64,000 bases of DNA from Xanthostigma xanthostigma. Its lineage: Eukaryota; Arthropoda; Insecta; Raphidioptera; Raphidiidae. Both the position numbers and the translations under genes were made by a program. Location: contig OY754467.1 in NCBI GenBank assembly GCA_963575645.1, positions 24,883,001 to 24,947,000 of the forward strand. The letters run 5' to 3'. The notes beneath the pieces are model-generated. The model did not search any database. It was not told where the DNA came from and saw only the letters and a program-made list of their open reading frames with translations. Every line of letters begins with the position of its first letter. The first letter of the stretch is position 1. This document shows, one piece after another, positions 1-64,000 of the stretch.

Positions 1-1139
1 TATACACCTAATGCACGCGGTTTAGTATGGATTTCATTGTTATCTAGATTACACTAATATACCGAACACATCTATTGTTTAATCTCAATCGCGTGTGAAG
101 CTGTGGGTAGCGGTTAGAATATTATAAATAAGCAATGTACATAATAATGATTACTTATTTATTTGAATTATATTTGTATTTTTCAGTTATTTGAAAAAGT
201 CACAATAAATTAGAGAAGAAACGTCGCATATAAACAATTGTCTTTGTTTTTGAAACTCAGTCCAAATACTGTGACACTATCGTTTATTAGCTTCAATATT
301 TATCACCATTTATTAAGTCTCAGAGTCAGTGTAAGTATGGTAGGAAGTTAAAATAAACAACTCCATCAACACAGGACGTGAGTAGAAAATAATCATCCAT
401 TGCAAAAATTTGTAACCATGTCTCGATAATAATAGTAGAAAAACTTTTATCCAATAGAATATTTTATTAACATTTAAAATAATTTATGATTTTAAGCATT
501 GTAAAGCCTCCTTCGCTGGATACGTATCCCTTCCTAAAAGTAATGTTTTCATATTTTACAATAATACTTCTCAATCAAATATAGACGTTATTTACTTAAG
601 GCGTTATTAAATATTTTATATTTCTCATATTTACATGATATCAGATATACCCAAATCATAAATGTGTATGTATATTTTCAGGTATATTACTGTTAGATAT
701 ATTGTATATTTTTATTGCATTTTTTTGTATATTGTTATTAAAAACTTCATTTTATTTGAATTTTTATTCTTTTTGTAATAAGAGCCTCTATTTTGTTGCA
801 ATAATTTCGTAGTTTGATGACATTGTAGATAACTACACAACATGTTTGTCGAAGCTGCTAAAGTGGTGTGAAAAGAAAGAGAGAAATGGGATATTTTGTA
901 TGTTTGTTAAGCAGAACGAAAACTTGAAATGTTGATTTGAACAGTCTAAAATTCGCCAGAAGCAATTAAATGATGAAGATATGAAAGAATTTATACAAAG
1001 CTGAAAGTTTAGTAACTCTATTGGCCACAGGGAATAACACATGAAAATTCTGTACGTTTCTCATGTTGTCGTTCTGGATTGTCACTCCTTAGTTATGAAA
1101 ATTTAAACAAAATTTTAATAAAACAAATGAAAAGTTATA
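1..1139. other. No gene seen; AT-rich unique-looking DNA
   Basis: I see no supported coding region, RNA gene or clear repeat boundary here. The reading frames on both strands are short and of AT-rich chance composition. Confidence 0.6.
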
Positions 1140-1440
1140 TCCCCGGTTATTGGCTCGGGCCGGCTTCGCACGATTTTGTAGATTGTCACCGTTTTTTCGT
1201 CGACAGTTACAAAATTAATGTCCACGATAAGCGATTTTTTTAACCCGTTAATATATAGCGTATGTCTATCCTGATATATTGCTGGGAAAAAATTTTGAAA
1301 TCGAATGAGTAGTTTCGGAGATTACCCTTCGCGTGATACAAAAACTCACAAAATTCGCACTCTCTCTTTATAATAATTATAAATTTGCTGAAAATGTTGA
1401 ATTTTGTGAACAGTACACTAATTTTCTATATATATATATA
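1140..1440 (+). repeat. Decayed interspersed repeat with a GC-rich start
   Basis: A short GC-rich block (GGCTCGGGCCGGCTTCGC) stands at the left end, followed by AT-rich sequence that includes AGTAGTTTCGGAGATTACCC. This layout resembles the terminal regions at 32320 and 46897, where a GC-rich hairpin block also begins the repeat, and that general form is common in insect dispersed repeats. I cannot assign a superfamily to this copy. Confidence 0.35.
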
Positions 1441-1974
1441 ATTTTTTTGTTGACACATAACAAAATTATGATGATTATTGATACTGGGGTAATAACAATC
1501 AAGTGTTATGGGGATGCATTTCTTGTAGTTTGAGTTATTCCTAAATACATTTCTAATGTCACTGTTTAATGTTTATGTCTGTGACTTCTGTACCGAAAAG
1601 TAGAAAATTCAGAGAAAACAAACCGAAAACTCGATATACGGATTTATACTGTGTTCCAAATAATGTTAAGAAATTATCGTTCCTCACTGGCGACATCGAT
1701 TACAATCAAATCACTTGTCTAAGTGGTTCTTTAAAAAAAAATGAGTTCTTGTTAGGAATTCCAATATCTCAACATTTAAAGTGTTATTTTTAAAATTATA
1801 ATTACATTAAAATTTTCATTGGCTAAATAGAAGATATTTTTTAATACCTTGTTTAAGTGATCACCGTTCCCCCATTATCTTCTATGTATGCAGAATATAT
1901 CCCAGTGTCTAGTTATTTCTTAAGAACACGCGTTTGTATAATAATCTCATTCTTTCTCTTGATTATAAACAGGG
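1441..1974. other. No gene seen
   Basis: AT-rich sequence with short chance reading frames. The 74-codon frame at 1569-1793 has no recognisable domain and no splice context that I can see. Confidence 0.5.
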
Positions 1975-3645
1975 GATGTAATATGATGTAATAAGAAAAT
2001 ATTGAAACAGAAAAAAAAATCATTTTAATAATTTCCTTGTTCTCTATATAATATTATGTTATCACGTCATGTAAAAATTAAACAAACACATGCTTGTCAA
2101 CTACCTAACTAACATCTTCAAAACAAAAGAACAACATATTTTTTTTTATTTTCAAAATATTTCCGAAATTATAAGTTTCGAAAAAAAATCATAACTTTCT
2201 TGTAAAAACAGAAATAATAATAATAAACCGTTTGAAAAATATACACCATTATTATATAAAAAACAACAATGGCATGTATCTCTATTGCGCATTCGCCGAT
2301 TTTTCCCAAAAAAATGTAGAAAACTCTTGTAAAAATAAGTAGAATATAAATTAAAAAAATGAAAATTATATCATTGTTATACGAAAACAATTTTATAACA
2401 TACATCTCTTCTGTGCATGCACCGACTTTCCCCTAAAAAAACTTTAACAAAACTCTCTTGTAAAATAGAACTATAAACCATTATAATAAAAGATACACTA
2501 TTATTATATAAAAAGCAACGATAACATATATCTCCTTTGCGCATGCGCGAATTTCTCAATAAAAAATTTCAAAGGTCTTGTAAAAATAGATAGAAAAAGA
2601 AATCGTTATGAAAAGTATACCATTATTATATACAAACAACTTTATAACTTATACCTCTTGTCAAAAAAAAACATTTTACAAAACTTTCTTGTAAAATAGA
2701 ATAATACCATTATTAAAAGTACACCACTATTATATAAAAAAAACAACGACGGTAGGTACCTATACCTATATATCTCGTTTGCGCATGCACAAATTTTCTC
2801 AAACTCGTAAAAATAAACCGGTATGGAAAGTATACCATTATTATATAAAAAACAGCCTTATAGTATATATATCTTCTACGTATGCGCTAAGTTTCCCCAA
2901 AAACAATAGGGCTCTTCATATTTGCACATCAAATATCCTCCCAAAATTTGATTTCAATCCGCTTATCCGTGGTGTCGGAATGGTAAAAAATGTCAAAAAT
3001 GACGTTTGCATCTGTCAAAGTATTATTTTTTAATAACTAGTTATTCAAATTGTCAGATGGCGTTGTATTTCACAAATATTTGAAATGACATCAGTTTTTG
3101 AACAATAGCAATCTTTTTATTTTAATATTTTTAATGATAAAATTATCGACCAATTTTATTTTAAGACAGACATACGCAATCTTTTAATTACCATATTACA
3201 CTGTACAACAGACGAAGATAACGGAAAGATGTTTGCCATCGGTTATATCATATTGAATTTATTTCTATTATAAATCTGTATAAAAAAACTGTTTGGGCGA
3301 AATCTGTTGTACAAAAACTATGTAAAATTTTCACCTCTTTCGTTTAAGACTAGTTTCAAACCGATCTGATTGAAATTGAGCGAGTTATTAGCAAAAAACA
3401 TTTTTTGTCTCAATTTTCTCTCCTCTGGGACCAAAATTGAAAAATCGGGCAACCTTTGGATCTAAGCTATCCGGAGACGAAACGAACAAAAAAAAGTTTT
3501 TTAAAATCGGTCAAGGCGTTTGGGCTGTACGCGTGACACAAACAAGTGGGACGTACAGATTCACAGACGTACAGACAAAGCGAGTGCATATAGGCGCTTT
3601 AGCTTTTGCGCCTAAAAACGAAATAATTGTCATTGAAAAAACCCA
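1975..3645 (+). mobile_element. Family A element copy A1 with about six tandem units
   Basis: This is one of about a dozen copies of a dispersed element (family A). The left part matches other copies through ATGTTATCACGTCATG and TAACTAACATCTTC. The middle is a run of about six units of about 125 bp, each carrying a GCGCATGCGC-like core followed by a run of A, then ACTTTCTTGTAAAATA and a CCATTATTATATAA tract. The right part matches CAAAATTTGATTTCAATCCGC and ends in the inverse of the module seen at 29262, 34007 and 47491, closing on a hairpin (AGGCGC...GCGCCT) near 3595-3615. No coding capacity is evident. A non-autonomous Helitron-like origin is inferred from the family as a whole. Confidence 0.7.
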
Positions 3646-3649
3646 CTAG

Positions 3650-3942
3650 ATTAGGCCTAAGTTTTTAAATTCGTGTTGTTAATTTTCTGGAACTTGTGAA
3701 TATACTTAAGCTATTTGTAAATAAGTGTAACAACGTTTAATTGCTAAAAAAGATTGACTCAGGAATAGGATCCAACTCTTCTTTTTAAAGGAGCTTGTTT
3801 CTATACGATTGGAAAATGTTCCATTAAAAGAAAATGTTTTCTGAACACAATTCTACGGTATTTATCGTTAATTTGTAATAATAATAAAGCGTTTGGCATT
3901 AATCTTTTCATAGACTTATATTTTACTTGGATATATATAATA
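3650..3942. other. No gene seen
   Basis: Short AT-rich spacer between a family A copy and the Tc1/mariner-like element. It holds no supported feature. Confidence 0.5.
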
Positions 3943-4127
3943 TACAGATTGTATCAAATCAAAACGGTCCATAGAACATTCTGTGTGTAAGACAGAGACG
4001 ATATTATATAAAGCATTAAAGCAGTAATTAAGAATGAGATAAATGATCGCTAATAGCTGGTTACTGTGGTTATACAATCTGATAGTATCGTCTTTGTTTT
4101 CTACAGTAAAAATCACAATTTTATCAA

Positions 4128-4319
4128 ATGTCAGTATTCACCAGTGAAATTATTGATAAAATGGCTATTTATACTGTTCGGGAAAAAATCAAAATAATTA
4201 AATGGTTTTATGGTGGTAATTCAACCGCCGACATAATAAATTTATTTGTATCTGTCTTTGAAAACAGACTGTCTCCGTCTAAAATAACAATTCGCAGTGC
4301 CATACGAGAAACTGAATAA
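4128..4319 (+). pseudogene. Transposase N-terminal HTH fragment
   Basis: This 63-codon frame starts at an ATG just inside the left terminal repeat and stops at TAA 4317-4319. The residues from MAIYTVREKIKIIKWFYGG through PSKITIRSAIRE follow the helix-turn-helix of arthropod Tc1/mariner-like transposases of the DUF4817 type: a basic first helix, the YGGNST turn, then an FP/PSK-type second helix. In an intact protein this domain would bind the element's terminal repeats. The frame is cut immediately after the HTH, with no linker or catalytic residues. It lies in the same frame as the C-terminal fragment that follows, so one internal deletion plus a stop explains the arrangement. Confidence 0.75.
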
Positions 4320-4586
4320 AATGGTTGCCTATCTCCGAAAAATTTTTTATGGGGATTTGTAAAATCCAAAATTTATGGCTTTCAAGAAAATAAAGCTAAT
4401 AATTTGAACGAATTGAAAATACAGATTTCCAATGCATGTCAGTCCGTTGACCATGAGATGTCAGCCAATGTGAGGGAAAATATTTATAATCGATTAGGAT
4501 ATTGTTTGGCAGAACGTGGAGGTCTTTTTGAACATTTAATAAATAAATTATTAAATGTATTGTTAAAACTTTTGTACCAGATATAA
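4320..4586 (+). pseudogene. Transposase C-terminal fragment
   Basis: In the same frame as the upstream HTH piece, and directly after its stop codon, the sequence reads SPKNFLWGFVKSKIY, then NELKIQISNACQSV and NRLGYCLAERGGLFEHL. The LWG-(Y/F)-(V/L)-KSK-(V/I)-Y motif, followed by an ELK..I..AC segment and a final G-x-x-FEHL, is the normal C-terminal end of mariner-type transposases, downstream of the last catalytic residue. All three catalytic acids are missing. The reading frame ends at a TAA (4584-4586) shortly before the right terminal repeat. The assignment rests on these motifs, not on a search. Confidence 0.75.
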
Positions 4587-4787
4587 ATAATAATACGAAT
4601 TAATATTACAGTTTAGTTGTTTTAATTGATAAATTTATAAAAAGATTTACAGTGCACGTAATTATTTATTTATGTAACCACAGTAACTATTAGCGATCAT
4701 TTATCTCATTCTTACTTACTGTTTTATATATCGTCTCTGTCTTACACACCGAATGTTTTATGGACCGTTTTGATTTGATACAATCTG

Positions 4788-5002
4788 TATAGATAACATA
4801 TTACGTAATTTTTAGTTTTTTTTTAATTATAGTGTTTTTAATAATAGTGATTTCCGTTTGTGCATTGTAATCTGTGAAAACAAGACATTGTAGACATCTA
4901 TAGAGCGTTTTACGAAACAGAACATATAGAAGTTTAGTGTAAATGCCGTGTGTGCTTTTATCATCATCATCATCATCAAACAACATAACAACTAAACCCA
5001 GT
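4788..5002. other. Spacer with an ATC microsatellite
   Basis: Short sequence between the transposon and the exon. It includes a run of about six ATC/CAT triplets near 4960-4978 and nothing else I can support. Confidence 0.5.
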
Positions 5003-5009
5003 ATATAAC
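5003..5009 (+). promoter_or_regulatory. Possible TATA box
   Basis: ATATAAC lies about 70 bases before the first ATG of the GC-rich exon, at a spacing that would put a start site near 5030-5040, where a pyrimidine-rich CTCTCTCTGTC tract occurs. In DNA this rich in A and T such a match is weak evidence. The alternative is that the same pyrimidine tract belongs to a splice acceptor. Confidence 0.2.
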
Positions 5010-5077
5010 TCTACCGCGTGCAGTATCTTTATCTCTCTCTCTGTCACACTCGTATTGGTTATATCAAGCGCCGCAGG

Positions 5078-5283
5078 ATGTCGATGTTCTTTTTCCAACT
5101 GCACAACCTGCGCCGCGAGCAGGAAAACAAGAAGAGGAGGCGTCACGGTCACGGCGGCAGCGGCGGCTGCGTGCGACGCGGTTTATTCAACAATCATCTG
5201 ACGCTTGCACCGAGCAGACTGTTTGAACGGACGCCTCTCACACCATCAGATAGTCTTGATGAAATCGCTTTCCAAATACCCAG
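5078..5283 (+). CDS. Exon of an unrecognised host gene (68 codons)
   Basis: This block stands out from the window: GC-rich, with third positions rich in G and C, and closed by a good splice donor (CCCAG|GTACTT). Read from the ATG at 5078 it gives 68 codons plus two bases of a split arginine or serine codon. The protein begins MSMFFFQLHNLRREQENKKR, then has a strongly basic stretch (KKRRRHGHG), a Gly/Ser-rich linker (GGSGG) and a segment LFERTPLTPSDSLDEIAFQIP whose TP and SDS sites look like phosphorylation or docking motifs. There is no signal peptide or obvious membrane segment. The frame is open further upstream to a GTG at 5018, so an internal exon with an acceptor near 5067 or 5076 is possible. 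I do not recognise the gene. Confidence 0.6.
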
Positions 5284-5412
5284 GTACTTCCTAGTTTACA
5301 TGCATGTTCTGAGACCTCATTAGACAAAATAAGTTACATTCTGTGACTATAAACAATAAAATAACTCTTAATCAATGATAGTTTAAGTTTAACGATAACG
5401 TTAATTATAGAT
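5284..5412 (+). other. Start of putative intron
   Basis: Sequence after the donor site of the GC-rich exon. Composition drops at once to the AT-rich background. No other feature is seen. Confidence 0.4.
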
Positions 5413-5672
5413 TATCGGGCACTTGGACAAGAAGATGTTACGTTTTCAAATGTTGCAATGGTTTGTTAATATTTTTCAACTTCATCAGGCAATCTACCAA
5501 ATAACTACAATGTACAATATATTTAAAACAAATAAATAACATTCATGACACTATTTGCATTTGATTGTAATTATTTTGAAGATTGTCTGATGACGTTGAA
5601 AATTATCAACTAGGCGTTGTAAAATTTGAAAACGCAAAATCTACTTATTCAACTTGTTCAAGTACCCGATAT
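5413..5672. mobile_element. Palindromic element with hammerhead-like motifs in both arms
   Basis: The left arm starts ATCGGGCACTTGGACAAGAA and the right arm ends with its inverse near TTCAAGTACCCGAT. The arms are about 80-90 bp, imperfect, and separated by about 80 bp of AT-rich sequence. Each arm carries CTGATGA followed by a short stem of the GTTGA/TCAAC type: right arm from 5587 (+), left arm 5460-5489 (-), the latter ending in AAAC. The design matches the palindromes at 13044 and 45103, which are related to Penelope-like elements, so the same origin is inferred. Confidence 0.5.
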
Positions 5673-5984
5673 TCTACAATTGAGGAACAACCATGTAAAA
5701 CCCGATAAATCCAGTTTTACTATAGTTTCGAGTATCTGCCATACCACACATAATCCTTTAGATAATCAACAAATTTTATTTTACGAATCATTGGTATGTA
5801 TATAGATCATAGGTGGGTTTACCGAATTTATAAAACAATATTTATTATATTTGAAAAAAAAAACATCCATTTATTTTTGGATAATCGGGTTTTGCTTGAA
5901 ACCAGAATTCTATCGGGGTTTTTTCCGCTAATCAAATATATTTCAGAAAGCGTTTATGAATATGATAACACCCAATAAAAAAAA
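5673..5984. other. No gene seen
   Basis: AT-rich sequence with a chance 60-codon frame. No repeat or signal is recognised. Confidence 0.45.
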
Positions 5985-7722
5985 GAAATATGGTCTGAAG
6001 ACACAAGTAATTCAAGAATTACAAGGCGCGAATTTTACATAATATACCCCAACGTTATGTTCGAAAATTGGTGTATATTTTTAACGACACTTTGAGCTTA
6101 ATAATATAATTTAATTAACTTAATCTAATAAAAAAATAACAGTTGAAAGTATTAAAACACAGAAAGGAAAAAATCATTTTAATAATTTATTAATAATTAA
6201 TTATACTCTATGATCGTTTATTAGTCAGAATCAATAATATAATTGTGACCCTAAATTATTAAAAATTATATTTTCTTTTTGGTACATTTCAGTAAAAACT
6301 TTCTTTTTTTAGTATTTTATTTTTCTTGTTTTTATATTATTTCAAAATTTTAACGATTATGACATTAATTTATAAAAATTATCTGATTATTTTATTCAAT
6401 ATGGTTGAGAAGGAAAAGGTATTATTGGATATATACATTGTCACCAGACTTATGCATGTGTATGAAATTTTAAAGCTTTAGTTAATTTAATCTAGTCGAA
6501 CAAATGGCAGCAATTGGACTACGGGGCCTTTCCAACTTATAAATTATAATATTGACACATGACATATAATAACAAAGAAAATAAAATTTCCGTTAAAGCG
6601 TGCAGTAACGCGGGTAACAGTTACCAGTGAACCACTAAACATTAAAAAATTTGCTATTCGTTTTCATGGTTTTCAATATGTTATCACGTTATGATGTTAA
6701 AATTAAACAAAGAATGCTTGTCAAATACCTAACTAACATCTACAGAACAAACTAACATTAGATTTTTTTTATTTTCAAAATATTTCTGAAACTGCAAATT
6801 TAGAAAAACACATTTTTTCATGACTATCTTGTAAAAATATACAGGTTAATAAACCGTTATGACATGTATATCATAATTATTAAAAAAAACAACATTATTT
6901 GGTAGGTACAGCTTTCTCTGTTGCGCATGCGCCGATATTTCCGAAAAATAAATTACAAAACTTTCTTGTTAAACATATAGAATAATAATCCGTTATGAAA
7001 AGTATAATATTATTATATAAAAAACATCATAGCATATAATATCTTTTGCGCATGCGCCGATTATCCCCAAAAAAATTTACAAAAATTTCTAGTAAAATAT
7101 ATAGAATAATAAGCCGTTATAAAAACTATATTATTATTTTATAAAACAACACTATAAAAGATGTACTCTTTTGCGTATGCGCCGATGTTCCCCAAAAAAC
7201 AATAGACCACTTTATATTTTCATATCAAACATCCTCCCAAAATTTGGTTTCAATCCGATCATCCGTGGTGTCGGAATGGTAAGAAATGTCAAAAATGACG
7301 TTTGCAACTGTCTAGTATTTTGTTCTAATAATTAGTTATTCAAATTGTTAACTCAGAAGGCGTTGCATGTCACTAATATTTATAATGGAATTCGTTTTTG
7401 AACAAATGCAAACTTTATATTTTGATTTGTTTTAATATTTGTTTGTGCCCGACTAATTAAAAAGATATTTGATTAAATAAATATCTTTTTAAATAACGGG
7501 TTTTTTTTTTGTTTTCAATAATTTATTAAGGTTTTAACTTTAATTTAAATAGTTTTCTTTTAATTTCCACCGACTAGTTTTGGAGAAATCAATGAAAACA
7601 TAATATCCATCTACCGTTTTACCATAAAGCCAATGTTAAATATGCCTACTTTTGAAGTCATTTATTTATTTAAATAATCGGGCAACCCCCCTAAAATTTT
7701 CAGAATTGGTTTAGACTTATAG
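5985..7722 (+). mobile_element. Family A element copy A2, near full length
   Basis: This copy begins GTCTGAAGACACAAG (containing the palindrome GTCTGAAGAC), followed by the perfect hairpin GTAATTC-AA-GAATTAC. It runs through about 700 bp of unique left part, then three GCGCATGCGC tandem units (about 6925, 7045, 7165), then the CAAAATTTGGTTTCAATCCG module, and ends at TTTAGACTTATAGTCC. A matching copy in the opposite orientation lies at 47985-49797 and shows the same two ends, which fixes the limits. It includes a hairpin near 7455-7490. No coding frame of note is present. Confidence 0.75.
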
Positions 7723-7723
7723 T

Positions 7724-7789
7724 CCAAGAACGATCTTCGTGAAGTACCTAAAATCTCAAACGGCTAAAAATTTCAGTGATCGTTCTTGG
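7724..7789. repeat. 12-bp perfect hairpin at element boundary
   Basis: CCAAGAACGATC at 7724-7735 is followed 42 bases later by its exact inverse at 7778-7789. It abuts the right end of family A copy A2. The short stem could be a remnant of a terminal repeat or chance. Confidence 0.4.
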
Positions 7790-8574
7790 GGATACAAGAA
7801 ACTATTCTGACTATGAAAAAGTGTGCTCCGATTTGCAGTTAGGGTAGAAACCGCCACTTTAAATTTTGTTTTCTAATTAACTCACAAACTATAAGATATA
7901 TGAAAATAGGTTTCGACAAAAAATTGTGGATTTTTATATTCATTCATTTTTTATTTAAATTGTTTTATTATATTATTAAGGCATGAATGAATAAAAATGT
8001 CGGTTTCAATGAGTTATATCATATTATCATGAGATATCACAGAATTAGCCTGTCGCAACCTCTGTGCAACTCTATTTTTTTTATTTTTTGGCAGAATAAA
8101 AACAATAATAATGATAATAATAATTGTGGATTCCTTTTTGTCTGCTCTAGTGCTAACTATAACGGACACTTGTGTCTATGTATTCGATACATAAAATATC
8201 CGAAGGTCAGCTCTGGAACTATTCAAACAGTGAAAACCGTTTTGAATAATGGTTTGCCTTGTACAATGGTTTTGGGTTTCTAGATTCAACTAGACGCTGA
8301 ATAGAAAGGTATGAATTACGAACTCGTCGGTACAAGACAGATTTTTTTATTAAAAGCGAGTATTATGTTGTTTTTTTATGTAATTTTCATACAATACAAC
8401 TTTATCTTAAATGAAACAAATAAAAAGTTTCAAAAATTCAGGTTAATTTTATTTACTCAAATAAATTATGGTTTTTATTTCATAATTCTCAAAAACATTT
8501 CCCATTTTGATAATGTTTATTAAATGTTTGTTGTATTGTATTTTTTGAAATTAGAAACATTCCACCTCGCAGAC
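7790..8574. other. No gene seen
   Basis: Mostly AT-rich. The 98-codon frame at 7987-8283 and the 70-codon frame at 8311-8523 contain no recognisable domain, low-complexity N and F runs, and no clear splice sites, so I treat them as chance. Confidence 0.45.
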
Positions 8575-8826
8575 TGAAAGTGTTTATTTTGCAAGTAGTT
8601 TTCCGTCTTTTCTTATACGCTCGTATCATTTGCTGTTCTACAAATAATTCGATATTGACTAAATTTTAGTACTTATTAAAGACGTTTTGATCTAATGATC
8701 CGAAACTTTCAGCCTTCCAAGTTTAATATACCAAATTTAGTCAAAATCGAATAATTATTAGTAAAATGCCAAATATATGTAACACGAGCGTATAAAAAAT
8801 TTCGGAGGAAAATTTTTATTTTAAGT
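8575..8826. repeat. Imperfect inverted repeat
   Basis: TTATACGCTCGT near 8613-8624 pairs with ACGAGCGTATAA near 8783-8794. Between them the inner arms ACAAATAATTCGATATTGACTAAATTT and the inverse around 8735-8765 also pair with mismatches. An old foldback element or hairpin-forming repeat is the likely origin. Confidence 0.45.
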
Positions 8827-10644
8827 TGAAAATTTTCATCCAGTGGGCTAGAATCTTGCTGATTTTAAATAATAATGTAAGTTAACATATATTTTTTAAG
8901 AAATCATCAAAATCAGAACTTTTCTTGAGGATTACGAAGTTCTAACGATTTTTAAAGGTTTGAAATAGAAATCAAATAATCATAGCCATGAAGGTTTTTT
9001 AAAAAAATCCCATATACGCGGAAACTAAATCAACTGGAAAAAAATTTACATAGATTTGTTTTATATGAAGTATCATAAGTTTACAGGTATAATTTTCAAA
9101 ATTTAATCACGAGAACCTTTTAAAGTTTATTTAAAAGTGTGAAAATGAATGTTTGTGGATGTAAATAACCAATTTATATTTGCATAAATTTGATATGAGT
9201 ATGAGGAAACTCTTTTAATATTCAATGTAAAATTTAATCAAACGCTATAAATATGTACAAACATATGTAAATTACCAACAAACATGTAATGTGATGATTC
9301 AGTACAAATAGGCACGTGAAACAAGCTTAAATTCAAAGGTGCTTAAAAATACTCATATTCGAAAAGTTACGTTATAATTTTTATGTCTCAGATGTCGCTT
9401 TATCCATTTAGTTACGTCACTTACCCAGCATTAATTAATAATTTCAAAACTGTTTGGAAACTTTGTTTTGTTTAGCACTGCTCAGAGGCAGAATATATAA
9501 AACTAGCGACTGTACTTCGTTTAATTAAACAACTCAATTATTTAAGATTTATACTCCTGAAAATCATAAATTTTATCAAATACAAAATAGTTCACGAATA
9601 CCTCTGCCGCTCAAGCATTGCAAAATGAAAAGTTAATAAATTAATGATATTATAATACTTTACTCAAGTTCGTCAAATTATATTATCATAGCGCACGGAA
9701 TGCGCCAGCCAAGTTCTTGCAAAACCTTGCACTATATTTACGCGAACCATTTCGAGTCTAGTTACATTACAGAATTTGTTTTTATAAAAACGCAATTGCC
9801 TAATTTCATACATCTAGTGGCCATATTAACAAAACACTGTTAAAACTAGAAATTACTGATCTTCGAAAAAATGTATTGGTTAAATTAAAATTTACTTTCA
9901 ATTCACCGAGCATATTATCACGTAAAATAGTTATGTGTAAAATGACAAATAAATACACACTGCACTATACTCCAGGGTATTTTTGTTGAATATTGTGACC
10001 TTCAGCCAAAAATTCTACCGTTGGCGTTAGTGTAGACGTCAAAACAAAAAAAATCATAAAATAGTAATGTTTTATCCTGACCCAATTGCACACAAAACTT
10101 CCACCAACATTAATGTTTCACAACTATACACTTCATAAAAGGTTAATAAACATAATTCACAAGAACAAACTGTAGATATAATACTCCACGCTTATAGGTT
10201 AGGTATTATGATCTACGTGGCGGCCATTATTATTTTATCAGCGAAAAAAAAATTTTACCTTGGAAGTAACAGAGAATATATTTATACCTGCAGTAAACAT
10301 ACTTATGCTTGGTGAATTGAAATATCGCTATTTATTCGGAGGATAAGAACAAATGCACCGAGTAAATAAGTAGGTACCTACTTAGATTCGGTGAATATGA
10401 CCTAAGATACCTTTGTTCAAAAATCATAATTTTGGGCATTCACTGACTGACTGACAGAGCATCATAATTCACAATCATCTAGCATTCTAGCCTACAGAAC
10501 AGTTGTTCTGTGATTCTAGCCGATGCTGAGAACATCGACCCGAATTCATCAACCGGTCGTCAGATCACTACTCGCATCTAGTCGGTGTGATATAATGAAG
10601 TGTGGTATATAACGATCATATTATAATGAAGTATATAATATACC
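8827..10644. other. No gene seen; largely unique-looking
   Basis: About 1.8 kb without recognised repeats or coding signals. A CTGACTGACTGAC run occurs near 10442-10455. Single-copy intronic or intergenic DNA is possible. Confidence 0.45.
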
Positions 10645-10682
10645 TGTACTGAACTATAATATTATATGTACAGGTAATATGT
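10645..10682. repeat. Short perfect hairpin TACCTGTAC/GTACAGGTA
   Basis: TACCTGTAC and its exact inverse GTACAGGTA flank a 19-bp AT-rich loop. The function is unknown; chance or a small foldback relic. Confidence 0.35.
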
Positions 10683-10849
10683 AGTTCGAGTAGAGTAACA
10701 AATGTAAAAAAATGACTAAGTTCAATTGTGTTTGTCGGCTTTTTCGAAAAAAAGAAGTAAGACGTAAGAAAGTGCCAAGTTTTCACTTCGCAAGTTTTTA
10801 TGTTTTATTCAAATTTATTGAATTATAATTTTATAAATTTTTGTCAATA

Positions 10850-10918
10850 TAGATTGAAAAAATTGGTCAAAAATTTTTTTTTATTTGAAGAGTTCTATTC
10901 AGACGTTAATCTAAAATT
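10850..10918 (-). repeat. Fragment of the palindromic element terminus
   Basis: AAAATTGGTC, TTTGAAGAGTTCTA and CAGACGTTAATCTAAA match the outer end of the palindromic element at 13340-13410 in order. It is a solo end fragment of that family. Confidence 0.5.
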
Positions 10919-11740
10919 TGAATTTTTATGTTTTATATTATGAATAAATAACTCGTGTAAATATTACAAGTGAAAAGGTGGCTTCTTCTATCTCACTTCT
11001 TTTTTTCGGCAAAGCCGGCAAACCCAATTGTTCCTTGTATTGAACTTGGTTCTTTTATCACATTTATGTTTTTAGTGGAATATAAATTACGCAGGGAATT
11101 AAATTTAGTTAATAATTTATTAATTAGATACCTAGTTCATTTTACGCTTCAATAGAATTTTAATGATTTCGTGTAATTAAAATGCTCTGGCTATATTAAT
11201 ATTTCGCAATATACCACAAATTGAAAAATATGTGTGATAACACAATATTTTAATGAAATGTAAAAATATTGAATGGCGCATATTTTATACGTAATAATTG
11301 CTCAATAGACTGAGGAAAGGAATTAAATAAAATCAGTACGGAAGTGGCATGTGCATTTAGCTTGTAATAATAGGGTTTCCAACGAGGTGTGACATTATGT
11401 TTAACGAACATTAGCGGTTTTAACAAGCATATTAGTATTATATTTTTATCTTTCAACCTATAAAGTAGCGACTTTTGTCCCCATATTCAGTACTTTCACC
11501 ATTTCAATTGTGTAGCAAATTTAAATTCAATAATGAATTATTCATTAAATATTAATGTGCAAGTAGCCTCTCCGTCATATCCTTACAGCGGCCGTGGATG
11601 TAAGGTTATCATGCAGCTGGAGTAACATAAAAATTTAAAATTATTAAGTACAATAAATTGAAAAGCTAGTATCAAAATTATTTTACCGCCTGGCTCATCG
11701 CCGAATTGAAATGGAACATTTTACGACCGGTATCTAGGCC
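10919..11740. other. No gene seen
   Basis: AT-rich sequence. Frames at 10970-11155 and 11250-11456 lack domains and splice context. Confidence 0.45.
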
Positions 11741-12194
11741 GTGTGAACTTAGCACAGCAAAGTTGGAAAATTAAAAAAAAAAATAAGTGTACTTGTAGCA
11801 CGCCAAATTGTACTAGCGTACTTACTAAGTTTTAAAAAATGTACCATAAATTTAAGCCATAAAAAATCCAAAATAAAAATTCTGTGCTAAGTTCACACTT
11901 TCACTTTTTCAAAATATCGTACAAGCCAGTACTAACTTCAATTAAGAAAATGTATTAAGAAAAAATGTAGTACATTTGCGCGTGCCAACGGTACAACAAC
12001 AAAAAATAAAATTAAAAAAAAAAAATCAAAATTCACAATTTTCGAAAAAGTTAATTTATTTTAAGTGTTTCGTTAGCATGCGGCCAAGATAAAAAACTTT
12101 TGTTTATAAAGTAACATTGTAGTAAAATTTTTTATAGTAGAAGGGGCATTTCAGAAAATATTAAAATTCAAAAACTTCGAGAAAAGTCTAATAG
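11741..12194 (+). repeat. Family S copy: head with hairpin plus one 135-bp unit
   Basis: The head begins GTGTGAACTTAGCACAG (11741-11757), whose exact inverse lies at 11882-11898. It continues through AAGTGTACTTGTAGCACGCC and GTACTAGCGTACTTACTAAG. After the head, one unit from about 12060 (GTTAGCATGCGGCCAAGATA) matches the monomer of the array at 13925-15415 in the same orientation. An inverse copy of head plus about two units lies at 19735-20165, so head and units travel together as one repeat family. Confidence 0.65.
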
Positions 12195-12760
12195 TAGGGA
12201 TGGCCAAGATGCTAAATTGGTAGTTACTCGAGCGTCGTAGGGACCTATTGGATTTTGAAGATTCGATGGTAGAAATAAAAAAAGGTTAAATTATGTGCAT
12301 CCTTTTACCGATGGGGGTAGCGTCTGCAGGCTTTCAAAAATGTAAAAAAAATAGTCACATGGAAATACTCGAGCGCGTCAGATATTCATAGTGAATATGC
12401 GCCGCGTGTCTCTGATATTGAAGGTATGTTAATCTAACAGTTTGCATGGTGGGCGTGGCTGTACGGAAGGGTTGCAAACGAAAAAAATAAAGTTATTCGA
12501 GCGCGTCAGGATATTCAAAGGGGATGTACAGTGAACCCGAAAAAAGCTCCCATTCAAAAGACTGACGATTTGGACATGACGCAAGCTCGTGGCGGCTTCT
12601 TGAAAATGCAAAAAAAAATCGCCATTTTGACATACTCGAGCGCGTCAGATTTATACAGGCGATTCAGCTTGATGTCCTAAGTCATGCTGACTCATAATCT
12701 GACGATTATTTGGAAGGATTTTCTTAATCTGACAAATTGAAAAAAAAATGAAGATAAGTT
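12195..12760 (+). repeat. Tandem CTCGAGCGCGTCAG units, period about 133 bp
   Basis: A motif close to ACTCGAGCGCGTCAGAT recurs at about 12227, 12367, 12497 and 12634. Between the motifs the sequence is only loosely alike but keeps features such as TTCAAAAATGTAAAAAAAATAG. Inverted copies lie at 13636-13890. No coding frame is supported. Confidence 0.6.
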
Positions 12761-13043
12761 AACAATTAAAAATGAGGGGCTAAATGCCATGTCACTCCAG
12801 CCCTTTGAAAAAATTTATATGATGTATGCCTTTTTAGTGGTGGGGGGAGCGTGTACGAATTTTCAAAAATGTAAAAAAAATAGTTACAAAAAAATGTTCA
12901 AGCTATTCTACTTTGTAATTCATTTAATGTCTTTTATAAAACTTTAAGTTTTTTTGTGTCTCTAAAATTACCTTCAAAAATATTAGGGCCCGAAAAAATT
13001 CCATTCTAAATTTTATCCCCCCAAATTTAGGGGGGAAACTCTT
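12761..13043. other. Degenerate continuation of the repeat complex
   Basis: A further TTTTCAAAAATGTAAAAAAAATAG stretch suggests a decayed unit of the preceding array. Nothing else is recognised. Confidence 0.35.
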
Positions 13044-13110
13044 CAATAAATAAAATTATCGACCAATTTTTCAGACAATATATTAACAAACAATATAAAA
13101 TTAATACATT

Positions 13111-13142
13111 AACGTTTCGATCCGGATTTGGATCTTCTTCAG
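13111..13142 (-). other. Hammerhead-like motif, left arm
   Basis: On the minus strand the order is CTGAAGA, one extra base, stem GATCC with loop, GGATC, then GAAAC-GTT. CTGANGA and GAAA are the two conserved boxes of the hammerhead core. The extra base before stem II and the very short stem III depart from the classical form, so activity is uncertain. Confidence 0.35.
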
Positions 13143-13275
13143 AACGGATCTAAAAATATAAAAAAAAAAAAAAAAATAAAATAAAAAAATATATTTTTTT
13201 ATAATTTTTTTTATATTTTTTTATATTTTTTTATTTTATTATTTTTTTATATTTTTTTATATTTTAAGATCCGTT

Positions 13276-13307
13276 CTGAAGAAGATCCAAATCCGGATCG
13301 AAACGTT
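13276..13307 (+). other. Hammerhead-like motif, right arm
   Basis: Exact inverted counterpart of the motif at 13111-13142: CTGAAGA, a 5-bp stem II (GATCC/GGATC), GAAAC and GTT. The same caveats apply. Confidence 0.35.
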
Positions 13308-13395
13308 AATGTATTAATTTTATATTGTTTGTTAATATATTGTCTGAAAAATTGGTCGATAATTTTATTTATTGAAGAGTTCTAATCAGACGTTA

Positions 13396-13559
13396 ATCAA
13401 AGATTTGGATTAGGGGGGAAACCCCCAAGTTGTCAACCCTGGTGTGAGGACGGTGCGAGAGAGTAAGAGATAGAGAAAACGTGAAAGGGAATGAGAGGCG
13501 CGGACTACATGCTTCACTGCAGCTGCACGCACTGAACTTTATTGGCGATTTGTGCTTCT
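13396..13559. other. No gene seen
   Basis: Short stretch that is less AT-rich than its surroundings (GAGAGAGTAAGAGATAGAGA and flanks). No feature is recognised. Confidence 0.4.
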
Positions 13560-13905
13560 TCGGCTTGTGGAAATCGTCAGATTATATTTTTTCCGTTATT
13601 CTTGAATAATTACCTTCAAAACAAAAAAAAAATTGATCGCGCTCGAATATTTCAAGGCGACTTTATTTTTGCATGTTTGTGACCCTCCCACTCCCTTACG
13701 TTACGCTCAAATCGTCAGATTATTAAAATGTACACTTTTCAGCATGTAATTAACCCACCTTATCTTAATCTGACGCGCTCGAGTATTTCGAACGATCGAT
13801 TTTTTTTTACTATTTTGATCGGCTGCTCTAGACGCGCGATCCTGTATAAAGGTATCCCCCTTTATGTTAATCTGCCGCGCTCGAGTAACTACCGAAATCT
13901 CCGCT
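13560..13905 (-). repeat. Inverted CTCGAG units
   Basis: GCGCTCGAATATTTC (about 13639), CTGACGCGCTCGAGTATTTC (about 13769) and CTGCCGCGCTCGAGTAACTACC (about 13871) are inverse copies of the motif arrayed at 12195-12760. Together with that array they flank the palindrome at 13044-13395, giving a large, loosely matched inverted structure. Confidence 0.55.
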
Positions 13906-13924
13906 TGGGCCTCCTACTATAAAT

Positions 13925-15415
13925 TTGCTTGTTGTACCGTTGTCACGCGGTCTAGATAAAGAACATTCACTATTATTTTGTAAAATGATTTTTTACTTAT
14001 AAAGTTATTTTATAAAATATTTTGCTAATAAAATTATTTTGTGAAATCATTTTTTAAAATAGTACGGGCACTTAATGAAAATTTTGTAAAAAGTCAAAAC
14101 TTTGTTGTTGTACTATTGGCATGCGGTCCAGATAAAGAACTTTTGCATATAAAATTATTTTGTAAAATCAGTTTTTAAAGTAGTACGGGCACTTAAAGAA
14201 AATTTTGAAAATTCAAATATTTCGTAAATAGTCAAAATTTTGTTGTTGTACTGTTGGCATGCGGTCTAGATAAAGAATTTTGCTTATAAAATTATTTTGA
14301 AAAATCATTTTTTAAAGTAGTACGGGCACTTAAAGAAAATTTTGAAAATTCAAAAATGTCTTAAATGTCAAAATTTTCTTATTGTACCGTTGGCACGCGG
14401 TCTAGACAAAGAACTTTTCCTTATAAAATTACTTTGTAAAATCATTTTTTAAAGTAGTTCGGGCACTTAAAAAAATTTTAAAATTTCGTAAATATCAAAA
14501 TTTTCTTGTTATAGGTACTGTTGGAACGCGGTCTAGGTAAAGAACTTTTGCTTATAAAATTATTTTGTAAAATCTTTTTTTAAAGTTAATTGGGCACTTA
14601 TAGTAAATTTTCAAAATTCAAAAATTTCGTTAAAAGTCCAAATTTTCTTATTGTATTGTTGGAACGCGGTCAAGATAAAGAACTTTTGCTTTTAAAATTA
14701 TTTTGTAAAATCAATTTTTAAAGTAGTACGGGCACTTAAAAAAATTTTAAAATTTCGTAAATATCAAAATTTTCTTGTTATACGGTTGGAACTCGGTCTA
14801 GGTAAAGAACTTTTGCTTATAAAATTATTTTGTAAAATCATTTTTTAAAGTTAATCGGGCACTTATTGTAAATTTTCAAAATTCAAAAATTTCTTTAAAA
14901 GTCAAAATTTTCTTGTTGTATTGTTGGCACACGGTCTAGATAAAGAACTTTTGCTTATAAAATTATTTTTTTAAATCGTTTTTTAAAGTAGTACGGGCAC
15001 TTGATGAAAATTTTCAAAATTTTAAAATTTCGTAAATATCAAAATTTTCTTGTTGTACTGTTGGCACGCGGTCTAGATAAATAGCTTTTGCTTACAAAAT
15101 TAAGTTGTAAAATCATTTTAATAATAATATTTTCAAATAGTAAGGGCACTTAAAAAAAATTTCAAAATTTTAAAATTTCGTAAATATCAAAATTTTAAAA
15201 TTTCGTAAATATCAAAATTTTCTTGTTGTACTGTTAGTACGCGGTCTAGGTAAAGAACTTTTGCTTATAAAATTATTTTGTAGAATCATTTTTTAAAGTA
15301 GTACGGACACTTGTTGAAAATTTTCAAAATTCTTAAATTTCGTAAATTTAAAAATTTTCTTGTTGTGCTGTTGGCACGCGGTCTAGATAAAGAACTTATG
15401 CTTATAAAATTAATG
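13925..15415 (+). repeat. Tandem array, about 11 units of about 135 bp
   Basis: A GTTGGCACGCGGTCTAGATA block recurs at about 13944, 14125, 14258, 14395, 14530, 14665, 14790, 14930, 15068, 15240 and 15378. Each is followed by AAGAACTTTTGCTTATAAAA, TTTTAAAGTAGTACGGGCAC and runs of A and T. Spacing is mostly 125-140 bp, with two longer steps (about 181 and 172 bp). Divergence between units is moderate. Single or double units linked to a head sequence occur at 12060 and 19735, so this is family S expanded into a small satellite array. Confidence 0.85.
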
Positions 15416-15649
15416 GCAGGAATCTTCCACGTCAGCAGAAGCCATATTGTGTGGCCCAGGAATTAATGATTCGATGTAAGTAATTATTTAATTAGTATTT
15501 CTATACTACTAAATTTAGTGTAAAATTTGAACTCTTTCAGAAATTTTCAAAAATATATAACTCAAAAACTATAATTTTGAGAAAATATAATACCGTATCT
15601 ACATCGAAACTATGAAAACTTGAAAAATCAAATCGATGCCAACTATAAA
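15416..15649. other. No gene seen
   Basis: AT-rich sequence right of the array, without recognised features. Confidence 0.4.
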
Positions 15650-15995
15650 TTATTCAAAAACCACTTTATGGATTTTGATGATTTTGTTACAGCTTATTGA
15701 TAGCAATAAATATTAATTCTTCATCGAAGGATTTTCATTTTTGTTCACAATTTCGAATTTTTTTAACAATAATCTACGTTTTTTTGAAAATCCGGGAATA
15801 CTGACAAAAGCCGTCATTTTGTTAATTTTTAAGAAAAAAATAAAAATATTCGATTAAAGACTAGATGTATTATTAAACTAATGATTTTTTTTTTGTTTAA
15901 TTCATTTTGGATGATCCAGTAGGATTTTCTGATTGTCACCGCGAAGCACTACTTGCAGAAGGAGGGGCCGACAAAGATTGCGATTTTTTTATAAA
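15650..15995 (+). repeat. Divergent single arm of the 58-61 kb foldback family
   Basis: Landmarks TTGTTACAGCTTATTGATAGC, ATCGAAGGATTTTCATTTTTG, AATATTCGATTAAAGACTAG, TTTTGGATGATCC and TGTCACCGCGAAGCA occur in the same order as in 59780-60060. The copy is diverged and not itself palindromic. It shows the foldback family exists as single arms elsewhere. Confidence 0.55.
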
Positions 15996-16084
15996 TAACT
16001 AATACTTATTTATTTTTTTACTTTGTGTAAATCAAGTTGAAACATGACATTAAAACTCTGTGTAATCACTGTAATCAGTTTTAC

Positions 16085-16215
16085 GATATTAGGGTATTTA
16101 ATCTCTTCTCGGCATGCGCCGATTTTCTACAAAAAATGTTTTTATAAAACTTGTAAAATATAATAATAAACCGTTTTGAAAATTATACCATTATTATATA
16201 AAAAGCTACTTTTTA
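16085..16215 (+). mobile_element. Family A fragment (one tandem unit)
   Basis: GGCATGCGCCGATTTTCTAC, the A-run, ACTTGTAAAATATAATAATAAACCG and CATTATTATATAAAAAG match a single family A tandem unit. Confidence 0.6.
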
Positions 16216-16493
16216 CGGGATCCATCGGGAGAACAATAAAGACGACAAATGATAAACTTATATCTGCGAATTTAAATATACAGGAACTAACAGGAAATGA
16301 AACCGCTAAATTTTAAAACGCAACTGTAGTTGGCGATCAGGAAATATTAACTACTAATAATCTGAAGATGAGAAATATAATTTAAGAATTTTAAATTTGA
16401 TTATACAAGGTGTTAGAACCAATTAGAAGAATTCAAACGTTCATTGATCTGCTACCCAATCTGGAACACTGGCTAACAATGAAATATCTCTTT

Positions 16494-16787
16494 ATAATAT
16501 AATATAATAAAATAGTAAATAATAAAATATATAATGAAATATAATATAATAAAATATAATACAATACAATACAATACAATACAACACAACATAAGATAAT
16601 ATAATATAATATAATATAATATAATATAATATAATATAATATAATATAATATAATATAATATAATATAATATAATATAATATAATATAATATAATATAAT
16701 ATAATATAATATAATATAATATAATATAATATAATATAATATAATATAATATAACATAATATAATATAATAAAATATAATATAATAC
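16494..16787. repeat. AATAT pentanucleotide microsatellite
   Basis: Nearly 200 bp of pure ATAAT repeats, flanked by impure ATAAA and ACAAT variants. It sits inside the LINE endonuclease: the reading QTFIDLLPNLEHW lies just before it and SRSGTIIFLKNEL just after. The long frames that cross it (MLYYIILYY repeats) are translation artefacts. Confidence 0.9.
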
Positions 16788-16795
16788 CGGGTTTT

Positions 16796-17304
16796 TGTAT
16801 TAGTGATTTTTTCTCTCGAGTAAATAGTAGCAGGAGTGGCACTATCATATTTCTTAAAAATGAGTTAACCTGCAAACAAAAGGATTGTATCAAAGGTCTG
16901 TCAATAGAATCAATCTATGAATTTTCGGCAATTGAAAATATTCAGTTGAAAATAATTATTGTGGGTATGTATCGCACGCCTTACAGTACAAATTTTAAAG
17001 TTTTTATAGAGCAATTGACAAGTGTGCTAGAAATTTTAATTCATTCTAATAAAATAAATTTATTAGCGGTGACTTCAATGTCGATTTTAAATTGAATACA
17101 CCAGAGTCTAATAAAGAGTGTATTCTTCTGGCGTCCTACGGTGTCGACCTAACAGTGAAAGATTATACACGTACAAAAAATACATCAAAATTGTGCATTG
17201 ATAACGTGTGTACCAATTATGATGATTTTAATTCTCAGGTTTTACATTCTCTTATGTCCGACCACGAAGGTCAAATTGTTGGGGTAGATACCTATTACAG
17301 CTGA
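16796..17304 (+). pseudogene. LINE endonuclease (APE) domain
   Basis: The first frame reads SRSGTIIFLKNELT, then IIIVGMYRTPYS, which are typical inner strands of the apurinic-type endonuclease that nicks target DNA for non-LTR elements. After a one-base deletion near 17066 the next frame continues GDFNVDFKLN (the conserved GDFN catalytic box) and ends with LMSDHEGQIV (the S-D-H box holding the last catalytic Asp and His). Both key boxes survive but in different frames, so the domain is dead. The N-terminal part lies before the microsatellite at about 16405-16490. Confidence 0.8.
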
Positions 17305-17360
17305 GTGACTAGACTATATGTCTTATATGCTATCTAAAGAAAACTGGAGTGACTTTATTA

Positions 17361-18125
17361 TTCCCCCAATCTTTTCGCACTCACAGTGTCCAACTAGGCC
17401 CGCCGTAGCTCGTCGGCGTTGAGGAGGGGTTCGATAAAAATTGTAAACTAAACTGCATTGATCTTAATTTATCACGCACTTACTTATATTGTCGTTAGTT
17501 CAGCAGTAGAAATCAAGCAACCCTTTTACGGGGATGTTAAGCTTGTCAAAGTATCTTGATTGAGCGCCAAGTCCGAATTCTACTTGCTGATCGACGTCTG
17601 CAAATGCGGACTTCACTTGTAGACGTTGTCTTGTAGTTGTTAAACAAAATAATAATATACGAAATGACGTTTTCACAATAAATTTTAATAGACAGTCCAA
17701 AATATCGAAAGAAAAAAATAATTGTTACACTCGTTACTCTAGTTACTACAGTACACAAACAATATTCTTTTGGCGACGTAAAACGTTAATGTTGCTTACT
17801 TTAATATAGTTATTACGTTATTATACTACAGGGAACCAGTATCTTCCCTGATCGCTGACTATTGTTTATCACAACCAAATTGATGCACTTTTTTTTAAAC
17901 TTTATACATTATTCTCTGCTCTAAATTCTTTTCCACCACAAACTACCAAACCGATCCTTCCAAAAACCAACAACTACTCACTCTTTTTTTTTCCTAACAA
18001 ACTCCACCTAATGCTTGACTACCACAATTTTGAATTCAATTATTATTAAATTTTATCATATGTGCCGTGAGTTTATAAATGTTGTCATTAATTTCGTAAC
18101 AACTTATAGAATACAAAAGATCCTG
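17361..18125. other. Foreign segment inside the LINE
   Basis: The LINE reading KENWSDFI ends at about 17360 and homologous reading resumes at about 18130 (FDKFRKYN, then PKKTEV). The 765 bp between have no LINE-like translation and a different composition, with C-rich tracts near 17935-18010. I see no clear terminal repeats or target duplication, so the type of insertion is unknown. Frames at 17500-17758 are not recognised. Confidence 0.5.
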
Positions 18126-18129
18126 TGAG

Positions 18130-18720
18130 AAAATGTAACACACTTTTGATAAATTTAGAAAATACAACTAAGATTGCCTTCCCCAAAAAAAACTGAAGTG
18201 ATTAATAACAGTAGTGCTGTAAACAAGAATAAAATATGGTTTACCGAAGAACTGCGTAGAATGCGTGACAAAATTGTGATTTTAACGCATATGGTGAAAA
18301 CGAATGACAATATAGACATTATATCAAACTTAAAAACTTTAAAAAAAGATTATAGACATACAATTAAAGAAACCAAAATAAAATAAAATAATGAAATCAT
18401 ATTAAATTCGGCAAATATTTCAAAAAGCGGTTGGTTAAGGGAAAATCATGTCAAAAGCAAAATTTTGACGTTAGTTTGAACACCCAGCACCTTAATAATT
18501 ATTTTGTAAACATTGATGATGAATTGTTAAAGCAAATAAATCTACACCCCTTAAATGCGTGTGCATATCTCCAAAATATTGGTACGACAAGAGCTAATTC
18601 AATCTTTATTCAGTCTACCAATGAATGCGAAGTCAAAAACATTATAAATAATTTAAGTTCAAGTAGCTGCAGGAACGTATTTGTTCTAAATATAAAATTC
18701 TTAAAAATGTTAGCCATATA
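18130..18720 (+). pseudogene. LINE linker between endonuclease and RT
   Basis: Two frames, 18174-18386 and 18431-18721, carry PKKTEVINNSS, KIWFTEELRRMRDKI, then LNNYFVNIDDELL and STNECEVKNIINNLSSSS. The order (W-x-T/N-x-x-L/I basic helix, NNYFVNI, then EV..II..L) is the usual linker of Jockey/CR1-type ORF2 proteins. Frames are broken between them and at an A-run near 18180. Confidence 0.7.
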
Positions 18721-18784
18721 ATAGCTGAGCTGAGCTGAATATAGTATTTTTCCAAATACGAGTAGGTATATTTAAAATTAGTAG

Positions 18785-19288
18785 GGCTATTCCAATACTC
18801 AAAAGAAGAGATATTAATGATCCATCAAATTATAGACCTATCTCTATCATTCCTATTTTATCAAAATTGTTTGTATACATTTTAATATCAAGGATAGTAT
18901 CGTTTCTGGAAGTTATAAGATTTTTGCTGATCAGCAGTTTGCCTTCAGAGCTAAAGACTCAACTATCGAGGCGCTAATAAATATTTTAACCACTGTATTT
19001 GAAGGAAAAAACAATGGCTTGCTTACTGAAGCAGTTGCTGTGGATCTCAGCAAGGTCTTCGACTGTGTTTCACACGAGATTTTATTAGAAAAACTTTCTG
19101 TTTATGGTTTCAGAGATAACTCTTTTAACTTAATGTCATCCTAGTAATAGGTGCCAATATGTTCAATGTGGCAAAAGTAAATCTGACCAAAAATTGATGC
19201 GTCACGGTGTACCGCAGGGTTAAGTCCTCGTTCCTGTGTTATTTATCTTGTATATTAATGACATCATCACAAATATTAACTTAGGACC
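18785..19288 (+). pseudogene. LINE reverse transcriptase, truncated
   Basis: Three consecutive pieces in shifted frames: PSNYRPISIIPILSKLF (18785-18894), then ADQQFAFRAKDSTIEAL and VDLSKVFDCVSHEILLEKL (18926-19144; motif A with its aspartates), then RHGVPQG-stop-VLVPVLFILYINDI (19147-19288; motif B with a TAA in place of the usual serine). Motif C with the two catalytic aspartates is absent because the copy ends at 19288. It would copy RNA to DNA in an intact element. Confidence 0.85.
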
Positions 19289-19400
19289 TCAAAACGTCGA
19301 GATCTGGCGAAAACTCGATTTTCGCGTATCGGGATGAAAACAATAACTTCCCGATTTTTTTGAAAAAAAAGTGACTTTTTTTTAATAGCAGGAAGTTAAA
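19289..19400 (-). repeat. Dispersed repeat end, GGACCTCAAAACGTCGAGAT
   Basis: The inverse of this block (ATCTCGACGTTTTGAGGTCC) lies at 42964-42985. It marks the point where the LINE is cut off and is a repeat end of unknown class. Confidence 0.5.
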
Positions 19401-19419
19401 AATTCACCCGTATGGGGTG

Positions 19420-19680
19420 AAATTTGGCCGGTGGAGGGGTTGTTTAGTGTCGGCGGAAATTTTCAACACCACCACCGTGCTCAGCATCCTCAAAAACAAG
19501 GAAAAACATTTTTTTCGGAAAGAAAATAACCGTTTTGGGGGGGTTCCCAACCCTAAAGAGAAATTTTAATATCACCATCGTGTTCAGCATTCTCGAAAAC
19601 GGAGGGGAAAGTAATCTTGTTCTGGCATCGAATGATTTACATTTTTCGAGGTTTTTTCGACTAACACACGCCATATCTAG
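19420..19680 (+). repeat. Repeat shared with 32760-33058
   Basis: TTTTCAACACC, CCTCAAAAACA.GGAAAA, CTAAAGAGAAATTTTAATATC, ACC.TCGTGTTCA.CAT and CTAACACACGCCA-like ends occur in the same order and orientation at 32760-33058. It is a dispersed, non-coding, moderately diverged repeat. Confidence 0.6.
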
Positions 19681-19734
19681 GCTGGATGATAATGGATAAC
19701 TGAAAGATTTTTTATTTAATTTAGAAATTATTTC

Positions 19735-20165
19735 TAAGCGCCAGTACTACTGTAAAAAATCAATTTACAAAATACCTTCACAAGTAAAAGTTCATTATTT
19801 AGTCTGCGTGCTAACGGAACACAAAAAAGATTTTTTTTTTGAAATTCGCATACTACTTCATTTTACACAATAACTTTATGAGTGAAAGTTTTTATATAGG
19901 CCGCATGCTAACGAAAACTTAAAAACAAAATGACTTTTTTCGAAAATTGTGAATTTTTAATTTATTTTTTAATATTTTTTGCACGTGTTCCGTTATTGTG
20001 CGTGTGTTCTACATTTTTTTTATAAAATTTCTTGATTGCAGTTAATACTTGGCTTGTACGAGGTTTTGAAATATAGAAATTGTGAACACACAGCACAGCT
20101 TTTTTAAAAGCTAGTAAGTACGCTAAAACAATTTGGCGTGCTACAAGTACACTTTTTTTTCTCCA
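19735..20165 (-). repeat. Family S copy on the minus strand (two units plus head)
   Basis: Read on the minus strand: head (AGTGTACTTGTAGCACGCCA, GTACTTACTAG), then GTTAGCATGCGGCC-type units ending near 19735. It matches 11741-12194 and the units of the 13925 array. Unit count (two) differs from the other copies (one and eleven). Confidence 0.6.
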
Positions 20166-22189
20166 ACTTTGCTTTGTCGTAGCGATAATTTGACGAGATA
20201 CAATTTACGTGTCTTTGATACGTTCACAGATTCACTATTCTTGGCCAAGAATATAACTGTTAGGTTAGAGTACGATAACTCGATGTGCAAAATATCCATT
20301 GGAAATACACAATTATTATTTTATATAACATATAACAGTGTTATTAGCTGTTTTAAGTGTGGTAAATTGATTTTTAAAAATTATTTTTTTTTGGGCAGTG
20401 AAAAGGGTAAGGCGTCTGGAGAGAGTTCTTTAAAAAACAATTACGGGGTCTTGTCGATGCAATGGCGTTTTTTTTTTTTTGAAAAAAGGAGTGGGTTTTG
20501 GAAGGATATCTTTAAAAAACAATGACGGAGTCGTGTATACAAAGTGAGATAGTAATACAGTAATTCTACATCAGTTCCTATGACGTGTATTTTAGATTTC
20601 TGATTGGTTAGATTCAAAAAAATGATTGTGAAAGACGAAAAGTAGTTCCATTTTTTTACGTATTTTTGAGGAAATAGTAAAAAACCAAAAAGTTTTTTTT
20701 GGGAACGTCAAAATTTAGCATTTTTTATGACTTAAAAAAAGTCAAAATTTGGGCACATCGAGTTATCGTACTAGACTCTCTATGGAAAAGGGTATATTCG
20801 GTTTCTGTGAAAATTCTTTCGAATCGGTATTTTCTATTTTATTATATTTTTATTATCACGTTAGCTGTGAGTGTAGGTATGTGTTAAAATTTTATTTCGC
20901 CGTCATTTTCCATGCCTGTTTGCACTGTCATCCCGGTTTGCAATCATTTCGTTTTTCAATCGTTTACTGCCAATTCTTATACAGGTAATCTGTATCGCGA
21001 TGCACAGCTATCATCGCTATTGTGAATTGTTTTGGTTGCATATTTTAGTCAGTTATTTTATGTCAGTTATTTGTTGGTATAATTACCTACTTGTAATTCC
21101 GCAATTCTGTTGTCGTCTACACAAATGACGTCCGACAAGATCTAATCGTTGAAAAAATATACGAACTGTAGACGGTTCCGTTACAACGATTATTTGAGGT
21201 CACTTTCCAGTAGCACACCGTGCACAATAGTGCCAAATTTTTTAAGGGTTGGAATCTGCATTACAAAAAAGTCTGTATTTTTCAATGCAATTTTAAACAT
21301 GAAAATTATCCCTTGATATAGTTGATAAAGAAAGTAGCAAATAAGACAACCGTTTGCTGAATTTATTTTCAGGTGCCTGTAAAAAAACCAAAAATGAAGA
21401 AATGTTTTATTCCGTGTTGTATATCACTAGCATACTACATTTTGTTTAGCTCCTTTAAGGGCATTATTTTTTTTTTAATTTTTTAAAGAGAGTTTGTTAA
21501 AAATAAATTCATGAAATCGTTATTAAGCACGTGACTCATAGTAACGATCAGTCTGATATATATTGAAGATAATTTTTGTGAACGTGAGACAACGTATTTA
21601 TTGATCAGCGTGTTAGCCAAGTTTGCATCTCTACCTACGTAGTACATATTGTGTGTCTACAATAATTTATTGACAGAATGTACTATACTGCTACATACGA
21701 TACATGTCGTAATGTGCATCAACCACGCCTTGTTAATTATTTAAAATGGAATTATCACATCAGTATCGTTACTTTGACGTATTAGTTAATCTCAGGGCTT
21801 ACAAAATCAAAAAATAAAATTTAAACTCACTGATAACGTAAATTGGGTTGAGGAAATTAATTGGAAATTACGTTGTAAAACCTGCTACCTCAAAGAATCT
21901 ATATTTTGCAACAAGCAAGTTAGAGTTTAATCTATATATTTACGAAATATTTAAATAATCACCATAATATGGCTCCATTGCATCTTTAGACTCACTTCGT
22001 TAAGTTGTGAAACCAATCCCAGCTGATATTCAATAATTTAAAAGGTGGTCGATTTTTACAATTTTTTAAAGACTGTTTGATTTGTTGGTTAATTTGAATT
22101 GTCTTGGCTGAAAATTGGCGAAATCAACATACTTTATCTTTTTTTTTCAAAAATAATAATACAATGGTGATAGGTAATTTATAGATTTT
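20166..22189. other. No gene seen
   Basis: About 2 kb with short chance frames, including a 130-codon frame at 20133-20525 that partly overlaps family S and contains low-complexity F/K runs. A weak duplication of TCTTTAAAAAACAAT occurs near 20427 and 20508. No splice-flanked exon is evident. Confidence 0.4.
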
Positions 22190-23045
22190 TTTCACAGAAA
22201 AAGAAAAGAAAATGGAAACACTTTACGCGAAGTCTTCTAGTAGAACGGGTGTTCAATAAATATGAAATTCTTTAGTCGAAATTATAGACCATTTTCAAGT
22301 GCTAGCCAACTATGTAGAAAAAATTTGAACATTTGGTCGCGACAGCTTTTTCTAGAGAGTGATTAAAATGGAAACACATGACACGAAGTTTTCTAGTAAA
22401 AGGAGTGTTCATGAAATTAGAAATTCCCATGTAGGGATTATAGAGATATCCATGGGCTAACTAACTGTGCCAAAAAATTTAGAAAATTTGTTAGCGGCCA
22501 CCCTACAGAAGTAGTTATTTTAAAGATAGAACTTTTCGGTTAAAAATAGAAACACTGGACGCAAAGTTCTCTAGTATGAATGTGTTCACTGCTCATTAAA
22601 CATAAAATTCCCATGTAGGATTAATAGATCTATCCGTGAACTATGTAATTGTGTCGAAAAATTTTGAAAATGTGTTCATGGCTACCCTACAGAAATATCT
22701 TTTTTTAAAGAGTACTTTTCAACTAAACGCCGAGTGCTTGAGTGAGAAAATGTCTAAAATCTGAAAGCGGTCACCTTAAAAAATCAATTTTTGAGAGATT
22801 AACCTTTCTTACTTTAAAAGCACGATTTTGAAAAAAGAAATGCTTCGTTAGGGTGGCACCTTTCTGGTTTCCAAAAATTTTCGACTGAGTTTGATAGCCC
22901 TCAAATCTGTCTATGATGTCTGCATATGGTAATTTATTTAATATTTAATGAGCACCTTTCTTAGTAGAAAACTTCGCGTCAAGTGTTACTATTTTTTTGT
23001 CAGAAATTGCTGTTTAAAAAAAAGCTTCTGTAGGTAAAATTTTCT
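22190..23045. repeat. Tandem units (about 160-175 bp) with an inverted partner
   Basis: ATGGAAACAC..GACGCGAAGTTTTCTAGTA recurs at about 22211, 22366 and 22540, each followed by GTGTTCA, AAATTCCCATGTAGG and ACCCTACAGAAGTA-type blocks. An inverse partial unit (TTAGTAGAAAACTTCGCGTCAAGTGTTACTA) lies at 22960-22995, with CTTCTGTAGG at about 23023. Units plus inverted partner suggest a foldback element with internal tandem repeats. Confidence 0.6.
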
Positions 23046-23910
23046 TTATTTCATTGAGGTATTTAGATTGCCATGCAATAAGTCTATATCTCTGATTTGA
23101 GAATTTAATATTACTTAAACGTTCTCCATAGAGTACTTCACGTATATTCAAAACTTCAATAAACGTTCAAAAATGTTGAATGAGAAAAAAATCTATTGTA
23201 GCATGTTACATTAACTCTCTTTCTCTCTCTCTCTTTTGTAACATTGTCAAAATTAGTTTTCATTAGCTACGCTGCAAAAATGAATGTTGTTATTATTTTT
23301 AGAAAAATGTAATTTATTAATTTCTTCTCTAGATAAAACATAATTTTACGAATTATTTATAATTCAACTAAAGCGTTTTATTTTTTTTTTGCAAGAACTT
23401 ATTAGTGCTTACACTGTAATTCATCTCTCCATATCTCCAAAACTATTGAGTGCAACAAAAAAATATATGGGATATTTAAAGAACTTTTATAAAGTAAACT
23501 CTAAGCTGGATGATTTCCAAAATTTTTCAAAACAACTGAGAAAACATTTAATCACAAAAATGTGAGGGATTAGACATGTTTTCATAATAATTAAACTTAT
23601 TGGTGATAATTAAATAAATTTACGACATCATCGGATCAAAAATAGTCTAAGCATTTTTCTGCTTAGAATTCTTTTCTTTATTTCACTATCCTATCCGTAG
23701 ACGATTTATCTGAAACAATCTGTATATGTATTTAAAATAATATAATGTATGTTAGTCTCCTCAGAAAGCTGAGACACAGGCAAATATAAAATTCAAAACA
23801 GATAGGTACATAGTGTCATCTGTCTATAAAATTAAAAAAAGTATGATAATGATCAGTGTACGTGTTTCATGATAATAAGAGTCATTTGTATGTGCCTAGC
23901 ATTAACACAT
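23046..23910. other. No gene seen
   Basis: AT-rich spacer with a short CT microsatellite at about 23216-23236. It leads into the pyrimidine tract of the candidate exon that follows. Confidence 0.4.
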
Positions 23911-23925
23911 CTCTTTCTTTTTCAG

Positions 23926-23976
23926 GTAAGATGCGCACAGCTAACGGGAAACTGGCTATGTCCGTACGTTTCAAAG
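23926..23976 (+). CDS. Possible small exon (51 nt)
   Basis: CTCTTTCTTTTTCAG forms a strong acceptor, followed by 51 bases of balanced composition and then AAAG|GTTTGA as a possible donor. Two of the three frames are open (VRCAQLTGNWLCPYVSK, or KMRTANGKLAMSVRFK). Joined directly to the exon at 5078-5283 by this acceptor, the next codon would be a stop; use of the AG five bases further on would keep the frame open. It may belong to the same gene or another, or be a chance signal. Confidence 0.3.
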
Positions 23977-24367
23977 GTTTGATATTTTGACTGTCACTTT
24001 TTTAAATGTAAACATAAAACTTTATGATAGATTTACAGGAAGACACTTAATATAATTATATTTATGACAAAGATAAAGTTTTCCTTCATGAAAATATTTT
24101 GAGCTTGAAAAACCAGGCAATAGTTAATAGTTATTTGTATAGCAATACCATAAAGTGTATATGTGTAGCTAAGGCGTCTGTCGAGGCCAGAAAGTACGGC
24201 AAAAAGCACTTTCCTGTCGAGATGTACCTACACACAATTATTAGTTGAATAAAGAATTGTTCAATTAGTGCCTACATATCGCGTTCCTTTATTGAAAACG
24301 TGTTTAAAATTTGACAAATATGACAAAGAACTTTGGTGTAAGTTGTTCATAGCAACTAATAAATTTT
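23977..24367. other. No gene seen
   Basis: AT-rich spacer without recognised features. Confidence 0.4.
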
Positions 24368-25170
24368 TAACCAGTTGGAGTGTACATGCGCATATAATTC
24401 AAGAATTACAAGGCGCGAAATTATACATAATATAACCCGGCGTTATAATATATGCTTAATAATACAATTTAATTAACTTAATCCAAGAAAAAAATAACAG
24501 TTGAAAATATTGAAACACATCAGAAAGGAAAAAATCATTTTAATAATTTCATGGCTCTCTATATAATATGTTATCACGTCATGTAACAATCAAGCAAAAA
24601 ATGCTTGTCAACTACCTAATTAACATCTTCAGAGCAAAATAACAACAGATTTTTTTATTTTCAAAATATTTCCGATATTATAAGTTAGGAAAAAAATTCA
24701 TAGCTTTTTTGTAAAAACAGATAGAAAAATAAACCGTTATGAAAAGTATATCATTATTATATAAAAACAACTTTATAACTTATACCTCCTGCGCATGCGC
24801 CGAAATTCCCTCAAAAACATGTTACAAAACTTTCTTGTAAAATATAATAATAAACCGTTACACCATTATTATATAAAAAAAACACGAAGGAATATGTCCC
24901 TCTGCGCATGCGCCACTGTTTCCAAAAAATATACAAAAACTAGTAAAAATAGATAGTATAATTAACCGGTATGAAAAGTATACCATTATTATGTAAAAAA
25001 CAAACCTACAGTATATATATAGTATATCTTCCACGCATTCGCCAAGTTTCCCCAAAAACAATAAGCCTCTTCATATTTCCATATCACACATCCTCCCAAA
25101 ATTTGGTTTCCACCCGCTCATCCGTGGTGTTGGAATAGTAAAAAAATGTCAAAAACAGTTAACAAAACCA
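24368..25170 (+). mobile_element. Family A copy A4, three tandem units
   Basis: Begins with CCAGTTGGAGTGTA and the GAATTC-type hairpin (ATTCAAGAATTACAAGGCGCG), then a shortened left part, GCGCATGCGC units at about 24788, 24902 and 25032, then CAAAATTTGGTTTCCACCCGC. It ends soon after GTCAAAAAC near 25160. Confidence 0.65.
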
Positions 25171-25267
25171 AAATGCACATCCCGCAAGTTTTCCACCGTA
25201 TAATGAAAATTGAAAAAATAGATTATGAAAAGTAATTGCAAAAATTAAAAAAAAAAAAAATAATAGA

Positions 25268-25922
25268 AAAAATATTGTCTGAAGACACAAGTAATTCAAG
25301 GATAACAAGGCGCAAAATTTCACATAATTTTGTTTAAAAATCGGTGTATATTTTTAACGACACTTGGAGTTTAATAATATAATTTAATTAACTTAATCTA
25401 AGAAAAAAATAACAGTTGAAAATATTGAAACACAGAAAGGAAAAAATCATTTTAATAATTTATTAATAATTTAGGTTCATAAATATGAAAGAGTTAGCAG
25501 TAAACTCTATGCTTGTTTATTAGTCACAATGAATAATATAATTATGACATTAAATTATTAACAATTATATTTCCTTTTTGGTACATATCAATAAAATCGT
25601 TGTGAAGGAAAAGGTATTCCGTCATCTTGGGGCATCCGTCATATTGGATATTATATGCATTGTTACCAGACTTAAAATGTGTGTAAAATTTCAAAGCTTT
25701 AGTTAATTAGATCTAGTCGAACAAATTGCAGCAATACTACGGGGCCTTTCCAACTAATAAATAATAATATTGACATTTGTCATATAATAACAAATAAAAT
25801 GAAATTTCCGTTAACGCGTGTAGTAACGCGGGTAACGATTAGAACTAAACATTATAAAATTTGCTATTCGTTTTTATAGTTTTCTATATGTTATCACGTT
25901 ATGTTAAAATTAAACAAAGCAG
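25268..25922 (+). mobile_element. Family A copy A5, left part only
   Basis: Starts GTCTGAAGACACAAG and follows copy A2 block by block (CGACACTTGGAGTTTAATAA, CTAGTCGAACAAATTGCAGC, GTAACGCGGGTAAC, TGTTATCACGTTATG). It stops before the tandem units, at AATTAAACAAAGCAG. Confidence 0.65.
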
Positions 25923-26084
25923 TATAACGGGCTTCTTGAACAATATAACTGTCATCTGAAATATGTTTAGATATTGCTCTGTAACACCTTAAATATCTTT
26001 AATACAGGGTATATAACAAATATTGAAGAAAAATTTCCAAGTTGAATTTAAATAGATAAACATTATTGTTGTTATTATAGTAAG

Positions 26085-26978
26085 CGAACGGTGACAGAAA
26101 TGGTCAAGGGGCACTTGGTGGCTGAAATGCTCTGTTTCGTGTAGTCTGAGTCTCCCTCTACGACACTGGGGCACTTTAAAAATTAAAAATCCCTCTACTA
26201 AATGGCAGAAAATTACTGAAAGGCATCTAAGGGGACCTCCTAATTTCTGCCAATTTACTCTCAGCAGAAAATTTCACAATCCTTTCAAAAAATCGAAAGA
26301 AAACGTTAAAAAAAATTGAATTTGAAAGTGAAACTTGACGGAATACGAGAAAAAATTTTCATGGCTCCAAGTGACCTCACTTTCTTTCGATGATTCTTTA
26401 AAATTTGCACAAGCAAAAATTCGAAAAGTCTTCGCTCGGTGGCAGAAATTCTTACCAGGGTCTCCATAAGTACCCGAAAAATGTTTTAAAACAATGTCAT
26501 CTGCCAGTTTTATCACTGCTAGATCACAATCTGCCAATTTAATCTATTTGTCATTAATGCTTTACCTGAATACTATGTTAAACTTTCCGCGAACATGACG
26601 TGTTTTTGAAAGGTCGATACTACCTCGGGATCCTCTACTAGAAGACGAACCGTTTGAGCTCGGTTTCACTCACCGAGTTTTTTTTCTATTTTTTTTTTTT
26701 TTTTTTATTTATTTGTTATGCTGAGTGTCTCTGCAGGGAGTAAATTGGCAAAAAATATTTTTTCTGCAATTAGGAGTACCCCCCAGATGTCTGTTATTTT
26801 CTGCTATTTAGTAGAGGAATTTTGAATTTTGCCGTTTTTTTTAAGTGTCCCAGCATCGTATCGCAACGCGTTAGACCCCTACTCCACTAAGAAAATTTGT
26901 AGAGGGAGACTCAGGCTACACGAAAGAGAGCATTTCTGCCACCAAGTGCTCCTTGAACATTTCTGTCATCGTCTCTCT
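26085..26978. mobile_element. Non-autonomous element with ~190-bp terminal inverted repeats
   Basis: The left arm (GGTGACAGAAATGGTCAAGG, GGGGCACTTGGTGGC, CTGAGTCTCCCTCTAC, TCCCTCTACTAAATGGCAG) is matched in inverse by the right arm (GTAGAGGGAGACTCAGGCTA, GGCAGAAATG inverse, GTGCTCCTTGAACATTTCTG). The arms are about 190 bp and about 85 percent alike by eye. The interior (about 26275-26770) has no recognised coding sequence. No clear target duplication was found. Confidence 0.6.
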
Positions 26979-28089
26979 ATTATTCATACAAATTATAAAA
27001 ACTTTTTGACAACCTCTCCTAGAATAGAATTAATTGTTCAAAACATATAATATTCATTTCACATTTAGTTCTCTTTAAAAAATGTGCCTGAAATTACGTT
27101 TATTATAATTCTATTATCATCATGTATCATGTAGATAAAGAATGAAAAACAAGAGGTTAAAATTTAATTTACCGTTTCGTATAAAAATTATTGTGTAGTA
27201 TGTAGAAAAATTGATCGATTTAGAAGAAGTGATTTTGACATAATATTTTGTCTGCTTATACTGACGCTAAAAAGTTTTGGTTGGCATTCTAACAAATTCC
27301 GTGTCATTTTTATTCGCGTTATTTCGTGTAAATTTCACCTTTTTGGAGCATTTTTATTAAAACAAAAAAGTACTTATATACATTTTCAAAAATAGTGTAA
27401 AATTATTGTAGTGATCTTGAAACATAAAAAAAATTATTAACAATTTTGATTTATATTTTCGGACTCATTACAATAACTTCCCAGTTAATTATGACTCATC
27501 ACTGATCAGTTATTAATTAATTATTTTTGACCACTTTGATAAAAAACTCAGTCAATTTGACCACACCGACGGGTTAATTTCTAAAATACAGACATTGGAA
27601 AAGTGATTTTTGATCTAAATTAAAGCCATTCCTCCTTTAAAATGGTAATATAAGGTATTAAAAGTTTTCAAACTCCACTCATAAATAACCCTTACTGTGT
27701 TTTAATAGTATTAATTATCAGAGTCTGATAACAACAGTAAACTGAGTTCTGTTAAATAATTAAAAGCTATACCTACTGCAAATTTCATGCATGTCTGCCA
27801 TTGTGTGGTAAAAGATAAAACATTTTTGATTCACCGACGTGACATGTTTTTTTAAGAGTTTTGTCACTCAACAAAAACTACAGACATAGGTTAGTTTAAA
27901 AAAATTTGTAAAAATGAGGGACAGCACTATAAGTTTATGTTAAAAAAATAAGTGAAAAATCCGACAAGAGCGTGCTAGACATACATGATAGGGGTTCCGT
28001 TGTGTTCGTATGAAGTATTAATGAGTTATTTATGGATCGTAATCGTTGCTTGACAAATATCATATTCTAACCTATAAATGCGCCGTTGC
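26979..28089. other. No gene seen
   Basis: About 1.1 kb of AT-rich sequence without recognised features. Confidence 0.45.
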
Positions 28090-28270
28090 AATATTACAAT
28101 GACATACGGAGAAACAGACGGACGGACATGACGAAATTATAAGACTTTCCATTTTTTAGCACACTGAAAACGACGTACAAAGTGTTTGAGAAAGTATTAA
28201 AAAAATAACAATTGAAAAGATTAAAAAACCGGTCAAGTGTCGGACTCGCACACGAAGGGTTCCGTACACT
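28090..28270 (+). repeat. Fragment of a widespread insect repeat
   Basis: GACGGACGGACATGACGAAA (about 28117) and GGTCAAGTGTCGGACTCGCA followed by CGAAGGGTTCCGTA (about 28230-28268) are blocks I know as recurrent in dispersed repeats of insect genomes, particularly moths. The order and class of the full element are not evident here. Confidence 0.5.
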
Positions 28271-28324
28271 ATGTACTTTTTAAATACTTTGCAAAAGAAA
28301 CAAGAGAGGCACTATTATAATATG

Positions 28325-29261
28325 TAACCAGTGGGAGTATGCAAGTAGTTCAAGAATTTCAAGGCGTGAAATTTTACATAAAACACCCTGGCGTTTTTAT
28401 ATTAAAGCACTTTTTTTACAAAAATTTCTTGTAGAATAAAATAATATAAAGTTTTGATAAATATACCATTATATCAAATAACAACGTTATGGGAAATATC
28501 TCTGATGCGCATGCGCCGATATCCCCCCCAAAAAAAAATACAAAACTTTGAATAATTAACCATTATAAAATATATACTTACTATTATTATATAAAACAAC
28601 GTTATTGCATATATTTCTTTTGCGCATGCCCCAATTTTTCCCAAAAAAAATTACAAAAATTATGTAAACATAGATAGAAAAATAAACCGTTATGAAAATT
28701 ATACCGTTATTATATTATGAAAACAGCCTTATAGTATATATAAGTTTTACGCATGCGCCGATTTATTTTTAAATTTATTTTACAAAACGCCTGTAAAACA
28801 AAATAATAAACCGTTATGAAAAGTATACTATTATCTTATAAAAACTTAACATTATAATATATATTTCTTTTGCGCTTGCGCCGACGTCTCTCAAAAACAA
28901 TAGACCTCTTCATATGTGCATATCATACATTCTCCCAAAATTTGGTTTCAGTTCGCTCATCCATGGTGTTAGAATGGTAAAAAATGTCAAAAATGACGTC
29001 TTTATCTGTCAAAGTAATATGTTCTAATAATTAATTAGTTATTCAAATGGTTAACTCAGAAGGCATTGCATTTCACAAAATATTAATGTCAAAAACTGAC
29101 TAATATTTGAAATGACATTCGTTTTTGAACAAATGAAATCTTTTAATTTTAAGACAGAACATACGCTATCTTTAAATTCCCATGGTACAAATGTGCAACA
29201 AACGAAGACAGACGATTCGTGTATGCTATGTATTAGACAAAATTGAATTTATACAGCTTGT
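28325..29261 (+). mobile_element. Family A copy A6, four tandem units
   Basis: Starts with CCAGTGGGAGTATGCAAGTA and the TTCAAGAATT hairpin, then units with GCGCATGCGCC-like cores at about 28505, 28622, 28752 and 28872, then the TTTGGTTTCAGTTCGCTCAT module and a right part ending about 29261. It is directly joined to the inverse copy A7, giving a large inverted arrangement. Confidence 0.65.
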
Positions 29262-30615
29262 TAGGCGAGACACAAGCATTAGCTGGAAGCGCCTATATGT
29301 AGTACTCGCTTTGTCTGTGAATCTGTGAGTCACGCTTTTTGTATCCAGCGTACAGCCCAAACGCCTTAACCGATTTTAAAAAAACTTTTTTTTGTTCGAT
29401 TCGTCTCCGAGGAAGTTAAATCCTAACGTCGCCCGATTTTTGAATTTTGGTCCCAAAGGGGAGAAAATTAAAAAAAAAGAAGTTTTTTGCTTATTTCTCA
29501 CTCAATTTAAATCAGATCGGTTTGAAACGAAAGAGGAGAACTTTTTACATAGATTTCGTATAACAGAATTTGCCTTAACAGTTTTTTTATATAGATTTAT
29601 ATAGAAAAATAGCTGTATAAATTCAATTTTGTCTAATGCATGGCGCGACGCGGTCGGTCGTCTATGCCGTACCATGTGACATGGAAATTAGAAGATTACG
29701 TATGTATAATCTTAAAATGAAAACGGCTGCATTTCTAATATAGTAATTCAATTTTTTGACATTAGTATTTAGTGAAATGTCACGCCTTCTAAGTTAACGA
29801 TTTAAATAACTAATTATTAGAACATAATACTTTGACAGTTGAAAACGTCATTTTCGACATTATTACTATTCCGACACCACGGATGATCGGATTGAAACCA
29901 AATTTTGGGAAGATGTTTGATATGCAAATATGAAGTGGTCTATTGTTATTGGGGGAACATCGGCGCATGCGCAAAAGAGTACCTATATTATCTCTTATAA
30001 TGTTGTTTTATATAATAATAATATAGTTTTTATAAAGGTTTACTATTCTATCTATTTTTACTAGAAATTTGTGTATTTTTTTTGGGGATAATTGGCGCAT
30101 GCGAAAAAGATATTATACGCTAAGAAGTTTTTTATATAATAATAGTATACTTTTCATGGTGGTTTATTATTTTATTTTACAAGAAAATTTGTAAAAAGCT
30201 TTTTTGGGGAAAGTCGGCGCATGCGCATGAGATATATATTATAATATTGTTTTTTATATAACAATAGTATACTTTTCGTAACGGTTTATTATTCTATCTG
30301 TATTACAGGAAAGTTTTGTATTTTATTTTGGGGAAAATCGGCGCATTCAGAGAAAAGATATACCTACCATTTAATGTTGTTTTTATATAATTATGATATA
30401 CACTTCATAACGGTTTATTAGCCTGTATATCTTTACATGAAAGTTACGAAAAAAATGCGTTTTTCTAAATTTGTAGTTTCAGATATATTTTGAAAATAAA
30501 AAAATCTAATGTTCTTTTATTCTGTAGATGTTAGTTAGGTATTTGACAAGCATGCTTTGCTTAATTTTAACATAACGTGATAACATATATAGACAACCAT
30601 GAAAACCATACAAAA
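29262..30615 (-). mobile_element. Family A copy A7, four tandem units, inverse of A6
   Basis: Begins TTAGGCGAGACACAAGC, continues with CTCGCTTTGTCTGTGAATCT and AAACGCCTTAACCGATTTTA, then the ATGATCGGATTGAAACC module, four GCGCATGCGC-like units (about 29962, 30095, 30217, 30340) and TGTTAGTTAGGTATTTGACA. The frame at 29392-29604 lies in the repeat and is not a gene. Joined head to head with A6. Confidence 0.7.
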
Positions 30616-31044
30616 AATATTCATTCACGTCATTTAAAAATGTAATACACTAACAAAACGTGTTACGTATTCGTGTAAACCAATTCAAAAAAATCCTTAA
30701 TGATTTACGACATTGTGTCACAGAAATAATACATTTGTTTTATTTTCTGGTGTGTCATGCAAAACTAATTATAACTGCAGAAATATTTCAAAGAGAAAAG
30801 AAATATTATTGCTGATTAAGATATAAATTTTAAACAATAAACTATATGCTTATTTCTTTGAGCTATTGCTAGTGTTTTTGCCTATACCTACAATGTATAT
30901 AGTATGACACATATTCACAATTGGCACTGATTGTGTGGCTTGACCACAAAATCATTGTCTTTATGAACTAAATCGTATTAAACGAAACTTTGTATACTTA
31001 TCTATATGTTACACAATATCACCGCAAGAAATCTATTTAAAATA
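30616..31044. other. No gene seen
   Basis: AT-rich spacer without recognised features. Confidence 0.4.
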
Positions 31045-31252
31045 GTCATAATCGTACTATTTAATAGATTATATTATTGGTTGCTTCAAAAAAGTTGGAC
31101 TTAAAAACATCAAAAAAATTATCGAAAATATTTTTCAAACACTACTAAGGGTGAATTTTAGATTTTAAAACATTTCCGATAATTTTTTTGATGTTTTTAA
31201 GCTCAAATTTTTTGAAGCAATCAATATGATCTGTAAAATAGTACGATTCCAT
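31045..31252. repeat. Inverted repeat, about 75-bp arms
   Basis: AATCGTACTATTTAATAGATTATATT, TTGCTTCAAAAAA and AAACATCAAAAAAATTATCG in the left arm pair with ATAATTTTTTTGATGTTTTTAAG, TTTTTGAAGCAATCAATATGATC and AAATAGTACGATT in the right arm, around a spacer of about 45 bp. A small foldback element is likely. Confidence 0.6.
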
Positions 31253-31467
31253 CGAAATAACTAAAAGAATATCTATAATCTTATGAACTGTTGAGTCTTT
31301 AGTCTATAATATAGCGAGATATCGATGATTTACCGCTATTTTATAGAGATATTATGTACGAATACACAGGATTTTATGGGGTTACAGTCATGTCTGGGAC
31401 ATTCTGTACAAATATGTAAAAGCTTCAACAAAATAAAAAACTGAAAAGCATAAAAACACATTTAAAC
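31253..31467. other. No gene seen
   Basis: Short AT-rich spacer, including TGTCTGGGACATTCTGTACA. Confidence 0.35.
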
Positions 31468-32745
31468 TAGTGGAGGTATATCCAAGTAGTTCAAGAATTA
31501 CAACGCGCAAAATTTTACATAATATACCTCGGCGTTATGTTTGAAAATCGGTGTCTATTTTTAACGACACTTGGAGCTTAATAATATAAAAATTTAATCC
31601 GAGAAAAAAATAACAGTTGAAAATATTGCAACACAGAAAGGAAAAAAAAATCGAACACATTGTAATAACATGCAAAAAATATCAAAAATATTCATCACAG
31701 TGAAAATAACCTCAGCTGCTGCTCACTGTTTTTTTGTTTAAAAAAAAGAAAAAATTCATTTTAATAATGTAGCTTTATAATTATAAAAGCGTTAGATGTA
31801 AACTCTATGATCATATTTTATTAGTCACAACCAACTTTTTTATAGTCATGATCTTAAATTATTTAATTTTTCTTTTCATTTTTAGTACATTTCAATAAAA
31901 CCTTTCTTTTTATTAGTATTATATTTTTCTTGTTTTTAGTCTGTCAAAATTTTAACTATTAAAACATTAATTTATAGAAATTAATTGATTTATTCAAGAG
32001 GATTTAGAAGAAGAAGGTAATCTGTTAATTTGGGGCGTCCGCCATATTGAATATATGCATTGTTATCAGACTCATGTGTGCGAAATTTCAAAGATTTAGC
32101 TTAATTAGATCTAGTCGAAAAATATTCCGTCAATTGGGCGACTGGGCTATTCCAACTAATAAGAAATAATAATATTGAGTTTTGAGATAATATAATAACA
32201 AAGATAATAAAATTTCTGTTAACGCGTGCAGTGACAGGGGTTAGTACCAAAATTCCTCGACGTTTCATAGCCTGACAAGAAATTTGGCACCATTTTTGGA
32301 AGTGTCTGTTTATATAATACTAGCGGTCCGGCCCGGTTTCACCCGGGTGCAAAAGAACGAATGGGGAAGAGAGGGACATGAGTCCGCATATTCATCTTAG
32401 TTATAATCAAATAATAAACAAAGAAACAACATTCAGAACTGTGCAATAAAAACGCTATCTCATTAGTGTTGAAAATCCCGTCAACTCTCACCAACCCCTC
32501 CACCAGCCAAATCTCACGCCCGAAACAGGTGATTTTTTTATTGTCAAAATATTTCCGAAACTATAAAGTTTTGAAAAAAAATAAACGAAACTTTCTTGAA
32601 AAAATATATAGAATAATAATCCGTTATGAAAAGTATACCATTATTATATAAAAAACACCGCTATAGCATATACCTCTTCTGCGCATGCACCGATTTCTCC
32701 CAAGAAGAATATTTGCATACCAAACATCCTCCCAAAGTTTGGTTT
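31468..32745 (+). mobile_element. Family A copy A8, interrupted by a Helitron-end segment
   Basis: Starts ACTAGTGGAGGTATATCCAAG with the TTCAAGAATT hairpin, follows the left part of the family to about 32262, then is broken by a segment to about 32520 that contains the GC-rich hairpin at 32320. It resumes at TTTTTTTATTGTCAAAATATTTCC, with one unit (GCGCATGCACCGATTTC, about 32690). Confidence 0.6.
32319..32352 (-). mobile_element. Helitron-type 3' terminus
   Basis: On the minus strand the order is a GC-rich hairpin (CCCGGGTGAAACCGGG), eight bases, then CTAG immediately followed by T. This is the standard layout of Helitron 3' ends (subterminal hairpin, CTRR, insertion before T). A diverged copy lies at 46897-46930. 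Confidence 0.6.
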
Positions 32746-32759
32746 TAAACGGGGAAATA

Positions 32760-33058
32760 ACGCATTTCTGCCGGCGAAACGAAAAAAATCACCCGTTTCC
32801 GCCAGAGTCTTTTTGCAATTTTCAACACCTCAAAAACAGGGAAAATTGTTTTTTTCGAAAAAAAAATATAACGTAATGCGCGTTTATCCCGTTCGACGGT
32901 GGTTATCGGTTGTTTGGGGGGGTTGCGCAACTCTAAAGAGAAATTTTAATATCACCACCGTGTTCAACATCCTCGAAAACGTGAGGTGGGGGTAATCTCG
33001 TTCCAAATCAAATTATTTATATTTTTCGTGGTTTCTTCCGGCTGACACACGCCACTCA
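32760..33058 (+). repeat. Repeat shared with 19420-19680
   Basis: Same ordered blocks as the copy at 19420 (TTTTCAACACCTCAAAAACA, CTAAAGAGAAATTTTAATATC, ACCGTGTTCAACATCCTCG, CTGACACACGCCA). Reading frames here on both strands are shadows within the repeat. Confidence 0.6.
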
Positions 33059-34006
33059 AATGGACTTAGCAGCTTTACTCTCTTATCCGACGAATTTATT
33101 TATGTTTTGTTTTTGTATTTTGTGGTTCTCCGACTTGTGTATTATGTTATGTAGTTTCTTAAGTATTTATGTTTAAAATTGAAGTTTATATAATGTTAAT
33201 GAATTCTGGTCATCTCGTAAAACACTAACACATATTTAGTTAGAAAACGTTAAAAGAGATAACTCGTCGTGCTATATTTTCCATTTCAGCTTAAGGTTGA
33301 GTACGCTCACTGATTGTATCGATTTTATTTTACCAAAAAATCAGCATAATCCACTTCACTTTGTGACTATATTTCTGTTTTAATATCTACGAAAGTGATA
33401 TAAATTGGATGTCTTTTTTTTATGTTGTCTTACATTGCGCTCTTTGAGAATCAGAAATACAATTTGGAAGCACAGAAAAGTTCTGTGTACATCTTGTCTC
33501 AATTCTCATTCAATTTTCTTTCTTAGTTCATTCCGGAAATCTTTTTCAACTTTAGGCAGTAGGTACTCGTGGAACAAAAGTTAAATCACCAATAAAAAAG
33601 TAATTTGGTTTTATTTCTCGCTAATTGGACATTGAACAACCAACAAGATCTTAATAAGTTACAACGTGCAGCAAAACTGAACAGTAAATTAAAATTATTT
33701 TTTTAAGTGTTAATTAAAACATGGACCAAGAATTATGTTGAACATACCTATATTTATTTTTTGTGTTTCAACCAATTTTTAACATTTATAAAATATGAGG
33801 GTCTATTAATATGGAAAAGATATTATAATACAGAATATGCAATTTATTGTGAAGGTACCTAAATAATGAATTGCACACATTTAATCAGGATTGAATATTT
33901 ATTTGTAAAACTAAAAATATATCCGACGTGGCCGTATGAGAACAATCGCGTGAAAATTTGTTGTAAAATGAAAATTTTATGTTCGCGCGCTGGACTGTTT
34001 CTAATT
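33059..34006. other. No gene seen
   Basis: About 950 bp of AT-rich sequence. The frames at 33859-34083 on both strands overlap each other and run into family A. Confidence 0.4.
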
Positions 34007-35237
34007 TTTAGGCGCGACACAAGCTTTAGCTGGAAGCGCCTATATGTACTCGTTTTGTCTGTGAATCTGTGAGTCTCGCCCATTTGTATCCAGTGTACAG
34101 CCCAAACGCCTTATCCGATTTAAAAAAAACTTGTTTTTGTTCGATTCGTCTCCAGGTATCTAACTTAAATACTAACGTTGCTCGATTTTTGAATTTTGGT
34201 CTCAGAGGGGAGAAAATTAGGAAAATAATGTTTTTTGCTTATTTCTCGCTCAATTTAAATCAGATCGGTTTGAAACCATTCTTAAACGAAAGAGGAGAAC
34301 ATTTTACATAGATTTCGTATAACAAAATTTGCCTAAACAGTTTTTTATACAGATTTATATAGAAAAATCGCTGTATAAATTCAATTTTGTCAAATGCATC
34401 GCGCGCCGCGGTCGGTGACATGGAAATTAGAAGATTGCGTATGTCTAGTCTTAAAATGAAAACGGCTGCATTTCTAATATAGTAATTCAGTTTTTTGACT
34501 TTAGTATTTTGTGAAATGCAAAATTTTTTATTTTTTCTACCATTCCGACACCACGGATGAGCGGATTGAAACTAAATTTTGGGAAGATGTTTGATATGCA
34601 AATATGAAGAGCCCTATTGTTTTTGGGGATACTTAGCGCAGTGTAGAAGATATATATACTATAAGGTTGTTTTTATATAAAAATGGTATATTTTTCATAC
34701 CGATTTATTATACTATCTATTTTTATGAGTTTTGAATTTTTTTGGAAAAAATTGGCGCATAAGCAAAAGAGATATATGCCGTCGTTGTTTTTTTTTATAT
34801 ACAGGTGTCCCTAAAAGGTCTTTACAAAAGCCTACCACATATTCTTCAGGCCAAAACAACTCGATACAAGCAAACTTACCTCAGTACAAAGTTGCTTAGT
34901 TTGGGCACTAGACGGTTCTTAAGTTGCAATTTTCAAATCGTTTTTGCTTTATAACTTTGAAACGGCTCATGAGATTTTACTCAAATTTGGTACGTTGGCA
35001 TAGCTTTATTGGTCAATAAAACCCATTTCATAATAATGATGAATATCATTCCATGGGCGTAGAACTTGATTTTTTCGATAATTAAACATCTAAAACTTCT
35101 ACGCCAATGGAAAAAAATCAGTTTGAGTATGAAATCTGGATTACGCGACTCATTTACTACAAAAAAGGTACTCTTGATAAAATTCGATTACTCTCATAGT
35201 TTCGACAAAATTTTAATTTTAATAATTTAGAGCAAAA

Positions 35238-35402
35238 TTAAATACATATTAAAACTCTAGTACTCAATTCTGGATTTTCTTCAACACGGTCTAAAATATC
35301 TTCTTCGACTTCAGGAATCCTCACAAAACGCTGTCTTCCATAATCACCAGTTCTAGGAGCAAAATGACTGGTCTCCCGAAGACGCCTCTCAACTGCAGCA
35401 AA
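35238..35402 (-). pseudogene. Transposase HTH-linker fragment
   Basis: This 54-codon minus-strand frame reads FAAVERRLRETSHFAPRTG, then YGRQRFVRIPEVEEDILDRV and EENPELSTRV before a stop at 35238. It matches the linker and second HTH start of arthropod Tc1/mariner-like transposases (a GR-R motif, then VRTPE..EDILD.VEE.P..STR). It would contribute to DNA binding. There is no catalytic domain. The sequence is uninterrupted but severed on both sides. Confidence 0.7.
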
Positions 35403-35494
35403 GGTTGGTTGGTTGGTTGCTCCTAAAACTAGTGATTATGGAAGACAGCGTTTTGTGAGGATTCCTGAAGTCGAAGAAGATATTTTAGACCGTG
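35268..35494. repeat. Inverted duplication of the transposase fragment
   Basis: About 90 bp from ACACGGTCTAAAATATCTTC to AGTTCTAGGAGC recur in inverse at about 35422-35494, ending TTTTAGACCGTGT. The plus-strand copy translates to the same peptide (DYGRQRFVRIPEVEEDIL). Both copies remain readable, implying a recent inversion-duplication. Confidence 0.75.
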
Positions 35495-35911
35495 TTTTAT
35501 TCTATTTTACAAGAAAGTTTTGTAAAATGTTTTTTTTTTGAGGGAAAGTCGGCGCATGCGCAGAAAGATATAAGTTATAAAGTTGTTTTTATATAACAAT
35601 GGTATATTTTTGATAACGGTTTATTATTCGATCTATTTTTACAAGAGTTTTGTATAATTTTTGGGAAAAATCGGCGCATGCGCAAAAGAGATACATGCCA
35701 TAGTTGTTTTTTTATATAATATTGGAGTACTTTTTATAATGTTTTATTATTCTACTTTACAAGAAAGTTTTGTGAAATGTTTTTTGAGGAAAAGTCGGCG
35801 TATGCGCAGAAAAGGTATAATTTATAAATTTCAGAAATATTTTGAAAATAAAAAATATGATTTCGCGCCTTGTAATTCTTGAATTACTTCGGCATAATAT
35901 ACTCCCACTAG

Positions 35912-36063
35912 TTTATTTAAAACTTTCTTAAAACTAAGACTACTGTTGAGATATCTGTTAAGACCATTAATTTTTTCTAAAATTACAAAAGAAAACCTGC
36001 TACCTCCAAATATACTAAGTAAAAAACGCAGAATATTAAAAAAAAAACACATTTAGCACTCTT
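35912..36063. other. No gene seen
   Basis: Short spacer between transposons. The minus-strand frame 35831-36052 has no recognisable domain. Confidence 0.35.
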
Positions 36064-36330
36064 AGGGCCGGATTCATAAAGACTTGTAAAATCTCTTAAT
36101 AGTTATTGAATCGTTAACTGTTATTGAACCAGTAAGGAAAGTTGGTATTCATGAAGCAGAATTTTCAAATATATTATAACTAATGACTCGTTAAGATCTG
36201 TGTCCTTATTACAAATTCTAAGTTGTTCAGTGGATATCAGATACAATGAAATATCCCTAAATATCTTATCTATTTCACGCTAATGGAAACAAAACAATAA
36301 TCAAATCTTATTATCTGCAATTATATTATA

Positions 36331-37041
36331 CAGGATGTTAGAAAAGTCCCGGAACCCCGAAAAATCTCGCAGACGATGCATTGAATCAAAAAACGTGAAA
36401 GCACGTAAAAAATATTTTTGTTGAGAGCTATTTAATGAGACCACATATGACCCCCACCCAGTGGGTGGGGCGGTGTTCAACTTTGCAATTATAAATGGAA
36501 ACCCCTATTTTTTATTGCAGATTCGGATTTTACTACAAAAAATACGTAAATTTTATTTGAACTCTTTTTTGTTTATCCGCGACACATGTCCTGGTAATCG
36601 CGAAAAATAAAAAACGTCAATTATTTCTCGAAACGATCAAATAAGAATCGGCATCAAAGAGGAACACGAAAAAGCACGTATCTAATACTTATTTAAAGCC
36701 ATTTAATGATATCAGTAATGACCCGCCCTATTTCATTTTAGCTAATAACCGCTGTCATTTGTGTATTTACGTATAAATTCAAAGCTTGGTTTAATGTATT
36801 TTATAAGCGTGCTTACGACCGAGGTATGAAGAAAAATAGTAAACACCGAATCCGAAATAAAAAATAGGGGTTTCCATTTATAATTTCAAAGTTGCCCACC
36901 GCTCCAACCGCTGGCTGGGGGGTCGTATGTGGTCTCATTAAATAGCTCTCAAAAAAATATTTTTTACGTGTTTTCACGTTTTTTGATTCCATGCATGGTC
37001 TGCGAGATTTTTCGGGGTTCCGGAACTTTTCTAACATCCTG
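36331..37041. mobile_element. Foldback element with ~170-bp terminal repeats (CAGGATGTTAGAAAAGTCCC)
   Basis: Starts CAGGATGTTAGAAAAGTCCC and ends with the exact inverse GGAACTTTTCTAACATCCTG bar one mismatch, flanked by TATA on both sides. Arms include AACCCCTATTTTTTATTGCAG/inverse with AATAGGGGTTTCC. The uninterrupted site in the 40576-41435 copy (TATATAATAAATAAG) confirms the insertion. Related in sequence to 43553-44319. Confidence 0.75.
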
Positions 37042-37450
37042 TATAATAAATAACATTTCTGACTAATTTTCAGATAATCTTTCGTACTAACCAAATTAAC
37101 ATGTGATCTATGGAGGGTAGATTCCTCCATGATGTGATCAATAACACAGCAGCCATATTGGAATAATTGTCAAAAACCGAAAAGAAATGGAATAGAATAT
37201 ATTTCTTTTCTTGTTAAAAACTTAAGTTGTTAATGATTTTAATAAAGATTGTCTGAAAAATTAGTTCAAAACAATATTTGCGCCTAAAAAAATGCAACTC
37301 CAAATAAAACACTATTCGAACACAAATTTGTAATTATCTGGAACAATACCTACTGATCAAATTTACATGCAATCAATAGCACAAAAGCCATATTGGACTT
37401 ATTGTCAAAAACCGAAAAGAAATAAAAATGGAATACATTTCTGTCCCTAT

Positions 37451-40311
37451 AGTCCGAGAGCTACCAACGTTTTCGAGAAAGAATTTTAAGACGCCTGATC
37501 TTTTGATATTCCTTTTCTTATTGAAGTTTGGTGGGGATGCGGCACGTCTGGCTACTGGGAGCGGTTGCGTTTACCTGTGCGCATCCCATTTGTACAGGTA
37601 CAAATTATAGGTAATTTATATGTCATTTGCTAGTTTTTAAGATGGCGTCGCCCTGGTAACTGAATGTTATTTATTATGTTATTAGTAAGTTGTGTTTACC
37701 AAAGTAGTGGAGATGATTGGGAAAAAAAGCATTTTAGCAATTTTAGCAAGATATAGTTACGGTATCAAAGAAGCTAAAATTAATTTGCCAGATAGTTATC
37801 AAGCTGCTTAATAAGGAGCAAGACTAATTTAAGTCTTGGAGACATTAAATGATTTTGAATTTTAAATTGGTCTTGCTCCGTATTAAACAACTGAATTTAA
37901 TTACTAAAATTGTATCTGGCACGGAGTTAGCAACGACAAAACTGTCTGGCACTTTAAGTTAATTTTCCTGAAAGGTTAACTAAATATAATTATTTGTCCA
38001 CTTTTGTCTTCACATTGTAACGATGCCGGCCCTGTGCAATGACATAATTTCATTTTATTACAAAGTATAGTGTAGTTATGCAAGGGCCTGGCATCCTTAC
38101 TTTCAATTTCAAAATTCTCAATTATAAAAATCTAAAAACGACAGTTCAATAGTAGCAATCAACACAGTAAGTTATTATAAAATTCTGACCACCTATTATA
38201 TTATATTTTATCACTTTAATAATTATACTAACTTGTTAAATAAATTCTATATTTTTAATCTAACAAACTTAAATTACTAAACCTAAAACTAAACAACAAA
38301 TTCCACTGCGTTACATTGAACTACGCTCTGCTACTAATGTAACGCAGTGGAATTTGTTGTTTAGTTTTAGGTTTAGTAATTTAAGTTTGTTAGATTAAAA
38401 ATATAGAATTTATTTAACAAGTTAGTATAATTATTAAAGTGATAAAATATAATATTAGAACCAAGTTATAACATTTTATAGTAATTCTGGCGCCTGGTGG
38501 TCAGAATTTTATAATAAAAGATGTTACTGTGTTGATTGCTAATATTGAACTGTCGTTTTTAGATTTTTATAATTGAGAATTTTGAAATTGAAAGTAAGGA
38601 TGCCAGGCCCTTGCATAACTACACTATACTTTGTAATAAAATGAAATTATGTCATTGCACAGGGCCGGCATCGTTACAATGTGAAGACAAAAGTGGACAA
38701 ATAATTATATACAGGGTGTCCCATTAAGAATGGGACATAGAACAACCGCAGATTCTCCAATTCAAAATAAAACGATTAAGCGAAATATGCTTAGATAAAA
38801 TGTTGCTCGTTTCCGAAATACAGGGTGTTGAAGTTGAAAACTGAAAAATTATTAATGTCCATAATTTTGTTAATACACCGTATAATTTTACTCAAATCGG
38901 CACACTTGTTAAATATCATAAAATGCATCTAACAATAAAAAAATTAGTTCAGTACGCTCTACCAGTGGCGTACGGCAGGAGTAAGTAATGCTTGTGCCCC
39001 TTCTAAATGTTACGCCGCTGTCTAAATTTTAATTTTGACTATAATTTTAATTTTTTTGATATTTTCTAAGTCAATAATGTACACTTGTTAGTTTGTTGTA
39101 AAGTCATTGGTTTTCGAGATATTCGCAGTTAAAGATAGATAGACATGTACTTTTTATGTGTATTATTATTAATAATATTCATTTTTACAATTTTGTCTTA
39201 AAACCAAACAAAGTAGAAACTAATGTAATGAAATTTTTAAAAAATTTTTAAAAATTTCATTACATTAGTTTCTACTTTGTTTGGTTTTAAGACAAAATTG
39301 TAAAAATGAATATTATTAATAATAAATCACATAAAAAGTACATGTCTATCTATCTTTAACTGCGAATATCTCGAAAACCAATGACTTTACAACAAACTAA
39401 CAAGTGTACATTATTGACTTAGAAAATATCAAAAAAATTAAAATTATAGTCAAAATTAAAATTTAGACAGCGGCGTAACATTTAGAAGGGGCACAAGCAT
39501 TACTTACTCCTGCCGTACGCCACTGGTAGAGCGTACTGAACTAATTTTTTTATTGTTAGATGCATTTTATGATATTTAACAAGTGTGCCGATTTGAGTAA
39601 AATTATACGGTGTATTAACAAAATTATGGACATTAATAATTTTTCAGTTTTCAACTTCAACACCCTGTATTTCGGAAACGAGCAACATTTTATCTAAGCA
39701 TATTTCGCTTAATCGTTTTATTTTGAATTGGAGAATCTGCGGTTGTTCTATGTCCCATTCTTAATGGGACACCCTGTATAGTTAACCTTTCAGGAAAATT
39801 AACTTAAAGTGCCAGACAGTTTTGTCGTTGCTAACTCCGTGCCAGATACAATTTTAGTAATTAAATTCAGTTGTTTAATACGGAGCAAGACCAATTTAAA
39901 ATTCAAAATCATTTAATGTCTCCAAGACTTAAATTAGTCTTGCTCCTTATTAAGCAGCTTGATAACTATCTGGCAAATTAATTTTAGCTTCTTTGATACC
40001 GTAACTATATCTTGCTAAAATTGCTAAAATGCTTTTTTTCCCAATCATCTCCACTACTTTGGTAAACACAACTTACTAATAACATAATAAATAACATTCA
40101 GTTACCAGGGCGACGCCATCTTAAAAACTAGCAAATGACATATAAATTACCTATAATTTGTACCTGTACAAATGGGATGCGCACAGGTAAACGCAACCGC
40201 TCCCAGCAACCAGACGTGCCAAATCCCCACCAAACTTCAATAAGAAAAGGAATATCAAAAGATCAGCCGTCTTAAAATTCTTTTGTTCGCGATGTTGCTA
40301 GCTCTTATACT
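37451..40311. mobile_element. Large palindromic foldback element, arms about 870 bp
   Basis: The left arm (from AGTCCGAGAGCTACCAACG) and right arm (ending TGCTAGCTCTTATACT) pair almost throughout: GATGCGGCACGTCTGGCTAC/inverse, AAGATGGCGTCGCCCTGGTA/inverse, AGTCTTGGAGACATTAAATG/inverse, and GATGCCGGCCCTGTGCAATG/inverse. The centre is near 38326 within GCGTTACATT/AATGTAACGC. The right arm holds about 50 extra bases near 38455-38505 and is split at a TA by the palindrome 38712-39776. The short frame 37428-37610 is not a gene. Confidence 0.8.
38712..39776. mobile_element. 1,065-bp near-perfect palindrome, TA-flanked
   Basis: Starts CAGGGTGTCCCATTAAGAAT and ends with its exact inverse, with TA on each side. 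The arms are about 530 bp, meet with no spacer at a central A/T tract (about 39238-39252) and differ at only a few positions (for example TGTGTATTATT against TGTGATTTATT). The terminus and TA duplication are Tc1/mariner-like. The opposite arm of the host palindrome shows the site before insertion. Confidence 0.85.
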
Positions 40312-40447
40312 ACTATAAATTATTTGTCAATTTAAACATCCAATAACACTAAATGTTCTTTGTGAATACCAAATCAGTCTATTAATTTGTTTATTAGTAC
40401 AATCTACTTGGTAAATTAGTTATTGGCTCTTTATGAATACGACCCTT

Positions 40448-40575
40448 ATTAGGGTGGTAAAATAAAACAAAAGGCACAAACAGGATTTTTGATTATTCGA
40501 TTTTATTATTTATATATATTTTATGTAGTTTGGTCCCTCTCCTGTAAAATTGTTCAAAATGGATTTAGCAGTTTT
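40448..40575. other. Spacer between two inverse elements
   Basis: About 130 bp without features, between the right end of 36064-40447 and the left end of 40576-41435. Confidence 0.4.
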
Positions 40576-41435
40576 AGGATCGTATTCATTAAGAGCCAAT
40601 AACTAATTACAGGTAGATACTAATAAACTAAATAATAGACACATTTGGCATTCACAAAGAATATTTAGTGCTATTGGACGTTTAAATCGTCAAATAATTT
40701 AATAGGTAGAAGACACAACTATTAAACTATTTATTAGACGATTTGACAAGGACAAAAATATCTTCTATTGAATTTCTTTTCGGCGTTTGACATTTAATGC
40801 TGCTGTGTTATTGTTCACATGCAAATTTGGTTAGTAGGTATTATTCCAGATAACTACAAATTTGTGTTCGGATAATGTTTTATTTCGAGTTTCATTATTT
40901 TTAGGATCAAATATATTGTTTTGAACTAATTTTTCAGAAAATCTTTATTAAAATCATTAACAACTTAAGTTTTTAACAAGGAAATAAATATATTCTATTT
41001 AATTTCTTTTTGGTTTTTGACAATTAATCCATTATGGCTACTGTGTTATTGATCACATCATGGAGGAATCTCTACCCTCCATAGATCACATGTTAATTTG
41101 GTAAGTGCGAAAGATTATCTGAAAATTAGTCAGAAATCTTATTTATTATATAAAATAATCAGATGTTAACAAAGATTTGATTATTGTTTTGTTTTCATCA
41201 GCGTGAAAAAGATAAGATATTTAGGGATATTTCATTTTACCTGATAGCCAATGAACAACTTGCAGTTTATAATAAGGACACAAATCTTAACGAGTTATTA
41301 GTTATTTATTTGACATATGGAGGATATAATTTGACAGTTCTGCTTCATGAATACCAACTTTCTTTATTGGTTCAATAAAATTTAAAGATTCTAAAACTAT
41401 TGAGAGATTTAACAAGTATTTATGAATACGGCCCT
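40576..41435. mobile_element. Uninterrupted copy of the CGTATTCATAAA element, 860 bp
   Basis: Left end AGGATCGTATTCATTAAGAG, right end TATTTATGAATACGGCCCT. It lies in inverse orientation to 36064-40447 and lacks the nested insertions, which makes it the reference for that stack. The frame at 41184-41378 is a chance frame in the repeat. Confidence 0.7.
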
Positions 41436-42296
41436 TACACTTTTAGCCAAGTCACAGACAAATTAGGTACTCACCTCCTGCGTCTTTATGTTTTCCGACA
41501 TGTCTTTCTTTTAGTAATCTCATTTTTGTGCAGTCGGGTTTTTTTTTTAATTAACAATTTTTTTGTATCTTTTTAGTAAACATGAGATCACAGCAGTAGG
41601 ATTTTCTGCTTTTTTTTTTAGTTTTCGACTATTTGTTATATCAATACTAGAATTCCTAAAAACGAGGATTTTATTTTACATTTTGACATCTTTTGAATGT
41701 TTCATGACGTCATATGAACTATGACACTCAAAGTACTAAAGCAAATCAAGTAATAATTAGTTCGTCGAGCAGTTTTTGTTTTTAAAGGAAACAGAACTGG
41801 ACATAGTAGATACCTACTATAACGGCGAACACATAATATACCTTCCTTTTTGGTTGCAATGCAGTCGAGTAAAAAATTTAATGATCTACAATATTGTTCA
41901 CTTTTGACCACCTGGAACCAACAGATAAACGAACATTTTCCAAAAATATGTTTTCTGAACTAAGGGGACCTCGAAACGAAAAAAAAGGGTAAAATTGTGA
42001 AACTACTAAATTAGTAGGTAAGCACTATTAAAATGATATTGTCTTGGCATGAAACTCAACTGAACATATAAACCTCACGAAGCTGTGTTCGTTAGTTATT
42101 TAATTTATGAATGACGCCAAGTGCACAATAGTTGTGCTTCAAACGTACTTAAATAAACACTAAACAGTACATTTTATGTTTGTGTTTAATGTATGCTTAA
42201 CCCAATACATAAGTTATAAATTCTCCAGTGTGATAACAGCGTTATGCTCTATTACACATTTATTATACGATTTAAATAATATTACCATTGCAACCC
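41436..42296. other. No gene seen
   Basis: AT-rich with short chance frames, no recognised repeat except a match near 41960-41985 to the sequence preceding 58870 (GGGGACCTCGAAACG). Confidence 0.4.
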
Positions 42297-42881
42297 ACAA
42301 GTGGGGAATGGTACTAGTTTAGGTCAAAAAATATATTTTTGGAAAAACTCTGGGAGTCTTGTTAGTCTGTGAGCACGAATGATCGGGTTGAAACCAAGTT
42401 TAGGGAGAATGTTTAGTATCTAAATATGAAGAGCCGCATTGTTTTTAAGGAAAATCGGCGCATGCGCAGCAGAGATATATGTTTTAAGGGTGTTTTTTAT
42501 GTTATAATGGTATACTTTTCATGACGGCTTAATATTCTGTTATTTTTTTCATGAAAGTTTCGTTAAAAATTTTTTTTCTAAACTTCATAGTTTTGGAAAT
42601 ATTTTGAAAATAAAAAAAATCAGCTGTTCGTTTGTTTTGTAGATCTGTCAGAAATAAACCAGTTAAGCATGCTTTGATTAATTTTTACATGACGTGGAAC
42701 ATATTATGTAGGTAACCATAGCAACGAATAGTAAATATCATATTGAATACTAGCCATTACCCGCGTCACCACACGCGATATCAAGAAATTTTATTTTTTT
42801 ATTATACTATAACAAATGTAAAAATTTTTAAGTTGGAATGGTCCCGTCGCCCAATTGACTGGAATTTTTTTTTACTTCCTA
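42297..42881 (-). mobile_element. Family A subfamily copy A10, one unit
   Basis: Left block CACAAGTGGGGAATGGTACTAGTTTAGGTC, then the ATGATCGGGTTGAAACC module, one unit (GGCGCATGCGCAGCAGAG, about 42467), CATGCTTTGATTAATTTTTAC, ACTAGC followed by TACCCGCGTCACCACACGCG, and a right end near GTCGCCCAATTGACTGG. The same limits are seen at 58797-59459. The CGCGT...ACGCG hairpin next to CTAG-T (minus strand) again recalls a Helitron end. Confidence 0.65.
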
Positions 42882-42889
42882 ATATAAAA

Positions 42890-43080
42890 ACAATCTGTTT
42901 TTTTTTGTTAAATCAGGAAGTTATTGTTTTCACCTTGATTTTCAAAAATCAAGTTTACATCAGATCTCGACGTTTTGAGGTCCTAGGAAGCTATTCTGAC
43001 TATTTTGGCGAAGATGTCCGTAGGGCTGTATGTGTGTGTGTAATGTATGTAGGTACGTAAACCTCTTATTACTTTTGAAC
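42890..43080 (+). repeat. Dispersed repeat with ATCTCGACGTTTTGAGGTCC
   Basis: The block at 42964-42985 is the inverse of 19289-19310; the following TAGGAAGCTATTCTGACTAT and TGTCCGTAGGGCTG with TGTGTGTGTG are a repeat start of a kind I associate with insect dispersed elements. The 105-codon frame here is not supported. Confidence 0.45.
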
Positions 43081-43224
43081 AGAGAGAGTGTCCGATTGAA
43101 ACGCGGTTTTTTCTGAAAATTTAAGAAATCTCAAAAATACAAGTTTCAAAAATTTTAAGAAATTTGTTTTTTTGAAATATTTTCCAATCTACTAAACCGA
43201 TTAATTCCAAAATCTAATCATCTC

Positions 43225-44365
43225 TTATCCTCAAAAAATTGCGTCGATTGCCGTAAACCGCATCAAAATCGGTTAATTTGTTCGCAAGATATCGTGAACG
43301 AAAAATTTGTAAAAAGTGTTTTTTTGTATCTTGAATATGTGGGGAAACCAATTCCAAAAAATATATTAGAAGTATGTTTAAACACTTTCGTTTAATGAGC
43401 AGCTTTCGTATACACAATACATCATCCGATTAAATCTATCTACAATCAAATTGCAAAAAATGAAGAATTTTTTTACACATTTAATCTGATGATGTATTAT
43501 GTATACGAAAGCTGCTCATTATACGAAAGTGTTTTAACATACTTCTGATATACCGGGTGAGTTAAAAGTCCCGGAACGGTTGAATATCTCGCATACTACG
43601 CATCATATAAAAAAAAAAAAAATACGTGTCAAATATTTTTCGCAAAACTATTTTTTGATACCACACATGACTCCCCACCTCCCACCCAGTTGGTGGGGGG
43701 AGGGGCAACTTTAAAATTTTAAATAGGAACCCCTATTTTTTATTGCAGATTCGGATTCTACGGGAAAAATTACATCAATTTTACTTTCTTTCGATTCGCG
43801 ACCGATGTCGCGGTAATCGCGAAAAACTTAAAAAATCAATAATTTCCGGAAAAGGATATTTTGCATATTACGCATAAAATCGAAAAACAAAAAAATACGT
43901 ATCAAATATTTTTCGCAAAACTTTTTTTAATACCACACGTGACCCCCCACCCCCCAACCAGTGTGTGGAGGGAGGGGAAACTTCGAAACTGTGAATGGAA
44001 TGTCATCCATTATTGCGAAATTGGATTGATTTTTTTAAGTTTTTCGCGATTACCGCGACATCGGTCGCGAATCGAAAAAAACGATCGAAGTAAAATTGAT
44101 GTAATTTTTCCCGTAGAATCCGAATCTGAAATAAAAAATAGGGGTTCCTATTTAAAATTTTAAAGTTGCCCCTCCCCCCACCAACTGGGTGGGGGGTGGT
44201 GAGTCATGTGTGGTATCAAAAAATAGTTTTGCGAAAAATATTTGACACGTATTTTTTTTTTTTATATGATGCGTAGTATGCGAGATATTCAACCGTTCCG
44301 GGACTTTTAACTCACCTGGTATGTTTTGGAATTGATTTCCCCACACATTCAAGATACATAAGTGT
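43225..44365. mobile_element. Foldback element split by another foldback
   Basis: The left arm (about 43315-43435: TATCTTGAATATGTGGGGAA, AAACACTTTCGTTTAATGAGC, ACAATACATCATC) is matched in inverse by 43480-43550 and then, after the 43553-44319 insertion, by 44320-44365 (TTTTGGAATTGATTTCCCCAC). The insertion site is TA. Direct copies of GCGTCGATT.CCG.A.ACCGCATC (43240 and 44483) lie outside. Confidence 0.65.
43553..44319. mobile_element. Foldback element, 767 bp, TA-flanked
   Basis: Starts CCGGGTGAGTTAAAAGTCCC and ends with the inverse GGGACTTTTAACTCACCTGG, with TA on each side. Arms of about 240 bp include ACCCCTATTTTTTATTGCAG and TCGCGACCGATGTCGCGG. An internal partial direct copy of the arm lies at about 43860-44000. 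It shares arm sequence with 36331-37041, so the two are related families. Confidence 0.75.
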
Positions 44366-45102
44366 TATTCCGAAATTCCTCACCGTTTTTGTCAAATATG
44401 TTTTTTTTTTCAATTACTCATAAAATTCTTATCAGATTGATTTTTTTGTAATAAATTATTTTCTTAGGTTAAAAAAACTGCGTCGATTTCCGCACACCGC
44501 ATCAAAATCGGTTCATTAGTAAAAAGTGTTTTTTTTTTTGAGCTCGAAGAGCTAAAAAATAAACTTTTTGCTATATTTTATATATTTTTGAGCATTTTTG
44601 AACTCAAAAATAGTGGGAAGTTTCAGAGATGGCCCGCAGGGTCCAACTTCCTTTCAAATTTTTAAATATTTATTCTGATTTGTAACGAATTTTTTATACT
44701 TACGAATTTTTAAATGTTTAGAATCATACAAGAAATTATTGTAAATGTCGTTTTTGACATAATGTCATTTCAAAATAAAAATATCAAATTAATTCATTAA
44801 TTTCGTATAAATCTGGAAGCTATAGTTTAGTAACGAATAGGAGTAATTTATTATTCGTAGGTAGAATTTACTATCACGTTATGCTAAAATATTGTTAAAT
44901 TAATGGATACAATAATTACAGTTAAAGAGCCAATAAACTTATTTTGAAAGGGATTTGATTAAAACTAAAACGTTGTAGAATTGTATTAAGAAAAAATCGG
45001 AGGTATTCACACAAAAATTAATAATTAAATTAAATTAAATAATTATATTAAAATATTTGTTTAATGTCTGATTATATTCTTCAATAAATAAAATATTCGA
45101 CT
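44366..45102. other. No gene seen; repeat traces
   Basis: Contains a GCGTCGATTTCCGCACACCGC block like that at 43240 and a GGAAGTTTCAGAGATGGCCC block of repeat character. No coding support. Confidence 0.4.
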
Positions 45103-45375
45103 CTTTTTGACAATATATTAAAAATTAATAGACCAATTGACGTTTCAATCAAGATTTGGTTATTCCTCAGAATAATACTATAACTATAAAAATATTTAAA
45201 AAAATGATAGGTTGTTATTTTTTCATAAAAAATGTTGATATTGAAAATTTAACCATAACATTTTTAATTTATTACAGACTAATTATACAATATTTTTTTT
45301 ATATTTTTTATTTTTAGTTCAAGTATTATTCTGAGGAAGAACCAAATACTGATCGAAACGTCGACTGATTTATTA
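45103..45375. mobile_element. Palindromic element related to 13044-13395
   Basis: Begins TCTTCAATAAATAAAATATTCG and has inverted GACGTTTC...TCCTCAGAATAATA / ATTATTCTGAGGA...GAAACGTCGAC arms. The arms are more diverged than at 13044. Each arm holds the CTGAGGA - stem - GAAAC(GTC) motif (45139-45170 on minus, 45331-45362 on plus). It lies just beyond a Penelope-like remnant. Confidence 0.55.
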
Positions 45376-45473
45376 ATAATTAATTTTTAATGATAGGTAT
45401 TTGGATAAAATTCCGTGGCTAAGGATCGAAAATGAAGCAATACTGCAATTTTTTTAAACTTGCATTTAATGCT

Positions 45474-45504
45474 GACGTTTCGATACGTTTTGTATCATCT
45501 TCAG
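45474..45504 (-). other. Hammerhead-like motif downstream of the Penelope ORF
   Basis: Minus-strand order: CTGAAGA, one base, GATAC-loop-GTATC as stem II, GAAAC, GTC. Both core boxes are intact. The extra base and short stem III differ from the textbook hammerhead, so it is a candidate only. Confidence 0.45.
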
Positions 45505-45844
45505 AGTTTTCTGTAATTATATTTTCTTTGTTATAAATTGTTTTAAATTGTTATTACGTGGATATTAATGTTAGAAACTTACCAAATGCTGTCACATGTC
45601 ATCAGTTTATTGTTGTTGAGGGATTGAGAACATGGTGTCACTCAACTTGCTAATTGTTATTGCTATTTTTTATATTTTTAATAGTAGATACTGGTTAATG
45701 TTAATATTTTAAAATTGTTAGTTTCTTTTAAATGTAAAATTATTGTAACAAATTTAAAACAAATGAAGTAACCTTTCTTATATTGTGCTGTGAATAAAAC
45801 TGAACTAATAGATATACGAAACGGACAACATTTGTTAAGTTTAA

Positions 45845-46125
45845 ACAAGATACATTTTACAAGGCTATTGATATTTTGTCAATTAATTAAGTTTTTAATA
45901 AATACCATTTCTAGAAAAATACGTTTGAAATTATTGGGTTCTTGGATTAAAATAGTGGAATTTTTTAAATAAAAATTATGTTTGTTGTCAAAACTATATT
46001 GTACTAATGATGTAAGATTAGAATTAGGACAGGCATATTTTTTGTTAAAATCATAATTACGTTGTTTTAAGCGGAGGGACAGAAATTGAGAAGTTTGACC
46101 TATATAATAGGTAGCATTATATAGT
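45845..46125 (-). pseudogene. Penelope GIY-YIG endonuclease
   Basis: Minus-strand reading: ATYYIGQTSQFLSLRLKQRN, then SLVQYSFDNKHNFYLKNSTI, ILIQEPNNFKRIFLEMVFIK and NLIN before a TGA at 45879. The (Y/G)-Y-(V/I)-G-Q-T start, the R-L-x-Q/H helix, the A/V-x-(H/Y)-x-F-D-x-x-H segment and the E-x-x-x-x-x-R-x-x-x-E-M-x-x-I-K segment are those of the endonuclease of Penelope-like elements. It would nick target DNA. The first part of the domain and the zinc-finger-like cysteines are lost at about 46127. Confidence 0.8.
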
Positions 46126-46127
46126 CA

Positions 46128-46896
46128 GAGTGCCCGTCGGCAAAAAATTCATTGATACATACTCTCCCCAAACTTTGTATATGGCTTCATTAGGCCTAGT
46201 CTGACACCTATTTCCTCTATGACTTTTCTTGATTTTGGGGCGTTTTCTCTCTAAAATTTCCGAAAGATGTCGTTTGTAAAAATTTAAAGATACGCACACA
46301 CGTTCATGGCTTATATGTGTGTAGTGTCTGTGAAGTTAAACAACTTTCGTAACTATGGCGAAAACAGGTGAAAAAAACTGAAGTTTTCCCAGGTAGATAA
46401 CAGCGCCATCTCGCGTGCACCAGAAAACGGTCCGTCTCGAAACACAGAAATTATAGAAAGGTAGGTCTCCTGAATACAGACTTCATGAATATAAGCAAGG
46501 GTACATAAGACAAAAACATCGAAACAAGATTATGTTGACTATAAACATTTTTAACAATAAATAATCAAAATTCGAATGTTGGCACAAATTCATAACATAA
46601 TTGTACTGATTGCTTACATTTTGAGTGTCTGTTCTCCAATTGATTGCAATGGTTTTTCCAATAAAACACATTCATATTGCGTTTCATCCAATTCGAATCT
46701 TTATCTAATATTATGACTTCATTGAATAAAAGTTTTGTTCAGTGTCGAAATGATAAGATGACAACGCCGCCTTATTTATCATTTAATAAAATTATATTTC
46801 AACAGTCCATTTTGTGCTAATATATTCTATTCTTTAATAACTGTTTTGTTTGTCCCACAGAGAACTGAGTACATTGACAGGGCATTTTATAAATAG
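46128..46896. other. No gene seen
   Basis: AT-rich sequence with short chance frames. The start (GTGCCCGTCGGCAAAA) marks the breakpoint of the Penelope-like remnant. Confidence 0.4.
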
Positions 46897-47080
46897 CTAG
46901 TGGTCCGTTCCGGTTTCGCCCAGGTGCAAAAGAACAAATGGGGAGGGGGCATGAGTACGCACGTACATCTTAGTTTATCGAGATTAATGTTGTGTTCAAA
47001 TTTCATGATGATCGGAATTACCGTTCAAAAGTTTTTGTCGGACGGACAAATTTTGAGATATATTGTATTAATATCAGAAT
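46897..47080 (-). mobile_element. Helitron-like 3' end region, diverged
   Basis: CTAGTGGTCCGTTCCGGTTT and CAGGTGCAAAAGAACAAATG parallel the terminus at 32320, with an imperfect hairpin. The following ATTTCATGATGATCGGAATTACCG is typical non-coding tail sequence of insect repeats. Confidence 0.45.
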
Positions 47081-47487
47081 ATTAGAACTATACTGTATAA
47101 ACATTTACTAATATGATAGAAAAACATAATTTTTCGATGACAGACATATTTTTATGCACAGACATCATAAATTTTATATTGGAAAAATATAAATAAAATG
47201 GGAGGTGTTATGAGATGCCAGCGATTGAACTTGATATATTTTATCTCATGCATGGATTGTGTACATTCAAAAATAAGATCTGACAAAAACCAATGAGTTA
47301 CGAAACGTATTTTTATGAAAAACAAATTTATAAAAGATGTGCCAGACATTAGTTTACAAAAATTGTAAGGCAAACCTATTTTTTTCAAAAAGAATAGATT
47401 ATTTAACGAAAATAATAAAAATTTCTATCAGGTGTTTAAAAAAAACTTTTTAAGGTAATTTAAAAAGTTCATTAAAGACATATTTTT
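47081..47487. other. No gene seen
   Basis: AT-rich spacer without recognised features. Confidence 0.4.
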
Positions 47488-47870
47488 TTAGGCGCGAATA
47501 GCGTAAGCTAAAGCGCCTATATGTACTCGCTTTGTCTGTGAATCTGTGAATCTGTGAGTCACGCTTTTTGTATCCAGCGTACAGCCCAAACGCCTTAACC
47601 GATTTTAAAAAACTTTTTTTTGTTCGATTCGTCTCCGGGTAACTTAAATCCTAACGTCGCCCGATTTTTGAATTTTTGTCCCAGAGGGGAGAAAATTAGG
47701 AAAAAAAAAGTTTTTTGCTTATTTCTCGCTCAATTTAAATCAGATCGGTTTGAAACCAGTCTTAAACGAAAGAGGAGAACATTTTACATATATTTCGTGT
47801 AACAGAATTTGCCCAAACAGTTTTTTTATCCCGATTTATATAGAAATAAATTCATTTTATACATAATTAT
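47488..47870 (-). mobile_element. Family A end module (copy A11)
   Basis: TTAGGCGCGAATAGCGTAAG, AAGCGCCTATATGTACTCGC, TTTGTCTGTGAATCTG (a short extra copy of GAATCTGTG is present) and CGCCTTAACCGATTTT match the ends at 29262 and 34007. The copy stops before the tandem units. Confidence 0.65.
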
Positions 47871-47984
47871 ATAGAAATGAATTCAATTTAATTGTTGCAC
47901 GGTTTAACATGACAATTTAAAATACGAGCACCAAGGTAATTTGAAATAGAAAGGATTGATTTTTTTTTAAGTTGGACTAAGTCT

Positions 47985-49797
47985 AAACCAATTCTGAAAA
48001 TTTTAGGGGGGGTTGCCCGATTATTTATATAAATAAATGACTTCAAAAGTAGGCATATTTAACATTGGCTTTATGGTAAAACGGTAGATGGATGATATGT
48101 TTTCATTGATTTCTCCAAAACTAGTCGGTGGAAATTAAAAAAAAACTATTTAAATTAAAATTAAAACATTAATAAATTATTGAAAACAAAAAAACCCGTT
48201 GTGCCCGACTAATTAAAAAGATATTTAATTAAATAAATATCTTTTTAATTATAAATAAATATTAAAAAAAAGGCAAGCCTTTCATTTAAAATTGCCTTGG
48301 TAGTACTAAAATAAAAAGTTTGCATTTGTTCAAAAACGAATGCCATTATAAATATTGGTAAAATGCAACGCCTTCTGAGTTAACAATTTGAATAACTAAT
48401 TTAGAACATAAAACTTTGACAGTTGCAAACGTCATTTTTGACATTTCTTACCATTCCGACACAACGGATGATCGGATTGTAACCAAATTTTGGGAGGATG
48501 TTTGATATGCAAATATAAAGTGATCTATTGTTTTTTGGGGAACATCGGCGCATGCGCAAAAGAGTATATCTTTTATAATGTTGTTTTATAAAATAATAAT
48601 ATAGTTTTTATAACGGCTTATTATTCTGCATATTTTACTAGAAATTTTTGTAATTTTTTTTGGGGATAATCGGCGCATGCGCAAAAGATATTATATGCTA
48701 TGATGTTTTTTATATAATAATAGTAAACTTTTCATAACGGATTATTATTCTATATGTTTTACAAGAAAGTTTTGTAATTTATTTTTCGGGAAAATCGGCG
48801 CATGCGCAACAGAGAAAGAAGTACCTACCTTTCAATGTTGTTTTTTTTTTATAATTATGATATACTTACATGTCATAACAGTTTATTAGCCTGTATATTT
48901 TTACAAGATAGTCATGAAAAAATGTGTTTTTCTAAATTTGTACTTAGTTTCAGAAATATTTTGAAAATAAAAAAAATCTAATGTTAGTTTGTTCCGTAGA
49001 TGTTAGTTAGGTATTTGACAAGCATTCTTTGTTTATTTTTAACATCATAACGTGATAACATATAGAAAACCATGAACACGAACAGCAAATTTTATAATAT
49101 TTAGTGGTAACTATATACGCGTTACTATACGCGTTAACGGAAATTTTATTTTCTTTGTTATTATATGTCAAATGTCAATATTATAATTTATTAGTTGGAA
49201 AGGCCCCATAATCTAATTGCTGCATTTTGTTCGACTAGATTAAATTAACTAAAGCTTTGAAATTTCACACACAGCAAGTCTGGTGACAATGTATATATCC
49301 AATATGGCGGATGCCCCAAGATGACGGAATACCTTTTCCTTCTCAACCATCTTGAATAAAATAATCAAATAATTTTTATAATTTAATGTCATAATAGTTA
49401 AAATTTTGAAAGACTATAAAAACAAGAAAAATAAAATACTAATAAAAAGAAAGTTTTTATTGAAATGTACCAAAAAGAAAATATAATTTTTATAATTTAG
49501 GGTCACAATTATATTATTGATTGTGACTAATAAACGATCATAGAGTTTACAGCTAACGCTTTTATATTTATGAACCTAAATTAATTATTAATAAATTATT
49601 AAAATGATTTTTTCCTTTCTGTGTTTCAATACTTTCAACTGTTATTTTTTTATTAGATTAAGTTAATTAAATTATATTATTAAGCTCAAAGTGTCGTTAA
49701 AAATATACATCAATTTTCGAACATAACGTTGGGGTATATTATGTAAAATTCGCGCCTTGTAATTCTTGAATTACTTGTGTCTTCAGACAATATTTTT
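47985..49797 (-). mobile_element. Family A copy A12, near full length
   Basis: Inverse of copy A2 over its whole length: starts GGACTAAGTCTAAACC, has the AAAAAGATATTTAATTAAAT hairpin, the ATGATCGGATTG module, three GGCGCATGCGCA units (about 48545, 48680, 48800), TAACATAACGTGATAAC, the left part, and ends GTGTCTTCAGAC. The two copies define the element at about 1.75-1.8 kb. Confidence 0.75.
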
Positions 49798-50394
49798 TTG
49801 GTCTATTCTTGTTTAATAAAATTATTTAATGAAATTTTCAATTACAATGACAAGTTAAATTCGGATTGAATTTTTTTGCCGAAATCAGTTCAGGACTGAT
49901 TATGAAAACCCATATTACCAGGCACTAACCTTGTCTATAATTGTTTAAAATAATTGTTTTTTATAAACGTAAGAAAAAAGTATCTGTTTTATAGGGGATA
50001 GTTTAAATAAAAAATTATGACTGAAATATTCTGCATGGTTGAAATAAAACAATACGAGAAAAAATCTTTTGTTCATAATATATACAAAATGCAAATATAA
50101 ACGTGAATGTCCGTAATTTTTAGAATAATTTTTTGTCGTTATTTATACTCTTTATGTATTTTATTTTATCAATATTTTTATGCTGATTGATATCTGTTTT
50201 TTGACTCAATAGAGCACACAGACAATAAAACAATAACTGGAAAATGCTGGTTGTTTGCTCCAAAACGTATAAATTATATTACAGCTGGTCACACAAAGAA
50301 GCGCTAAGTGGTGATTATTTGAACCCGAATTTTTCTCTCTTAAGTGAATAACATTAATTCCAAAATAAAAATAAATTACCCATATCAGAAATAT
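49798..50394. other. No gene seen
   Basis: AT-rich sequence. Its last part may already be decayed Penelope sequence. Confidence 0.35.
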
Positions 50395-50900
50395 TTTAAA
50401 TTAATGGTTACCCAAAAAGTTTTATTAATAATATATTTAACAATTCAGAAAAAGATTTAATATTCTCAATAAAAATGAAAATAGATCACTAGTTGACAAT
50501 GAATTAGTATTTTGTTCAATTATTTATATCAAACGGCTTCGGAAAATATTGTAAAACTATTTAATATATTAAAAACAGTAAAAATAAAACCTAAAATACA
50601 ATTTATAAACATTGTTATTCTAAATTAAGAGATAAAATTTTACCATATAATAAGAGCAACGTAAAAATCAAATCAACTGTAATAATTGCAAAGATGTCTA
50701 CATTGGACAAAGAGTCCATCACTTAAAAAATAGAATTAATAATCATAAATATGATGTGAACAGAGTTTTTAAATATAAATCAATATATTAACAAAATTGA
50801 AGAAAAAACGAACTTAGTTTGTGTTTTGATAAACACCACACATCAACTTCGACATCAACGGCTTAGTAGAAGAATGTCGATCTCGAAAATATAACCTGTA
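50395..50900 (+). pseudogene. Second Penelope-like remnant (RT end, linker, GIY-YIG)
   Basis: Broken frames on the plus strand read NGYPKSFINNIFNNS (end of the reverse transcriptase region), ENIVKLFNILKTVKIKPK (linker), RDKILPYNKSNV, then INCNNCKDVYIGQ and HLKNRINNHKYDV (C-x-x-C knuckle and GIY-YIG start), and finally NFDINGLVEECRSRKYNL. The C-x-x-C followed by (D/V)-Y-I-G-Q is diagnostic of Penelope-like endonucleases. At least three frameshifts and several stops are present. The endonuclease is more complete at its N-terminus than the copy at 45845. Confidence 0.75.
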
Positions 50901-51554
50901 ATCGGATATGACCCTTTTTAGGATTCTGTAGAAACTAGGAACCGGTAGGTATAGTTTCGTTCAGTCGTCTATTCGTATGTGATAGCTGACCCAATTCTCA
51001 CCCTATCAGTTATACGGTATATCTATTTACATGAAATTTGACAAAAAGACATAGATTAATACCTAAAATGCAATAAATAATGTTACCATTTAAAAATGAA
51101 AATGTACAAAACTGCCCAATCTAGGGGAAGGTTTAAGCAGGCCTGGGGCAGTTTTGAAAACTAAGTATAAATGAAAGATTCTTTTTACTATTAAAATAAT
51201 ATATTTATTTGGCATGTAACAAGTAAGATATTTAACAAAACATATTTGTACGCTTATAAATGTCTTATTAACCCATTTTATAAATGGAAAAGTCAAACTT
51301 AAAAACTAAAAGTCCAGAAGTCCGGGAAGTGTTTGCTGCTTGAGTTGGGCTTGGCAGTTTACAAATTATGTCAATAATTCTCACAGGCCAGCAATCCTCT
51401 TTTTCAGGAAAGAAGAACGTATAAACTCTCGCTTTTTTCTTCAGAAAACTAACTGTGTACAAATTGCCAACATTATTTTCTATGCGCCCCACTAAAGTCA
51501 ATGTAGACTGGTGATTTTGTATTGAGCAATTTGCCAAAATGTAATCGCCTGGAC
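50901..51554. other. No gene seen
   Basis: Contains chance frames on the minus strand (51090-51537) without recognisable domains. Confidence 0.4.
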
Positions 51555-52075
51555 ATATTTAGATTCAGAGAAATATCTAAAAAACCGTGTTTTTCGTTTT
51601 TAATTTTTTTCTCCTGCAAAAATATTTTTTTTCATGAAATTTTCAGGAGACTTATTTTTCTATCTCCTAAATAAGCTGTAATTTTTTCGAATAAAAAAAT
51701 TAATTTTCCAATGTAATATTAACAAAAAAACCGAAAAATTACCCCTAACTTCAACCTAAAAAAGTAATGTAAAAATTTCAGATTTTCAAAAATCATAGTA
51801 TGGGGTTTTCTTCGTTAAATGTCTAATTTCAGATGGTGTATACACCATCTGAAAGAAGAAAACCCCATACTAGGATTTTTGAAAATCTGAAATTTTTACA
51901 TTATATTTATATTACATTGGCAAATTAATTTTTTATTCAAAAAAATTACAGCTTATTTAGGACATAGAAAGGTAAGTCTCCTGAAATTTCTTGAAAAAAA
52001 AATCATTTTTGTAGGAGAAAAAAATTAAAAACGAAAAATACGGTTTTTTCGATATTTCTCTGAATCTTTGAGGTT
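51555..52075. mobile_element. Foldback element, arms about 260 bp
   Basis: TCAGAGAAATATC, CGTTTTTAATTTTTTTCTCC, CAGGAGACTTA, AATAAGCTGTAATTTTTTCG and CATAGTATGGGGTTTTCTTC are each matched in inverse to the right of a centre at GGTGTATACACC (about 51838-51849). The right arm has small indels. No coding sequence. Confidence 0.75.
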
Positions 52076-53335
52076 ATGTGAAAAAATTATATTTATAAAA
52101 GTTGTAGATCCTTTCAATACCTACAACATTGCCAACATTTTTTGATTGGAGGTCAACTTTCGCCGGAAATAACGAAAAACCGCGTTTGACCCCTAAAACG
52201 CGCCCCCCGCAGTCTTCCGGCTCTTTACGTATTTGAATTTTTGGTTTATATATTTCTGACGGCAGTTTCTTCCCTTTCTCATCATTCGTTTCCTGTTATT
52301 AATTTTGTCCCTTTTTCACTTGATTTTGGGCTAACTGCACTAGTCTATGGTTATTAGATGACTAAAGATACAATTGATTCGTTACACTGTAAACAAATAA
52401 AAAATATTACTATAATAAATTAAAATTTACTTACGTGTTACAAAATAAAATATCGGCGGAGCACATCCAAAATAACGAAAGTTTATAACTTGGTTTCTTG
52501 TGATTTATTGGCAACCTGACGTTTGACAGTTGAACCTCTCAGTGTTGCCACGTTAAAAACACTTTTATTACCAGCATTACATAGATTATTTCTTTTATTT
52601 TTGCAATGTTCAAAGCCGCCACTGTTCAAAGCTACCTCCCTCTCCCCTATGTTTTCAAAGTCGTTGACAAAGCTTTCAGATTTTTTTCGATAGAAATTAG
52701 AAAGGTTCTAATTAAAAAAATATCGATACAAAATAGTTGAAAAAATCTTGAATATAGCCTATTGTAATTAGTACTTTCAATGAAAATTGTAACGAATTTG
52801 CATTGTACCAAAGATAGTTTATGGAAAGAAACGGTCAACAGGTAGAAATTTTTGGTATTTACCTAGTTGTTGCGGGCATTGATTCTTTGGTAAAATATAA
52901 ATCACATGAGCCTATTCTGATTAAAATTGACCATCTCAATTTTAAGGAAAACGACATTGTTTAAGAATGTATGTGAGGTATCTAAAATCACCGAGAAATG
53001 AATGAAATTTTGTCAACTTATTTCCTAATAATATATCTGGAATAAGTACCCAAAATTTCAGAACAGATTACTAACTTGTTTAAAAAATTTATAAATATGA
53101 AATTCGCATAAGCTCTATTCGTAGTCTAATAGCGGTAAAACACACTGAAATATTACTGAGAAAAATCGACATTTTTAAAATATGTTTTTTAATTGGTGCG
53201 TGCGCAAAAAATATGGGGCTGACATAGCGGCTATTTAAGCTATACAATAAGGGCAAATTATATTTTTAACATTACAAACTCGCAAGTTTCATATGGAATA
53301 ATAATATGGAAAGTGTTTTTGATACGTTTTAGCCA
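52076..53335. other. No gene seen
   Basis: About 1.2 kb. A GCGTTTGACCCCTAAAACGC block near 52175 has repeat character. The rest is AT-rich. Confidence 0.4.
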
Positions 53336-53584
53336 TGTTTATATAAACAAAAAGTCGATGACGACGTAGAATTTTACGAAATAAAAAATAACTCAAGCAC
53401 CACGCAGGAGATTTGCGCAAGTAAATTATGTGAAATGGCATCATCCTTGTCGTTTGTTGACATTTATATAGACGAAAATGATGTACCAGAATCAAAACTC
53501 CCACATTCCGTTATTTCTGTAAATAGTGTGGCAAAATTAAAGAGATTTTTAAGCTGTGTACAAAGTGCATTGAACACAATTTAA
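53336..53584 (+). CDS. Open frame of 83 codons, possible terminal exon
   Basis: The frame opens just after TTTTAG (a possible acceptor at about 53331) and ends at TAA 53582-53584. It lacks an early ATG. The reading VDDDVEFYEIKNNSSTTQEI, SKLCEMASSLSFVDIYIDEN, PESKLPHSVISVNSVAKLKR and FLSCVQSALNTI has a balanced amino acid mix unlike the chance frames around it. An AATAAA occurs at about 53840. I do not recognise it; it could be a host terminal exon or a decayed transposon protein. Confidence 0.3.
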   Translation, partial: CLYKQKVDDDVEFYEIKNNSSTTQEICASKLCEMASSLSFVDIYIDENDVPESKLPHSVISVNSVAKLKRFLSCVQSALNTI

Positions 53585-54409
53585 TATGTATCATTGGTAA
53601 AGTCTTCAACACTAATAAGTCGAATGACAAGACCATACGATTTACATAACCTCTGATTTTTTACTTTCAGCGCAGTCCATAATGTGTCATAATATTTTGG
53701 TGACTATTTTGGATTGTTTATTAAAATTATGTAATACTTGATGTATTTTCATCAATTTTGTCTTTTACCCACCGTTAACCATATTCTGTTAGCACCATTG
53801 ATTTTCGTGCATGAGTCTATAATTAAACCCTACTTTGAGAAATAAAACAATTTAGACTTTTTAAAGTTTCAAAATTCTGCGTAAAAATCGACTATTTGTT
53901 TGTAAAAATATAGCCAATACATAAGAAACACTTTCAATATTATTCTGTATCAATTTCAAACAAAGTGAATGGCTCTTTATACGTTTTAAAAATAAAATTT
54001 GCACTCATCGTTTAAATTGCCGCTTCGAAAAAATAGTCGAGCCTCCGCACATCGACGTTCAGTTTATACTAGACTCGTCTGTTCATATACGTTATAATAA
54101 ACCAAAGATTTCATTTTAATATTTATTGAAAAATAATTTTATTGTAACAGCTATGAATGTCAAAACATTTTTAATTTATTTGTACATGCGTGTTTTAATA
54201 CAATATCCACATTTACCTGTAATATTGTTAACAAAAAATGAGAACAAGGCACATAAATCACGCATTTTATAGTAGTTTTTTTATTTTTGTAAGCCTATTC
54301 AGTATCCACACTATATTTTGTATTATGCACAGGTACAGCGTGGAGCCGACTGAATTGAATCGATTAAAATACGAAGCCCGATTTTTAATATTGGCTAGCT
54401 TTGAATTTT
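53585..54409. other. No gene seen
   Basis: AT-rich sequence without supported features. Confidence 0.4.
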
Positions 54410-54785
54410 TTATTTTGCATTCCTCTCTCTCCAAATGAACAATTATCCAACATGAACCCATAACGCAAATAGTGATAAGTAATGGTACACTCTTAAAAAT
54501 TTCCGTAGTAATTTTACTACATTTGTGTAGGAAGTTTTTACGCACCACATTTTTGTAATTGTGGAACTCAGTGTTGTAATTTTACTACACAACTTATCAC
54601 AACTGAGTTTCAAATTATTACAAGTCGCAAAATTACTAATCATTTACTAGAACTATGTTTACTAATATTACTATACATTATTCTTAATTTTACTAAGCCA
54701 AATTTTTTTGCATTCCTCTCTTTCCAAATGAACAATTATCCAGCATGAGCCCATAACAAAAATAGTGATAAGTAATGGTATATAA
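54410..54785 (+). repeat. 70-bp direct repeat flanking 224 bp
   Basis: GCATTCCTCTCTCTCCAAAT...GTGATAAGTAATGGTA (54417-54486) recurs at 54711-54780 with few changes. Between them is CACTCTTAAAAATTTCCGTA and several TAGTAATTTTACTAC-like palindromic bits. A tandem duplication of about 294 bp, or an insertion followed by duplication, fits. Confidence 0.65.
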
Positions 54786-56082
54786 ATAAATGATGTTTCT
54801 CTGTATAAATTGAATCAAGTGGTGTTGAACAGTTCACGGCTCTCGAGATACTGACAAAATCGAATTAGTCTCCTATTAATTTGATATTTTCTATCATAAT
54901 ATCTATTAATTTTGCTAATAAAACTCGTCACCGATTTATTTTTATACCGTGGGAGATCAATTAACCTACAAATAATACGGAATAATGTGTAATTTACATT
55001 CTCGATTCAAAGATTTATTTTTTCAAATAAAATGACATTTCAATCTTTTTGTAAACCAATTTATATCTTAGAAATAGTTCCATTCAATAAAAACTGGTAA
55101 TTTGGCCCGCTGTAAAAATAACAGTATCAGGCATTTGATATAACATCCAATTAATGCATCCGACACGGCGTTTATCAATATCTTTCTTCATTTTCCTCTC
55201 GATGTATCATGTCTAAGGGAAAATAATTACTCGTCAGTATTGAATTGAATATACCATCTACCCCAGCTGGCAACTACAAACCTCACACACGCTAAATTCG
55301 AACAGCGTTGCCAACAAAACTTCTAAAAATTTCACTACACGTAGTCAGTCAACAGTAAGAATCTACCTGATATAATTCAGACCATGGCAAAATTTTACAG
55401 GAAAATTGATATAGGTCCCTATGAATGCTTACTAGCATTTTCTCGAAATGGCGCTTAGAATAAACTCAATAAGTTTTTTATTTGTATAATGACAAACAGT
55501 TTTCTGTGCTCATTTTTATCGCAAGATTATAATCGTTTAAAAATCATAGGCAAAAAAGCAGCGTTGTCTCCACGTTAGTGCCGTTTTTGTGATTTCACTT
55601 CGAAATTTGATTATTCTGAACACCCATGGAAAATTTGAGCAACATTTATGTAGTATTATTTTAAATTATTAATTTTAACAGGTTATACGTAATGTATATA
55701 TACGTATATATTATTTAATTTATGCGTTTTAGTGGCCTTTTTAAGGGAGGTTAATTTTTTTTAAACAATTCTTTGTCTGTTACAATTTTTTAGTGCAGAT
55801 TTTGATTGCCCTGGCAATCGAACACCGACGTGAAAAATTATACTCATTTTGAAGTGTATATAAAGATTGAAACGATAACGGTCAGTATTTTTACTGCCTA
55901 TAATTATTACCATTAGAAATTAAGTCCCTCATAAAATTCATAATAATTAACAGATCAAATAAAATTGTAAGTAATGTCCTTGCACTCATTGAACATAATT
56001 GGCAATAAAAAAGAACAAAACCAAATGCAAACACTATCTCATAATAAAATACTTTTTATTTTATTTTCTACATTAAATATTA
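54786..56082. other. No gene seen
   Basis: About 1.3 kb of AT-rich sequence. The 104-codon frame at 55974-56288 contains no recognised domain. Confidence 0.4.
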
Positions 56083-56125
56083 GGCGCGACCTCAACATAG
56101 CGATGAGCCTATACATGCTTCCGCG
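56083..56125 (-). repeat. Short TTAGGCGCGAC...AGCCTATACATG hairpin
   Basis: The block parallels the end hairpin of family A (TTAGGCGCGACACAAGC...GCGCCTATATGTA) and may be an isolated family A end. Confidence 0.35.
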
Positions 56126-56454
56126 TTATCTATTAAACTGTAAGCTGTCAATGCCATTTTGTATCACAAATGACGCCAATACCGAATCGATTTTGAAACT
56201 GTTTTATGTTCGATTCCTTTCGAGATTTAGTTTTACAGTACAGATTTCTATTTTTATTCATATCAAAAACACTTCTTTTCGCTCATAATATCTGTCTCAA
56301 CTTATGTCGGATCTATTTGATAACTGATCACTAAAAAGTGTTATTTTTTTCAATTTTTGTCTAATGTAAATTGAATGGAGACATTTTAAGGATGTATGAG
56401 GGACATCTAAAATCATCGAGAAATGAATGAAATTTTGTCAACTTTCAAAAGATT
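56126..56454. other. No gene seen
   Basis: AT-rich spacer. Confidence 0.35.
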
Positions 56455-56455
56455 A

Positions 56456-56496
<41 letters not shown>

Positions 56497-56498
56497 GG
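56455..56498 (+). repeat. C-run followed by (CT)n microsatellite
   Basis: A run of C followed by about 15 CT dinucleotides and TTTCTCTGG. Confidence 0.9.
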
Positions 56499-57221
56499 TA
56501 GATTATAGACAGCTGAAGTCATCACTACGTTAGGATGCCAATCAATGCGTATTAACATTTTTTAAAATCAGTCAAGCCGTTCTTTTTTTTACCAAATGAT
56601 CTTTCGTGCGCTGCATTTTTAAGAAAGTTCAATAATTAATAATTAAACAAATTTGAAAAAAATATTTCTTGCATTTTATATCTACCATATGAAAAGAGTG
56701 AACAATTTTTGTATACTACTACAAAGAAAAAATTCAATAAACTGTTATTCAATTTGAAATTAACTATCGGAAAGTGCTAAGGTATATTTTTTCCTACTCC
56801 AACCTCAACCGGAAGTTTACATGCATTTTTTTTTAAAAACAACATATACTTTTTAACATTTTGAAAATCTATATTTTTTTTTCATAAATTCATATAACAT
56901 TTTCTTAAAATTACATAAAGAAATATTCGAGAAAAACGTTATTAATTTATTAAGCACTCAGTATAAAAATTTTTTCATAGGACTGCACGCATGTGTAAAT
57001 ATTAATAATAATCTTAACTGTTGGCGTAATTAATAAATCAATAACCTTTGAAAATTTTATAGGAATTTACAGAGAAACAAATAGTGATTTCGAAAATGTA
57101 AAAATAGTATATGTTGCTCTTTGAAAAAAAAATACACATGCGGTAGAATTTCCGATAGTAAATTCCGAGTTGAATAAAACAATATTCATTTTTTTTAATA
57201 ACTTGTAGGATAAAAAAAAAT
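56499..57221. other. No gene seen
   Basis: AT-rich spacer without recognised features. Confidence 0.4.
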
Positions 57222-57600
57222 AAAAATTTTGAAAAAACTCACGACGAATGTAAATGTTGTAACAGAAAAAGAATTAAATAAAATTCTAAAATTCCCCGAC
57301 TTTAACGCAAGTAAGTAACCAAAGAAAATCCGTCGGGGGCTGCCATTCGCTGCCCTGAATTAAGAATAGAAAAATATAAATTAGACGACAGTTATTTACG
57401 TACCAAACGTGATTTCAATGAGTCACATACTCTAAAATTGCAATATATTAGTTCATTTTAGGGCAGTGAATGGCAGCCCCCGACGGATTTTCTTTGGTTA
57501 CTTACCTGCGTTAAGTCGGGGGATTTTAGAATTTTATTTAAATCTTTTTTCTATTACAACATGTACATTCGTCGTGAGTTTTTTCAAAATTTTTAATTTT
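57222..57600. mobile_element. Foldback element, arms about 138 bp
   Basis: AACTCACGACGAATGTAAAT, AATAAAATTCTAAAATTCCC and AAAATCCGTCGGGGGCTGCC in the left arm are matched in inverse by 57462-57600 (GGCAGCCCCCGACGGATTTT and so on). The spacer of about 105 bp is AT-rich. Left and right arms differ at only a few sites. Confidence 0.8.
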
Positions 57601-57737
57601 ATTCTATTCAAAACTTTTTAGAGATTTTGTAAAAGTGTGTTCAGATGGTCTAGCCGAAATAGCGTACACAGTGTAGCTATATCTGATAGCCTAGCTGTCG
57701 AATCGCGTTATGTACGAGAGTGCTCATAATTGTGGTT

Positions 57738-57910
57738 TTTATAAATGTCCAAGTGTATTGCTGTAAAAAGCGCAACGGACACTTGTTAGATCTGTTCGTG
57801 CGTAGCACGTTTGTAATGTTTTTTTAAATGTTCAAGTGTATTGCTGTAAAAAGCACTAATAACGGACGTTTGTTAGATCTGTTCGTGCGCAGTACGTTTG
57901 TTATGGTTTT
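57738..57910 (+). repeat. Tandem duplication of about 85-90 bp
   Basis: AAATGTCCAAGTGTATTGCTGTAAAAAGCG..CGGACACTTGTTAGATCTGTTCGTGCG occurs at about 57746-57820 and again at 57829-57905 with small changes. Confidence 0.75.
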
Positions 57911-58348
57911 TGCGATTAATTTTTTGTGCAGTGCAGCACCCCCTCGGGCTTTACCATCGTAATATCTATCTAAGAACCATCGCAGATGAATTACAAACCC
58001 TTTACAGAAAACCGCATCTAAATTAATCAAACCGTTTTCCAGATAAATGGCGACATTCGAGTGCACAAACAAACAATCTCTCAGGCTAAACGCATATACC
58101 TTCGTCGTTCCGTCGTGGGTAAAAAAGAATTATTCATTGTTATCACTATCAGTAAACACACTGTATAGTCTCGAGTTCGGTACTTCATTCGCCGTGTTTA
58201 GAATAGAAAAGAATACGCTTATGGCGAAATTTAATCAAGATTATCTCACGGATTTGTTTTTATTTTTTAATTTATATAGACAGACGACAGTCTAATTATA
58301 AAACTTTCTATGTCCACTATTATAGTCGCGTCAATGAATACATAAAAT
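57911..58348. other. No gene seen; repeat tail
   Basis: CCCCCTCGGGCTTTACCATCG and AAAACCGCATCTAAATTAAT are blocks of a kind found in insect repeat tails. The two opposed 82-codon frames overlap and are not supported. Confidence 0.4.
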
Positions 58349-58796
58349 AGCTCCGATTTTGATGATTTTTTTTAAATCTTGTTTTTTTATTTTATTGAAA
58401 ATCAGAAACATTTTGGGGCGGGGAACGAATTATTTATATTGTTTAAGGGGCTAGGGGTAGTCAGAGGCATGAAAAATTTTTTTTTCGACAAAATTTAATT
58501 TATTTTATAAAAAAAAAATTCTAGACGAAGTTATAGCCATCTATTGGACTCCTCTCACAAGTAGGTAATGCTTTGCGGTGACCATCATAACTTTGTGGTG
58601 GTTCATCCAAAATCAATAAAACAAAAAAAGTCTTTATTTTAATAGTAAATCTAGCACTTAATCGAATATTTTCTCTTTTTTTTGAAAATTAATAAAATGG
58701 CGGCTTCTAAAAGTTACACCCGAATTTGGAAGGACAGATTGTTATAAAAGTCGAAGTTATCAACAAAGACAACAATCCTTCAATCAGGTTCTATTA

Positions 58797-59459
58797 CCAT
58801 TCCAACACACAAGTGGGGAATGGTACTAGTTTAGGTCAAAAATCACTTTTCAAAAATTTCTTTCCGTTTTGAGGTCCCCCGAATCCAAAAAACATATTTT
58901 TGAAAAATCTCTGTACGTCTGTTAGTCTGTTTGTCTGTTTGTCTGTGAAGACGATACAGGTCAAACGGATAAACGGATTGAAACCAAATTTTGGGAGGAT
59001 GTTTGGTATGCAATTATGAAGAGCCCTATTGTTTTTGGGGAAAATCGGCGCATGCGCAGAAGAGATATATGCTAAAAAGATGTTTTTTATATAATAATGA
59101 TATACTTTTCATAACGGATTATTATTCCATTTATTTTTTCAAGTAAGTTTCGTTAAAAAAATTTTTTCTAAACTTTATAGTTTCAGAAATATTTTGAAAA
59201 TAAAAAAAATCAATCGTTCTTTTGTTTTATGGATCTGTCAGAAATAAACAGTTCGGCATGCTTTGATTAATGTTTACGTGACGTGGAACATATTATATAG
59301 GTAACTATGGCAACGAATAGCAAATATATTGAATACTAGCAATTACCCACGTCACCTCACACGATATCAAAAATTTTATTTTCTTTATTATAATCAAATG
59401 TCAACATTTTTGAAGTTGGAATGGTTCCGTCGCCCAATTGGCTGGAATTTTTTTTTATG
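58797..59459 (-). mobile_element. Family A subfamily copy A13, one unit
   Basis: Begins CCATTCC...GGGAATGG (a hairpin) with TACTAGT, then GTCTGTTTGTCTGTTTGTCTG, the AACGGATTGAAACC module, one unit (GGCGCATGCGCAGAAGAG, about 59047), ACTAGCAATTACCCACG and ends at GTCGCCCAATTGGCTGG plus a T-run. Limits are the same as at 42297-42881. It sits in the left arm of the foldback element. Confidence 0.7.
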
Positions 59460-60215
59460 CTTTCAATAAGCTATAAAAATTTAATTTAATTCCATCGAGT
59501 GGTTCTTGAATTTCAGTGGTCACCGACTTCGAAAACATAGTTTCGAGGAAAACGCGTTTAAAGTTTTAGTCTTGCCTACACCGAGTCATCTAATCCTGGG
59601 CCATATATCTCGGAAACTGTTCATCCCATTCACTTAAAATTTTCAGGGAATATTTTCTAAACATCATACTACAAAAAAATGCAAAAAAAATGAAATCGAT
59701 TTTTTTCAAAATCTTGACTATCCCTATCCTCTTAAACATTATTTGACCACTGAAATTTAAGAACCATTCGATGGATTTAAATGAAATTTTTGTAGCTTAT
59801 TGAAAGCATAAAAAACTAAGACTTGATTGAAGGATTTTTGTTTTTGTTGAAAACTTCGACTATAACAATCTGTCCTTGCAAATTCGTGTGTAAGCTTTTA
59901 GAAGCCGCCATTTTATAAATTTAAAAAAAAAAGAAAATATTCGATTAAGTCCTAGATTTACTATTAAACTAAAGACTTTTTTTTTGTTTTATTGATTTTG
60001 GATGATTCACCACAAAGCTATGATGGTCACCGCAAAGCATTACCTACTTGTGGGAGGAGTCCAACAGATGGCTATAACTTCGTTCAAAAATTTTTTTGTT
60101 TTGAAAATTTAGTGAAGTCACGTTGAAATATTATAAGCTTTATAAAAGAAATTAAATTTTGTCGAAAAAAATTATTAAAAATTTTTCATGCCTCTGACTA
60201 CCCCTAGCCTCTTAA

Positions 60216-61647
60216 CCCTTTAACGACGAGGTCAAAACGCGTGGTCCGATTTAAAAACAAAGTTGATATTCGTGATCAGCGACCCAAAATTAGTCAAAAA
60301 TGATAAGCTGGGGTCTGACCTCCCCCCCACCCCACGGTGAAGGCCTGGCAAACATATTTGCCTTTCGGCGGAAACGGAAATGTTATGATTGAATAGAAAT
60401 GAAACAAAAAGAACGAAAACATTTTTTTATGTATTTTTTTCGCATAACTAATTCTGTTGCCAATGTTACTGACAATTATATTATATTGTAAGAAATGATT
60501 ACAGACAAATTTTAATGTTATTTTTGGCGATGGTAATATGCAAAGCAGTCAGGGGATGCGCTGAAGCCCAGAAATACATTGCACTGAATGCAAAATACGT
60601 TCGTGCGGCTTCCAGTTTTTTCGCTTCGCCATGTTGTGTGGATTTTTGGCTTTACTAGCTTGTATAGACAATCCAATTGAACGCCGGTGAACATTGGCTC
60701 GATATAATTATTTATTGTGCGAAAACGAAAAACAGGGTCATATTTTGGCAACTTCTATCTTGGTGGCTCTTCGGCCACTGGTACAGGAACACGGGGAGTT
60801 GGTTCAATCACGGGTGCAGTAAATGAAGTTGAAGAAGTCGGTTCGGTGACTGGAGAAGCAAATGACGTTGAAGGAATTGGATCGGCGACTGGTGCAGTCA
60901 ATTCTCGTTCTTTACGCTGTCGTTTCGGCGGCGGCGATTTGACACTCTTCCTCTTCGCACTTTCGATTATCACCTCGAGGTTCTCAGTTGCTAGTGACTC
61001 GGTCGCATCATTTTCCAAAAATGCATTGTCTTCATCGTCCAACTGCAGCACACTTTCTTCATCGTATTCGTCGCTTTCATCACATAAAAGAAACTGTTCT
61101 ATTTCATTCGGACTAACAAAAAACAAGCGATCACGGGCAGAACTGTGTGGATTATTCATCGTCAATTCACAAAATAAGAAAAACACAAAAAATCAGTAAC
61201 AATGAAATCAAATACGTTCAGTTCGCTGCTTGTTTGACTGTCAATACAATACTGAATAAGAAATGTAGAAATTTCCATTGCCGCCGAAAGGCAAATATGT
61301 TTGCCGCCAATACCTGACCTTTGACAGGACAGGTATGAAATCAAAGAAAATTTTACCTATGCACAATCGAAAGGTATGTACGTTATCTACAACATATATT
61401 AATGACAATTCGTTAGGTCCTTCCCCACACCCATAAATTTACTTTGATTAAAACTGACATTTTGGCCAAATTAGAGCGCAGGTAGCAAACAGGTAGCAAC
61501 CAGGTAGAAACCAAATGTATACATAATATTATAGCCCCAACATTATTCTACAACTTACTCTTAACAGATACACGCTATCTGTTACCTAAAAAATTTAAAA
61601 AAATAAAAACCTGTGGGCAAGCATACTTGCCTTTAGTCGTTAAAGGG
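60216..61647 (-). mobile_element. piggyBac deletion derivative, 1,432 bp
   Basis: The element begins CCCTTTAACGACGAGG and ends CTTTAGTCGTTAAAGGG, flanked by TTAA at 60212-60215 and 61648-61651, the piggyBac target. The opposite arm of the host foldback shows a single TTAA at the empty site. A 25-bp perfect subterminal inverted repeat lies at 60347-60371 and 61281-61305. The interior codes only for the ends of a transposase. Confidence 0.9.
60518..61159 (-). pseudogene. piggyBac transposase remnant (N-terminus joined to C-terminus)
   Basis: Starting at the ATG 61159 the frame reads MNNPHSSARDRLFFVSPNEI and EQFLLCDESDEYDEESVLQL (the acidic N-terminal region usual in piggyBac proteins), then a basic PPPKRQRKER and repeated (S/T)-x-x-PV-x-EP-T segments, to a TAG at 60755. 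The same frame continues with LPKYDPVFRFRTINNY, like the (Y/F)DP..K(I/V)RP segment near the start of the catalytic domain, and then directly FCIQCNVFLGFSASPDCFAYYH, the C-terminal cysteine motif. The DDE core is therefore deleted. Without the TAG, both ends would form one frame. The opposite-strand frame at 60717-61199 is its shadow. Confidence 0.8.
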
Positions 61648-61756
61648 TTAAACAATATAAATAATTCGTTCCCCGCCCCAAAATGTTTCTGATTTTCAAT
61701 AATATAAAAAAACAAGATTTAAAAAAAAATCATCAAAATCAGAGCTGTTCTTGCAT

Positions 61757-61912
61757 GTTTACATGGTGGCAAAACGGGTGTGAAAGGTGGCAGAACGGGT
61801 ATACATGGTGGAAGTACGGGCAGAGTGGGATACATGGTGACAAAACGGATATACACCAAACAGAACGGTTATATATGGTGGCAGAACGGGTATATATGGT
61901 GGAAGTACGAAT
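61757..61912 (+). repeat. 21-bp minisatellite, about 7-8 units
   Basis: Units of the form (A)TACATGGTGGCAGAACGGGT repeat with variation (GGAAGTACGGG, GTGACAAAACGGAT). As 21 is divisible by three the frame stays open and reads (Y/C)-x-x-WWQNG-like heptads. It lies directly right of the foldback element. Confidence 0.75.
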
Positions 61913-61952
61913 GATGTGTAAACGTTTTAACTCTGCTATTTTGCGGTTTTGA

Positions 61953-62980
61953 TAAAAACTTCATCTTAATCCTATCGCAGTCGGTTAAAATGTAGCCTAT
62001 AGTACAATTTTGGTAATCAGTGGATAAATGCCAATTCCGCCACAGTTGATTTGGCTATTTTTGAGTAATGCCAGTGTAATAAATTAATAGATTAACAAAC
62101 ATATACAATACTTTCAGAATTATTATTTTTACGTTCGAGTTTAACTGAAAACGTTATTGCTGTGCCCAATGTAGGTATTATTTTTATTTTTTGTGTTTAT
62201 TCTATTCATGAAAATATTTGTGCCATGAATGATCAACTGCCTCTATTCCAATATTTTTTTATAGTAATTTGAAGGTATAATACGTATTTTTAATCTGAGT
62301 TAACACTGTTTTGAAATGTGTCTTATGTTTGTCAAAAAAACATGCTATAAACATGATAATAATCACATTATTAGGTACTGTTATTATACAAATATTTATA
62401 TTAGCTTTTAAATTCGACGTTGCCTGTGCCCATTTCGTATTTGACAGAGATTTTTTTTTAATATTAAAAAATGCACGTTCGGAAGTTATGCAACAAAATT
62501 TGATGCAAAAAAACAGACTTAATAATTATGATGACGTCTTCATGTGTTAATATATAGCATTATTAATTATATTACAAAAAATTGGTTGTCTGTAAAGTCG
62601 GTTTACGGACGATAGTTTTACGTGATAACGTATTCCGTAATACAAAACCTAAATTCTACATATAATAATTATAATAATTCGAATCTATGATAGTGCATCT
62701 TTCGCTTCAAATTTAGGTTAATTTTATGTATTAAAATACTCACCACCTATAATAATAATTGTTTTTTTTAACTTTCTTTCTTTCATATTTATTTTAAGTC
62801 TCAAAGATTAATTGTCATAATATTTTGAAAACAATTGTTTCACTGTTTATATAAAATTCCAAAACCTACTTACAATATTTAAGTATTTTCATACGTCAAA
62901 AAATTGATTTTTATAATGATAAAATTTGTATGAAAACGATTTTTTCGAGAGATGAGACCTAGCTAAAACGATTTTTTGCC
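61953..62980. other. No gene seen
   Basis: AT-rich. The 79-codon frame at 62311-62550 has one hydrophobic segment but no ATG start that I can confirm and no known domain; I do not call it a gene. Confidence 0.4.
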
Positions 62981-63075
62981 CCCCAAAATCCCTTTTCAGT
63001 AAATTTCATCCAAATCGTTAGGGCCGTTTTCGAGAAAAGCACGCACAGGGTCAGGCGGAACGTTAGGAACGTTAC
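62981..63075 (-). repeat. Repeat-tail fragment
   Basis: AAATTTCATCCAAATCGTTAGGGCCGTTTTCGAGAA is built like the tails of many insect non-coding repeats (a CAT-C-AAATCG segment followed by a GTTTTCGAGA block). The class is unclear. Confidence 0.35.
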
Positions 63076-64000
63076 ACTTTTTCGTGCATGCAGCCGGTGT
63101 TTCATCAATTTATAAGATTGGTGATTCATCAATTTATAAGACGTTATCACGTCAAAAGCGATTCTTATAACCATTGTCAAAACAGCGACTGTTCGCCATA
63201 TAATTTTCAAAGGAAACTTTTGTACTTATTCGTTTCATGAAAAAGAAAGAAGTTTAGTATTTGCTGAAAATGAGACCATAGCTCCCGAAATGTACATCCG
63301 CTAATAAAACTGTTGTGGTAAGAAGTAACTATTCTTTATTTTTATTTAAAAAAAAAAACAGAAATAGGATTCTTCTTATTTAATTGTCGAACATCTTATA
63401 AAAATTTGATTGAATTAACCGTACCGTGCTGGAAACTAAAAGGACTTTTTCCAAAAGCAGATGTTTTGCGAAAAGGGAAAGTACCTACTGTAAAATTAAA
63501 TTTGTCAATTTTGTACCGTTCTGCACAAGAACTTTCAGTTTAAAGTTCGATAAAGAACATGATAAATAAAACTATCGGCATTACCGGAAATCGGGGTAAC
63601 TTTGAATTTGCGGGTAAAAGTTTTTGAAGGTTTTATTAACTACTTACATGCACTATTATGTTAAATTGCAGTGAAATAATGTATCCATTGACATCATTAT
63701 GCGCAAATAAGAACCGGGGATGCATTTATGAACGGTGGAGGGAGCAGTACGCTGTCGCTTATCGACACAGTGACTCAATGACTCCCACGCGTGATGCCGG
63801 CACTCTGTGTGAGTATTTTCTCCATAGTGGTTCGAAATTATAAAAAAATCATAGTTATTGCACATATCAACCGTACAGTAAAGAAGAAAACAACTGGAGA
63901 CTTTCCGCTTGGAAGACATTTTCAAAAAGCGACCGCTGAGAAATATAAAATAAAGAGGACAACAATACTAAAATCTTTGCTCAACTTCTGATTTGTACTC
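63076..64000. other. No gene seen
   Basis: AT-rich, with overlapping chance frames on both strands at 63656-63991. A direct repeat TTCATCAATTTATAAGA occurs near 63101 and 63126. Confidence 0.4.

Follow-up and report, generated by a model that had tools for sequence, protein, structure and literature searches.

A Penelope-like element relic with a minimal hammerhead motif and an adjoining intron in Xanthostigma xanthostigma

The window analysed here is a stretch of 64,000 nucleotides from Xanthostigma xanthostigma (contig OY754467.1, positions 24,883,001 to 24,947,000). Its minus strand carries a copy of a Penelope-like element (PLE) with the following features, given in window positions with the basis of each assignment in brackets.

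45387..46119, minus strand: 5'-truncated PLE copy (BLAST against fetched copies)
45879..46124, minus strand: GIY-YIG endonuclease remnant, from the YIG half onward, with an early stop after NLIN (frame and alignment)
45583..45589, minus strand: end of exon 1, GCATTTG, complementary to the hammerhead 3' arm and the putative 5' strand of distal stem I (pairing analysis)
45511..45582, minus strand: 72-nt intron GTAAGT...TTACAG in the pseudo-LTR (sequence; exact absence in L057(-) and L014(-))
45505..45510, minus strand: exon 2 leader AAAACT, 5' strand of core-proximal stem I (sequence, model R1)
45474..45504, minus strand: hammerhead core, CTGAAGA, an extra T (45497), stem II GATAC/GTATC, GAAAC and GTC (sequence, model R1)
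45462..45473, minus strand: 3' arm of stem I, AGCATTAAATGC (pairing analysis)
45117..45384, no strand assigned: short palindromic element abutting the PLE copy, with two outward hammerhead-like motifs (inverted repeat I6, model R1)

In BLAST comparisons with the fetched copies, most alignments (17 of 22) have their 3' end at 45386-45388, and the two relatives that reach furthest upstream begin matching at 46119; the PLE copy in the window is therefore truncated at its 5' end and about 730 bp long. The frame at 45879-46124 (-), which runs from LYNATYYIGQTSQF to EPNNFKRIFLEMVFIKNLIN and contains YYIGQTSQF, has no GIY half and its stop comes early. Alone, the fragment scores with no GIY-YIG family in Pfam. 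A sequence-only reading had called it a Penelope-like GIY-YIG frame, and this is borne out by 80% identity to one other genomic copy and 41-57% identity to four further PLE endonucleases. The residues YIGQT, R, E and further columns are common to six aligned endonuclease stretches. The window element is a dead, decayed, 5'-truncated PLE copy, a relic.

Relatives of the element are widespread in the 623-Mb assembly. A 221-bp query around the motif was found in at least 52 places including the window, a lower bound given that 40 of 946 candidates were scored, and the endonuclease frame in at least 150 places (150 of 1070 candidates scored). Some endonuclease matches sit in open frames of 823-888 aa within tandem arrays. 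Among the 150 matches listed and within 10 kb, there were 12 adjacent same-strand pairs with a spacing of 3042-3256 bp, 28 divergent pairs and no convergent pair. The relatives show the tandem or partial tandem copies with pseudo-LTRs by which PLEs are recognized. The combination of RVT_1 and GIY-YIG in one ORF, likewise diagnostic, was found by Pfam in two of the seven relatives' ORFs scanned and is a property of these relatives, not of the window copy. Both domains exceed the Pfam cut-offs in L054 and lie slightly below them in L039; at E<=0.1, RVT_1 only was seen in L040 and L053 and GIY-YIG only in L041, L042 and L045. By alignment, the endonuclease is common to L039, L040, L042 and L054. 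A PDB sequence search with the L040 ORF gave no match at E<=1. PLE head-to-head inverted repeats with arms 96-100% identical occur at L040-L042, L048-L052, L055, L056 and L058, loci partly picked because they were paired, and several of these pairs have no spacer. Arm identity in the palindromes at L043 and L046 is 83% and 94%, respectively. Head-to-head PLE copies with palindromic junctions are already known in kind from Adineta (PMC3846280, cited here, like the other PMC sources, from parts of the text).

The hammerhead core at 45504-45474 (-) reads CTGAAGA-T-GATAC-AAAAC-GTATC-GAAAC-GTC (CTGAAGATGATACAAAACGTATCGAAACGTC) and lies 375 bp downstream of the endonuclease. It agrees with the hammerhead consensus CUGANGA ... 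GAAA ... NUH (CTGAAGA, GAAAC, GTC), and cleavage is predicted between 45474 and 45473 (-). Stem III is absent, GTC following directly after GAAAC, and only an intermolecular ACGU duplex is possible. Stem II does not begin directly after A9 in the window copy, one extra base standing between them. In the window copy, two clean pairs make up core-proximal stem I; in the other subfamily it takes the form ACT/AGT. The pattern CTGANGAN{5,30}GAAAC has five matches in the window against 0.30 expected, and 0 of 100 shuffles reached five. As far as sequence can tell, the motif is confirmed as a PLE hammerhead with predicted cleavage. The sequence-only reading had stated that hammerhead ribozymes are described from PLEs, and this is indeed on record, the lack of stem III being usual (PMC7761336).

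That reading had also called for a search with a hammerhead covariance model, which gave a match with one model and none with those of Rfam. Rfam gave no match at gathering score anywhere in the window and no hammerhead at E<=10 in 44800-46400. It was equally silent at E<=10 on all 14 control stretches behind other PLE endonucleases, each of which carries the core, and the Rfam negative on the window is therefore uninformative; the Rfam hammerhead models miss the stem-III-less PLE class in this genome. The covariance model R1, built from 11 sequences with the window family excluded and its relative D included, matched the window copy at 45469-45509 (-) with 37.3 bits and E 3.3e-8. At E<=0.01, R1 matched 59 of 60 PLE loci, which had been fetched by endonuclease or with PLEs in mind and count overlapping loci and R1's own members. 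The sole locus without a match, L010, is short, and its larger version L044 has one. The order expected at the outset, GIY-YIG followed by the hammerhead, holds in the window and is repeated in 14 of 14 further stretches, one of them (L061) without GTY after the core. That a GIY-YIG-like frame and a hammerhead-like string stand together by mere chance would agree with the silence of Pfam on the fragment and of Rfam on the hammerhead; it is refuted by the 14 of 14 order and the 59 of 60 R1 matches and is extremely improbable.

The members of R1 had been preselected on the core, one extra base and stem II, so that only stem I provides a clean test. In the 11 sequences, 90.9% of stem I cells pair, compared with 9-50% in slid versions. 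Compensatory cells, changed on both sides, number 19 against 7.3+-1.8 expected (0 of 500 shuffles), and the covariation score is 1.11 against 0.25 in shuffles (0 of 500) and 0.00-0.21 in slid versions. Across families there are 3-4 covarying pairs. Kinship among the members (A, A2, A3; E, E2) can inflate cell counts of this sort. An earlier count over both stems, 44 cells against 15.6, has been superseded as inflated because selection had required a 4-pair stem II and one extra base. A search without stem II or spacing filter gave 37 distinct core variants in the fetched loci and the window. In 22 of these a helix of at least 4 bp begins one base after A9, 14 have no helix, and the one remaining helix-forming variant (1 of 23), L032, whose helix starts elsewhere, is a copy with an inserted base. 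The extra base before stem II, thought in the sequence-only reading to be a notable variant, is present as described; as a single local oddity it is ruled out, being the rule in 22 of 23 helix-forming variants.

Further variation was seen among the families. In families C and H, U3-A8 takes the place of C3-G8. Such cores were observed at L039 (-), L052, L031 (+) and L020 (+), including a tandem array of 823-aa ORFs. Their novelty was rejected, as this natural covariation has already been reported, with no difference in kind from families C and H (PMC3088659, in part). In family D, C replaces the conserved U4, with one identical variant in 19 loci, and by its sequence this hammerhead is probably inactive. 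Members of family D are L042 and many of L012-L031, and the copies look young. A general role as start codon was rejected for the ATG within the hammerhead, which is absent in B, C and L. Viral contigs were scanned by pattern as well, and among the 120 stretches listed a stem II of at least 4 bp was present in 7 of 75 stricter matches; around three of these seven no PLE was seen, and the ORFs looked phage-like.

The earlier reading overlooked an intron directly ahead of the hammerhead of the window copy. Introns of 70-143 nt, with a GT donor and an AG acceptor, are present in 10 of 15 families (W, the window family, and D, B, C, A, A2, E, E2, K and L), and the acceptor lies 3-13 nt upstream of C3 in all ten. 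No complete intron is visible in F, I, J, H and M, which were left out of the ten-family pairing tests. In F, I and J, most copies have AG before the core and the donor is absent from the flank; these copies are short, and truncation inside the intron may be the cause. Family H has neither donor nor acceptor, and M has the donor with no acceptor AG. Precise intronless copies are L057(-) and L014(-) of family W and L043(+) of family A, and they are read, by their sequence, as copies of spliced RNA. A splice census of W, D, A and part of A2, with B, C, E and K outside the count, gave 13, 11 and 11 copies with the intron in W, D and A and 1, 0 and 1 without it. L014, too near the locus end for the scripted census, is an additional W copy without it, and the remaining rows either were matches of other families or contained no exon 1 that could be recognised. 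The spliced retrocopies span the cleavage site; therefore some spliced RNA stayed uncut, and any cutting that may take place would, on the evidence of the intronless copies, be incomplete.

In five of seven groups, which were set by the author's judgement without a tree, exon 1 ends in sequence complementary to the 3' arm of the hammerhead; two groups fail. In W the pairing is GCATTT/AAATGC; in D it is GCATT/AATGC plus AATACTGAA/TTCAGTATT; in B, TATTAT/ATAATA together with a longer distal helix; in C, a slightly interrupted helix of more than 20 pairs; in A, TTGC/GCGA, TTG/CAA and TTTACCA/TGGTAAA; and in L, GTTTTCAGA/TTTGAAAAC. Families E, E2 and K have no pairing of exon 1 with the arm. With a 30-nt flank, the expected stem I pairs in spliced and unspliced form are 14.7 and 0.1 in W, 18.0 and 6.2 in D, 24.3 and 8.9 in B, 25.3 and 1.5 in C, 19.1 and 4.1 in A, 17.6 and 5.3 in A2, 19.0 and 0.0 in L, 3.1 and 22.3 in E, 0.9 and 3.2 in E2, and 0.4 and 6.0 in K. 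Family H, as it stands, has 12.4 expected stem I pairs, and the joined form of M has no stem I in its best fold. When 45 nt of exon 1 are included, the stem is lost from the best fold in both the window copy and L (4.2 and 2.9 expected pairs).

Exchange of exon 1 among the ten families, which include related ones, gave 14.66 pairs for a family's own exon against 7.04 for the others (p 0.0003). By duplex energy with 30/40-nt flanks, the own exon reached -11.64 and exchanged exons -7.29 kcal/mol (p 2e-5), and longer flanks gave p 2e-4 (45/60 nt) and 0.003 (45/75). With one member per group, exact p was 0.0008-0.0083 (30/40 nt), 0.0018-0.026 (45/60) and 0.008-0.45 (20/30). Shuffling of exon 1 gave a Fisher combined p of 0.0009 with L and 0.0015 without it; the supporting families singly gave 0.0025-0.095, and 0.0045-0.20 with longer flanks. 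Earlier versions of the tests gave p 0.009-0.026 for exchange and Fisher values of 0.00018-0.0067 (shuffles) and 0.0011-0.0052 (junction scans). All these tests are post hoc. Because the idea came from the same data and the donor of L was chosen for its pairing, the pairing of the exon 1 end with the 3' arm, by which splicing would join a long stem I, is treated as suggestive.

Relatives that are more complete carry the hammerhead at the beginning of exon 2, after the endonuclease of one unit and before the ORF of the following one. Tandem transcripts would contain one hammerhead per pseudo-LTR, and cleavage between units would yield unit-length RNAs. The cleavage could take place as a dimer through the self-complementary ACGU or be helped by the element's protein. 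Core-proximal stem I lies in exon 2; in most families the remainder of stem I would lie in exon 1, and splicing would unite the two parts. The whole is probably best explained as a dead PLE copy with a minimal type I hammerhead, cleavage of tandem transcripts and a stem I joined by splicing. The position of the intron suggests that splicing changes ribozyme activity. A stronger form, offered tentatively and with doubt prevailing, is that of a hammerhead split by a spliceosomal intron, in which exons 1 and 2 would share the 5' strand of stem I and splicing would assemble the full ribozyme, so that unspliced RNA would be spared as transposition template and spliced RNA cut.

An ordinary minimal PLE hammerhead with a short stem I, acting as a dimer, is a possible though rather unlikely alternative, in which the nearby intron end and the exon 1 complementarity would be due to chance or composition. 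PLE hammerheads have been described, in the part of PMC7761336 cited, as minimal type I motifs that possibly self-cleave as dimers. The first stem I pair is kept unspliced in families A and A2 (P 0.97 and 0.94), which favours this alternative, as does the lack of exon 1-arm pairing in E, E2 and K. The acceptor 3-13 nt ahead of the core in all ten complete-intron families speaks against it, and the better pairing of a family's own exon 1 at 30-45 nt argues against chance complementarity.

Another view, also held at low probability, is that the exon 1-arm hairpin is real and has a different role, such as template recognition by the protein or the approach of the splice sites, with the intron bulged out and the ribozyme not gated. 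The distal stem is in fact also predicted in unspliced RNA, with 10.0 expected pairs in W (majority form), 15.5 in D, 12.7 in B, 24.5 in C and 11.3 in A. In the Anolis element, a stem-loop close to the beginning of the ORF is where reverse transcription is initiated, and mutating the ribozyme leaves insertion unaffected (PMC11167929, in part). Against such a role stand the collinearity of the hairpin with the covarying stem I and a predicted drop of 4.2-7.6 kcal/mol in the cost of the hammerhead fold when W, B and C are spliced. These costs are secondary-structure estimates, with tertiary contacts outside them. Keeping the intron raises them by 4.3 (W majority), 4.2 (W), 4.2 (B), 7.6 (C), 3.9 (K), 1.3 (L) and 0.6 (E2) kcal/mol, leaves them unchanged in A and A2, and lowers them by 0.3 (D) and 0.8 (E) kcal/mol; splicing brings no easing of the predicted fold in A, A2, D and E.

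PLE hammerheads other than that of Anolis reportedly have weak activity in vitro. If the split-ribozyme reading is true, it would explain both why PLE hammerheads are weakly active when genomic sequence is assayed and why PLE copies keep their introns, a puzzle in itself. Cervera and De la Pena (2014) and Lunse, Weinberg and Breaker (2017) are said to have treated PLE hammerhead motifs. The published PLE hammerheads are alike in being minimal type I motifs without stem III in the pseudo-LTR; unlike here, no adjacent intron is described for them in the part of PMC7761336 cited, which calls their in vivo role a mystery. Introns in the pseudo-LTRs of PLEs are known (PMC11722881, in part). The Poseidon element PAc of Anolis carolinensis likewise has a single ORF with RT and GIY-YIG, tandem repeats and a hammerhead at the pLTR-ORF junction, and its ribozyme cleaves only with the element's protein and is dispensable for insertion in vitro (PMC11167929). 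A PAc start codon at the beginning of stem II would agree with the CTGANG-ATG arrangement seen in several of the present families; in contrast to PAc, the ATG is not conserved (B, C and L are without it), and the part of PMC11167929 cited mentions no intron for PAc. The Penelope families of Adineta vaga share pLTRs, head-to-head inverted copies, palindromic junctions and retained introns, and self-priming has been proposed for them; the sections of PMC3846280 cited leave open how PLEs keep introns, and the word ribozyme is absent from that paper. A literature search on partial texts, with the primary PLE hammerhead papers and the 2003 PLE intron paper outside its scope, found no statement of an intron abutting or splitting a PLE hammerhead. 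The adjacency and interlocking of hammerhead and intron, each known by itself, appears new on these partial sources, which fall short of proving it so. Should the ribozyme be interrupted by the intron, the activity of spliced versus unspliced RNA bears on both the role of the hammerhead and the retention of the intron, and a genome scan can miss a ribozyme part that sits in another exon.

Three short inverted-repeat elements with two outward hammerhead-like motifs each were also observed in the window, at 13106-13312, 5423-5652 and 45117-45384. The last, which abuts the PLE copy, is probably PLE-derived; its motifs are weak in R1 (45134-45175 (-), 18.4 bits, E 0.013; 45326-45367 (+), 16.0 bits, E 0.067) and have no clean stem II. 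Further R1 matches are at 13106-13147 (-), 13271-13312 (+), 5452-5493 (-) and 5582-5623 (+), with E from 1.8e-7 to 0.003. The element at 5423-5652 resembles family L, with 73-74% over 94-141 columns. Elsewhere, 60755-61192 (-) holds a 145-aa open frame that looks like the N-terminal part of a piggyBac-like transposase, and 16433-16914 (-) holds long tyrosine/isoleucine/leucine repeat frames, apparently a simple DNA repeat.
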